Assembly (NCBI GenBank): GCA_951799425.1
Contig: OX637397.1
Span: forward strand, 11,769,064 to 11,833,063
Length of the DNA: 64,000 nt
Origin: Ilex aquifolium
Taxonomy: Eukaryota > Streptophyta > Magnoliopsida > Aquifoliales > Aquifoliaceae
Reading direction: 5' to 3'
In this document: piece after piece, positions 1-64,000 of the stretch
How positions within the stretch are numbered: the first letter of the stretch is position 1
Layout: each line of letters opens with the position of its first letter
Translations under genes and position numbers: made by a program
Notes under the pieces: model-generated
Seen by the model: the letters and a program-made list of their open reading frames with translations, nothing else
Told to the model about the DNA's origin: nothing
The model's database searches: none

Positions 1-1241
1 CTTCATCGTTGAAGGGGTTAAGTAGCGACAATGCCACTTCCAGTCAATTCCAAAGGAAGTGCGTTCTTTGAATAGAGGAGAAACATGGGCAGCCATCAAA
101 ATTACAATGAGGATAAAAGATAACCATTGAGATTCAAGAAGAGACTCTGAAATCTTTTGGCAAAAGAGGAAGAAATCCAGGAGATATTAGAAGCCTTGAA
201 GAAAATCGTGAGTTTTTAAGAAACCAAGAACCACACAGAAAACAGAGTCGGCGGTCCTTTTGGTTTCCTAATTAATAATGATAGTTACGGTTTTGGAAGG
301 CAGTTGAGTAAATGTGAAAAGATGAATCAGTACAAGATAACCCCCCCAAATGTAATTGGAAGTAAGTCTGAGTTTGACCCCACCCGAATAAAATATTCCT
401 CTGACTTCTTTGGGTTGAGGTCAGCTCGATTGGCTGTCTAACTTCTCCGGCGCAGCTTTTTGAGATCTCCAGTCCCAAGAACCATGTTCATATCCTGGAT
501 AAAATGGACTGGTATTTCTCAAGCTCATCGGTCCTCATGTATGTAGCAACATGGACCAGTAGGTCTACCTTTGGAAGAGCTCAAGCATCAAGTTACTTGC
601 TATCTTTTCCAAGTCCAGCAAACCTCTTGCCACCGCGAGGAATGCCAAGACTCACATCCTAAAGGGCTCTAAAAGGCTTCTTACTTTCAAAAGACGAGAT
701 AAAGAAGCCCCCCTCAACCATCTCCAAAGCTTAACAAGCTAAAAGAAGCCCAGCACAATAAGCTATGGCACAAGCTGTGAAGTCAACTTCAAATCCATAG
801 GTTATCTGGATCTATCCAAGAATATTTTCAAGAAGCAAGACCTCATAGTCCCAACAACCCTCTTAGCTCTACAGTCCTTAACTTGGTACGTTATCAGCTA
901 TTCTGTTCATCCAAGTTTGATAATCTTGCTTGAAAAAGAGAACTAAAGAACTCCTCCAAGGAAAAGGGGCAAGGGGAATGCAGGCAAAGAAAAAGGAATG
1001 CAAAATAAAAGGAGTGCAGACAAGGAATGCAGACAGGCAAACCAATTAGCATAATAGTAACAGCGACAGAAGAAGGCTGCATTGAAGAACATAATAAGCA
1101 ATGACAGAATAGACTGTATTGAGCTCCAAAAACAAAAACAAAAACAAAAATAAAGTGTGTTCAGCATTTATATCAACAATTCAAAAATGTATTCAGCATT
1201 TACATCAATAATTCGAAAGTGTGTTCAGCAATAAAGGACTC

Positions 1242-2150
1242 CTAAGATCCTGAAGAGGCAGGAGGGAGAGAGCCTGGCAGGTCAGTAGTAGGAGTGCTTG
1301 TTAGATCAGCAGGTGAAATCTTTGGCAGGGTGCCAGTTGAAGCCTCTGGCAAAGTAACAGTCGAAATATCTGGAATAGTCAATGGAGCAGAAACCTCAAC
1401 TTCAGTTAAAGCTCTCGTCACTAGGTCAGCAGAAAAAAAGGCAGCAGCAGAAAGTTCAACAGGCGCAGGAGTCAGGGAAGCCTCAGGATTACCCGCGGTA
1501 GCAGTGGATACAGAGGTGGTAATACTCTGAGCTTGGACCTCAGCCGATGAGGTAGGCAGCTCAGAACCTGTAGAGATAGCCTCAGAGGCAAGTGCTGAAC
1601 TAGGCACCTCTGCCTCCTTTTCAACTGAAGCCTCTACCTCTTCCTCAGCCGGAACGTCAAAGTTGAAATCCAGTTTGGGGTAGGTTTCTTCGGCTATCTC
1701 CTGAAAAGCAATCCACCCCTTAGCCCACCTAGTAACAACGTCATCCTTTAGCTTGGCAACCAGTTTATCCCTCTCTTTAACAGCTGTTCTTTAAACTTCA
1801 AGCTTAACTAGTGTGGCATCGTGCGCCTCTGCCAATACACTATACTCTCTTTTCATACTGTTATAGGAGCTCAAGGCCTCAAACTTCTCCTGGTTAACCT
1901 TGACCCAAGCTCGGTCTTAAGTTTAAGCTCCTCTGAGGCCTTCTTGAACTCATCTCTGCTCCTCTTCCCTTCCTCTACGGCTTTCTTTTTCTCCGCCTCC
2001 AGGCTCTTGATGGTAGAAGCCTACTTCTCCGCATGCTCTTGCAAACTCTGAAGTTGAGCTTGGAGGTCATCATTAGCAAAGGTCAGCTCTACAACTTTAA
2101 ATTCCCACGCCTTGGATGCCTTGGCAAAGCTCTCCAGAGAGCGGATTCGA
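1242..2150 (-). CDS. Antisense accessory frame of Tat element T1: coiled-coil and Thr/Pro/Ser-rich tail part
   Basis: This part resembles the coiled-coil section seen in the second copy at about 9880-10840. It combines Glu/Lys-rich heptad-like sequence with a low-complexity Ala/Thr/Pro/Ser/Val tail. It lies downstream, on the minus strand, of the domain-bearing frame at 2387-4036 and is probably a later exon of the same antisense gene. The function is unknown. It is decayed, with several breaks. Confidence 0.5.
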
Positions 2151-2386
2151 CTCAGTAAACCTCTCACATGTATAGCCAGTTGGGGAGAAATGCGATCAGA
2201 AACTAGAAATAAAGTAAGACAACAAGCATAAGGTGGGAACTTAAAGATGAGAAATAATAGGTGCTTACAGCTGTGGTTCCATAGAGGGCTGAGTTGATGG
2301 AGCTCTCAAGAGGCATAGTGGCAGCCCTCAGAACATCAGAATCGGGAATAATGGAAGTGATGGCACCAGCTGCAAGATCAATGTTA

Positions 2387-4036
2387 TCAAAGAAAGGTCT
2401 TCGTTCCCTTCTGCTTTAGGGAACTCCCATTTCTCCAAATTGGAGCTCGGTTGAGATGGCTGGGGGGGGTGTTCTCAGATGATCCACGAGGAAGAGAGGT
2501 AAGCTGAAGCTGAGGAATCAACCCCAGGGCCCTCTCTACCTCAAATGATGAAGATAAGGTATAGTCTTGTGCATGAGCTCTACCAGGAGCCTGCAGAACC
2601 CCTTTGAAGGGAGGGATCTCTGGGACTTGCGGGGAGCTCGATGATGGTGTAAGAGCTCTAGAAGTCAAAGCGGGAGAGCTTGATCGCTTAGAAGGGGCTC
2701 CTGTAGCTGAGGCAGGGAAGCTGGGGAGACCTACCGACTTCTGCATCTTAGCTCGGGTAATAGGACTGCTACCAGAACCGACCTCTGTCTTGCGTTTGCT
2801 CCCACTTCTACCCTTCTTCAACAGAGTTACCTTAGCTTGGAGTTCTTCTTGGGTTGGCTCCATCGAGGAAGAACCTAAAAAATCAAAATGGGCAAGTTCA
2901 GAAGGAATAAGGAAAGAGTAATTTTTTTTTCTGAGGTGAATAAGGAGAGGAGAACTACTACCTGCCACCTCAGCCGTAGCAATTGAAAGAGGAATGGGTG
3001 CTTCAACAGAAAGAGGAGTAAGAGATTCTATTATTACACTAGGGGGGCTGAACCCTTGCTCTACAAGAACCCAAGGTCTGATGAGCTCAGAGTACCTTGC
3101 TGAAGAGCACGTCTCTAACTTCAGCAACACCCTTTCATCCTCTGCATTGAGCTCAGGGCGTCCACCTGGGAAACAATATAAACAAAGCAAAGTCAAAGAA
3201 AGCCACAAAGCCCGATCACATTCAGGATTGGACAAAGACTTACCTAGGTTTTCAGGGACAGACCAAGCCCTGGGGATTGGAAGAGTATTTGTCTTATCTG
3301 CAGAGTTGTATTCCCATTGTAAGCCCCCTACATAAAAGAATTGTTTTTTCCAATGCTTGTGGGAGCTCGGGGGGTCAGAAATAATCACTTTAGTCTTCGT
3401 TCGTCTGGAGATATATAGAAAGCCCTCAGAAACAGTGTGCTTGACGTTGAAAAAGTGCATGAGCAAGGAAATAGTAGGGACTCCGAGCTTGTGAATTTTA
3501 AAGAAGACAAGAAGATCCACTAGGAACCCCCAGAAATTAGGTGAGAGCTGAGCAGGACAAATGTTGAAGTGCTGAAGAACACCCTTTATAAAGGGGTGTA
3601 AGGGAAAACGCAGACCGTTCTCGAAGGCGGCCACAAAGAAGCAAACCTTCTTATGAACTTGGGTGACATAGGGGATGAATGCATCTGGGCACCAGTATTG
3701 AACCCCCTGAGAAAAACCATAACGAGCGCTAAGGACCTTCAAGAGGGAAGGAGTGACCTCGCTAGCGCCCACGAGCTCTGCATGACTGAAAGCAGACCCT
3801 ACACCCGGAGCCGAAACTCCTACGCTACTCACTTTGCCCTTGCATTTGTTCGAGTTTTTGACCATAGGGGAAGTAGTAGAGGGAGGCTTATCAATATGTG
3901 CCTGAGCATCGACGGAGTCAACACCAGGGAAATTGTCGATCTCCTCACCCACGGCACCTAAGTCAGAATCCTCTTCAACAGACCGGTCTCCTAAGAGGGA
4001 AACAGAGGAAGAGGTGGCTCCAGAGGAAGCAGACAT
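2387..4036 (-). CDS. Antisense accessory protein of Tat element T1 (putative gypsy-type transposon domain, PF04195-like)
   Basis: An open frame of about 549 residues runs antisense to the inferred element. The N-terminus is Ser/Glu/Asp-rich. Residues about 110-240 look like the plant 'putative gypsy type transposon' domain, with the sections VCFFVAAFENGLRFPLHPF and LSPNFWGFLVDLLVFFK. The C-terminal half is Ser/Pro-rich with a basic patch (KKGRSGSKRK). The same domain recurs at 8072-8720 and 22566-22946, each time on the strand opposite to the element that carries it. The family is recognised from plant repeats and its biochemical role is unknown. This copy is the longest uninterrupted one in the window. 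Confidence 0.7.
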   Translation of the reverse strand: MSASSGATSSSVSLLGDRSVEEDSDLGAVGEEIDNFPGVDSVDAQAHIDKPPSTTSPMVKNSNKCKGKVSSVGVSAPGVGSAFSHAELVGASEVTPSLLKVLSARYGFSQGVQYWCPDAFIPYVTQVHKKVCFFVAAFENGLRFPLHPFIKGVLQHFNICPAQLSPNFWGFLVDLLVFFKIHKLGVPTISLLMHFFNVKHTVSEGFLYISRRTKTKVIISDPPSSHKHWKKQFFYVGGLQWEYNSADKTNTLPIPRAWSVPENLGKSLSNPECDRALWLSLTLLCLYCFPGGRPELNAEDERVLLKLETCSSARYSELIRPWVLVEQGFSPPSVIIESLTPLSVEAPIPLSIATAEVAGSSSPLLIHLRKKNYSFLIPSELAHFDFLGSSSMEPTQEELQAKVTLLKKGRSGSKRKTEVGSGSSPITRAKMQKSVGLPSFPASATGAPSKRSSSPALTSRALTPSSSSPQVPEIPPFKGVLQAPGRAHAQDYTLSSSFEVERALGLIPQLQLTSLPRGSSENTPPSHLNRAPIWRNGSSLKQKGTKTFL

Positions 4037-4620
4037 AGTTGGGTAGGTAAAGGGAAGCTTAAAAGGCCTGTAGAGGGGGGGAATTTCAGAAAATCACTCT
4101 TTGAGAACTCTGGGGTCGACACAACTGTGCGCAATAATAAAGATTCTAGTGGTGGAATAGGGGTCTAAAAAGAGGGGAAGGCGACACAGGGAAAGGCCTC
4201 GATTCCTAAAATAACAGAATCGAAAAGTCCAAAAATGAAGAAACCACCTTAGACTCGAGGGATCCAGAACGAAAATAACAGGTAGGGAGCCAAGAACGTA
4301 CCTAATCGAAGACGAATAGCAAGCCCAACTTCGAAGCAAGCCAGCCACACACGCTAATTCGAAAGGAGTGGAGTTTAAGCAAAACCCTAAATTCGCCGAA
4401 GAATTGGGGGGATTGAGTCTGCGAAATGGGAGCCGTTGTTGTCAATTCAAAGGCATTTAAGGCTGACTGCACAAAGTGGAGAACGTGCGCGGGAAACAAG
4501 GAAAGAAAATGATTACCTGTAACCGTCAAAAACCTGCTCGCACATGAACCGAGGTCGACAATTGGAGGTCAGCTTTAACTGGACCTCAGCTCAGCCCCTA
4601 CCCAAGTTCACTTGGACTAA

Positions 4621-4635
4621 GGGATGGGGGGCAAC
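4621..4635 (+). other. Polypurine tract of Tat element T1
   Basis: The run GGGATGGGGGGCAAC directly precedes the LTR start TGATGG. The same position in the older Tat element reads ggggggaaaa just before its TGATGG. This fixes the orientation of the element as plus. Confidence 0.6.
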
Positions 4636-5214
4636 TGATGGTACCAAAAATCAGTTCTAAGTGTGAGATCAGCCCATGAGGTCAAATCGGGAGGTCAGTT
4701 CGGAGCTCCAGAGCTCAGAGGACCAGAGCTCGAGCTCTCCCCACGCCAAATAATAGCCGAAGCGATAAGGAAACAACCGGGTGATAGCTGGCACCTCCAA
4801 AACAGAAGTCAAGCAACATTCCAGGCGGAAAACTCTTAATTGACCAGGATCCCCTCCCAAAATTAAGGGAGATCCCACGAATGAAGGGCGAAGATCTCGG
4901 TGGAGATCTCTTAGGTTTAGGAATAACATTATAAGTACTGAACAATTACCCCAACCAGGGGAGAGAGTAATGTAAACAAAAAACTCTGTAAACTTCTTTG
5001 AAGATCAATAAAGGGAAAGGAGCAAGAGCCTCCATTAGAGAGTGGACTAGCCGAGCTTATCAGTCGGTGAACCACTATATTTTCACTGTGTTGCACACAC
5101 TATACCTCGGATAACTAGAACATTCATCCATCAATTCACGAGCCTTGTAGCTCAGATCCATCCCATACAATTGAACCCAAACTCATTACTCATTCGTGTA
5201 AAATAACACCATCA
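4636..5214 (+). repeat. 3' LTR of Tat element T1
   Basis: This 579-bp LTR begins TGATGGT and ends ACCATCA, a 7-bp inverted terminal repeat of the TG...CA type. It matches the LTRs at 6845-7424 and 12925-13505 in reverse orientation. A polyadenylation-type motif (CAATAAAG) lies near 5007, as expected for the R region. Confidence 0.85.
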
Positions 5215-6722
5215 AAATGCATAGGAAATTTCATTTGAATTTTATCCCGACCTGGTTTAAAAAGTCAACTTTAATCCACCTACATGGGTTAAATGAAATC
5301 CAAGGGGGGGATGGGATATTTTTTTTGCTAGGATATGTAATACAATTTACGAGTATGCCCACCCCCAGGTCAGGAGATCTCCTTGGTAAATTTTTTAAAC
5401 ATTTTATGTTGGTAACTTGAATGATTGATGATGTGTATTTTTTATGGTTATAATATATTTAAAAATATTTTTTTTTTTGATATTTGAATGAATTGTTAAA
5501 AAAATAAGATGTGAAAGTGTATTTTTTTTATTTGGAATGAGTTGGAGGCTAATTTATAAACCAAACGTAATGGTAGATCGGATAATATGGATATAATAGT
5601 TAATGAAAGTAAATTACATAACTCTTATCCATGGGCCCCACACAAATGTATAAACCACTCAATCAGAAGAAGGGACTGAATATACCAATTTATATCCTAT
5701 CCGGATGATGGTTGAGTGAGTTTGGATTAGATAGGAAATGATATCTTTTTAGATATTCAATCCACTCCAACACTGTCATCAAAATATACCCTAACCGTAC
5801 GTGAACATGAGACGAACCCGAGATGAAATTAGTAAGTTATTGTTAATTCTCGATTCGATCTCCAAAATAACACGACACGCTAACAAAAATAATAAACGGG
5901 TTATATATGTTAATGTCAAATATTAATAACTTGATTATAGCATACCAAATTACAATGAGGTGGTACAATTTCACGAAAATTTTTAATATTTTTTATTTCT
6001 TGATCTATCATATTGTGAATCCTTATGGGCTTAGGAAATAATTAACTTTAACCAACCCGATTTAGTTAAATAGTAGATAAATATTTATGTTATACTATTC
6101 TGACAAAAAAAAAACCCCAACATGTTTAAACTTTTAGATAAGATGGTGATCTAACATGGTACTAGAGCCTTATAAATTCTGAGTTCTAAGTTCAAATTAC
6201 ACAAAGTTTTCTCCTTTTCTACACACGCAAAAAAAAAAAAAAAAAAAAAGGCAAACTTCACTTTACCCTCGTGGTTAAGTCGTTTTCCACATTACCTCCC
6301 TCACATTCATAAATAGCCACATAACCCTCACGTGGATGGATCATCCAAGAGGGACCACATAAGGAGGAGTAATAGATAAATATATATACCCTACCTGATT
6401 TTAACTGAGTTGTATTCGGGTTGACAAGCATAACTCAGTGGACAGAAGTCCACAATTAAGACTTTATTATATCAAAACCAACCACTTACCAACCAAAAAT
6501 TCACTTGGTTTTGAACCTTATAAACTAGGCAAAATGAGATTGTGATGACTTGTATTGACGTGTGTTGAATCTCACATCGAAAGTTTACACGAGAAATCTT
6601 GACTGAACACGAACAACTCGACTAATTTGCATATTACATTCCAGTGTTGAATTCAATTCTTGGGGAAAATTTTCTTCTTTTTCAAGTCAATATAAATTAG
6701 AGAGACAAAGACATGGTGGACC
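5215..6722. other. AT-rich intergenic spacer
   Basis: No gene was recognised. The stretch is AT-rich with homopolymer runs, including about 20 A at 6229-6249. Near its right end an imperfect tandem duplication of about 65 bp is visible: 6661-6724 against 6728-6790, both containing a ggaaaatttt-cttt-caagtcaa core and ending in a ggaccct/tgaccct motif. Confidence 0.6.
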
Positions 6723-6844
6723 CTCCTGGTGGAAAATTTTTCTTTTCCAAGTCAAGGAAATTAAAAAGACCAAGAAATGGTTGACCCTATCGTTTGCACT
6801 TAGGGTCCTCGTTACCAAAATGCTATCATTTTAGAATTTTTTAC
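6723..6844. repeat. Flanking segment F, copy 1 (duplicated at 12803-12924)
   Basis: These 122 bp adjoin the LTR at 6845. They recur with about two differences immediately before the LTR at 12925. The segment does not adjoin the LTR of the sister element at 5214, so it is not part of the LTR. It is flanking DNA that was duplicated together with the LTR. Confidence 0.85.
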
Positions 6845-7424
6845 TGATGGTGTTATTTCACATAAATGAGCAGTGAGTTCGAGGGCAATGGCTAAGAATA
6901 GATCTGAGCTACAAGGCTCGTGAATTGGTAGGTGAATGCTCTGGTTATCAGAGGTGTGGTGTGTGTAACACAGTGGAAATATAGTGGTTCACCGGCTGAT
7001 GAGCTCGGCTAATCCACTCTACAATGGAGGCTCTTGCTCCTGAGGTGTGTATTTCTTCAAAAAGTGTTTACAGATTGCTCTTTGATACCTTTCGGTCCCC
7101 CCTTTGTTGGGGCAATGTACCTTACTTATAATGTCATTCCTAACTCTAAGAGATCTCTACCGAGATATTTGCCCTTCATCCACGGGATCTCTCTTAATTC
7201 TGGGAGAGGATCTTGGTCAATTGAGTATTTTACGCCTGGGATGCTGCTTAGCTTTTGTTTCGGGGATGCCAGCTGTCATCCAACTACTTCCTTATCATCT
7301 CGACTGTTATTTCGCTTGGGAGGAGCTCGAGTTCTGATCCTCTGAGCTCTAGAGCTCCGAACTAACCTCCCAATCTGATCTCCTGGGCTGAGCTCATACT
7401 TAGGATTAATTTTTGGTACCATCA
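6845..7424 (-). repeat. LTR of second T1 copy (3' LTR in element orientation)
   Basis: It starts TGATGGTGTT and ends GGTACCATCA, 580 bp. It adjoins gttgcccccc, the reverse of the polypurine tract seen at 4621-4635. Confidence 0.88.
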
Positions 7425-8071
7425 GTTGCCCCCCAGGTCTTAGTCCAAGTGAACTTGGGTAGGGGCTGAGCTGAGGTTCAGTTAAGGCAGACCTTCACTT
7501 GCCGACCTCGGTTTGCATGCAAACAGGTTTTTGACGGTTATAGGTAATCATTTACCCTCCTCGTTTCCCGCGCACGTTCTCCGCTTTGTACAATTAGCAT
7601 TAAATGTCTTTGAGTTGATGGAAACGGCTCCCATTTCTTCCCTTTTGAATTTTCTTCCTTCAAGCTCTTCATCTTCTTCCTCTTAGCAGATTTCTGTCTT
7701 CCCCAATTTTTCGGCGAATCTAGGGTTTTGTTGAATCTCGTCTCCCTTCGAATTGGTGTCTGAGACTTGCTCGCGTCAAACTTTGGCTTGCTACTCGCTT
7801 CCAATTAGGTACGTTCTTGGCCCCTTACCTTCTCTTTTCATTCTGGATCCCTCGAGTTTGAGGTGGTTTCTCCATTTCTGGACTTTTCGATTCTGTTATT
7901 TTAGGAACCAAGGTCTTTCCTTGTCTCATCTTCCCCTTTTTTTGGAGCCCTATTCCACCGCTAGGATTTTCATTGTCGGGCACAGTTGTGTTGATTCCAG
8001 GGTTCTCAAGGAGTGTTTTTGTGAGGTTCCACCCCTCTATAGGTCTTTTAAACTTCATTTTTCTTGCCCAG

Positions 8072-8720
8072 GTATGTCTGCTTTCTCTGGAGGTACCCCT
8101 TCCTCTGTTTCTCTCTTCGGAGATCGGTCTGTTGAAGAGGGTTCTGATTTAGGTGCTGTGGGTGAGGAAATTGACAATTTCTCAGGCGTTGATTCTGCTA
8201 ATGCTCAGGTACATACCGATGAGCCTCCCTTAACTTCCTCCCCTGTGGTCAAAAACCCCGACAAAGACAAAAGCAAGGTGAGTGGCGTAGGTGTCTCGGC
8301 TCCGGGCATAGGATCTGCTTTCAGAAATGCAGAGCTCGTGGGCCCTAGTGAGGTCACTCCTTCTCTTATGAAGACTTTTAGTGCTCGTTATGGTTTCCTT
8401 CCGGGGGTTCAATGCTGGTGTCCAGACGAATTCACCCCATACGTCTCCCAGGTTCATAAGAAGGTTTGCTTCTTCGTGGCTGCCTTTGAGAATGGTCTGC
8501 GCTTTCCCTTTACACCCTTTTATAAAGGGTGTTCTTCAGCATTTCAATATTTGTCTTGCTCAGCTCTCTCTTAATTTCTGGGGGGTCCTGGTGGGTCTCC
8601 TCGTTTTCTTTAAGATCCACAAGCTTGGGGTTCCCACTGTTTCCTTGCTCATGTATTTTTTCAATGTTATACTGCTTCCGAGGGTTTTTTATATATCTCC
8701 AAATGAACAAAGGCCAAAGT
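8072..8720 (+). CDS. Accessory frame of second T1 copy: PF04195-like domain part
   Basis: This is the homologue of the frame at 2387-4036, with the same N-terminal Ser/Glu/Asp-rich section and the same KKVCFFVAAFENGLRFP core. The accessory frame runs antisense to its element, which lies on the minus strand. The region is decayed with several breaks. Confidence 0.6.
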
Positions 8721-9879
8721 AATTATTTCTGAACTCCCGAGCTCCCACAAGAACTGGAAAAAAAAATTCTTTTACGTAGGGGGCTCACAATGGGAGTACA
8801 ACTTTGCAGATAAAACAGACACTCTTCCAATTCCTAGAGCCTGGTCAGCCCCTGATAACCTAGGTAAGTCCTTTCCCAAACTAACTGCAATCGGGTTGGG
8901 TGGCTCTCTCTGACTCTGCTTTGTTAATATTGTTTCCTAGGTGAACGCCCTGAGCTCAGTGCAGAGGACGAACGGGTGTTGCTGAGGTTAGAGAAGTGTG
9001 CTTCAGCAAAATACTCTGAACTCATCAAACCTTGGGTCCTTGTAGAGCAAGGGATCAGCCCCCCAGGGGTGATAATAGAATCCCCCACTCCTCTTTCTGT
9101 CGAAGCTCCCATTCCTCTTTCAGTTGTTACGGCTGAAGTGGCACGTTATAGTTCTCCTCTTTGACCTCCTTCTTTTTTTTTTTTTTTTTTAAATTGGTCT
9201 TTTTGATTCTTTAGGTTCTTCCTCGATGGAGCCTACCCCAGCAGAACTCCAGGCTAAGGTAGCTCAGTTGAAGAAAGGCAGGAGTGGGAGCAAATGCAAG
9301 GCTGAGGTTGGTTCTGGTAGCAGCCCTGTTACCCGAGCTAAGATGTAGAAGTCAGGAGTGCCCCCTAGCTCTCCTACCTTAGCTATTGGACCACTTGTTC
9401 CGCCGTTGAGCGCCCCACAAGCCATAGAGATCCCTCACTTCAAAGGGACTCTGCATGCTCCTGGTAGAGATTTTGCGCAGGGCCTGACCTCGCCTACCTC
9501 GTCTAAGGTTGATAGGGCCCTGGAGTTGATTCCTCAGCTCCAACCTGCCTCTCCTCCTCTTGGACCATCTAAGAAAATCTCCAGCCATCCCAACCGAGCT
9601 CCAAGTTGGAGAAAGGGAATTCTTCTAAAGTGGAAGGGAATGAAGACTATTTCCTTGACAGTGTTGATCTTGCAGTTGGTGCTATTACTTCTATCATCCC
9701 TGACTCCAACGTTCTGAGGGCTGCCACAATACCTCTTGAGAGCTCCATTAACTCAGCCCTTTATGGAACCATAGCTGTAAGAATTTGTTATTGCTCTACT
9801 TAAGCTTCCAACTTATGCTTGTCGTTTTATGTTATTTCTTATTTCTAATCGTATGTCTCCCCAGCTGGCTATACATGTG

Positions 9880-10839
9880 AGGGGTTTGCTGAGTCAAATC
9901 CACTCTCTGGAGAGCTCTGCCAAGGCATCCAAGGCGTTTGAATTTAAAGCTGCAGAGCTAACCTTTGCTAATAATGATCTCCAAATTCAACTTTAGAGTC
10001 TTCAAGAACAAGTGGAGAAGCGGGCTTCTACCATCAAGAGCTTAGAGGTGGAGAAAAAGAAGGCTGAAGAGGAAAAGAAAAAGAGCAGAGATGAGCTCCA
10101 AAAGGTCTCGGAGGAGCTCAAACTTAGGCCTAAAGCTTGGGTCAGAGCTAGCCATGAGACCTTTTTGGCCTTAAGCTCTTATAACGACATGAAAAGAGAA
10201 TACGATGTATTGGCAAAGGCGCACGATGCCACTCTAGTTGAGCTTGAGGTGCAGAAGATAACTGTTAAAGAGAGAGATGATCTGATTGCCAAGCTGAAGG
10301 ATGATATCATTACCAGGTGGGCTAAAAGGTGGATTGCTTTTCAGGATATAGCCGAAGAAACATACCCTGATCTGGACTTCAATTTTGAGAATCCGGCTGA
10401 AAAGGAGGCGGAGGCTCCAGCTGAAAAGGAGGCGGAGGTGCCTAGTCCAACAGGTGAGGATGGTGCCTTGGCCTCTCTTGCCTCTGAGACTGCTCCCACG
10501 GGTTCTGAGGTGCTTACCCCAACGGTTGAGGTCCCGACTCAGAATGTTCCTACTCCACTAGCCACCTCTGAATCCATTGCTACCGTGGCCACTTCTGAGG
10601 CTTCTTTAATTCCTGTGTCTGCTGACCTTCCTGCTGCTGTCCCTTTTTCTGCTGACCTAGTAACAAGGGCTTTGACTGAAGTTGAGGTCTCTGCACAATT
10701 AACTATTCCAGAGATTTCAACTGTTATTTTGCTGGAAGCTTCAATTGTTGTCCTATCAGAGACTTCGTCTGCTACTCCATCAAGCACACCGATTGCTGAG
10801 CTGCCAGGCTCTCTTCCCTCTGCCTCTTCAGGGTCCTAG
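9880..10839 (+). CDS. Accessory frame of second T1 copy: coiled coil, conserved Trp motif and Thr/Pro-rich tail
   Basis: A long Glu/Lys-rich heptad section (for example KSLEVEKKKAEEEKKKS) is followed by a short block with RW..AFQDIAEETYPDLDF and then a Thr/Pro/Ala/Ser-rich tail. The older Tat element has the same order on its antisense strand at 21011-21658: a heptad repeat, then ERWGKISAAFPDI, then an acidic tail. A likely 3' splice site (tctccccag) at about 9865 suggests that the antisense gene was spliced. The function is unknown and the copy is broken. Confidence 0.5.
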
Positions 10840-12212
10840 TAGTCCCAAACTTAGGGTAGACCTGCGCTGTCTTTTTGAGTTATTGATGTAAATACTGAAT
10901 GCACTTCGTTTTGTTTTTGTTTTTGAAGCTATTCAATACAGTCTATTCTGTTCTTCAATGCAGTCTACTCTGTCATTGCCTATGTTATGTTCGTTGCTTT
11001 GCCTACATTCCCTTGCCCCCTTGCTTGGAGGATTACCTTATTGCTCCTTTTCAAGCAAGATTATCAAACTTGAATGAACAGAAGAGCTGATGATGCGTCA
11101 AGTCTGGGGTCATTTTGCAAGGACTTAGCCCTTCCCATAACAGTCTTGCCAAGACCAATGGAGAGCTAGAGTATAGACTTAACTGATGAGGTTTGATCCT
11201 TGGGGAGATCAGGATTTGAGCTCTGGATTCCTCTTACTTCATGGATACCCTTAGATCTCCTTGAAACAAATGTTCAACTGAGTTTGCTAAAGGCTTGACC
11301 AAGGACTGCTGAGTTAAGAGAGCTGTTGGGACCGTGAGGTTTTACTTCTTGAGAAAGCTTCTCATTGAAGTTTGCCTCACAACTTATGCTGCAGCTTATT
11401 GTGCTGGACTTCTTTTAGCTCGCTGAGTTCAGAAGATGGTTGAGGAGTATCATGGGAATGTTGAGGCTGCTAGGTTAAAGCAGGAGGCCTTTCAGGGCTC
11501 CCTTAGATGTAAATCTAGTGTGACCCTGGTATCACGCTTTTGGTTCTCTTGGGGGGGAGGGGGACATTGGGTAGTGGTTTGGGCATTCCTCACGGTGACA
11601 AGAGGTTTGCTGGATTTGGCAAAGAGAGTAAGCAACTTGATGCTTGAGTTCTTCCAAAGATAGATCTGCTGAGGTCATGTTGCTACATACATGAGAACTA
11701 TGATGACAGATGAGCCTGAGAAATACCAATCCATTTTCTGATGGTCTCGAAGAGATGTGTTGGAATGGCCAGGTAGCCATTCGAGCTGACCTCAACCCAA
11801 AGAAATTAGAGATGAGTTTTGTTCAGGTTGGGTCGAGCTCATACTTGTTTCCAATTACTTCGATCGCATTAGGGGGTCACCCTGTGCTGATTCATCTTTT
11901 TCTGCATTTATTCAACTGCTTTCCAAAACCGTAACTGCCACCATTAATTAGGAAACCAAAAGGACCGCCGACTCTGCTTTCTGTGTGGTTCTTGGTTTCT
12001 TAAAAACTCATGATTTTCTTTAAAGCTTCCAATACCTCTTGGATTTCTTCCTCCTTTGCCGAAAGATTTCAGAGTCTTTTCTTGAATCTTGGAGATTACA
12101 TTCTTGCCTCATTGTAGTCTTGATGGCTGCCCCTGTTTCTTCCCAGTTTAAAGAACGTAATTCCTTTGGGATTGACTGGAAGTGACATTCTCGTTACTTA
12201 ACCGCTTCAACG

Positions 12213-12730
12213 ATGAAGCCTTCAGACTTGGAAGACATCAAAAAGCGGTTCTTCCCTAAACTGGACTTGTCCCTACGAGTCCCGATCTCTGATGAGCCTT
12301 ATAACTACCTTCCTCGAGGGAAAGTTTGCTTCTTCGAGGGTGCCATGGACATGGGCCTTCATCTTCCCATTCATCCTTCCATTGAGCGAGTCCTTGCGTA
12401 CTATGGCTTGTGTCCCTCTCGTCTCTCGCCCCGAGGTTGGGCTGCTATGGTCAGCTTTTTCCTCTTCTGGCATCTACATGGCAACGGTGGGTTCCCTACT
12501 GTTGCTGAGTTTCTTTATTGAAATGAGATCGAAGAGGATGAGCTCCCCTGCTTCAGCTTCTTTTGGTGGAGGCACTTCAACTTGCCCCCTTTGGTTCTTG
12601 ACCTTCCTCCTCTTCCTGAAGGGTGGTCTCGACTCTTCTTTTTTGCATCCGGGAATTCTTGGAGATCTACCGAGCAGCGCTGATCTAGCACTAGAATTCC
12701 ATGCTCCTGGGGGAGCTTCTCTCGTATAGG
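12213..12730 (+). CDS. Second accessory frame in T1 copy, PF04195-like N-terminal half
   Basis: The frame opens with MKPSDLEDIKKRFFPKLDL and continues with GKVCFFEGAMDMGLHLPIHP and LSPRGWAAMVSFFLFW. This repeats the pattern of the first accessory protein (VCFF..A.E.GL..P.HP, then LSP..W). The element therefore carried two diverged copies of this domain. The equivalent position in the first T1 copy lies left of the window. It is broken. Confidence 0.5.
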
Positions 12731-12802
12731 TATGTTCAGGCAGAGCTATCTTGACTAAATCCTGTGAAAATCCATTCTCCTTATGTTTTCGTTATGCAGG
12801 TG

Positions 12803-12924
12803 CTCCTGGTGGAAACTTTTTCTTTTCCAAGTCAAGGAAATTAAAAAGACCAAGAAATGGTTGACCCTATCGTTTGCACTTAGGGTCCTCATTACCAAAA
12901 TGCTATCATTTTAGAATTTTTTAC
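12803..12924. repeat. Flanking segment F, copy 2
   Basis: It is near-identical to 6723-6844 (about two differences). Both copies are followed without a gap by an LTR, so flank and LTR moved as one unit of about 700 bp. The breakpoint in the element interior is at about 12803 and shares the short sequence ctcctggt with the flank. Confidence 0.85.
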
Positions 12925-13505
12925 TGATGGTGTTATTTCACATAAATGAACAGTGAGTTCGAGGGCAATGGCTAAGAATAGATCTGAGCTACAAGGCTTT
13001 TGAATTGGTAGGTGAATACTCTGGTTATCAGAGGTGTGGTGTGTGTAACACAGTAGAAATATAGTGGTTCACCGGCTGATGAGCTCGGCTAATCCACTCT
13101 ACAATGGAGGCTCTTGCTCCTGAGGTGTGTATTTCTTCAAAAGGTGTTTACAGATTTCTCTTTGATACCTTTCAGTCCCCCCCTTTGTTGGAGCAATGTA
13201 CCGTACTTATAATGCCATTCCTAACTTTAAGAAATCTCTACCGAGATCTTTGCCCTTCATCCATGGGATCTCCCTTAATTATGGGAGAGGATCTTGGTCA
13301 ATTGAGTGTTTTACGCCTGGGATGCTGCTTAGCTTTTGTTTCGGGGATGCCAGCTGTCATTCAACTACTTCCTTATTATCTCGGCTGTTATTTCGCTTGG
13401 GAGGAGCTCGAGTTCTGATCCTCTAAGCTCTGGAGCTCCGAACTGACCTCTCGATCTGATCTCTTGGGCTGAGCTCATACTTAGGATTAATTTTTGGTAC
13501 CATCA
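12925..13505 (-). repeat. LTR of second T1 copy (5' LTR in element orientation)
   Basis: This 581-bp LTR starts TGATGG and ends ACCATCA. It is about 95% identical by eye to 6845-7424. The base pairs on its outer side (actttttgagg) do not match those on the other side of the element, so no target-site duplication is visible. Confidence 0.88.
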
Positions 13506-14497
13506 ACTTTTTGAGGTTAAGTGACATTTTTTTGAGGTAGAAGTTATAACAGAAAAAGTGATGAATGTTATAACGTTAAATGTTAAGTTACAATTTTTTG
13601 AGATCAAGTTACACCTTTTAAATGTGAAGTTATAATTGATCAGAATATTTATAACCGGTCATAACATTTCCTGATTGATCATGAAGTTACCTCAAACAGC
13701 GAGTGAAAAAGTTGGTTGTTATATATTTTTTTTTATCTCAAACAGTGAGTGAAAAATTGATTAAGTGACAAACTATATTTAGTTGTTAAAATTTTCGTCG
13801 TTAATTCTACTTTTTGTTTTAGTGAGAAAAAAATTCCATTGACCTTCAGAACACTATTGTCTCGTTTGGTTACCATATTGTAAATAATGAATTATACTAG
13901 GTAATACATGTTAATTCCGTATAAGCGGATAAAATACAAGATTAAATATGAGACAAATATATTACAAATTATAATCTAGTATTTGATAAGACACTTGATT
14001 AAGAGTGAAATAATACTAATTACATATTGATCAAAAAACCATCAATATTGTCTAGTTATTAATGTTTTGTTTATTTGGTGGATAAAAAAGTAAATTTATA
14101 ACTGAATACGCTTGAATTGAACTATAATACTACCTCCTCATGTGGTATTATAATATGTTCAATAATACGGATAAAGTTTATTATAAAGTTGGATTAAATA
14201 TTTTAATCTTCTATGATTCTGTAATCTACCTTTTAATGCTACAACCAAACAACCCTATAAGAATTAATGTTACACAAACGTACACATTGATAGAAATACA
14301 CACCCAAAAACATAATTACAAATTTTTTTTACCTACAACCATATATATTAAAACAAACAAACTCATACACACACACGTGCACACTTAAAACACGCTATAA
14401 AAGTACACACTTACACAAGTTCACAATAAGAGATGAAAAAATATGCGCATAAAACACAACAAAAATACCCACGTTCACATGTGTTGAAAAACAAAAT
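13506..14497. other. AT-rich intergenic spacer with a MITE-like segment
   Basis: No gene was recognised. 13506-13800 contains degenerate repeats of gaggttaagtgaca/aagttataa. 13864-14250 is the MITE-like segment listed separately. The remainder has many short CA/AC runs. Confidence 0.5.
13864..14250. mobile_element. Possible MITE with GTTTGGTT ends
   Basis: The left end reads GTTTGGTTACC and the right end reads ACAACCAAAC, an inverted pair around about 390 bp of AT-rich, non-coding DNA. Such ends occur in Tourist-like and other plant MITEs. No clear target-site duplication was found, so the assignment is weak. Confidence 0.35.
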
Positions 14498-15046
14498 ACC
14501 GAATTAAGAGAGATCTAGCAAGTCTAGTCCAAAGTGGTCCACGCCCAGTCGAGGTCATCAGGGTTCAAGGAGCTACATTAGCAATGGACCATGCAGGGTC
14601 ATCCAAGAGCCTCATCCTCGCTACCTTGGAAAGAGTTAACCCCCACCTCATCTTTTGACCGAATCTTATGGAGAACAACACAACTACCTTATCCGTTGAG
14701 AAAAAGTCGCCAGCTCCACCAGATTAGCCATTTAGTTACTATTAAGTCGCCCCAATCTGTTAAGAGGCGACTATAAATTGTAAGTCCCGCCAACACTTGG
14801 GGGGCAGATCACACTCAGTCGAGCACAACTTTCTCATCTCTCTCAGCTTGTAATTCCCTGCTCTCCCTACACACTTGAAGTAATAAAATACCCAGCGACC
14901 CTAGCCATTCAAAGTAGATGTAGGTCACATTGACCGAACTACTATAAATTCTTGTCTTGCCTGTGTTTCTATCTCTCTCTACTTTACTACTGTATTTATT
15001 ACTGTTTACTTGATAGGTGGTGTGCAAACCAATTTGTGCATCATCA
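14498..15046 (+). repeat. Left LTR of Tat element T2
   Basis: It ends ...GTGCATCATCA, directly before the primer-binding motif. It aligns to 24375-24923 throughout. It contains a polyadenylation-type motif (AATAAA) near 14881 and a TATAAAT motif near 14942. Confidence 0.85.
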
Positions 15047-15099
15047 GTTTGGCGCCGTCTATGGGAACGACAAAATTCTCACTTAAACACTTCCTTTGC

Positions 15100-16715
15100 T
15101 GAACCAATGACGATCACCACCAGATCAATGAATTAGCCTGAAGACAATCCAGCACGAGAGAAGGAGGTTGCTCCTCCACCAACCAATCCCGTCCCAAATG
15201 CGCAGCAGATGCTAGACACAATGCAGAAGCTTGTAGCCTAGAACCAACAGATTCTGCAACTGATGCTCACCGGACAGCAAGGAGGAGCGCAGCCTGTTGG
15301 ACCCCAAGCCAGAGGAGCTCTACGTCCTGCTGGACGTCAAGGAGCTCCCCACTTGGGCGCCCCATTTGGCGCCCCACACAGGGAGGCCCACCATGAGGGA
15401 CCTCCACCTCCTCCTCCAGCTCCCACTTCTCATGGTCGAGACCCTCATTTCCAAGAAGATGAGGGTGAAAACCAAAGCGTGGAGCATGGGAGTCATTTCC
15501 ACGATAATTTCAAAGGAGCTCCCAATCACTAGGATGAAAAAATAAAAGAGGTACAAAATCAACTGGGTGACGTCTTCAAAGCCATGAAGGCACAAGGACC
15601 CGAGACTGTGGCAAACTACCCCCTTCCCAAAAAAATCAAAATGTCATCCGTCGAAACCTTTGACGGTTCCTAAGACCCACTTGATCACCTCGAAACTTAT
15701 AAGAATTCAATACAGCTACACAATGTCCCCAACGAAAATCCTGTGCAGGGCATTCCCAACTATCTTGAATGGATCAGCCCGACAATGGTTTTCCAAGCTC
15801 TCCCCAGCCTCCATTGGCTCCTTTGCTCAGTTAAGCAGGTCCTTCGTGTCGCACTTCATCAGAGGACGCTGAAATTAGAAGCCTGCCACTCACATGCTCA
15901 GTATAAAACAGGACCGAGATGAGAGCCTAAAGAGCTACCTCACTCCTTTTAACGAGGAGGTCCTTCAGATCGACGAGCCCGATGATAAGGTCAGCATGAC
16001 CGCCTTCCAGGGAGGCCTCTGGTCGTCAAGCTTCCTCTTTTCAGTGATGAAGCGCCCGCCGAAGAGCATGTCGAAGCTGCTTGCAAAAGCCCAGAAGTAT
16101 ATGAATGCTGAGGACATCACAAGGGCCAGATGAGGTGAGTCATCCACAACAGGGGAGAAGAGAAAGGAGAAAGACAGAGACGACAAGAAGGAGAGTAGCA
16201 ACAAGCGCAATAGGACAGAGAGGATACCAGCCAAAGACCGGCTTGGTCCTGCTCCTCAAAAAGATCGACAAGCCTTCACTCCCCTCAAAGCTGTTGTTGG
16301 GCACATCCTATTCCAGATCTAGGATGACCCCGCAATAAAGTAGCCAGGGAGAATGAAGTCTCCCTCAAACCGCAGGAACCCGCACAAATACTGTCGCTTC
16401 CATCGCGATCATGGCCACGACATCGACGACTGCTATGACCTTAAAAGACAAATTGAGGAACTCATCCAACGTGGTCAACTACGCCAATATGTTGCTGGTA
16501 GGGGACTGGCGCCGCCACTGCCTCATAATCAGGAAGACCAACAACCTATGGGGGAAATTCACACCATCTCTAGAGGGCTTGTAAGAGGAGGAGAATCCCT
16601 CTCCGCCATGAAGGCCCATGCCAGGAAAGCTAGACACCTCGACGATTTGTGCCCGTCCAAGGGGCCTAAGCATGGAAGCAGAGAGGTCATATCCTTCTCA
16701 GACAAGGACTTATAA
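15100..16715 (+). CDS. gag region of Tat element T2
   Basis: Recognisable parts are a Pro/Gln-rich N-terminal section, a retrotransposon gag core around 15730-15870 (NGSARQWFSKLSPASIGSF), and a short zinc-binding-like section at about 16380-16500 (CRFHRDHGHDIDDCYDLK), a C/H/C pattern typical of Tat gag. It forms the inner coat of the particle in intact relatives. It is broken. Confidence 0.75.
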
Positions 16716-16739
16716 GGAATCCAGCACCCCCACGATGAC

Positions 16740-18330
16740 CCTCTGGTACTCACTATGACCGTCACTAACTTCCAAGTACGAAGAATCCTGATGGATAGCG
16801 ACAACTTTGCGGATATCTTGTTCACAGATGCCTATGACAAGCTCAACTTGGGCAGAGAACGATTGCAGCCTATCAGGTCGCCCCTAATTGGATTCTCAGG
16901 GGAGAAAGTGTATCCCCTAGGGTCCATCCCCCTACCAGTCACTGTCGGCGCAGCACTCTGGAGCTCCACAGTCATGGTCATAGATTGTCGGTCGAAACTT
17001 CCTAGTCATAGACTATCCGTCGGCTTATAACATCATCGTAGGGTGACCTGCTCTCAACACCCTAAGAGCGGTGCCCTCCACCTACCATCTCATCCTTCGT
17101 TTTCTAACCCTGAATGGAATCGGAGAGGTCCGAGGAGACCAGGTAGCGGCAAGAGAATGCTACGTCTCCTCAATGAAGACCAGAAAACCACAAGAGGCAC
17201 TACAAGTGGAGGTCCTCGACCCAAAAGATGATGCCACGTTGGAAAGAGGAGAACCAGTAGAGGAGCTCAAACCAGTGGTCCTAGATGAGGAATATCCAGA
17301 CAGAAGAGTATACATTGGATCTTCCCTTTCTGAAGATTTAGTCCACCAACTAATAGATTTTTTGAGGCGCAACATGGTCGTATTTGCATAGTCACATGCA
17401 GACCTTGAGGGCATCGAACCTGAGGTCGCCACCCACCACCTCAATGTTGACCCTTATTACAAGCCTGTTCGCCAGAAGCGAAGGGGCGCCTCCACTGAAA
17501 AGGCTTAAGCGATGGACAAAGAGGTGGGAAAGTTGAAATAAAATGGGGCGGTTAGAAGTGGCATATCCTAAGTGGCTTTCAAATGTAGTGATGGTGACTA
17601 AAACCAATGGGAAGTGGAACCTCTGCGTCAACTATACTGAGCTCAAAATGGCATGCCCAAAAGACAGCTGTGTACTGCCATGAATTGACCTCCTCATAAA
17701 CGCCACCACAGGACATGAATTGCTCACCTTCCTGGATGCATACTCTGGATATAACCAGATCAGCATGCACCACCCAGACCAAGAAAAGACATCATTTATC
17801 ACCTAGAAGCGGACCTACTATTACAGGTTCATGCCTTTCGGGCTAAAAAATGCAGGAGCAACTTATCAATGGTTGGTGAACAAGATGTTCCAGTCTCAGA
17901 TTGGGAAAATAATAGAAGTATACGTGGATGACATGCAAGTGAAAAGTCTCGTTGCAGCAGACCACATTAACCACCTCCAAAAAACTTTCAACGTTCTCAA
18001 GTCATACCGCATGAAGCTGAACCCTGAGAAGTGCGCCTTTGGCGTAGGGTTAGGAAAGTTCTTAGCTTTCATGGTCAACCAAAGGGGAATTGAGGCGAAC
18101 CCCGATAAGATCAAGGCCATCCTTGACATGAAACCACCTTCCTCGACCAAGGAGCTCCAGCGCCTCAACAGAAGAATTACAACCCTTAATAGATTCGTTT
18201 CCAAGTTTGCAGACAAATGTCTGCCTTTCTTTAAAATTCTTCGAAAAGCCTTCGAGTGGGGATCTGAGGTGGATGAAGCCTTTCAAAAGCTCAAAGTTTA
18301 CTTGGCTATGCCTCCCCTCCTCTGACATGC
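16740..18330 (+). CDS. Protease and reverse transcriptase region of Tat element T2
   Basis: A protease-like stretch lies at about 16760-16900, where the family normally has a D-S/T-G triad within an ADILF context. Reverse transcriptase is visible at about 17440-18330, with MPFGLKNAGATYQ and the catalytic YVDD within EVYVDDMQVKS. These activities copy element RNA into DNA in intact relatives. The region is broken. Confidence 0.8.
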
Positions 18331-18339
18331 TACACCAGG

Positions 18340-19670
18340 TGAAACTTTAAACTTATACCTTTCTGCTTCCTCATCAGCAGTAATCTCTATCCTCGTCAGA
18401 GACAACGATGGAGTGCAAAAGCCTATCTATTATATGAGTAGAGCATACCGGGGAGCAGAAATCAAATATTCGGGGCTAGAAAAGCTGGCACTCGCCCTAA
18501 TCTTAACAGCAAGGCGTCTACGACATTATTTCTAGAGTCACACCGTTGTTGTTGTCATGGACCAGCCTTTGAAACGAGTTCTAGGAAAGACGAACGTGTC
18601 TGGGAGACTCCTTAAGTGGGTAGTGGATCTGGGCGAGTTCAATATCCAGCACCAACCGAGGGCGGCCATCAAAGCATAAGCCTTGACAGATTTTATTGCG
18701 GAGCTCACACAGGTAGAGGTGGAGAGCAATGAGCCTTCCACACTTCATCAAGCTTCCACATATTCAGACACTCAGACGCCGAGCCCGGGCACGCAAAATA
18801 ACCTGACAACCGACGAGGACATCCAGGCGCCCCAGTCAAACATCCAGGCACCGTAGTCAGACGTCCCGGTGCACCAAGCACCCAAGATAGAACGGGCGCC
18901 TAGGCCAGGCGACCAGACGCTCAGGCCAAGCGCCCAAGCACCCCAACCAGGTGCTTGGGCCTGGTGCCCAGGTACCCAGGTACCCCAGCCTAGCGCCCAG
19001 GCTCCCGCAGTGATCTCTGAGCCCTCATCTCTACCCCTCTAGAAGCTTTACATGGATGGCTCATCGACCAACGAAGGAGGTGGAACAGGCCTAATCTTGA
19101 TTAGCCCCGACGACACTCCCATCAAGTATGCTGCGAAGCTCCACTTCATCGCCTCTAACAATGAAGCAAAATATGAAGCCCTTCTCTCTGGCCTAAGGAT
19201 GACAATCGAAATGGAAGCCCAACAACTCATCACTTATAGTGATTCCCAGCTAATAGTCAACCAAGTGAAGGGTGAGTTTAAAGCAAAAGGAACGAGAATG
19301 CATGAGTACTTTGCCATGGTGAAAGTCTTACTCACGAAGTTCCAATACTTCAAGATATGCCACATCCTGAGGGAAGACAACATGGCTATGGATGCACTGG
19401 CCGGACTCGCCTCATACTCAGAAGCCCCGCCAAGACCAACATTCATCAGTCACCAGTTCGAACCAAGCAAGTTATACGTGGAAGCCACAAACGTCAACTA
19501 TATATCTGTTGAATCAAACTGGATGATCCCAATAAGGGCATACCTCCAGGACATCGTGCCGTCAGATGACCTTCTGGAAGCCAAGAAACTCAGGATGAGA
19601 GCCTCCAAATTTACCATCTTACAAGACATCTTGTACAAGAAAGGCTACTTATTGCCACTACTATGATGCC
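18340..19670 (+). CDS. RNase H region, GC-rich linker and second (plant/archaeal-type) RNase H of Tat element T2
   Basis: A decayed first RNase H (18340-18720) is followed by a GC-rich linker at about 18770-19030 built from repeats of gcgcccag/caggcgccc. Next comes a second RNase H (19052-19660), with MDGSSTNEGGGTGLIL, NNEAKYEALLSGL, YSDSQLIVNQVKGEF and ILREDNMAMDALA. The additional RNase H is diagnostic of Tat. The second RNase H is uninterrupted over about 200 residues. The linker is unusually GC-rich for this window. Confidence 0.82.
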
Positions 19671-19689
19671 TTTGACCAGAAGAGGCTAA

Positions 19690-20757
19690 CTATGCCCTGC
19701 GGGAGATCCATGAAGGGGTTTGTGAGAATCACTCTGGAGGACGCTCCCTCGCCCACAAGGCACTCAGGCAGGGCTACTTCTGGCCTAGCATGGTGAGGGA
19801 TGCCCAAGAGTTCACTAGCAAGTGTGACAAGTGCCAGCGCTTAGCCATTGTGCCCAGACAGTTGCCAGAAGAGCTGACGGTCATCACAAGTCCGTAGTCT
19901 TTCTCCAAATGGGGGTATCGACATCTTGGGTCCCTATATCTGAGCAGAGGGCAATGTAAGTTCGTGGTGGTAGCAGTCAACTACTTCACTAAATGGACGG
20001 AGGCCGAACCCTTGGCAAAGATAACCGACACGAAGGTAAAAGATTTTATCTGGAAGAACCTGGTCTGCCGCTTTGGGATACCTCACGCCATAGTCAGTGA
20101 CAACGCCAAGCAATTCGACAACAAGCTCCTAAACTCCTTCTGCTCCGACCTCCAGATAAAGCAGCCTCATTCCAGTCCAGTGCACCTGCAGGCAAACAGA
20201 CAGGTAGAAGTCATGGTCAGAACAGTTTTATGCAACTTAAAGACAAGGCTCGAAAGAGCAAAGGTTCTTTGGGTTGACGAACTCCCAGGCGTATTATGGG
20301 CTTACCGAACGACACCGAGGACCCCAACTGGAGAAACCTCCTTTTTCCTTGCCTTTGGAACTGAGGCTGTCATCCCTGTGGAGATAGGGGTACATTCTCT
20401 AAGGGTCCAACACCACGACCCCATCTCCAACGAGGATTGACTCCACATCAACCTCGATTTGGTAGAGCAGGCAAGGGAGATGGTTGTGGTCCGCAATACG
20501 GAGTACAAGCGCCGCATAGAAACATACTATAACTCAAGGGTGAAGTCTCGTTCCTTCCAACCAGGAGACTTGGTCCTCAAAAAAGTGATCCTCGCTAGAA
20601 ATGATTCGCGAGAAGGAAAGTTGGGACCAAATTGGGAAGGACCCTACCTCATAACAGAAGTGGTGAGGCCAGACACTTATAAGATCCAAAATTCCGAGGG
20701 GAAGGTCTTACCCCATCCATGGAACGCTGAGCACCTGAAGAGGCACTACCAATAACA
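19690..20757 (+). CDS. Integrase region of Tat element T2
   Basis: The zinc-binding start is recognisable at about 19700-19850. The catalytic core follows at 19964-20440 with VAVNYFTKWTEAEP, HAIVSDNAKQF and LWAYRTTPRTPTGETSF, then a C-terminal section at 20459-20755 with NSRVKSRSFQPGDLVLKKV and GKLGPNWEGPYLI. In intact relatives it inserts the DNA copy into the genome. It is broken. Confidence 0.82.
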
Positions 20758-20994
20758 CCTTAAGAGAGTAGAAATAGTAAAGTTGGGGAACTTGATTTTA
20801 TTTTTTGTACCTTTTTTGGGGTTATTACCCAATATTGCTTGACATAAGCAGTGAATGAATAAAACTTTCTAGATTTTACTCCAAAAAGATCTTTGCATTT
20901 CTATATTCAATTTTAAAGGAACATCAGTGGAAAAAAACCACTTTTACAAAAGTGAGGCTACATATTGCCTTTCTAAAAAAAAAAGGAAAAAATC

Positions 20995-23761
20995 AAAAGT
21001 CCCTAGCACTCTAACTACTCTCATGGTCGTCGTCCTCCTCCTCGGCATCACTATCACCGTCAGAGCCTTCACCAACATCATTAGGCGCCTCGTATGGCAC
21101 GAAGCCTGAAATTTCAATATCAGGGAAAGCAGCAGAGATCTTTCCCCAGCGCTCCTCATAACCATCAATAAAGGCATCTGCAAGGCCATTCTCTAAATCA
21201 CTCTCAGCCATGACAGCCATCTCCTCAGCCGGAGAAACTCTCTCGTGAGCTGCCTTCACCTCTGTCTCCACTCTCAAGCAAGCAGCCACTCTGAGTGCGG
21301 CCCTCTCGTGGGTCTCCACAAACTCAGCTTCTCTGAGCGCGGCCCTCTCGTGGGTCTCCACAAGCTCAGCCTCTCTGAGCGCGTCCCTCTCACGGGTCGC
21401 CAAAAGCTTAGTCTCAAGCTTAGTCGCTCTCTCGCGGGTCTCCGCAAGCTCGGCCTCCCTGAGCGCGACCCTCTCATGGGTTGCCATAAGCTCAGCCTGG
21501 GAAGTCTTGTCAGCAGCTTCAAGCTCAGCAATCCTCCCATGAGCAGTAAGAAGCTCATTTTGCACAACTTCATGACTATGTTTCAGCTGGCCATAAAAGA
21601 CAACCCTTGAAATTAAACACACATATGCAGTTGAAGCCTGAAGAAAGACAAAAGGCAAAAGAATGTAAGACGCTTAAGGAAGGACTGGAGAAAGGGAGAC
21701 AACAGACCCTTACCTGAGCCAGCCCTTCTAGAAAAGTGCTGATGATTTCCTTGGAGCCCAGAGCACTAATCTCATTAACATCACATCGTTGGAAAGCACA
21801 AACCTCCTAAGTCAATCCCTGATGACTCGCGCGTTACTTAACATAGAGCTAATCTGAGTAGGTGCTCCAGTAGAAGTTCCTATAGGAGGAGTCAACGAAT
21901 GAGGGGCAGAAGGTGCAGTCGACAGAGGAGTCTTTGGAGTAACAGTCACAACTGAAGAAGTCGCCGCCCGAGGAGGCACCACTGGAGGGGTCACTTGAGA
22001 GGAGCTTGCCTCGATCGGTACCACTAGAGGGGTCACTTGAAAGGAGCTTTCCAAAGCATCGCTCATCATCGCCACCTTAGGAGGAGGAGTACTCCTACCA
22101 GAATAATGGGTCTCAACCACCGTTCTATCCACTGCAAAGGAGATAAAGTGTTATCTAGATGAGAAGCAAGTAAATGAGGAAAATACAAGAGAATCAACGT
22201 ACCCTTCCTCTTCAAAGAGGGACCACCGAACTTTAGAGAAGGAGCACCAGCCCTAGCACGAACTGCAGGGGAACCTCTAACCCCACCATCTTTGGGAAAA
22301 AGAACTCCCAAGTCTTAGTCAGGATGAGCCATCACGGCTTATAACATCCACTCTTGGTCCTTCAAGAGCATAGGAGAATCTGCAAGGGGATGATGGGCAC
22401 ATAGTAAAAAAAAAAAAGGAGAAAGAGTAAGTGTAGGGCATACCAAGTCTCTTAGGAGAACCACATCCTATTGGTACCAAAGCCCTATCAGCCTCTGAGA
22501 CCCACTCGCCGCTAACGAACAAGAAGCGAGATTTCCAGCTATGACAGTTGGAGCGTAATCCGTAATCAATTTACTCCATCTCGTAGTAAAATAGTACCAG
22601 CTCTATTAGAAGCAGGAGTCTCACTCAAGTTATAAGTTACATAAAACTCGTAAGGAGAGACATCCTCATGGTGCACCTTCCTCCACAATACCAAAAAACC
22701 AAGCAAAACTCTCCAACCATTGGGCGCCAATCGCCTTGGTGCTAGTGAAAAGTAATGCAGAATACGACAAACGGAGGAAGGCATTAGGAACCTGAGCCCA
22801 GCCTCAAGCATCTCTTCATAAATGACAATGTCACTAGAGGAGTTATCACAAACAGACTCATCCATCTCAGCTCGACGGCACAGAACCGTTGGAGGAATGT
22901 TATAAGCAGAAACAATCCTCAGAATATCCTCATCAGTATTGAGCATACTAGAAATGGTACTTACTTTAGATCCATCATCGTCTAGAGCTACCTTGCCTTG
23001 ATGTTTTTTATTGCGAGGACGTGAAGAGTTGCCTAAGCCACTACTAGGGAGGCCCTAAGGAATCTGATTTTGAGGAGTTCCAACTGAAGGAACCAGATGA
23101 TCTGCCACATTATGAGAATCGCCACCACCAAAAGTGCCTGTCGCCAACTGTGTCTTGCTCGCCGCCAGTAGCTCCTCACCGAGTGCTTGGGTCGCCTCGA
23201 CCACAGCAAGGGCCGCCCCGGACTCGGTGCCCAGGGCCTGGCCAGTGGTGCCCAACCCCGCTTTGGACTGTTCTCTCTCCTCGCCTGCACGGGCGCCCAG
23301 CGCAGCGCGCTCAATAGGCTTGCCCAGCCTAGCATGGGCGCCCACCTCCTGGGTCAGCTCACCCAAGACCTCCAAAGCGCGCCCACCTTCCTAGTTAGCT
23401 CGCCTAAGGCTTCCAAAGGTGCAACACCATCTCGCTTGGCCTCACGGATGCTTCCCTCGCCCAAGCTCCCTCTCTGGTCAATGGTTAACAACGCCTGCGG
23501 CGCCCCTTGCGCCTGGCCTAACGGTGCCTCGCCCAGCCCATGGACGCCCTCAGTCGCGTTCTCCTCAACAATGTCTCGAGCTCCATCAACACTGCCATGA
23601 CCCATCACAGTATTCACCTGTGCGCCAGCCCTGATTACTCGATCAATGCTTGCTTCTCCTTCTCCAATAACAGTGGGGCCTTGCGTCTTCTCTTCTTCAA
23701 TCAACATTGCTCTGAACACTCGCCTCAAGAATCTCACCTTTTTGTTCTTGAAGGATTTCAA
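20995..23761 (-). CDS. Antisense accessory region of Tat element T2
   Basis: The reading direction is opposite to gag-pol. From its 5' side it holds an N-terminal Gly/Ala/Glu-rich section (23033-23761), a PF04195-like domain (22566-22946, with SDIVIYEEMLEAGLRFLMP and LAPNGWRVLLGFLVLW), a Ser/Thr/Pro-rich linker (21812-22132), then a coiled coil made of tandem THERAALREAE-like units ending in ERWGKISAAFPDI and an acidic tail (21011-21658). The domain order equals that of the T1 accessory protein. Gaps between the parts may be introns. The role is unknown and the copy is broken. Confidence 0.6.
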
Positions 23762-24318
23762 GAAGAGCTCTACTCCCCTCTCCCAAAATTATATGAAATG
23801 GGTATAATGAAGAAGGAATTTCCTATTTATAGCCTAGGTTTTTTAAAATCCTATTAAGGAAAGGAAAAAGCAAAAAACCCCAATTTATAACCTAAGGCTC
23901 TTCAAGAATCCAACAAGGGAAGTAAAAAAAGGAGTTTATATAGTTAATGGTGTCCCACAGGAAAAAAAAGTCTATAGGAAGGGAGGGAGTCGCCAATCAA
24001 AAAGAGTTTCCAAGAAATCTAAGTTCATGAAGGGTTGGCAGCGACTTAGGATGCCCTTCGGAGTCGCTATTTTGACCGTAACTTTTGATCTGTAACTCCA
24101 AACGGAGCCCATAATATATCAAATCGAAGCTCTCGGCAAGCCCTACAAGAATCGCTGCCTTTGGCTATAATAGACGCCATTAAAAGCCCAAAAAAGGCCT
24201 AGAAACACATGTTTTGGCCTCCCGAAGTTTTTCAGTTATGCCGTTCGGCCGAAAATTCAAACTCAAGCGAATACCCTCATTTCCAAGTTCCATTAGACGC
24301 AGGACATTGGGGGGAAAA

Positions 24319-24923
24319 TGATGGGCCAAGCCCAAAGGCCCAACTCATGTTATAAGCCCAGTTTAAATTAAGAGACCGAATTAAGAGAGATCCAGTAAGT
24401 CCAGCCCAAAGTGGTCCACGCCCAGTCGAGCCCATCAGGGTTCAAGGAGCTACATCCGCAAGAGAGCATGCAGGGTCATCCAAGAGTCTTATCCTTGTCG
24501 CCTTGGAAAGAGTCAACGCCCACGTCATCCTTTGACCGAATCTTATGGAGAGCACCACAACTACCTCATCCGTTGAGAAGAAGTCGCCAGCTCCACTAGA
24601 TTAGCCATTTAGTTACTACTGAGCCACCCCAGTCTATTAAGAGACAATTATAAATTGTAAGCCCTGCCAACAATTGGGGGGCAAATCACACTCAGTCGAG
24701 CACAACTCTCTCATCTCTCTTAGCTTGTAATTCTCTGCCCTCCCTGCACACTTGAAGTAATAAAATACTCGGTGACCCTAGCCATTCAAAGTGGATGTAG
24801 GTCACGTTGACCAAACCACTATAAATCCTTGTCTTGCCTGTGTTTCTATCTCTCTCTACTTTACTACTACATTTATTACTGTTTATTTGACAGGTGGTGT
24901 GCAAACCAATTTGTGCATCATCA
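24319..24923 (+). repeat. Right LTR of Tat element T2
   Basis: It begins TGATGGGCC after the polypurine tract cattggggggaaaa and ends GCATCATCA, 605 bp. About 55-60 differences from the left LTR were counted by eye over 549 aligned bases. Confidence 0.87.
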
Positions 24924-25702
24924 AAAGTAGTATTACGATACTTTTATGCAAAACCAAAACCTTGTCTACTTCTTAGGCCATATTGCTACAATTTTGAACA
25001 ACTTAAGATATAATATTAGACTGTTGATTTTTTAGGGTAAGTGAAAATTTCAATAATATTCTGGGGCCAATGTGGTCCTGAATAAAGTTCAAAAAATATA
25101 TACATAATTCCTTTTGTTTTTTTTGACCAAATTGAATTCATTGAGAATTCCGTTAATGATTTTGAGTTGTATTATTTAACACGAGATCGAAGTTTAGGTT
25201 TAGTAGATTTTGGACAAGTCTATCGAATCCGCATGAGTAGTGCAACTTATAACAAATCTCAAGCGGGGGTTCAAAAATCACCCACTATTTTTCTCTTCTG
25301 ATGAGAAATAACAAAATATTTTTACATTCTAACCCTTCTCAAGAAAGGAAGAAAAAATGAGCATGCACTGTAATATTGCTAAAGGGAATTAATTTATCTG
25401 CCATTTCCACCTAGCTAGTGTGAGCAATACCTAGACTTATGAATGTTGAACTTTCAATCCCAAAAAAGGGGGCTAGATTTATTAAGGAATCTTTACAACA
25501 TATAACTTATTCTCACACGTTAATCAATCTCAGAACTGGCTACACAATTCTAACAAGATTATGAAGTATTACTGAACCATATTTGAAAGTCATGGCAAGA
25601 CCCAGTAGGAATCAGCCTGAATGATTTCTTATGGACTGGGAAGAGAAAAATTGAGAAGTATTTGATTCAACGTGGGTGACCAGGGCTTGAAGTCCTGATT
25701 AC

Positions 25703-25790
25703 TAGATAAAGTTTTTTTTTTTTTGGTTCAATTGTAAAGGGTGTTCGGGCCAACTTACGGATGTAAGAGAGATTTGAGATAAGAAACGAA
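25703..25790 (-). mobile_element. Au-SINE-like fragment
   Basis: A T-run is followed by ggttcaattgtaaagggtgttcgggccaactta. This resembles the reversed 3' part of the widespread plant Au SINE (poly-A tail, then a GGCCCGGACACC-type section). A related fragment lies at 30187-30320. No clear target-site duplication was seen. Confidence 0.4.
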
Positions 25791-26295
25791 AGAAAATCTT
25801 AACATAAAAATATATGTGATTCAACGCATCATGTCTATATCGGTAAAACAAAAGTCCGATGAGTTACATATGAGTTGATAGTGTTGATTATTTTATGAAT
25901 ATTACAAGCCATGGCCCGAAAATGTCACTAGTTAAATGTCACATTTAAAAGCCTATTATTCTGCAACATAAGGCGAAAAAAATGGAATTGTAATGCTGGG
26001 ATCTAGGATAGAGATGGGTGATATTTTTTAGTAGGTAAATTAATGCTTCCAACAGTGAAAGAATTGTCTTAAACTCTGAAACAATGATTGTTACGATTCA
26101 TACATAGCATTCGGGATCTCTTCATAAAGAGATTGAAGCAGGCTACCATGAGCCGAATGATCTTCTCTCCAAAACACTCATGTAAATTGGGGAATATCAG
26201 ATGATCTTATGATGTTTCTTATTTGGTCAATAACCGATCAGCCCCTGATGATCCTGGTCTAGCATGTAGGTCTTCGCTATGTGTGATGCAACATC

Positions 26296-26560
26296 TGCAA
26301 GGGCGGAGCAACATAGGGAGGCGGGTGGGCACTTCCCCCCTCGAGTTTTTGAATCCCTCTATTTATGTATTGTTAAGGGATGGTACTCCTGGTTATTTTA
26401 ACACATTTATTCCCTTGATTTTTAGAAATGTTTACAATGGTCCTAATTTTATTTTTTTTCAATTTTTCAGAAATTATTGACCCATTGCACCCCTCCAAAA
26501 AAATAAATGTTTTAGTTTCTGGATTGAGAAAATCAACAAAGTAAATGATGATTTCAACTA
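26296..26560 (+). repeat. Dispersed repeat beginning GGGCGGAGC, copy 1
   Basis: The start GGGCGGAGCAACAT...GGGTGGGCACTT matches the reverse complement of 43525-43586. Such GGCGGAGCC ends border many plant transposon remnants. The internal part is AT-rich without a coding frame. The class is unknown and the right boundary is uncertain. Confidence 0.4.
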
Positions 26561-28009
26561 GATTTCTCAATATAAAATGAATAATAATTTTATCACGAAT
26601 AATGCTGTTCTGTTCATTGAAGAAAATTACTAAAAATTTATTTTATAATCAATTCATTATAGACAGAGTTTGAGATTTGAAATTTGAAATAACATCATAT
26701 TCTATTTTAGTTTGAGATTGAGCTGAAATGTACTAAACATTTGCTATTTTATGATTTTTTTTTTTCATAATTTATTTAAGTAAAAATGTTAAATGGAAAT
26801 TGGTTTTACTCTTTTAATAGTAATTTAATGCTGAATCCTAAAATATTTTTTCATACTTGAAAATGATTTTGTATAAAGCGATGAATTTTTTTTCTTTCGT
26901 CATAGTTTATCCTCTCTAATGTGAAATCTTGACTCGGCCCTTGACCATCATCAGCCTCCTGGCCCGGCTATTTATGACACCATGGTCAAGTGCATTTTGA
27001 AAGTGCTTCACGGGCTTCTAAAATCAATCTTGCTACAGTTTGGTCATGAACTAGAACATGGTCAAGGGACATAAATTTTAGACTTGGCCCAAGATTTCCT
27101 AGAGGCACGATTGTTTTTAGACTGAATCACGCTTCACAGACACGCCATCACCCACTTGCACGACTTTGATATGTGGAAGAAAATGAGGGTTTTGATCGGA
27201 AAAAAAAACTTGCAAAGACTACAAGAAAGGCTTTACTAGATATAGCTGTGAAGGGTATTAATACTATTACGATATATATAATAACATTTCAATATTACGA
27301 GTAGAGTGTTGGTCCCAAATGGATGAAATCATATCAATGGTGATCCGTCGTTATATTGGGATCACATACACACGATGGAGAATTGCCCACAAGCTTCACA
27401 CACAGTAATCACACCATAGGTAAACTATGAGCAGACGAAGAGTAGAAAATGGTCACTATTTTTTATATTTAATATATAAATGTTTTGAATATATATATAT
27501 ATATAGCTCATCCGAGAGATTGCACTACGGTAATACATGATGAGGTAACTATATGTCGAAAATGCCAATTTTACATTGTGCATTATGATATTTACTAGAT
27601 TGGTAGTTGCGTGTATTTATCAGTCGGCAAACCGGACACGGATGACCACGATCCCGACTTTAGTATCACCAGAGGTACCATGACATATTGGTTATAAATT
27701 GAGTTGGAGTGCCTTTCACTGAAATGATATTACATATTTAGGCTCATTCAATTATCCAGGAACAAGAAGATTCAATTGAACGACGAATTATTTCTCTTGT
27801 TTGGGTGCCTTACATGGATGCAACTGTCCCCTATTTTTTGAGATTTGAATGTTTTCAACCTGAATTAATAGGAGAAATATAGTTGCACAACCAAAAAATT
27901 TTATTCAAAGGAGGATTATCCTCCATGAGCTACCACTAGCGTTAAATTTTAGTTGTATAGAATATATGGAAATCCGTATACAAGATGTGTTTTGTTATTA
28001 GTTTTTTTT

Positions 28010-28330
28010 TAGGTTAATAGTATTTTTTGTTCCTAAAGTATACATATTTTAATCAATTTAGTCCTTATTGTATCAATTTTTTCAACTTGGTTTCTAAAAT
28101 ATTTAATTCGTGTCATTATAGTCTCTACATAAACAGACCATTAAGTTTTTCACTGAATGATCACGTGTTGAACGCGTGATATTGTCTAAAAAAATGATAC
28201 AAAATCACTTCCGTCAAAAAACTTGACGGCTTGTCTGATTTGACACGGATTGAATACTTTAAGAATCAAATTGACAAAATTGATACAATAAAAATTAAAC
28301 TAACAAAAAATGCATATTTTAATTGCTGAT
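28010..28330. mobile_element. Foldback (MITE-like) element
   Basis: The left arm (tattgtatcaattttttcaacttgg, ttaattcgtgtca) and the reverse complement of the right arm (tattgtatcaattttgtcaatttga, tcaatccgtgtca) align over about 130 bp on either side of a short centre at about 28190. The element is non-coding and could form a long hairpin. The superfamily is not assigned. Confidence 0.5.
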
Positions 28331-29585
28331 AATTCTATGGACTTAATTACCAAAACTAAAAGTAAAACACGCCTACTCCTACTTGGTCAATAGAACCCCC
28401 TTTCAAGCACAAAGCAAAAACAAAAGATGCATAGAGCATTTGATAAAAATAAAGACATATTTGATCACCATATCATAAGACCCATTGATCCGTTGGTTGC
28501 AGATAATTTAGTGCTCACTTTTAGTGTGTATAGAATTGTTCATTACAAACTCATTTGGTCAAGGATAGAATTGTCAAGTGAGCTCAAATCGCCAACCCCC
28601 CTCCTCCACCAACACTTCAATTAATGGAATAGTTTATTAAAAAAAGATTACAAACAAAGGTGAAATGGTACGATGTAGTTACAACTCAAATTCGAATAAA
28701 ATTCAATCCATTAACAGACGTAGTTACAACTCAACATATCACAAAATTATTCCTGGAAGGCTTGCTTAAATTGACTGGTGCATTGATATAATGCATTCTT
28801 CTCATATGTAAGTACAAAATTAATGAAGTAAAATTACTCATTTACTCTTAGCCAATTCACCCGATGCTCTATTTTATGATCATTCCTTTTTTTTTTTTCC
28901 CCCAAAACTGCAATCTACTACATGTAAAAATTAAATATGTTCATCATGAAAGCATTGATGGGAGCTATTCTCACCTCTAAAATCTCTCTTCACATTAGAT
29001 ATATATTGCTGATTCCCTAAAAATACTTTTCTCGTTTATTTTTCTTCTTAATAGATCTTCTATCAATAACGAGCAATGTCATGGTTACTAAATCATTTAC
29101 CAAATTTTATAGAGTAATGCTACATGAACTTAAAAAATAGACTTAATAATTACAACTATTAATTTCACTTTGGGTCCCAATATTTATTGGGAGCCACTTT
29201 AAGTCCATGTATCATTACTCAATTTTATATCCCAAATTAGTGTGAGTGGTTGGATTAGTGGGGTCCACTAATTTCATCAAACATTCAATGCATAAGATTT
29301 TGATATATTATTTGAGATACAAAATTTGATAAACAAATTTGGACAACATAGTTTTATCCCAAAAAAAAAAATGTATTGGAAGAAATGTCGCTCCTTTTTT
29401 AGAGGGACCCGCTAAATTATAAGATAGTTTCATAAAACTGCTGTGGTTTGTAGAATTTGTATGTAACAATTCATGCTTACTTACTATGTGAGTGAGATAC
29501 CTTTAACATTAAAAACTAATATAGCATGGGGCTTATATTCAGGGGGGTGATATCTACGTTTTTGGGCACTTAGGATGATAACAGG

Positions 29586-30147
29586 TAGGGATGTCTATGG
29601 ACCGGGTTGTCCACGGATCTAGTTATTTGACTTGAAAAAAATAGGCTCAAAGCTCGATAGGTCCAATAGTTAGCCCGCGCAAGTCTGAGTCTAATATTCT
29701 TCAAAACAGGACTTGGGCTTACTCTCAAACCCATTATCTAGCTCGAAACCTAGCCCATTAGCCCACCCACAAAACCTGGCCCATTAGCCCGCCCACCAGC
29801 CTAGCCCAGCCCGCCCACCTAGTCCGTTTGCCCTTCCACCCAATTGTTTGAAAAAAAAAAAACTTGACTATTAAAACGTTGAAATTTTGGTGGCAATATA
29901 TGACTCTACTGTATTTAAATAAAATTATTCATTATTTATTTTTTGTCCATTTGATTCTACTTTTAATTCAAAAATGTAATTTAAAAAAATATTAAGTTGA
30001 AAATATTTTAAATGACATTGTATATATATAAAAAAAGCCTCGCTCAACAAGCCCGTCTGCAAGGCCCGCTTGGTGAGAGGAGGGTTGGGTTGCGGGTAGC
30101 TTATCTCTACTCGAAGCCTAGCCCTGCCCAACCCATAGACACCCCTA
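29586..30147. mobile_element. hAT-like MITE, 562 bp
   Basis: The ends TAGGGATGTCTATGG and CCATAGACACCCCTA are inverted repeats with one mismatch. Flanking 8-mers ataacagg (29578-29585) and ctagcagg (30148-30155) agree at six of eight positions, fitting a degenerate 8-bp hAT duplication. Inside both ends are Pro-codon-like ccca/gccc runs (tagcccattagcccgcccacc). It has no transposase and is non-autonomous. Confidence 0.7.
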
Positions 30148-30186
30148 CTAGCAGGATCCAAATATCAGAATTTATGCAATACAATA

Positions 30187-30320
30187 GATTTTTTTCTTTT
30201 TGGTTTAATGGTCAGGGGTGTCAGGTCAGTTTAGACGCACCTAAACTAATTCTCTCCCCTATCCGATCAAAGACAGGTTATTTACTTCGAGATTAGAGTA
30301 TTCATGAGAGTTGCCAAAAA
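30187..30320 (-). mobile_element. Au-SINE-like element
   Basis: A T-rich run is followed by ggggtgtcaggtcag, then tttagacgcacctaaactaattct, which resembles the reversed Au SINE 3' half with its GTGCGCnnnAGCTGGCCCGGACACC pattern. A possible target duplication aatagat stands at about 30183 and again at about 30324. Confidence 0.45.
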
Positions 30321-30924
30321 TCTAATAGATATTCAAGTTCATTAAAAAGCTCAAGGAATCGGTTCCAGACCCAATATAGCACGAGTTTTATACGTCTACC
30401 AGCTCTTGGCAAGTTTTTCCAACTACCTCACTCTGAATTGACGAAAAAAAATGTGTTTGTTACATAAGGTTATGCTTGTAATCATATACTATTAATCACC
30501 ATAAACCACAGATTGCACAATGAACTGGGTATTTTTCTGTTCGTTGCTAATACTCTTTGGCGACATTTTTTTTACGATAGATCTAAAAAATTAATAGATT
30601 CTTATCAAGAGCAAGAAAAATCATATCTTGCAAGAGTGCAAGTTTGCAGAAATAGGGTTAATTTGAGAATGTATTTAAAAAAAATGATTGCATGAAGAGT
30701 ACCTAGGGATTTCAGGTAACCAAAGATCTAAATCACAAAGAACATAACACCAATTGAACACAAATAATGTTGATCTTCTACAAATAAGACTTACAGACAC
30801 TCTGATGCTAATGCTAGTGAGATTTTATTATAAATCCAAAAAAGTAACAACCATCAATGTTAACTCAAATGCTAGAATGGTAAAATCAAACATGCTATTC
30901 AAACACAACCAAGCCTAGTCTAGG
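30321..30924. other. AT-rich intergenic stretch
   Basis: I see no gene or RNA. The last five bases (CTAGG, 30920-30924) are the left target-site copy of the Tekay-like element. Confidence 0.5.
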
Positions 30925-32809
30925 TGTAACACCCCAAAACACACCCTGGACGGCATTACATTATAAAACATTCATATCATGAGAGCACTAAAATAATCCA
31001 TCAATACATAAGACTTCATTCATCATCCATAAAGTATTTACATCATTATCCAAAAGAATATGCCCAACCATGGCATTTACATCTCAAAAATCAACTAATG
31101 TGGCGCAGCGGAAATAACAAAATAGAACTAGACTTTACAAGGTTCAAAATGAATATCCTAGTCTAGAACAAAAGGAAGTGTCGCTCTAGGCGTCCACCTC
31201 GGGATCCACGCTCCCGCCTACCAGAGTCTCCCAGTGTGCGGGTTCCTCGACTCCCAGCTCTTCCCCGAGAGGGTAATCTGAAAAATGTTAGCGGTAGGGG
31301 GTGAGCACGAAGCTCTGTAGAAAATTTCTCTCAAACCCAAACAAGGTTTAGAAACGTATTTGAAATGGCCGGTCTCATTTTTTTTAACAAAACATAGATA
31401 CATAATTTGAAATAAGGCAGTGACATTTCAACAAGGATCTCAAGTTTAGATAGCAATAGTACTAGAAATGAACTATAATAACCCATTTTAATAAACATCC
31501 ATTTTCAAAATATAAACCATTTCCCACACATTATATAGTATTGTCCTTTCTTGGCATGAGCATCCTTATAAGGAACCTCTCACCCTCAAGGCATCACAAA
31601 CTCAAGCATCCTTATAAGGAACCTCTTGAGGGAAATCACCTACTCTCCTCTCTTGGCATGAGCATCCTTATAAGGAACCTCTCACCCTCAAGGCATCACA
31701 AACTCAAGCATCCTTATAAGGAACCTCTTGAGGAAAATCACATACTCTCCTCTTTTGGCATGAGCATCCTTATAAGGAACCTCTCACCCTCAAGGCATCA
31801 CAAACAACCCAACCAAGCATACCATTCCAATATTGATATCATTTTACAAGCCTCTCTCCAAAATTTCCAAGATATATTATGTAACAATTTCCAAACCAAC
31901 ATAGAAAATACATGAGATCACAATAACATCATTTTTCTACCCAACACAAACAACTACGGTTTTCGAAGTTCATAATAAAGAAGCATTTAAGAAGAAATAC
32001 ATCACTCTCCCAAAAACTAGGGTTTTAAAGCTAGAAACGAGATTTAATGGGTATTAAACCCTAACAATGTAATCTTTGCAAAAAGCCTAAGAGATGATGA
32101 TTCTATAGCATATTTATACCATTGATAGCAAAAACATACATATATAAATACCCTAGCCTCAATGTAAGTGAGTGAGAGAAAACCCCTACCTTATACTCTG
32201 GAAGAAATGTTGGGTTTGAATCTTGGATCGCTTGTGAACCCTTTGTCTTTCCTTTTGATCTTGAGTTTTATCTTTCTCTCTTTCTCTCTAAGGGTTTCTA
32301 GGAGGGTTAGGGTAAGAGGGAGATGAAGAAGTGGGGCAAATGAGGCTAAAGAGGGTGTTTTAAAACACCAAAATCCCGATTTTTACTGTTCGGCGGGCGT
32401 CAGACAGATGATACCGGTACCCAGTACCGGTACAAGAAACCTTCTGGAATCGGGGTACCGGTACCATTCAGTACCGGTACCCAGTACCGGTACCAATTAC
32501 CCAGTTTTGCCTATTTCTTTTGTTTTCCATTTCCAATCCATCCCAAAACTAACCAAATTCATCACACACCTCTCCCACCTATATTTATACACCAAACCTA
32601 TCTAATACAAGTTATAGGACCTAACATTTTATATTTTTACTCACTAAAACTAAATTTCAACTATGATTTTCATTAACATTTTAAATCTTTACTTTTCAAT
32701 TTTTCAAAGTTCAAACCCACTTCAATTCCCCTAACCACATCTTTACAACCATTATTTGATATATCTATATATCTATATGCATATATAAAAGAAAATGCGG
32801 GGTGTTACA
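30925..32809 (-). repeat. 3' LTR of Tekay-like element
   Basis: It is about 99.9% identical to 37560-39444. Inside are about 2.4 tandem units of 102 bp (from 31551) containing CCTTATAAGG, and a cluster of GGTACCGGTACC-type palindromes at 32410-32495. Confidence 0.96.
31551..31815. repeat. 102-bp tandem repeat within LTR (again at 38186-38450)
   Basis: The marker ttggcatgag occurs at 31551, 31653 and 31755, giving a 102-bp period. Each full unit holds two copies of gcatccttataaggaacct. The identical array is present in the other LTR, so it predates insertion. It makes an open frame that is not a gene. Confidence 0.85.
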
Positions 32810-32820
32810 ATCCACCCCCC

Positions 32821-35800
32821 TTAAAGAAAGTTTCGTGCTCGAAACTTACCTCGAGTAGGGAACAAAAAGGGATACTTCTCCCGCATTTCTTGCTCCGGTT
32901 CCCATGTAGCTTCCTCCACCCCATGGTGTTGCCACAAAACTTTCACCAGCTGGATGACTTTGTTGCGAAACTCTTTCTCCTTTGTGTCGAGAATTCTCAC
33001 CGGTTGCTCTTCATATGTTGCTCCGTCTTGGATTTCAATCTCCTCCAAGTTCACGACTGGAGTTGCATCCGAGTGACACCTTCTCAACATGGACACGTGG
33101 AATACATCATGTACTCCGGATAGCTGGGCTGGTAGTCGAAGTTGATACGCCACCTTGCCTATCGCTTTGATTATCTCAAACGGTCCGGTATATCTTGGCG
33201 CTAGCTTCCCCTTCTTGCCGAATCGAAACACGCCCTTCTTGGGTGACACCTTGAGAAATACGTAGTCTCCCACCTTGAATTCTAAGGGTCTTCGTCTGTG
33301 GTCCGCATAGCTCTTCTGTCTACTTTGCGCCGTCCGTAGCCTCTCTCGGATGAGTTGAATCTTCTCCGTAGTTTCTCGAACAATGTCCGGTCCCAACAAA
33401 CTACTCTCACCGGCTTCTAACCAACACGTCGGTGATCGGCATGGTCTTCCATACAATGCTTCATACGGTGCCATCCCAATACTTTCCTGATAGCTGTTGT
33501 TGTAAGCAAACTCCACCAACGGTAAGTGGTCGCTCCAACTCCCCTTGAAGTCCAACACACAAGCCCGCAACATGTCTTCTAGAATCTGGATTACCCTCTC
33601 GGATTGGCCATCTGTTTGGGGATGAAAAGCGGTGCTGAAGTGCAACTCTGTCCCCATAGCTCTTTGAAGACTTTGCCAAAATTGCGCTACGAAACGAGAA
33701 TCACGATCCGACACAATGGATAGTGGCACTCCATGCAATCTCACTATCTCGCGAATATAGAGCTTGCTCAGGGTCTCTAACGTGTTGGTGGTCTTCATCC
33801 CCAAGAAGTGAGCGGACTTGGTGAGTCTATCAACGATGACCCATACGGCATTATGCCCTCGTGAAGTCCGTGGAAAGCCAGATACGAAGTCCATGGTGAT
33901 GTGATCCCAGTTCCACTCTGGGATAGGCAAAGACTGTAGGACTCCTCCTGGCCTTTGGTGCTCAATCTTCACCTGCTGGCACACCGTACATTTTGCCACA
34001 TACTTGGCCACATCTCGCTTCATTCCCCTCCACCAGTATTGACGCTTCATGTCCCTATACATCTTTGTGCTACCGGGGTGGATAGCAAACTTGGAGCGAT
34101 GACACTCTCCAAGTATTTCCTCCTTTAGGGACGAATCATTGGGAACACATAGCTTCTCCCCATATCTCAACTCTCCATTCTTCCAAGACCATCCTTCCAT
34201 CACTTCTCCATTCTCTAATCGGGCTCTAATCAGATCAAGTTCCGCATCCAGGCATTGCAACTCCACCACTCGTTGCATAAGCGTCGATTGAGCTATAAGG
34301 TTGAATATAGAGGGTTGGTATTCCGGTCCATCCACCCATAGATCGTACTCCTCCAATGCATCAATCATTTTCCACCTATTTACTGCAAGAGAATTGATTT
34401 CACCCCGAGACTTCCTGCTAAGAGCGTCGGCAACTACATTGGCCTTCCCCGGATGGTAGTTGAGCGTGAACTCATAATCTTCCAAGTACTCAATCCACCT
34501 TCTCTGCCGGAGATTCAAGTCTTTCTGTGTGAAGATATACTTGAGGCTTTTATGGTCAGAGAACAATTGAAATTTCTCCCCGTATAAATAACATCTCCAC
34601 AACTTAAGAGCAAACACCACCGCAGCTAGCTCCAAGTCGTGTGTGGGATAATTCTGCTCATGCACCTTGAGTTGCCTCGAGCCATAAACCACTACCTTCC
34701 CTCCTTGCATTAGAACGCATCCCAAGCCTCGTAGTGAAGCATCGGTGTAGACATCGTAGCCTTCCCCACTACTCGGAATAATGAGGATAGGTGCCGTCGT
34801 CAACTTCTCCTTCAAGGTGCAGAAAGCTAGTTCACACGCTTGAGTCCACGAAAATTTCTCCCCCTTCTTTGTAAGGCGAGTCATCGGCATCGCAAGCTTG
34901 GAGAATCCTTCCACAAACCTACGATAATAGCCGGCTAACCCCAAGAAACTCCGTACTTCTGTCACATTCTTCGGTGGTTCCCATTTCATCACGGCCTCAA
35001 TCTTTGCGGAATCAACCGCTACTCCCTGCTCGGACACAACATGGCCAAAGAACTTCACTTCCTTCATCCAAAACTCACACTTGCTCATCTTCGCATATAA
35101 CTTATGTTCTCTCAATGCTTGTAGCACCATAGAGAGATGACGAGCATGTTCCTCCTGGGTCTGTGAGTAAACCAATATGTCATCAATAAATACAATGACA
35201 AATTGGTCGAGGTAAGGCCGGAAGACTCTTTGCATCAAGTCCATGAAGGCTGCGGGGGCATTAGTCAATCCGAACGGCATCACCGTATACTCGAAATGAC
35301 CATACCGGGTACAGAAAGCAGTCTTAGGAATATCCTCCTCCTTAATCCGCAACTGATGATACCCCGTGCGAAGATCAATCTTGGAGTAATACTTTGAACC
35401 CTTCAACTGATCAAATAAGTCATCAATTCTCGGCAACGGATACTTATTCTTCACGGTAACCCGATTCAACCTCCGGTAATCCGTGCACAACCGTAGAGTC
35501 TCATCCGTTTTCTTCACAAAGAGGACCGGGGCTCCCCAGGGTGAAGTGCTTAGACGGATAAACCCAATCGCCAACAAATGATCCAGCTGCTTCCTTAGCT
35601 CCTTCAACTCCAAAGGTGCCATACGGTAGGGAGCAATGGATATGGGTTCGGTTCCCGGATAGAGATCGATCTTGAACTCGATTTCCCTATGGGGCGGTAA
35701 TCCGGGTAATTCCTCGGGAAAAACATCTGAAAACTCCGATACAATTAAAACCACATCCGTATGGAGTTTATCCCTGTCATCTCCCATCAAGCTAGCTAAG

Positions 35801-37371
35801 AAATTTAATTGACTTCCCGCTTTCGCTTTTAAAAATCTACTACCCGTAGTAGGAAATGGGTGGAAAGAATCTCGGTTATTCACAAAACTAAAAACGACTC
35901 CTCCCGGTAACTGAAATGTAATTCGTTTGCGGAAACAATCCATTACCGCCCGGAAAGCGGACAACAAGTTCATTCCGAAAATCACATCATACCCCTTTAT
36001 CTCTAAAGCAATCAAATCCACAATCAATTCGTGCTCCCCAATGCGAAGCACGCAATCCTTGCAAACTCGGCTAGTATCTAACCGTTCTCCCGTGGGCAAG
36101 CTAATGTTCATAACATGCTCTAACTTCGCGAAACTCAATCCCAAATCAAGTGCGTATGTCATGCGTACAAATGAGTGTGTTGCACCGGGGTCAAATAATA
36201 TGCGGGCCCAAGAATTATAAATAAGGACGATACCTTCCACAACGGCGTTGGCAATGTCCTCCTCCGGCTGAGTCAAAGCAAATACTCGCCCTTGGTTGGC
36301 GCCGCCGGGGGCGTGAGCTTGTATAGGTCGCTGCGGTACGGGCCTCGGTGGTGATGGTTGGGCTGCTGGTACCTGTCTGGCGGTCTGGATCGGCCCCTGA
36401 GGTGGATAGATTGGGCAATGCATCCGAAGATGTCCCACACCTCCGCATGCAAAGCAGGATCGTGGGATAAAACCGGCTCTAGTCTGAGTGTCTCCCTCTC
36501 CTCGGGCTGTCAAAGGTCGCTGTCCCCCTGTCTGGTCTGGGCGACGGTATGGTGTCGGTCTCTGTGCCCCACTAGTGCTAACACCCGTCCGGATCGGACC
36601 TCCTCTCGAGAAGCCTTGGCGTCGCTGGCTATCCTCTATGTCTCTCTCTACCAGTGCCGCTCTGTCCACCAGGTCCCCTAAATCACGGATCCTGAGAGCT
36701 ACCAACTTCTCCCTAATGATCGGCCTCAGACCCTGCTCGAAGCGCTTGGCCTTGTCGGCCTCAGTAGATATAAATCCCGTAGCATAACGGGAGAGCTCGT
36801 CGAACCGCCTCTCATACTCAGCCACGGTCATACTACCTTATCGTAGTGCAAGAAAGTCCGCCTTCATTCGGTCTCTGACCGATTCAGGGAAGTATTTATC
36901 TTGGAAGAGTTGATCGAATTCTTCCCAAGTGAGTGTGTCGGTGTCCCTTCTCCTCTTTATGGCATCCCACCAATAGTTGGCCTCCCCCTCAAACAGGTAG
37001 GTCGCCAAACCCACTCTCAACTCCTCGGCAACTCCCATGCCGTCACAGATCTTCTTCACTCGGCGGATCCATCTATCCGCCTCCAAAGGATTGGAGCTCC
37101 CTTGGAAGTTGGGTGGTCGTTGTCGTAAGAATTCCCGAAGAGCTATCATCCTTCGGTCTCCGTTCTCATTGCCCGGTACTTGAGCGAGAGGATGAGCTCC
37201 ACCATTGCGGTTGTTGTTACCATTTTGGCTTTGTACCAAAGTGGTGAGCTCCCTCAAGCATTGGTAAATGCCTTGCATGGCATCCGGAGGTGGTGGTGGA
37301 TTGGCTTGACCTCCACGGCCACGCCCACGTCCGCGTCCCCGTCCTTGTTCGCCGCTCATCCTGCACATCAA
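32821..37371 (-). CDS. gag-pol coding region of Tekay-like element
   Basis: Reading on the minus strand, the order is: Arg/Gly-rich N-terminus, gag core ([20 protein letters not shown]), CCHC knuckle ([15 protein letters not shown]), aspartic protease ([10 protein letters not shown]), reverse transcriptase with catalytic [10 protein letters not shown], RNase H ([22 protein letters not shown]), integrase with HHCC section (CTVCQQVK) and core ([25 protein letters not shown]), and a chromodomain-like end. All blocks needed for copying and insertion are recognisable. The region looks nearly whole, with about one break. Confidence 0.93.
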
Positions 37372-37543
37372 TTTACAACTTAGTTTCCTTGATGTGCAAG
37401 ATATAACTAAAGTGCTATGTAGGAGGTCTTAATTTAAATACAAGGCCTATACACAATTTAACTTAATAATTTCCTTCTCCCTAACCCTACATCTCTAGTG
37501 GTAATCCATAACATATAGCTCCCATGTAAGACCTAAAGCCTAG

Positions 37544-37555
37544 GCTCTGATACCA
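37544..37555 (-). other. Primer-binding site of Tekay-like element
   Basis: On the minus strand it reads TGGTATCAGAGC, the classic complement of the 3' end of initiator methionine tRNA. It starts a few bases after the inner end of the LTR at 37560. Confidence 0.93.
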
Positions 37556-37559
37556 ACTT

Positions 37560-39444
37560 TGTAACACCCCAAAACACACCCTGGACGGCATTACATTATA
37601 AAACATTCATATCATGAGAGCACTAAAATAATCCATCAATACATAAGACTTCATTCATCATCCATAAAGTATTTACATCATTATCCAAAAGAATATGCCC
37701 AACCATGGCATTTACATCTCAAAAATCAACTAATGTGGCGCAGCGGAAATAACAAAATAGAACTAGACTTTACAAGGTTCAAAATGAATATCCTAGTCTA
37801 GAACAAAAGGAAGTGTCGCTCTAGGCGTCCACCTCGGGATCCACGCTCCCGCCTACCAGAGTCTCCCAGTGTGCGGGTTCCTCGACTCCCAGCTCTTCCC
37901 CGAGAGGGTAATCTGAAAAATGTTAGCGGTAGGGGGTGAGCACGAAGCTCTGTAGAAAATTTCTCTCAAACCCAAACAAGGTTTAGAAACGTATTTGAAA
38001 TGGCCGGTCTCATTTTTTTTAACAAAACATAGATACATAATTTGAAATAAGGCAGTGACATTTCAACAAGGATCTCAAGTTTAGATAGCAATAGTACTAG
38101 AAATGAACTATAATAACCCATTTTAATAAACATCCATTTTCAAAATATAAACCATTTCCCACACATTATATAGTATTGTCCTTTCTTGGCATGAGCATCC
38201 TTATAAGGAACCTCTCACCCTCAAGGCATCACAAACTCAAGCATCCTTATAAGGAACCTCTTGAGGGAAATCACCTACTCTCCTCTCTTGGCATGAGCAT
38301 CCTTATAAGGAACCTCTCACCCTCAAGGCATCACAAACTCAAGCATCCTTATAAGGAACCTCTTGAGGAAAATCACATACTCTCCTCTTTTGGCATGAGC
38401 ATCCTTATAAGGAACCTCTCACCCTCAAGGCATCACAAACAACCCAACCAAGCATACCATTCCAATATTGATATCATTTTACAAGCCTCTCTCCAAAATT
38501 TCCAAGATATATTATGTAACAATTTCCAAACCAACATAGAAAATACATGAGATCACAATAACATCATTTTTCTACCCAACACAAACAACTACGGTTTTCG
38601 AAGTTCATAATAAAGAAGCATTTAAGAAGAAATACATCACTCTCCCAAAAACTAGGGTTTTAAAGCTAGAAACGAGATTTAATGGGTATTAAACCCTAAC
38701 AATGTAATCTTTGCAAAAAGCCTAAGAGATGATGATTCTATAGCATATTTATACCATTGATAGCAAAAACATACATATATAAATACCCTAGCCTCAATGT
38801 AAGTGAGTGAGAGAAAACCCCTACCTTATACTCTGGAAGAAATGTTGGGTTTGAATCTTGGATCGCTTGTGAACCCTTTGTCTTTCCTTTTGATCTTGAG
38901 TTTTATCTTTCTCTCTTTCTCTCTAAGGGTTTCTAGGAGGGTTAGGGTAAGAGGGAGATGAAGAAGTGGGGCAAATGAGGCTAAAGAGGGTGTTTTAAAA
39001 CACCAAAATCCCGATTTTTACTGTTCGGCGGGCGTCAGACAGATGGTACCGGTACCCAGTACCGGTACAAGAAACCTTCTGGAATCGGGGTACCGGTACC
39101 ATTCAGTACCGGTACCCAGTACCGGTACCAATTACCCAGTTTTGCCTATTTCTTTTGTTTTCCATTTCCAATCCATCCCAAAACTAACCAAATTCATCAC
39201 ACACCTCTCCCACCTATATTTATACACCAAACCTATCTAATACAAGTTATAGGACCTAACATTTTATATTTTTACTCACTAAAACTAAATTTCAACTATG
39301 ATTTTCATTAACATTTTAAATCTTTACTTTTCAATTTTTCAAAGTTCAAACCCACTTCAATTCCCCTAACCACATCTTTACAACCATTATTTGCTATATC
39401 TATATATCTATATGCATATATAAAAGAAAATGCGGGGTGTTACA
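37560..39444 (-). repeat. 5' LTR of Tekay-like element
   Basis: It has the same features as the other LTR. The outer end TGTTACA is followed by the right target copy CTAGG, 243 bp from the TNL stop codon. Confidence 0.96.
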
Positions 39445-39626
39445 CTAGGACTCAATGGCGGACTCTTGCAATGAAACAAGTGTCAATGTTCGACTTGGTA
39501 AAGAGTTGTATGAACTCTCAATATGAAATGCATGAATTCTCTTATCTCTAAAAGCCCGGCTCGCGAGGCGTCCCTCTCACAGTAGGGTTCCAAAATTCAT
39601 ATCGAACCAGGCTCGATCTTTGATCT

Positions 39627-39632
39627 TTTATT
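39627..39632 (-). terminator. Candidate polyadenylation signal of the TNL gene
   Basis: AATAAA on the minus strand, about 55 bases after the TNL stop codon and between the gene and the Tekay-like insertion. This is a position match only. Confidence 0.4.
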
Positions 39633-39687
39633 GTCTCTGTCTACTGAATTGTAGCTTGTCTCAATTGGATCCGCATGACAACAAGTC

Positions 39688-40167
39688 TCAATCTTCATTC
39701 TTGTGAACACTTGCATCAACATATGAGAATTGTCCCTGATTGTTCCCTTGAAAATCTGGTTTTAATACCAGATGAATACCACACGCCTTTACTTCTAGAG
39801 ACGAGCTCATTTTGATAGACACCTCTATTCTTTCTCCACCTTTTATTGGGTGTTCAAAAGAACTTTGGCGTATATAACTCGCCCAATAATAATCTTCTTG
39901 GGTCATTGGAAAGTGATGGAATGTAGAATGATGGATCCATTCAGAACCGTTGGTTTTATCATAGATAACAACTAAAGGAGCAGCGATCACACCGTCTTCC
40001 TTGGCTGCATAAATTGCCTTAAGATTCATCCCCAAGAACTTATGCTCAATGTGCAATGGCATATCAAAAGATATTGAAGATCCTATTGTTTGATGGCTAA
40101 ACCAATCAGGAATCTTCTCATGGTCACATGGGAATGAAATGCATGCTGTATTCTCTAAAAAGTTTCC
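39688..40167 (-). CDS. TNL exon 5: C-JID (post-LRR) domain
   Basis: After acceptor taacag|GG the frame reads GNFLENTACISFPCDHEKIP then DWFSHQTIGSSISFDMP, the signature of the C-terminal jelly-roll/Ig-like domain of TNLs, which helps bind effectors in studied receptors. It is open for 159 codons and ends in a normal stop at 39688. Confidence 0.88.
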   Translation of the reverse strand, partial: GNFLENTACISFPCDHEKIPDWFSHQTIGSSISFDMPLHIEHKFLGMNLKAIYAAKEDGVIAAPLVVIYDKTNGSEWIHHSTFHHFPMTQEDYYWASYIRQSSFEHPIKGGERIEVSIKMSSSLEVKACGIHLVLKPDFQGNNQGQFSYVDASVHKNED

Positions 40168-40217
40168 CTGTTAAATAGAGATGATAATAAGAGTGAGAGA
40201 TATACATATATATATAT

Positions 40218-40221
<4 letters not shown>

Positions 40222-40258
<37 letters not shown>
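40222..40258. repeat. (GA)n microsatellite in TNL intron 4
   Basis: About 18 GA units follow a short (TA)n run within the 98-bp intron 4 (40168-40265), close to the exon 4 donor. Repeat-length changes here could alter a very short intron. Confidence 0.9.
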
Positions 40259-40260
<2 letters not shown>

Positions 40261-40265
40261 TCAAC

Positions 40266-41173
40266 CTTATAGCAACTAGCCTTTGAATTGTAGTAGTGAT
40301 CACGGTGAATGCTTCGAAAGGAATCAAGGTGTTTCAAACCCTGAATATTAGTCAATCTATTGCAATTAGAAAGAAACAAGGCTGCCAATCTTTTGAAGTT
40401 TGATAGGTTTGGTAATTTTTCCATTGATGTGCAATGATCTGCACTTAGTGTCCGCAAATTAGGAGGAAGTTCGGTGGGAGTGATTGAAGGCTCTTGCAGT
40501 TATCCAGCCAGAGAGAATCTAGCTTAGTTAGGCAACAAAGGCTGGATGGTAGGCTATGAAAATTATTGGACCCTAAATCCAGCTGCTTTAGTGACAACAA
40601 ACTCCCAAGATCAGCTGGAATATCTCCGTCGGACAAATTACAGTTGTTGAGATCCAGAGAATTTAAGGACCATAAACCCGAGATAGAGGATGGTAGAAAT
40701 CCGTGAGGATGAGGAGATCTTCTTGATGACACACTAGACAAAATGAGTGAAAACCAGGATTTGGTTGGTAAATTTCTGTTACATCCTCGTAATGATAAAT
40801 TGGTTAGGTTCTTCAAAAATCTACAAGAAAAGGGCAATTGTTTAAGAGTAGTTCCATCTGCAAGCAACTCTTTGAGGCACTGCATATTCCCCAAATCATC
40901 AGGCAATTCTTTTAGATTTGAGCAGCCATTGAGATTTAGATGTTCAAGAGACTTTAGGTCACAAATGCTGCCTGGGAGATCTCTAAGGCTTTTGCAATCT
41001 TTCAAACTCAAGCAATCCAGCCTATCCAGAAGTCCAATTGATGGGTGAACCTTAAATAGAGTTGAACAACCTTCAAGTAGCAATGTCTCCAGCATTGGTA
41101 CCCCACTGAAGTCTGGGGTTTTCGTTAAGAATTTAGAGTGACTGAGGTTGAGGACTTTTAGATTTCTCACAAA
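40266..41173 (-). CDS. TNL exon 4: main LRR part, frameshifted
   Basis: The exon opens FVRNLKVLNLSHSKFLTKTP and carries about nine to ten leucine-rich repeats. It measures 908 bp, one short of a multiple of three. The frame of its first 238 codons runs out near 40445, while the frame ending at the donor (ASCYK|GTTGAT) begins around LPPNLRTLSADHC. The slip therefore lies near 40467-40480, within SLQSL-TELPPN. Confidence 0.87.
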
Positions 41174-41282
41174 CTAATATATTCAAGAAAACGAATAAAA
41201 TAAAATTAGTCCTCCATCAAGACAAACTATGCAATTGGAACGAATCTTAAAGAAAGAATGATATTGTACAAAATTTCAATAC

Positions 41283-41558
41283 CTTGATATCTGGCCAAAG
41301 TTTTTTGATTTTGTTGTGTTGCATGTCTAGGACAACAAGATTGTTCAGATGAAAATTGGATGGTAAATGTTTCAAAGGGCAATGATGCCAACAGAGCCAC
41401 CTTAACTCTCCAAATAGATGTTCAAAGCTTCCGTTAAGATAGACATTATTAATTTGAAGCAATCTTAATTTTTCCATCCTTGCAAATGCTTTAGTCCTCA
41501 AATGTATATGCTTTAAGAGCGGCAAACCCAGGACAATACCTTCAATTGCATCTGTTCC
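41283..41558 (-). CDS. TNL exon 3: first LRR part
   Basis: It begins GTDAIEGIVLGLPLLKHIHL and ends KKLWPDIK, the usual TNL exon between NB-ARC and the main LRR. It is 276 bp, 92 codons in phase 0. The acceptor is aaatttag|GGAACAG and the donor AAG|GTATTG. Confidence 0.88.
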
Positions 41559-41641
41559 CTAAATTTTATAAAGAACAAGAAGTTATTTGACAAGTAATTT
41601 GCAAGATATAAACAATAGAAAGGGACATGAATGTGTGCGTG

Positions 41642-41680
41642 CGTGTGTGTGTGTATATATATATACACACACACACACAT
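41642..41680. repeat. Palindromic (GT)n(AT)n(AC)n repeat in TNL intron 2
   Basis: The alternating run gtgtgtgtgtgtgta, tatatatata, cacacacacacac is self-complementary over about 38 bases and is followed by (GA)n. It could extrude as a cruciform or form an RNA hairpin in intron 2 (41559-41757). Confidence 0.8.
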
Positions 41681-41757
41681 TGAGAGAGAGAGAGAGTGAG
41701 TGAGTGAGTATTCAAAGCTATATGAAAAGTGTTAACATTGAAAGAAAGATGTCTTAC

Positions 41758-42859
41758 CTTGTGGGTTTCTAGAACGTCACATACATCTTCATGATACCGT
41801 AGTCTGCTACGTTTTCCAGGCTGTTTAGGAGATTCTTCACGAATTATTTCCCTTCCCATGTCCCGAATTAAGTCATGCATCCTCAATTCATTGTGTTCAT
41901 TAACTTTTAATAAACATCTATTAATCAAAACACTAATTCCAATTTCTGAGAAGAAACCACAACCATCCAATATGTTAATGACATAGTCTTTATCCATACC
42001 GATAAAAAAACATGCAATATCAAGGAAGATATCCTTTATTTTATCATCATCTAGTGCAACAAAACTTATTCTTAGCTTTTTCTGAATTTGACAAGGAGGC
42101 ACTTGTTTTAATTTCTCAGCTGCACTTCTCTATACTTGTATGTTTTTTGCATTCAAATAAGAACTCAAAACCTCAAGAGCTAATGGAAGCCCTTTGGTAT
42201 AGCTTACTATGCCATTTGAAAGCTCCAAATAATCTTCTAAAGGCATGGCTTGTTTAAAGGCATGCCAACTGAAGAGCTGCAGAGACTCGTTGTAGTCCAA
42301 CTCCTTGGCCTCATATTTCTCATCTACTTTAACTTCATTCAGTAAATGCTCATCTCTAGTAGTCATAATGATTCTATTTCCTGAACCAAACCAATCACGG
42401 TTGCCAGCTAACGAATTTAGTTGGCTAACATGATCCACATCGTCAAGAACGAGAAGAATTCTTTTAGAACAAAATCTTTCTTTCATCCAACTGATTCCTC
42501 TATCAATATTGCCAATTTTAAGATTTTGAACTCTCAGAATTTCAGAAAGAACATGCTCTTGCAAATGAAGTAGACCATTGAGTTGTTCTGAAACTTCTCT
42601 AACATTCATAAGAAAACAAGAACCTTCAAATTGCTGAAAAATTAGATTATAGATAGCTTTGACAATGGTCGTTTTGCCTATTCCGCCCATGCCCAAGATC
42701 CCAATCATGCGAACATCATTTGATCCACTGGTTAGTAAGAAACAAATGTCTTTGACACGAGAATCTATTCCAACTGGATGGATGGCGACATTAAAAAATG
42801 TAGGGTTCACTTTACTCCAAACCTCCTCAACAATTTTTTGGATAAACTTTGATTCGTAC
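41758..42859 (-). CDS. TNL exon 2: NB-ARC domain
   Basis: The acceptor tatcccag|G restores D-G-Y-E-S across the junction. In order, the exon shows the P-loop GMGGIGKTT, an RNBS-A-type FEGSCFLMNVREVS, kinase-2 RILLVLDDVDH, RNBS-B-type GSGNRIIMTTRDEH, GLPL (KGLPLALEVLSSYL), an RNBS-D-type section and MHD as MHDLIRDMGREII. An in-frame TAG (42130-42132) lies between GLPL and the ARC2 part, in the sequence V-stop-RSAAEKLKQ; relatives usually have W at this point. The donor is CACAAG|GTAAGA. Confidence 0.9.
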
Positions 42860-43429
42860 CTGGGATAGTAACAAATTTTGATAAGTAAAAATGGGAAATA
42901 TTCATAGGGCAACCCAATAAGTTGATAGCTAAATTCTCGTTTCTTGAACTAAATATTCATAGGGCAACCCAATAGTACATTTTAAACCAATTATATATTT
43001 TAATAAAATATAACGTTCTCTAAAATATCTAAAATTTTGTGTATTAATTAAATATAATTAAAATTTCACTAATTTTCTATCAAAATGCACAATCACAAGT
43101 CCGTAGTAAAATCATTTTTCATTTAGTTGCAATATTTAGTTGAGATCATTATCGATCTTGTAGAGAAATTTCCTATTCGAAATAACTTGAAATATTTTTG
43201 AAATACAACTTTTTATCTTTTATATACAATCATATTTTATTGGGTTATAAACTTACTATTACTAAAAAAAAATGCTAAATGAAAACTAAAAATTGTTCTT
43301 AAAAAATATTGAATATTGTGTTAAATAAAGAAAAATATTATATTTTGATCAATATACAAATAGATAGGATAGTTATATTTGATTTACTCAATTCAAAAAT
43401 AAAATATTTATTTTATAAGGTTAGGGGAC

Positions 43430-43586
43430 CACAAATTTATTGAGAGAAAAAAAGACTAACACCATTATTAAAATTTTCAAAAATTTAGGTGGACAAATAT
43501 AGTGTATTAAATAATTTTATGGGTCATCAGTGGTCAAAAAGTGAGGAGGCAAGTGCCCACCCTGGTCTCCATGTGGCTCCGCCCCA
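43430..43586 (-). repeat. Dispersed repeat ending GGCTCCGCCCC, copy 2
   Basis: The reverse complement starts GGGGCGGAGCCACAT and runs through GGGTGGGCACTT, matching the start of the repeat at 26296. It lies inside TNL intron 1. The class is unknown and the inner boundary uncertain. Confidence 0.4.
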
Positions 43587-43932
43587 GATGATAATTATAA
43601 TATGGGTAAATTACATTCATCTTTCATGAGATTTGATCAAATAATAACGAGACCTCCTTTTATTTGAGAAATAAAATTATACTCCCTTCTACTTTAGTTG
43701 TTGATAACAGATTTTCCAACTGTTAGTCTGTCTTAAGCGGACGACACCAAAATTTTGATGATCTAAGCTATTCATTTATTTAAAATACCAGTGTTGCCCT
43801 TATCTAGGTATATTTAATTTGTACTTGTAATCAAACCAAACAAGGATATCCACTACATCAATAACTTAAAACTTGTTTCCAAACAAACTACATGTCACAA
43901 ACCACACCACTACTACCCACCTTCGTGGCCAA

Positions 43933-43936
<4 letters not shown>

Positions 43937-43981
<45 letters not shown>
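43937..43981. repeat. (CT)n microsatellite in TNL intron 1
   Basis: About 22 uninterrupted TC units. A shorter one of about 15 units lies at 44264-44293. Confidence 0.9.
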
Positions 43982-43984
<3 letters not shown>

Positions 43985-44260
43985 ACCTAACATTGGACAT
44001 TCTTAAACCACGTCAAATGCCAAGCCTAGTTTTGTAAGTTGATGAGTTTTGAATTGCCGAGGATAGATTTCTTGGGGCTGATAAATCCATGATGCTTGTT
44101 CAAACTCCAGCCTTATCAAAAGATGAAACTAGTTTGTTTCATATAATACTGTACTGCAACTTGTTTAAAGCTTTTCCTTTGTTCTCATTCACCTGAGCTT
44201 GAAAATAGTTTATCAGTCAGTCTATGCCTGTCTGACACTACATTTTTTTTTTTTGCTTGT

Positions 44261-44295
<35 letters not shown>

Positions 44296-45547
44296 GCTAC
44301 TGTAACACACCTATGACCACCGCACACCAACACACACAACCCACCATTCACCTTTGCACTCCACCAGACAAAGTCCATCCATCAATGGCGTAAATGACTG
44401 AATTTACAGGCGACGATGAATCGCGGCAAAGCAGATCTTCCAGCAATTCTCGCTTCTAAAGTCCTAAAATTTCCTCCAGATTCAGATTTTCTTTCACACA
44501 AATCACCTTGCTAGAAAAACTAAAGCTCCCATATTTCCAGGCGTCCAAATCCAGTAGAAGAGAGAAGTCAGAGATCCGACAGGTAATGGAACACCTCGAA
44601 ATTCCCTTGCTTCCATGGGAGTTTGACGAAATGAGAGAGAGAGATAAGGGAACATGAAATAGAGGCAAATATACCATGTACCGGCCCAACTTTTCATTCT
44701 GAAGTTGGAGGTTTGAGCTTTGGAGTCCATATTTAGACCTAATGGTTGACCGCTATGCTAACCTAACTAGGTTCGTTTTCGAGAGAAGTAATTGACGTGA
44801 TCAGGGGCATCATAATCCCACTAATGAGGACCTATTGGGATGGTCTCTAGGCGCTCTTTTTGCCCCACCCCTTTTTCAACCAGCAAAAAAAAAAGACAAA
44901 TATTTGTGATTGGTGACTTCTGGGGGTGGGGAGGGGGACCGGAGGTGGGTGGAAGAATAGGTTGGGTAATAGAGAAAAAAATTGGAAAAGATGACTTTGG
45001 AGCATAGGCCCGTTTACTTCTATTTTCTTATTAGACTTTTCCCCAAAAATGCAAGAGGCAAGCATGACATCATTATGAACATAAAGTCCCAAGGTATGAA
45101 ACCTAGAAAGAGGCTGACCCAACTTAAATGGGATGGGGAGGGGTTCGTTGTTATTTGATTATACCTTAGGCGAGGTAGATGTAATTTACTCCTAATAATA
45201 ATAATAATAATCCCAATTACAAAAGGTTTTAAAAATTGGTCACTCCATAGTCTCCATTCATAAAAAATCTAGTTGAGTAAATAGTGAACAAACGTGTGAC
45301 AGCACCATAGTTGCATACATGACACTTGAAGGGAGGCTCTACGTTTCATGTTTCTTAACATTTGCATTTATCAATGAAGTTCGTTTGGTCAAAAAAATGG
45401 TTAAGACATGAAAATTACGTAAAGAAGTAAGTAGCAACCCAACATACCATTGCTAAGGGATAATAAAGAATTTCATAGGATTGAATCAATGTAGTCTATA
45501 AATAGTACCTTGGCAATATAATCAAAGCATTCCATTGATTACCATTC

Positions 45548-45653
45548 TTTTTTTTGGTCACTAATCAAATAGGAGAGGAGACTTGGTAAGACTCGAACTT
45601 TACACCGAGAGGCAAGACAAAAAAGACATTAATCACTAAGTCATTCCTCTTTG
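45548..45653 (-). mobile_element. tRNA-derived SINE with 18-bp target-site duplication in TNL intron 1
   Basis: It is flanked by perfect copies of ttccattgattaccattc (45530-45547 and 45654-45671). On the minus strand it shows box A-like TGACTTAGTGATTAATG, box B-like AGTTCGAGTCT and an A-tail. It is 106 bp long. The perfect duplication suggests a fairly recent insertion. Confidence 0.85.
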
Positions 45654-46297
45654 TTCCATTGATTACCATTCAAGAAATGGCATTAGTCATGCTTTGGGAG
45701 TCCTCGAGCCACGTGCAAGTTAGGGTCGCATTGGTAATGGCATGTTAAAGCTTATCCAAAATCGAAATGAGTCCATTTGATTAAGAAAAAAATGATGGAA
45801 AGTGAAGTGAAAGTAAAAAAAATTAAAAAACAAATATTTTCATGCGTATATTTTGTTAGCATGTAAAAATTTCGAGATAGTTTTAAAAAAAAATTATTCT
45901 ATTATTTAAAAGAAAGGAAAATTACAAGAATTTTTTTTAATTGTTCAAATTACCCTTAATTATATTAAATCGGTCTAAATTATCCTTAATTATATTGAAT
46001 AGGTTACCCACCAACACTATTATTCTACTAGCATGGGCTATAATTTAGCCTTAGTTATCCTGAATTATATTTAGTCTTAAAAGGTTATAATTTTTGGTAC
46101 CGATACCGCCGATGATACTGTAAAAATTCTCCATAACATACATGCACATAAAAACAGACAGAGATAGAGCACAAAAAAAAAAAAAAAAAAAATGCTAGCA
46201 TGGGTTTCTCACATGTAATGTTCTAAATTAGATGCCATATACATTATCTACGACAAATAGAGATAAAAAGAGCACAAGGAAGGTTAGCATGCGTTAC

Positions 46298-46818
46298 CCA
46301 TCTGTGACATTTTGCAAATCCCACCCAGATATATCGGCAACTTCAGTAAGTGCAGCTTTCCATATCTCCACCTTCTCAATTTCGGCCACAAAGCGTTCTG
46401 CATGCCTTGCAAATGCTTCTGCAAAGCTCCCAGTTTGTTTACGTACATCGGACGGATCGACATCGTAAAATATTGGAAGAACCAATTGTCCTCTTCTTTT
46501 CTTGCACTGGAGGATATCCACAAGCTCATCTAAACACCATGTTGAAGATGCATAGTTCTTCGAGAATACGATAATAGAAATCTTTGATCCTCGTATTGCT
46601 TTCAACAGTTCCAATGGAATTTCTTTTCCACATTGTAGTTGATCACTGTCCATGAAAGTGTGAATACCAGCATGAATTAAAGCAGTGTAGAGATGATCAG
46701 TGAAGTTTTTGCGTGTATCCTCACCTCTAAAACTCAAGAAGACGTCGCGCGTCTAGTGGGGTGTGGGAGATGAAAATGAAAAACAAGAAGGTTCATGTTG
46801 AAGGGTTTTGCCAGCCAT
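46298..46818 (-). CDS. TNL exon 1: TIR domain
   Basis: The first ATG at 46816-46818 gives MAGKTLQHEPSCFSFSSPTPH, then an in-frame TAG, then TRDVFLSFRGEDTRKNF. The remaining TIR is intact, with FSKNYASSTWCLDEL containing the conserved glutamate of the TIR NADase site, and LPIFYDVDPSDVRKQTGSF. The donor is GATGG|GTAACG. Without read-through of the TAG, the first TIR strand cannot be made from this ATG. Confidence 0.88.
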
Positions 46819-46895
46819 GGAACAAGCACAAGAGAGGAGCAAATACAAATGGATAGATATTGGGTAAGGGGTGTTTTTGTATCAGTGAAAAGTGG

Positions 46896-46906
46896 CCTTT
46901 TTATAG
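46896..46906 (-). promoter_or_regulatory. Candidate TATA box of the TNL gene
   Basis: On the minus strand it reads CTATAAAAAGG, about 80 bases upstream of the first ATG (46818). It is a good match to a plant TATA box at a plausible distance. Confidence 0.6.
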
Positions 46907-48887
46907 GTGAACTCTCTGGCAACTCCATCAGACTCTGTTTTATTTTCTTAAAATCCCAAATGACCCGTCACAAGGGGTCAAGCCCAGCCTAATTCCTGGT
47001 AAGACTATTAATACATTCTAGAAGCTTGAGCTCAATTTGGTTTTGGTTCATTTAAATTGAAAAATAAATACACTCAGATAAGATTCCTAATTTTTTTTTT
47101 TCCTGTAACGACTCAAATTTAAGCAACCTATGACTCGACTGGAGTGTACCATATAAGCACTCAGAAAACAATTTCTTGGCATTCTGGTAACGAGGACACC
47201 AATTACGAACCATAGGATCAATCCTCCTAAAATAATGTTCATTACTAAAAATAGAGTAATACTAGATTGAGCAAATAATATGACCAAAAGCAACAATCGA
47301 ATGATGTAACATTGATATGTTAGTAATTTGGGACCCTTAAATAATAGATTACTACAATATTTAAACCCGGGTATCTCTCTATTGGAAATCAAATACCCAT
47401 TCTTGATTAGGAATACTATGATTAACCATAATATTCTATGATTGATCATGAATAATATTAGTTAGTTGTAACTTGGTACTTAAAACTTGAATCTTCAAAT
47501 AACTTTTCATACGATATCAAAATATCTCTTTTTTGTAGGCTTAACCTAAATATAAAATGATAAAAGTGGTTGACAGTTTCCTCTCTTCCTCTTAAGACAA
47601 ACAGAAACTCCATCTGAGTATTTTTAAAAAGGTCGGTTTTATTATCAAGTGATTAATATCTTTAGACTTCCATAAAAATGACCCTATTTTTATGTATATT
47701 AATAAAATGATGTAAATCACATATCTAAACTCCATTAAAATCTAAACAACCCATAAATCTCGAGATATCTTCGAATATAACTTTTTCTCCCTATTGATAT
47801 AGGTAAGATGATATATTAATATTAATTACATTATATTTGATAAATAAAACTACTTAAATTGAAAAGAGTCAAAAGGTGATACATATAACATAGAAGAAGA
47901 AAATAAATAAATAAATTAGAAACCTTATCAAAATGTGAGGCTTATTACATCTATTTATGACTAACTTTGGCGTGATTTTATATTTTATATCAAAACTGCA
48001 AAGTTATTAAACAAAAATTCAAGAAGTAGGCGTAATAATACCACTAGAATCCAATTGACACAAGTCAATCATCATTTTAAAAAAAAATAGAGATCAATTG
48101 AAGGGCCTATTACAAGTAATTTTTCCTTTATATTACGAATTTAGAACCAAAAGAATAAAAAATATATAAATCAAGGCAAATTTAAAAGGTGTGCTAATTA
48201 TTTCTAAAAATATAGTTACATTAAGAAAAAAATTTGGAGGTGTTACATAAAGTATAAAATTATGTGCACAAAAAAATATGCATAAAATTATCTGCGGTCG
48301 TTGAATCAATATTAATCCGACGAGAACAAATAATTTGTTACACATTTTGATACACATTTTTATTTGCGGCTGTCAGGACCTCCATCCTGAACCGGACCGA
48401 GGTTTTGTCAGGACCTGAGGTCCTTGTCGCCCAGTCGTTAATTTCGATTCCTTTAATTTTTTTCCTTCTCCCCTTGAGCAAGAAATCAATCAGACTTTCC
48501 AAATCCTACTCCGATTGGCCATAACCATGACTTTTCACCAATCTTGATAGAATTCTGTACAACATTCCTTTCATGACAGCGTTCCTTTCATAGCGTAGTC
48601 AAGCATTCCTTTCATAACAGCATTCATTTCATGGCATTCCTTTCATGATACCAAAATTTTGTTGGTCGTAGCGTAGTCAAGTCCTCCTTTCATAAGTCTA
48701 AACCCGTGTTAGGGGTTGAAAGTTCCACATTAGGAGTTGCTACACGCGCTGGAACATTCAAATCATGACGGCTAAGGAAGATATTTTAAAGTTAATTAAA
48801 TTCACCTCCCCTAAGGTTTGTCCAAATAATAGGTAGACCTTCTCATGTATTAGAAATAACACTGACATCCCCTATCAATGGAGTAAA
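46907..48887. other. AT-rich intergenic region upstream of the TNL gene
   Basis: No gene was recognised. 48369-48440 contains two copies of gtcaggacct and 48560-48660 contains repeats of cattcctttcat, possibly the decayed end of an unidentified LTR. The rest is low-complexity AT-rich DNA. Confidence 0.5.
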
Positions 48888-49107
48888 TATTCGGTGTCAC
48901 AATTACACCACGTCATTATACTGATATAGTACAACCATTCAATAATAAGATAATAAGCAGGTAAGTGGATTCCACATAATTAAATAACTACTCATTCACG
49001 TCATTCAGTATTTAATTATGTGAGATTCACTTGTTTATACATTATCTTATTATTAAAAGGTTACACCATATCAACATGATAACATGCTGTAACCGTTACA
49101 CCCAATA
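48888..49107. mobile_element. Foldback MITE, about 220 bp
   Basis: The left arm (tattcggtgtcacaatta ... aataataagataat ... ccacataattaaata) and the reverse complement of the right arm (tattgggtgtaacggtta ... aataataagataat ... tcacataattaaata) align over almost their whole length around a centre near 48997. It is non-coding. Each half is itself rich in short ggtgtaac-type motifs. Confidence 0.7.
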
Positions 49108-49657
49108 GTTTAAGTCAATACCTTTCTCTATAAATTTTTCACTACTTCACTACCATATGTCAATTTCACTGTCTATTTTTTTGGGAATTTTCAATGAAGT
49201 TGATAATAAAATTTCTATTTTTGCATTAAGTATCAATGAATTTGACAGCGAAAATGGAGAGTAAAATATGAACACTCATTTTTCTCTCTCTCTATCTCTC
49301 TCTATAAATTCCTATTGTACTGTCCGATTTCAAAGAATTAGAAAGTAAAATTGAAAAGTGAAATTTTTGTTTCATTGTCCAAATTTAGTGAACTAAATAG
49401 TAAAATTGGACATTGAAATTCCTATTTCTCTATTTAAAATTACATTATTTATATTCTCACTCTGTAAAAAGTGGATTTATTTCACTATCACACTTCAAAA
49501 AAGTGAAATATTTATTTCACTAGTTAAATTAGACTAATATCACTATTTGTGCTAGTGAAATTTACCAATTACACTGTCTTGGATGTTATACCAAGACAGT
49601 GGAACACCAATTTAACAGTTAGTGACAACTAATATCACTATAAAATTAGCATAATAA
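49108..49657. other. AT-rich intergenic stretch
   Basis: It holds degenerate repeats of tttcactnn and gtgaaatt but no gene. Confidence 0.5.
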
Positions 49658-50338
49658 TGTTGTTGGTCCCACTTTTTATTATGATAATATCACATCTGTG
49701 AAAGAAGAGAACAGAAAGCGAATAATTGTACATTGTTTTGGTGCACTTTTTCATATACATGAGGAGGTGTATTTATAGTACAAGAAAATACTAAAATATC
49801 CTAGTCTAATCGATGTAGGACAAGCTTATAAACATATATACATAAACATCCCCACTCAAACTCAAGGAGGAATCAAAGATGTCAATCGGAGTTTGTAAAC
49901 CAAATCACGGTGGTGACCAAGAGGATTAGCCTTCGTGAAGATATTAGTCAGCTGTAGCAACCGGAAAAAGACGAAGAGTGCCCTCCTGTACGTGATGACG
50001 TACAAAATGACAATCGATCTCGATTTGTTTTATGCGCTCATGAAAGACATCATTGTGAGCAATTTGAATAGCACTGCGATTGTCACAATAAAGAGGAGTA
50101 CTAAATTGGTGAGGAACACTCATATCCGGTAGAAGCCAGTGAAGCTAAAGGAGCTCGGAAGTAGTATTAGCAGGTGTTCGGTACTCAGCTTCAGTACTAT
50201 AGCGAGCAACAACTGTTTGCTTCTTACTCCGCCAAGATATAAGAGAATCACCCAAAAGAAAAAGAAAGTCAGTGGTAGACCGTCAGTCAGTAGGGTCACC
50301 CGCCTAATCAGCATTGGAGTAAACCTGCAACGTCAATG
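49658..50338 (-). mobile_element. Ty1/copia remnant: RNase H end plus 3' LTR
   Basis: Read on the minus strand, 50338-49860 gives the copia RNase H end (AGDPTDRRSTTGF..., [34 protein letters not shown]). It is followed by a G-rich polypurine section (gagtgggga) and an LTR of about 190 bp (49658-49848, TGTTTATG...CAACA) containing TATAAAT. It is a fossil fragment with a few breaks. Confidence 0.78.
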
Positions 50339-50344
50339 ATGAGT

Positions 50345-52870
50345 TAGAAGAAAAATGAAGCCCATGGAACTACAATGCTTGCGCCCAACAGAAGATAATT
50401 TTTCTGTGTGGGTGGAGATTATGGGGTTTTGTGCCTGGGACAAAAGAACAAACCCACAAAAATTAACATAGAAACTAAAAAAGAAACTCAAGATGAATTT
50501 GATGATCGCCTTGAGGTATGAGAAGACACTCATTGTAAGATTCTCTCCTGGTTTATTAATACCTCTGTTCCTTTCTTTCAGAGTTTTCTTCCAAAGTTTC
50601 AGAATGCCAAGCTTGCCTGGGATTTTTTGCCAAACTGATACAATTGTTCTAGTGATGTTGTTCTCTAGTTTTAGCTAGAATCTAAGCTCTATCAGATGGA
50701 GCAGGAACTTGACCATTATATTACTGAGTTACATGCTCAGGTTAGTAGTGTTTGGGATCAGTTTTTTTTTTTTTTTTTTGGGGTAGGGGGAGGGGGGAAG
50801 GGAGCTTGAACCCTTGATCTCAAGAGGGCAAAGTATTCACAATGCAAAGAGTACCATTGGACCAAAGGCCCGTTGGTCACAAGGGTGGTGTGGGATTAGC
50901 TTTCTCAAGTAGACCCAACGTTTAAGGATGCTGACTCCATTAAACTCTTTGCGGACTATCGAGATCATCGTTAATTTATTCACTTTATGATGCATATTTG
51001 GGATGATTTTGAAACCGCTCAAGCATCATTACTCCATCGCTCTCCTCTTCCCACACTTGAAGTTTCCTTCACAAAGCTCATTTCTGAGGAGACACGACAA
51101 AAAACTCACTAGGTCCATTCCACTGATTTGGTCATGGCTGTTGCATTGTCTAGCTCCTCTACTACAACCACTCCCACTGCAGCTGCTTCCTCCTATAGAC
51201 CACGTCTTTTCAACGAACAATATCACTATTGTAAGGAAGATGACCACCGCATCTCTAATTGTCCAAAGAAAAAGGCTAAGGATGCTAGAGACCCTTAGAA
51301 GGCTAAGTTTTCTTCATCTCACAACCCTGTTGCTGCTGTTTCTACCAGCCCATCAGCTTCCGACTATCCCTCTACATCTCATTTGTCCTCTCTTACTATA
51401 GCTGACCTTGAGGCAATTGTGACTTAGGTTCTATCTCGTACTTCCATTGCCTTATCAGTCTCCTCATGTAAATCTTCTCCTTGGTTATTGACTCAGCCTG
51501 TTGTAATCATATGATATTTGATTCTTCCTTGGTGTCTCATAAAAAGTCTTTAAACTCGATGCCTCACTTATATACTGTTGATGGTTCACACATATTTGTT
51601 ACTCATGTTGGTCCCATTTCTACCCCTATTATTACTGTTCCTAACACGCATCTTGTTCCTAACTTATCTATAAACCTTATTTTTGTTGGTCAACTTGTTG
51701 AATGTGGTCTTATCTTAACCTTGTCTCACAAAGGATGTGATGTGCAGGATCAAAAAACGGGCCAGCTCGTTGGGACTGGACATAAAGTTTGTCGCCTTTT
51801 TGAGCTTACATCCCTACATATGCCCAACTCATGTATTAGTCAGTCGCTTGCTATTGTTGTGTCTTCCAGTATTTAGCATTCTCGTCTCGGTCATACATAT
51901 TTACATTGTGTCTAGTCTTTATCTTCTAGTGGTTGTTTAGGAGATGTTAAATTTGAATTTTTTTGATTGTGTGTCTTGTCATGGGAAAACAAAAAGCTTT
52001 ACCTTTTAATAGAGGTGATTCTTTGTCTTCGACACCTTTTGATTTTGTTCATTCTGATGTTTGGGGTCTTAGTCTTATTCCCACTAAGGGTGGATCTTGT
52101 TATTTTGTAATCTTTATTGATAATTATACACGATACACATGGTTTTATCTTTTGCATTATCACTCTGAGTTACTTAATATTTTTTGTGAATTTAAGCAGA
52201 TGATCAAAACTCAGTTTGATCGCACCATTAAAACCTTTCGTTCCGATTATGTTATGGAGTATAAGGCTGCCTCATTCATTGAAGAACTTAAACAGGTAGA
52301 CACTTTGTCTTATCGATCATGTCCTTACACATCCCAACAAAATGGCCGTGCAGAACGTAAGCATCATCACATTCTTGACATTGTTCATTCTCTCCTTCTG
52401 TCTGCCTCTCTCCCTAAATCTTTTTGGGGAGAAGCTGACCTTACAGCTGTTCACACTATCAATTGAGTTTCATCTCCTATTATCTCTAATCATTCTCCCT
52501 ATGAACTTCTCCATAGAAAGGTACCCGACTATTCTCTTTTAAGAGTTTTTGGTTATGCTTGTTTTTTCTTACTCCCATCTCACGAGCGTACAAATCTTGA
52601 ACCTCGTACTTATCTCTGATTTTTTTCTTAGTTATGGAATTGAACATACAGGTTATTAGTGCTATGACCCCATAACCAAACGTCTTCGAATCTCCCGACA
52701 TGTTCATTTCTGGGAACACAAGGTCTTCATTAGTATTTCTCAGTTCTCATTCCATACTTCATCATAATCTCCTATTTTCATAGAGCCATCCATGGATCTT
52801 TTCTCAAATTTTCCTTCTGATACAGGTACAGTAAAGCTCATCAGGTGATAACTCAACGACTGCTCCTCAC
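50345..52870 (+). mobile_element. Ty1/copia remnant A: gag, pre-integrase and integrase
   Basis: Visible parts are a gag section (50350-51300) with a CCHC-like knuckle (YCKEDDHRISNCPKK), a protease-like section near 51480, and an integrase region (51900-52600) with DFVHSDVWGLSLIPTKGG, YTRYTWFYLL and YTSQQNGRAERKHHHI. No reverse transcriptase follows. A SINE is inserted in the gag part. It is head-to-head with the minus-strand copia piece at 49658-50338. It is broken, with many breaks. Confidence 0.8.
50762..50884 (-). mobile_element. tRNA-derived SINE inside copia remnant A
   Basis: About 19 T are followed by G-rich sequence. The minus strand reads GGCCTTTGGTCCAATGGTAC (box A-like) and AAGGGTTCAAGCTC (box B-like). 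Imperfect target copies are gtgtttgggatcag (to 50761) and gtggtgtgggattag (from 50885). The same position in copia copy B (61324 onward) is uninterrupted, which confirms an insertion. Confidence 0.8.
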
Positions 52871-53443
52871 GAATCTGGACCATCAATGATAGGGTAAGAA
52901 TATCCTTTGGTGAACTTTTGGCCATCCTCCTATGACGTTCTGATCTGCTCAGGCCATCCTTCAAAGAATTTTTGGCCATCCTCCGACGAGTTTTCAACCT
53001 GCTCCGACCACCTTTTCTACTATGGCTTCTCAAAATGATGTAGCTCGCCCTATAGAGATTGTGTTGGACAACACCAACTACAATGCTTGGGTCCAACAGA
53101 TGAAATTTTTTTTGCGTTGGCTGAGATTAGGGGGTTTTGAGACTTGCACAAAAGAGGAACCCACAAAAATTAAATAGAAACTAAAAAAGAAACTGAAGCT
53201 GAATTTGATGATCGCCTTGAGGCATGGGAAGACATTCATTGTAAGATTCTTTCTTGGTTTATTAATACCTTTGTTCCATCTATTTGGAGTTTTTTTTTCT
53301 AAATTTCAGAATGCCAAGCTTGCCTAGGATTTTTTTGGCAAACTGATACAATTGTTCTAGTGATGCTGCTCTCCAGTTTTAGCTAGAATCTAAGCTCTAT
53401 CAGATGCGGTAGGAATCTGGCCAATCTATTCATGCTCAAGTTA

Positions 53444-53470
53444 CAATACAACAAAAAGCATTTTTTGCGA
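53444..53470 (+). repeat. Left terminal inverted repeat of CACTA element
   Basis: CAATACAACAAAAAGCATTT then TTTGCGA. It differs at about three of 27 positions from the right end. The canonical CACTA is changed to CAATA here, which may make the copy immobile. Confidence 0.85.
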
Positions 53471-53699
53471 AGTTTTTTTTTGCGACGATTTTCAATTTGT
53501 CGCAAAAAGATTGCTATTAGCGACGATTTTATAATTTTGTCGCAAAATTCTATTTTGGCAATTTTTTTGCAACGTTTTCTGAAAAACGTCGCGAAAAGGC
53601 TTTTCCCTCCTACGTGTGGCGGAAAAATTTATTTGCGACGTTTTCTAAAAATGTTGCAAAAAATGAATTAAATTATTATTTTTTTTATTTTTTATTTAT

Positions 53700-54560
53700 G
53701 GAAAAATGTATTTGCGACGTGTTCTAAAAACGTCGCCAAAAAAGGAAATAAATTATTTTTTTTATTATTTCACATAAAATAAAAAATTAACAAAAAATTA
53801 ACTTTATTAATTTTTGCGACGTTTTTAAAAAACGTCGCCAATAACTCTTTACATAAAATAAAAAATTAACAAAAATATTAACTTAGGCATTTTTTTGCGA
53901 CGTTTTTTAGGCATTTTTTTTCGACGTTTTGAAAAAACGTCGCAAATAACTTTTTACATAAAATAAAAAATTAAAACAAATAATAACTTTGGTAATTTTT
54001 AGCGACGTTTCTAAAAATCGTCGCCAATAACTTTTTACATAAATTAAAAAATTACCAAAAATATAAACTTTGGGAATTTTTCGCGACGTTTCTAAAAATC
54101 GTCGCGAATAACTTTTTCCATAAATTAAAAAATTAACAAAAATATTAACTTTGAAAATTTTTCGCGACGTTTCTAAAAATCATCGCCAATAACTTTTTCC
54201 ATAAATTAAAAAATTACCAAAAATATAAACTTTGGTAATTTTTTGCGACGTTTCTAAAAATCGTCGCGAATAACTTTTTACATAAATTAAAAAATTACCA
54301 AAAATATAAATTTTGGTAATTTTTCGCGACGTTTCTAAAAATCGTCGCGAATAAATTTTTCCATAAATTAAAAAAATACAAAAAATATTAACTTTGGTAA
54401 TTTTTCGCGACGTTTCTAAAAATCGTCGCAAATAACTTTTTACATAAAACAAAAATTACCAAAAATATTAACTTAGATAATTTTTAGCGACGTTGTTATA
54501 AAACGTCGCCAAATAACTTTTTACATAAAATTAAAAATTAACAAAAATATTAACTTTGAT
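53700..54560. repeat. Subterminal array of 81-bp units with GCGACG/CGTCGC hairpins
   Basis: Units start at about 53816, 53897, 54001, 54082, 54163, 54244, 54325, 54406 and 54487; the period is 81 bp in the regular part. Each carries gcgacgtttctaaaaatcgtcgc-type inverted pairs, followed by aataactttttacataaatt and aaaaattaccaaaaatat. Subterminal repeats of this kind are the transposase-binding region in studied CACTA elements; binding here is inferred. Confidence 0.85.
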
Positions 54561-55680
54561 AAACAATTACTTGTTAATTTGGTACTGATTTGATAAATTA
54601 CATGTTAATTTAATGAAATTGAATGTCAATTGGTTAAATTTGAATGTTAATTTGATTAATTCAATGTTAATTTGATGAATTGAGTGTTAATTGAATGAAA
54701 TTTATAATTTATAATTTAAATGTTTATTATCTGCGACATTTTTTGAATTTTGTCGCAAATTTCCTTTTTTGGCAATTTCATTTGCAACGTTTTTTGAAAT
54801 TGATTGTTAATTTGGTATTAATTCGATTAATTGAATGTTAATTTGGTTTTAATTTTATAAATTAAATTTTAATTGAATGAAATTACATGTTAATTTGGTA
54901 TTGATTTGATAAATTACATGTTAATTTGATGAAATTGAATGTCAATTTGTTAAATCTGAATGTTAATTTGATAATTTGAATGTTAATTTGATGAATTGAG
55001 TGTTAATTGAAAGAAATTGAAAGTTGATTTGATTAATTTAATGTTAACTAGTTTAATATGAATGTTAATTTTATAATTTGAACGTTAATTTGATGAATTT
55101 AGTGTTTATTGAATGAAAATTGAAAGTTTATTTGATTAATTTAATGTTAACTAGTTGAATTTGAATGTTAATTTAGTGAATTAAATGCTTATTAGAAAAA
55201 ATTGAATGTTAATTAGAAGAAATTGAGTGTTAATTTGATTAATTGAATATTAATTTGGTTTTAGTTTGATAAATTAAATTTTAATTGATTGAAATTACAT
55301 GTTAATTTGGTGTTGATTTGATAAATTACATGTTAATTTGATGAAATTGAATGTCAATTTGTTAAATCTGAATGTTAATTTGATAATTTGAATGTTAATT
55401 TGATGAATTGAGTGTTAATTGAATGAAATTGAAAGTTTATTTGATTAGTTTAATGTTAACTTGTTGAATCTGAATGTTAATTTTGTGTTAATTCGATTAA
55501 TTGAATGTTAATTTTTTTTTAATTTGATAAATTAATTTTTAATTGAATGAAGTTACATGTTAATTTGGTGTTGATTTGATAAATTACATGTTAATTTGAT
55601 GAAATTGAATGCCAATTGGTTAAATCTGAATGTTAATTTGATGAATTGGGTGTTAATTGAATGAAATTGAAAGTGTATAA
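54540..55680. repeat. AT-rich minisatellite-like region within the CACTA element
   Basis: Degenerate tandem units of about 15-30 bases built on gaatgttaatttgat/attaaatgttaattgaatga. Larger blocks recur: a section with aattacatgttaatttggt is seen near 54560, 54880, 55290 and 55550, giving a higher-order period of several hundred bases. No open frame survives in it. Confidence 0.75.
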
Positions 55681-55991
55681 TTTAAATGTTTACTATCTGC
55701 GATATTTTTTGAATTTTGTCGCAAATTTCCTTTTTTGGCAATTTCATTTGCGACGTTTTTGAAAAACGTCGCCGAAAGGTGATTCCCTCCCAATTTATTT
55801 TTGGCCCGAAAGATGGCGGGAGCTGAATAAAATTATTATTTAGCGACGTTTTATATTCGTCGCAGAATTCAGTTTTTTGTAATTTTAAATTAGAATTAAA
55901 ATATTAATTGCGACGTTTTATATTTCGTCGCAAAATATATTTTTTAAAAGAGAAACGACATCGTTTTTGGGCGAAAGAAAATTCATTTAAA

Positions 55992-56013
55992 CTCAAAACG
56001 ACGTCGTTTTGAG
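55992..56013. promoter_or_regulatory. Palindrome AAAACGACGTCGTTTT plus TATA-like motif
   Basis: A 22-bp perfect palindrome has the core AAAACGACGTCGTTTT. A weaker copy (AAACGACATCGTTTTT) lies at about 55952-55967 and TATTTAAATA follows at 56014-56023. Pyrimidine-rich 5'-leader-like sequence then begins near 56050. This looks like a host promoter carried into the transposon. Confidence 0.5.
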
Positions 56014-56335
56014 TATTTAAATACGTCCATTTGGCCCTAGCAGCCCCTTCTTCTTCACATTCCCCTTTCCAACACTCTCTCTCTCACTCACCGTCTCCAT
56101 CTCTCTCTGTTTTTCTATCTCATTCCCCCCCTCTTTGTTCCCTCTCTTCTGAGCCCCACCCACCTATTGCTTACAACCATAGCCACCTCTTCTTCGTCAG
56201 CCAAAGCCTCTAGCCCCACCCACCTCGTCTCCCTCTCTCTCTGTTTTTTTGCCTGGGATTGGGTCTGTGTGGTCCGCGGATATGATTCGATTTTGTTGGA
56301 TCACCGCCTATTTCGGTTTGATTTTGGAGATCGGA

Positions 56336-56481
56336 ATGGCGTCATTGAGGAATGGTAAATTGCCGGAACCAGGTTCTGCAGTTCTAGCAATTTCTGCATT
56401 TACTGAGGCTCATAAGGTGCTCAAATCGCTTAGGCTGAGAGGTTTTGTGGAAGGACAGTGCTCTGAGAAGAAGGAAAAGAG
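56336..56481 (+). pseudogene. Unidentified exon-like captured segment
   Basis: From ATG at 56336 a GC-richer open stretch reads MASLRNGKLPEPGSAVLAIS, then a Leu/Lys/Arg-rich section ending [11 protein letters not shown], and meets a donor-like AG|GTACCT at 56482. It differs in composition from the flanking AT-rich transposon, so it may be a captured exon of another host gene. I do not recognise the family. Confidence 0.3.
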
Positions 56482-56547
56482 GTACCTCTCTCTCTCTCTC
56501 GATCTCTCACCTCTGACTCCTCTGCAGAAGAAGACCCAACTCAGGCC

Positions 56548-57839
56548 ATGGCGCAGGTACCTCTCTCTCTCTCGATCACGACTCACACACACACACAATC
56601 GAACACACACACATACACAGATCCCACACCCTACGAGGACGAGAACTATCTCAACATCGTCACTGACCTGTGTCAATCCCCTGATCTTTACGAGAGAATC
56701 ACCAAATCTACCTTCACAGAGTCCGAATCTGCGACGATTCTGAAATCTCTGATCTCGGCGATAAGTTTTTGCCATCATATGGGTGTTCCTCATAGAGATA
56801 TAAAGCCTGATAACATATTGTTTGATTCGAGAAACAGATTGAAATTGGCTGATTTTGGATCGGCGGAGTATTTCGGCGTCGGTAATGAGAAGGGGACTAT
56901 GAGAGGGGTGGTGGGTACGCCGTACTATGTGGCGCCGGAGGTGTTGATGGGGAGAGAGTACAATGAGAAGGTTGACGTGTGGAGTGCTGGTGTGATTTTG
57001 TACATAATGTTGGCCGGAGTTCCGCCTTTTTACGGTGAGACGGGGACGGAGACTTTTGAGGCGGTGTTGAGGGGGAATTTGAGGTTTCCGACGAGGATTT
57101 TCCGGTCAGTATCTCTAGAGGTGAAAGATCTGCTGAGGAAGATGATCTGTAAGGATGTGTCCCGGAGGTTATCTGCCGGTCAAGTTCTAAGTATGTGATT
57201 AATCTCTTCACCAATCTTCTTATTTTTGTTTATATATTTGATTTTTTTAGTTAAATTTAAGTTATATACCTTACTGGGCCTGTTCTTTTCCTTTGATTTG
57301 TTGATCATTTGTTTTGCTCTCTGTTTCTTTATTTTCTTTGATTTTTGGTTTTTTTTTTTTGAAGTTTCACTCAATTTTTTCCAAAAAATTATAGACCCAG
57401 TTTGATTGTGAGAAAATGAATTCATAAAGTAAAGGCAAAATTTTGTTAATTCTAGTTGTTTACTTTGCCCCCAGAATTGTAGCCTTCTGTTTGGTTACTG
57501 AGAAAATGAGGGGAAAGAGTCGAGTTATACATTTTTTCTGCTATGTTGTTGTTTGGTTACTGAGAAAATGAATTCATAGTTAGGTTGAGTTGGTCGTAGT
57601 TTCTTTGGTTTTGTCAGATAAAATTTTTATTTTTCAAGCTTCTAAACTTCGGCATCTTTATTCTGTTTCCTCTGTTTTTTCACATCTGCCAAACACACTT
57701 GTGGTTAGGCATCTTTTTTCTGCATTCTTATCTTATGATGTGCTGTTTATTTAATGCAGGGCATCCATGGATCATTAGTGGAGGAGAGACCTCTGTTTAT
57801 TTAATTTTCAATTTTAGTTTTCCTCTGTTTTTTTTTTAA
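56548..57839 (+). pseudogene. Captured PEP-carboxylase-kinase-like gene fragment (kinase C-lobe), chimeric open frame
   Basis: PEPC kinase phosphorylates phosphoenolpyruvate carboxylase in the cytosol. The frame 56548-57190 plus 57760-57839 gives 240 residues without a stop. From about residue 29 ([15 protein letters not shown]) it follows the family: HRDIKPDN catalytic loop (82-89), DFGSAEYF (102-109), GTPYYVAPE (123-131), [20 protein letters not shown] and [20 protein letters not shown]. The intron 57191-57759 (GTATGT...ATGCAG) joins QVL to RHPWIISGGE, the family's usual intron place, so capture was at the DNA level. The N-lobe (Gly-rich loop and ATP-lysine) is missing and is replaced by (CT)n/(CA)n-derived residues. 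It is therefore not expected to be an active kinase. A CDPK fragment is the alternative, but the lack of EF-hands and the motif wording favour PEPC kinase. Confidence 0.75.
57191..57759 (+). other. Retained intron of the captured kinase fragment
   Basis: The donor CTAA|GTATGTGA and acceptor TTTAATGCAG|GGCATCC give AGG-CAT-CCA-TGG (R-H-P-W) across the junction. The intron is T-rich, as in plants. Confidence 0.7.
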
Positions 57840-60780
57840 GTTTTCGTGGAGTTGGAATTTAGGTTTGCAATTGACCGTTGGAGCTTTAAAATTGAATGTT
57901 AGGGTTATTTAATTGGAATGGGTGTTATTTTGATTGAAATGTTAGGGTTTATTATTGTTTTGATTGAGATTAGTGTCAATTTCATTAAATAGGGTTTGTT
58001 GAGTTTTTAGATGTTAGGGTTTTTGTTAGTTGAATGAGTTGGGATGTTGCGTTGATGATTATTGCATGTTATTATAGTTTTTAGATGTTGGGTTTTTGGA
58101 CGTTATTATAAGATGGGGTTTTTATTGAATGTTATAGTTGTTAGTTACATTTTGATTGAATGTTATAGTTATTGATGGTATTTGATTGGATGTTATGGTT
58201 TTGAAATTCAATGTTAGGTTTATTTTGATTGCGTTTGGGTTTTGATTTCATTTTTTTTTAAAATAACATTGTATTTTTAGGGTTTCACAATTGAATGTTT
58301 GGGTTATTTTATTGGAATTGGTGTTATTTTATTTTTAGGGTTTCACAATTGAAATTAACTGCATAGCCACCACCGTTGTAACCGCACAACCATCGAAAAA
58401 TGGATGATGTTACTATTTTTTGCAGTGTAAGTTCATCATTTCCTTAATTCTCTCTAAACATCTCTTATTGGTGTTTTTTGAGATTACTTCTGATTTTAAA
58501 TGGTCAGTACGTTCTCTTTGATTCTTTGGTCAGTGTCTAAATTTAAATGGGTAACAATTTCTGTCTTAACTTACAGGCAATACTTTATATGTATGATTTT
58601 TTTTCCATCCTTTTATATTAATTTCTTTTCATTTTTTTCCAATATGGTTCCTTGATTTGATAAAAAAATTAATGGTTCCTTGATATTTTACCTTCAAGAT
58701 AGAAGATTACTAATTTTTTTAATGGCTTTTTCCATTTCATGTTTCCTTTTGTGAGTAAAATTCTTTTATGTTAATACATGCACCTATGTAGGTATGTTTG
58801 GGTGGACTACTGAATGAGTCCTATGTAGAAGCTATAACAACTCAAATGGAGGCTTTGGGGGATATGGATCCTAGAATTAAATGCAGATATATTTTCATGT
58901 TAGTGTATATAGAAGTTAGATGACCCGTATCATGGGTTTTTGTTCTATTATTTGTTTAGGTTCATTTTACGATTACTTTAGATTCGAGTTGATGTGAGCT
59001 TTCTAAGTAGGTTTGATTTCATGAAAATTTAGGTTTAGTTTTCAAATAAGGTTGTGATTACTTTGGGTTTGATTTTGCTATGGTTTGATTTGATTTGATT
59101 TGAATTTTAGGTTTGATTACTTTATTGGAATCTTGAATTGGGGATTGTGAGTTCTTATTTGATTTTATTTGATGTTACATTGTTTGGTTTCCTTGAAACT
59201 CGCAATTGAATTTGAGGTTTATTGATACTCAATTGGATTTTAGTTTGGAGTTATTTTGTTTTTATTACTTTTCTTGGGATTGTTTAATTATTTGGGATTG
59301 TTCAATTTTGTAGCCACGCGAAATTGGATACCAAAAATTGTATAGAGAGTGAAGCTGCTTGCCCCACTACATTTGTTGAAATCTCCTCTCATTGCTCGCA
59401 AGGTTATGTGCTTCTCTTAGTTGGTTATTTATAAATCATCTATTTTTAGGAATTTTGTGTTATTCCTTTAAGGTACTTGATTTAACATTTGTTTTTGGCA
59501 TGTGAAAGAAGTTTATGCGTGTAATTGGGTTTAGACTTTAGACAATTTTTTGGGTGCTACAAAGAGTTTTGAAATTTTCTTTACTTCTTTAACATACATC
59601 TTTTTCTTTTTCTTGCTTACAATATTGTTTTTGTTTGATTGATAAATTAATTCAATGTTCAACTTCTATTTGATGGCACCAATATGGTTTTGGGTACTTA
59701 TTGTTGGTTTACTTGAGTGCTATGTAGTAATAACCTTTCTATTGTTTTATTATTTATTTTGACCTGTGTTTTATTGATTTCCAACTAAGCAAATCAAAGA
59801 CGAAGCACATTGTATGTATGCTTTGAAGATGATTACACTAGATAGGTTGTTAAAACATATTCAGATTTGTGGGATTTCGTTTAGTGATTTAGTATGTGAT
59901 TTTTTTTTGGTACGCCACTTTTTTTGCTTTAAACTTGAATTAGTATGTAGTTTTAAAATAAGTAGTGTTTTAGTTTAATTTCCGCAATGCACAATGATTT
60001 TGTTCTTCAATCTTTGTTTTTATGCTAACTATGTAGTTTTTTAATTTCAGTTTGATCTTACTAGAAATGTTTGTAATGAAACTTGCGATCGATTGACGTG
60101 GATTAGGTGCTCGGAAGCGGTGGTTACAGGTTGGGGCAGCGGTGGAGGTGTGTTTTCTACAAGTGTGGTGCCTATATGTATCTATCGACAACAACTATGA
60201 AAGTGACCCCTCTTGGATGTCAAGTGCATTCTATGTTTGCTATGTTTTATTTTGGAGATATGTTTGGTGGCTTCATGGATTCCATTTAAGTATAAAATTG
60301 GGTTATTTGGAGTGGTGATTTTGTGGAAAGTAGAGTTGAATTGTGATGATTATTATATATAATTTTGATGGTTATATGTTTTGTTTGAATTATGATAATT
60401 TTTATGTATGATTATGAACTATGAATTTTGGTTCTTTGATTGGTTTGGATTATGTAGTGAGTTGTGAATTTTTTTTTTTGATTTGTTTGGTTCATCGAGT
60501 AAATTTTTCTTGAGATTGATTGTGCGATGGTTTGAGTTGGACAATGATATATATAATGAGATTTATAAGCTCTGTAGACATGTTAAGATTTTTTTAAGCT
60601 CCTACCTTTATAAGAAATTCTGTTGAAATTTTTTTAAAAAAATAGTGGAGACCTGATTGATTCAATTTTTTTAATTAAAACAAATGAAGGAAAATTTATT
60701 TCAAATTGTCGAGTTTTTTTAGGTGGCAAAGTGTCCTTAAGCACGGGTTATTACTAGTTTTTTTTTAAAGGGTCATTTTA
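57840..60780. other. Unassigned interior of the CACTA element
   Basis: AT-rich DNA with scattered gaatgttagggtt motifs (57880-58340) and T-rich, intron-like stretches. No recognisable coding domain was found. GC-richer islands at 58360-58430 and 60090-60290 might be exons of a captured or decayed gene, but I could not identify them. Confidence 0.4.
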
Positions 60781-60789
60781 AAAAAAAAT

Positions 60790-61323
60790 GAACTTTTTCG
60801 CGACGAAATTAAAATCGTCGCAAATTTATTTATTCAATTATTTTTTGCATTTTTTATTTAAAAAAATTATTTGCGACGCTTTTTTTACGTCACTAAAAAT
60901 TCATTAAATTATTATTGTTTTACATTTTTTATTTATGTACAAATCTACTTGCGACGTTTTTTTTTTTCGTCGCGAAAACTTAATTTAATTATTATTTTTT
61001 TACATTTTTATTTTTGTAAAAAATTATTCGCTACGATTTTTTTTACATCGCAAAAAATTAATTTAATTATTATTTTTTATTTTGTTACGCTGGTGGAATA
61101 GATTTTACCTACGTTTTTTTTTACTTTTAGCGACGTTTTTTTTTCGTCGCTAAAAATTTTTCTTGCGATGAAAATAAATTTGCGTCGCAAAATACTTTCT
61201 GCGACGAGGCTATTGCGATGAACACGAGACGAAAAAAAAAACGTCGCAAAAAATAATTTGCGACGATTTTTTTGAATTTAGCGAGGAAAAAAATCGTCGC
61301 AAAAAACGATTTTTGTTGTAGTG
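60790..61323. repeat. Right subterminal hairpin repeats and terminal inverted repeat of CACTA element
   Basis: Hairpins such as gcgacgaaattaaaatcgtcgc, gcgacgttttttttttcgtcgc and gcgacgattttttt...aaatcgtcgc recur to the terminus TTTTTGTTGTAGTG, which read inward is CACTACAACAAAAA. Confidence 0.85.
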
Positions 61324-61598
61324 TTAGTAGTGTTTGGGATCAGCTTTCTCAGGCAGACCCAACTTTTAAGGATGTTGACTCCATTAAGCTCTTTGCAAAC
61401 TACCGAGATCGTCGTCAGTTTATTCACTTTATGATGAACATTCGGGATGATTTTGAAACCATTCGAGCATCATTACTCCATCATTATCCTCTTCCTACAT
61501 ATGAAGTTTCCCTCACAGAGCTCATTTCTGAGGAAACATGTCAAAAAACTCGCTGGATCCATTCCACTGATTTGGTCGTGGTTGCTGCACTGTCTAGC

Positions 61599-63960
61599 TG
61601 TAAAACCCGGGAAATTTTGAATTTTTTGTGAATAAGGGCAAAATGGTCATTTGCCATCCTAATGCTTATTTGAAATACTCATGCTCTAGACCTCGGATGA
61701 GGAAACGGAGTTCGCCGTTGGATTCGTATCGCGAAATCAAGTCACCCTGTCAAATTTCGTCGAATTCCGAGATAGTCGGATTTTTGCACGTCGTTCGAGA
61801 CGACTGCGTGGCGAATGACATTTTAAAGGTCCCTAATAATGGATTTTATAAAATTTCCTTAAAACTAAGTTAAAGTTCAAATAAAATTAATTTGAACTTA
61901 ATCCGAGGCACAATGAATCGTTTCGGGACGAAAAACGGACCCGAAAGTCGAAAATATGCGGTGCGATGTGGACCGCATATTTTTGCCTATAAATATCGAC
62001 CTAAATCAGATATTTTACACATAATATCTCTTAAAAAACAGTGCTGGACGTTTTGAGGAGAGAGAAGAGAGAAGAGAGAAAAAAGTGGTTTTTCAAGTTT
62101 TCTTTCGCCGATTCCGGGAGTTCCGTCCGTCGGAATTCGTCAGTCCAGAAGTCAAAGTTCATCTACGCGACAAGGGCTACGCGTACATACCAAAAAGAGC
62201 TGATTTCACCGAAGATCCAAAGACGGGATTTTGGGAAAATCAAATATTTGGACTTAAATCTTGTTCTTGGAGGTTCTATCGGTTGTTTTACGCTCCAAGA
62301 GGTAGGGTTTCCTCCTACTCGGGTCTATTTCTAACCTATGGTGTCATAAGTAATGGTTAGATGTATAAAGTTGTTATGACTTGTTTATAGTCATGAGAAT
62401 CATGAAAGGAATATAGAAATGGCCTAGATAAATTCCTTGTTAAATTTGGTCTAGGGAAGTTACTTGTGAAATTTTCTTGTAACTTGTTATTATGTGGGCA
62501 AATTGTGTGATAAAATGATGATTGTCTTGATGGTGTTTGCTAAATGCCTATGTGTGGATAAAGTTTGTTATGACACAATGATGTATAGCATGCTTGGATA
62601 TTGTAGTGAAGGAATTGTTGATATATGCATGTTTTGATATATTAACATTGTGACAAAATATGGTATTTATATGTTTGTAATATAAATTGTCATGGATATG
62701 TTGAAATTGTTCGTATGGCACCCATTACATATTGAACATGTGATAAAATTTCTTATTGGGCATGATTGCATATTGAGCATGACATTGACATCACATTCAT
62801 GGGCTTAGGCATGAGTGTGGGTGTGTATGCATGGTTAATCAAACACCATTCTTGGTGATTGATGGATGGGCTCAGGAAAGTTGGGTTGAAAATTCGACTG
62901 AGTCGCATGACTGCATGAAAGAAAAATTTGTGTCGGGTATAGCAAGAAGGGGTAGATCCCCCCCTCGGGTGCAAGACCCGGCGACTTGGTTATACACTCC
63001 CCTGTGGTGAAATTCCGGAAAAGTGTAGTATGGTGTACGGAACCGGCGGTATAAAATCCAAAATCCGTTGCCCAACGAGACACAAGATTTTGATTACATA
63101 AACACTCATTCAATGGGTGACATCCAACAATGATTTGATTTTGCAAATACATTTTTTCAATTCAAACGGTCATTGGATGTATTTTCCATCAGTAGATGGG
63201 TTACTACACATTGGCATTGCATTGTGTTGTATGAGTCGGTAAGGACTTGGGTTAAGATGCATGAGTGAGTCTCACCTCATTTCATGGCATGATATGGTAG
63301 CATTCCAACATTGAATGCATATTCTTGTATGGAATGGTTGTTAAATGTTGTTTGTTGCATGTACACATGTCATATGCATCTAAGGTGGGGAGTAGCCTTT
63401 GTAGGATATACTCTACTGGGCGTTGGCTCACCCTATACGGGAATACATTTCAGGTGGGAGAAATACACCGGTGGATGGCTCCAATTCGGACCCTCATGTT
63501 TGAAGAAAGCCGAATGTGGCTTTATTTTGTGTTAATGTAAAACACTTGTGAAACTTATGTCTTGGGCATGTAATCTTTTGCAAATAATTGTAATAGAACT
63601 TATATGAATTATTGTTAAAACAACCTTGCATGTTTTGACATAGGTAGGGATAAATGGACCCGGTGTGGTCAATGTTTATAAGTATGGATAAATAGACCCG
63701 GTGTGGTCAATGTTTACTTATAAATGGACCCGGTGCGGTCATTGCTTTATATTGGGCCTCGGATGGGTCATGTGAAAATATATTGCACAGGTTGAGTTTT
63801 GGGTAGAGCTCCCCGTACAAAGGAGACTTTGCCCGAATTTTGTTAAATTATGGACCCCGGTAAATGGGGCATAACGGCGCGATACCGAGTTACCAAGTAT
63901 CCACGGGTATTCCGCGGGTTGATGGGAAATCAACGGACCCCCAGGTTTTGGGGCGTCACA
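61599..63960. repeat. Solo LTR (Ty3/gypsy-like), 2362 bp
   Basis: It begins TGTAAAACCCGGG and ends GGGGCGTCACA, and is flanked by a perfect 5-bp duplication CTAGC (61594-61598 and 63961-63965) inside copia remnant B. It contains no internal protein region, primer-binding site or second LTR. A TATA-like cctataaatatc lies near 61986, and about three 37-bp units of aatggacccggtgtggtcaatg lie at 63650-63750. A solo LTR left by LTR-LTR recombination fits best. Confidence 0.82.
63650..63750. repeat. 37-bp tandem repeat in the solo LTR
   Basis: Three imperfect units of aatggacccggtgtggtcaatgt, spaced about 37 bp, in the last 310 bp of the LTR. Confidence 0.7.
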
Positions 63961-64000
63961 CTAGCTCTTTTACTAGAACCACTCTCGCTGCAGTTGCTTC

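Follow-up and report, generated by a model that had tools for sequence, protein, structure and literature searches.

The capture of host gene fragments by CACTA transposons is known, but the route by which the host DNA enters the element is less settled. Members of this group (DTC) have CACT(A/G) terminal inverted repeats (TIRs) and a 3-bp target-site duplication (PMC4423477). Pack-CACTA elements, which belong to the Pack-TYPE elements and are described from Arabidopsis, rice and maize, combine CACTA TIRs with an internal fragment of a host gene, and the account of them reports no transposase domain (PMC8903248). The model favoured there for Pack-TYPE elements, Pack-CACTA included, is that two elements inserted on either side of donor DNA are mobilized jointly and take the intervening DNA along (PMC8903248). 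The packFinder pipeline discards singletons, and a Pack-CACTA is in that sense expected to cluster with further elements of its kind. In soybean, the CACTA element Tgm-Express1 lies inside a flower-colour gene and holds five unrelated host gene fragments that keep their introns and splice sites, and chimeric transcripts have been shown (PMC1947982). Finally, rice sites from which transposons had excised combine sequence loss with foreign filler DNA of 13 bp on average (1 to 123 bp), which has been put down to synthesis-dependent strand annealing (PMC4423477).

The locus described here lies within a stretch of 64,000 nucleotides of the Ilex aquifolium genome (hereafter, the window) on contig C7, and was compared with 800 Mb of the same genome in 103 contigs. 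Our analysis confirms an ordinary gene-fragment capture of the Pack-CACTA type with unusually legible junctions (Table 1). As in Pack-CACTA elements, CACTA TIRs enclose a host gene fragment, and no transposase domain was found in 12 of the 13 ORFs of at least 60 aa; unlike what is described for them, the captured DNA has replaced an internal segment and is accompanied by templated filler, to which the model of two bracketing elements is poorly suited. As in Tgm-Express1, the intron and splice sites were kept, although a single clear kinase fragment is present here. The loss of sequence and the foreign filler recall the rice excision sites, whereas about 1.2 kb was gained here and the site is internal to the element. 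Our searches of the literature on PEPC kinases captured by transposons, and on Pack-CACTA elements with kinases, returned nothing on this case in the records seen. It is in our view quite probable that internal gap repair copied PEPC-kinase-like DNA into a CACTA element and that the dead fragment then drifted neutrally. With a young copy, readable junctions, and both the parent gene and sister copies lacking the piece in the same genome, the locus offers a clean single case for capture through internal gap repair with template switching.

Table 1. Features of the CACTA element and of its captured kinase fragment (window positions unless a contig is named).
Feature	Position	Strand	Basis or remark
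CACTA element, 7880 bp	53444..61323	+	TIRs, TTA on either side, empty sites, repeated relatives in the genome
5' terminal inverted repeat CAATACAACAAAAA	53444..53457	+	One change from CACTACAACAAAAA, CAATA replacing CACTA
3' terminal inverted repeat	61310..61323	-	Exact CACTACAACAAAAA
Left target-site duplication TTA	53441..53443	.	One TTA at two empty sites
Right target-site duplication TTA	61324..61326	.	One TTA at two empty sites
Predicted open frame, 240 aa if spliced	56548..57839	+	28 element codons, parent residues 77-273, filler-coded tail
Captured host DNA: later exon 1, whole intron, start of exon 2	~56631..57791	+	From the C1 PEPC-kinase-like gene
Captured intron, 569 bp	57191..57759	+	Aligned to the C1 gene intron; 23 substitutions
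Filler, 44 bp	57792..57835	+	Right edge approximate; shares exact runs of 13 and 15 bases with the captured intron
Donor stretch of the capture	L044:2812-3970 = C1:44792811-44793969		Alignment

The first-pass annotation, made from the letters of the window, had placed the kinase piece in a CACTA element defined by its TIRs and target-site duplication, and this assignment holds, with a single mismatch in the 5' repeat and TTA as the 3-bp duplication. When the two flanks were joined with a single TTA, the full 200 bases were matched at 8 places among the 24 matches listed, the best match at an empty site reaching 98% (C7:10728570), and the two places that were fetched both run uninterrupted across the insertion point with one TTA. 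The TIRs, the TTA and the empty sites together indicate that the ends of the element are correct and that the copy at this position is an insertion. The surrounding sequence (window 53344-53443 and 61324-61426) is itself another dispersed repeat, listed at 24 places, mostly on C7, and an ORF at the right flank of the element has no Pfam match. Among 12 of the 13 ORFs of at least 60 aa that overlap the element (all but 53432-53671), the kinase frame gave the sole Pfam family match and none matched a transposase; five exon-like peptides of the element were likewise assigned to no family. The element is thus apparently non-autonomous.

The kinase piece is readily recognized. ORF 56548-57198 is open and matches Pfam Pkinase (PF00069, E 2.5e-51) over profile positions 67-259 of 263, and its translation does contain the 16-residue kinase motif and the GTPYYVAPE that had been read from it. 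The intron had been called correctly placed, and it aligns to that of the C1 gene; predicted splicing after an exon 1 end at 57190 gives QVLRHPW, as in the parent. Within the noted 56548-57839, the captured part can be narrowed to about 56631-57791. The frame opens with 28 codons of element DNA, alignable to the sister copies, and its last codons (57792-57839) consist of filler and element sequence. The loss of the N-lobe is borne out by the point at which the Pfam match begins and by alignment with the parent, in which the glycine loop, the FACKTI lysine and the helix-C glutamate are all missing from the capture. The roles of these three features in kinases are established and, since the capture lacks them, kinase activity is not to be expected of it, as judged from its predicted translation.

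The proposed source could be traced. Among protein matches elsewhere in the genome the best are at C1:44792782 (92%), C18:6817496 (81%) and C11:26042726 (71%); in the remaining rows listed, matches longer than 100 aa reach at most 50% identity and shorter ones up to 70%. At the DNA level, the capture and the C1 gene are identical in 1139 of 1186 columns (96%), intron included, among the listed alignments longer than 90 bases, so that the element contains sequence of a host coding gene, as is expected of a Pack-CACTA. The retained intron indicates a DNA copy and rules out a retrocopy. The parent contains a single intron and an uninterrupted frame of 280 codons, and the C18 locus is a similar kinase gene of 279 codons. 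Pkinase covers residues 9-267 of the 280 in the parent, and all four Pfam models listed for it are of the kinase type. PEPC kinases (PPCKs) are described as consisting of one kinase domain without a C-terminal regulatory region (PMC12115312), a layout that the parent shares. Its length of 280 aa and its exclusively kinase-type models speak against a CDPK parent, one of the findings that would have overturned the first-pass assignment. Over the columns of the capture, the parent is 59% identical to a provisional reference sequence of Arabidopsis PPCK1; the values for a stretch of CPK3 and for a further kinase gene of the genome are 45% and 47%, respectively. In an NJ tree of seven sequences, drawn without support values and with the same provisional PPCK1, CPK3 and the other kinase gene are set apart. 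PEPC-kinase-like appears to be the best label for the parent gene. About 10 kb from it, C1:44804279-44804408 matches the capture intron and the end of exon 2 at 74% and is perhaps a decayed duplicate.

The element is repeated in the genome, and the kinase piece was found in this copy only among the best 40 of 75 candidates scored. A capture common to the element family can be rejected on the same scope. Consistent with this, all of the 54 matches to window 56500-57840 fall within its first 134 bases, which are element sequence, except those at C1 (two places), C18 and C11 and the match of the window to itself. On C13, C2 and C4, sister copies can be aligned with the element on both sides of the kinase piece, at 95-97% over 55780-56632 and at 97-99% from 57836 (alignments of at least 110 or 120 bases, starting no further than 60780 or 60740). 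Between these flanks they have 615, 627 and 652 bp, respectively, of other sequence in place of the kinase DNA. The kinase DNA has thus replaced about 0.6 kb of element sequence that the sisters have at that spot. C20 and C1 each have a more distant copy in which portions of this middle sequence are also present, which indicates that the state without the kinase piece is the older one. The element had been described as otherwise decayed, a description that we reject; its flanks differ from those of the three sisters by 2.5-3.5% on the 5' side and 0.8-1.8% on the 3' side.

Both edges of the capture could be located. On the left, the donor has CTCTACG, as does each of the five sister copies examined, and the window, one CT short, has CCCTACG; since some sequence is common to donor and element at this point, the edge can be placed only to within a few bases. 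On the right, identity with the donor ends at 57791 and the element resumes at about 57836. The intervening filler holds CTGTTTATTTAAT and TTTCCTCTGTTTTTT, both of which occur in the captured intron. Their summed match length of 28 was reached by none of 400 control segments of the element and none of 2000 dinucleotide shuffles; the longest match of 15 taken alone was reached by 6 of 2000 shuffles, donor intron and filler being both T-rich. The replacement of a segment, the short shared sequence and the templated filler together point to synthesis-dependent repair with template switching rather than to the mobilization of DNA bracketed by two elements. We infer that a break would have opened an internal gap in a CACTA element of an existing family and that strand invasion would have let the repair copy about 1.16 kb of the PEPC-kinase-like gene from another chromosome. 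Copying would have started at a few bases common to donor and element, some 0.6 kb of element sequence would have dropped out, and the 44-bp filler would have arisen from several switches of template at the opposite end. The outcome would be a Pack-CACTA-type element carrying a dead kinase fragment that has drifted neutrally since.

The bracketing model, although favoured for Pack-TYPE elements in general, is in our opinion improbable for this copy. It would be expected to leave inner element ends, and within the element the 8-base TIR core has no exact occurrence other than that of the 3' end. The element is moreover collinear on both sides with single sister copies that hold the internal segment instead, and the pieces of donor intron in the filler also argue against two flanking elements having moved together. 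Gap repair is itself confronted with two observations. The missing CT means that the left junction is no plain exchange within shared bases. In addition, the intron diverges from that of the parent by 4.1% (23 of 560 columns, the first bases of the intron left out), which exceeds the divergence of the 3' flanks from the sisters and, somewhat, that of the 5' flank. As the capture should be younger than the splits between sisters, the higher value would require either that the donor allele had diverged or that rates were unequal. The capture is assigned 4 of the 23 intron changes and the parent 7, and 12 are unassignable (the splice site of the outgroup is two bases off). The figure would be accounted for if the donor was an allele that by then differed from the assembled parent.

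Recent capture or use had been offered to account for the open frame. The former is supported by our data; the latter is not. Over 558 bases, the capture and its parent show 11 coding differences. When these were polarized by means of the C18 gene as outgroup, the capture branch received 6 nonsynonymous and 0 synonymous changes and the parent branch 0 and 4, one nonsynonymous change being unassigned (Fisher p 0.0048 with that change left out). Six nonsynonymous changes out of six have a probability of 0.14 under neutrality and, by an arithmetic estimate, of about 7 in 100,000 if constraint resembled that seen when the parent is compared with the C18 gene (Ka 0.065, Ks 0.62). When 7 to 11 changes were placed at random, the frame stayed open in 85 to 76% of cases (4000 simulations each). 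An open frame is thus expected from so few changes, and we reject it as a sign of use; more generally, when a capture is young, the openness of its frame tells little about whether it is used. The captured fragment looks neutral in its changes, with no sign of upkeep by selection, although weak or recent selection may have acted, given only 11 coding differences, one of them unassignable.

It is tempting to imagine that the frame is nevertheless expressed and kept as a protein, for instance as a dead decoy that would bind PEPC or the partners of the parent kinase. Its usable splice sites and the splicing of captured fragments into transcripts in soybean Tgm-Express1 (PMC1947982) would allow this. 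We consider it highly unlikely, as all capture-assigned coding changes alter the protein, including an Ala to Pro directly before HRD, the frame begins in repeat sequence of the element and ends in filler, and its openness is what random change would leave. Alternatively, transcripts or small RNAs from the capture could lower expression of the parent gene, which 96% identity over about 1.2 kb would permit. The capture is a single sense copy, with no adjacent inverted copy for a hairpin among the best 40 of 75 candidates scored, and such silencing has in our estimate a very slim chance of occurring. The idea that the element is transcribed and that its sense fragment tunes the parent gene, through small RNAs or another action of RNA, is a fainter prospect still; if it were true, the insertion would be a natural regulator of carbon metabolism.

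Other parts of the element deserve mention in their own right. It is apparently a mosaic, as some copies match only up to 56482 and others only from 56491. On the same contig, about 250 kb away, C7:12081681-12084170 is a 98% relative of its 3' part, upstream of which no match to window 55780-58291 was seen among alignments of at least 120 bases. A stretch of 31 aa, VCLGGLLNESYVEAITTQMEALGDMDPRIKC (window 58792-58884), is fully identical in 16 of the 24 genomic places listed, this one included, and has no Pfam match. Its DNA varies in 3 of 93 columns as compared with 206 of 2208 overall, a lower variation that is suggestive only, and special conservation of this peptide is unconvincing. Finally, an open stretch of 49 aa (MASLRNGKLPEPG..., window 56336-56482) is found at 12 places matching element DNA, this one included, and is 71% identical to a sequence at C2:2706514 inside an open frame of 310 codons, which may be the host source of an older capture.
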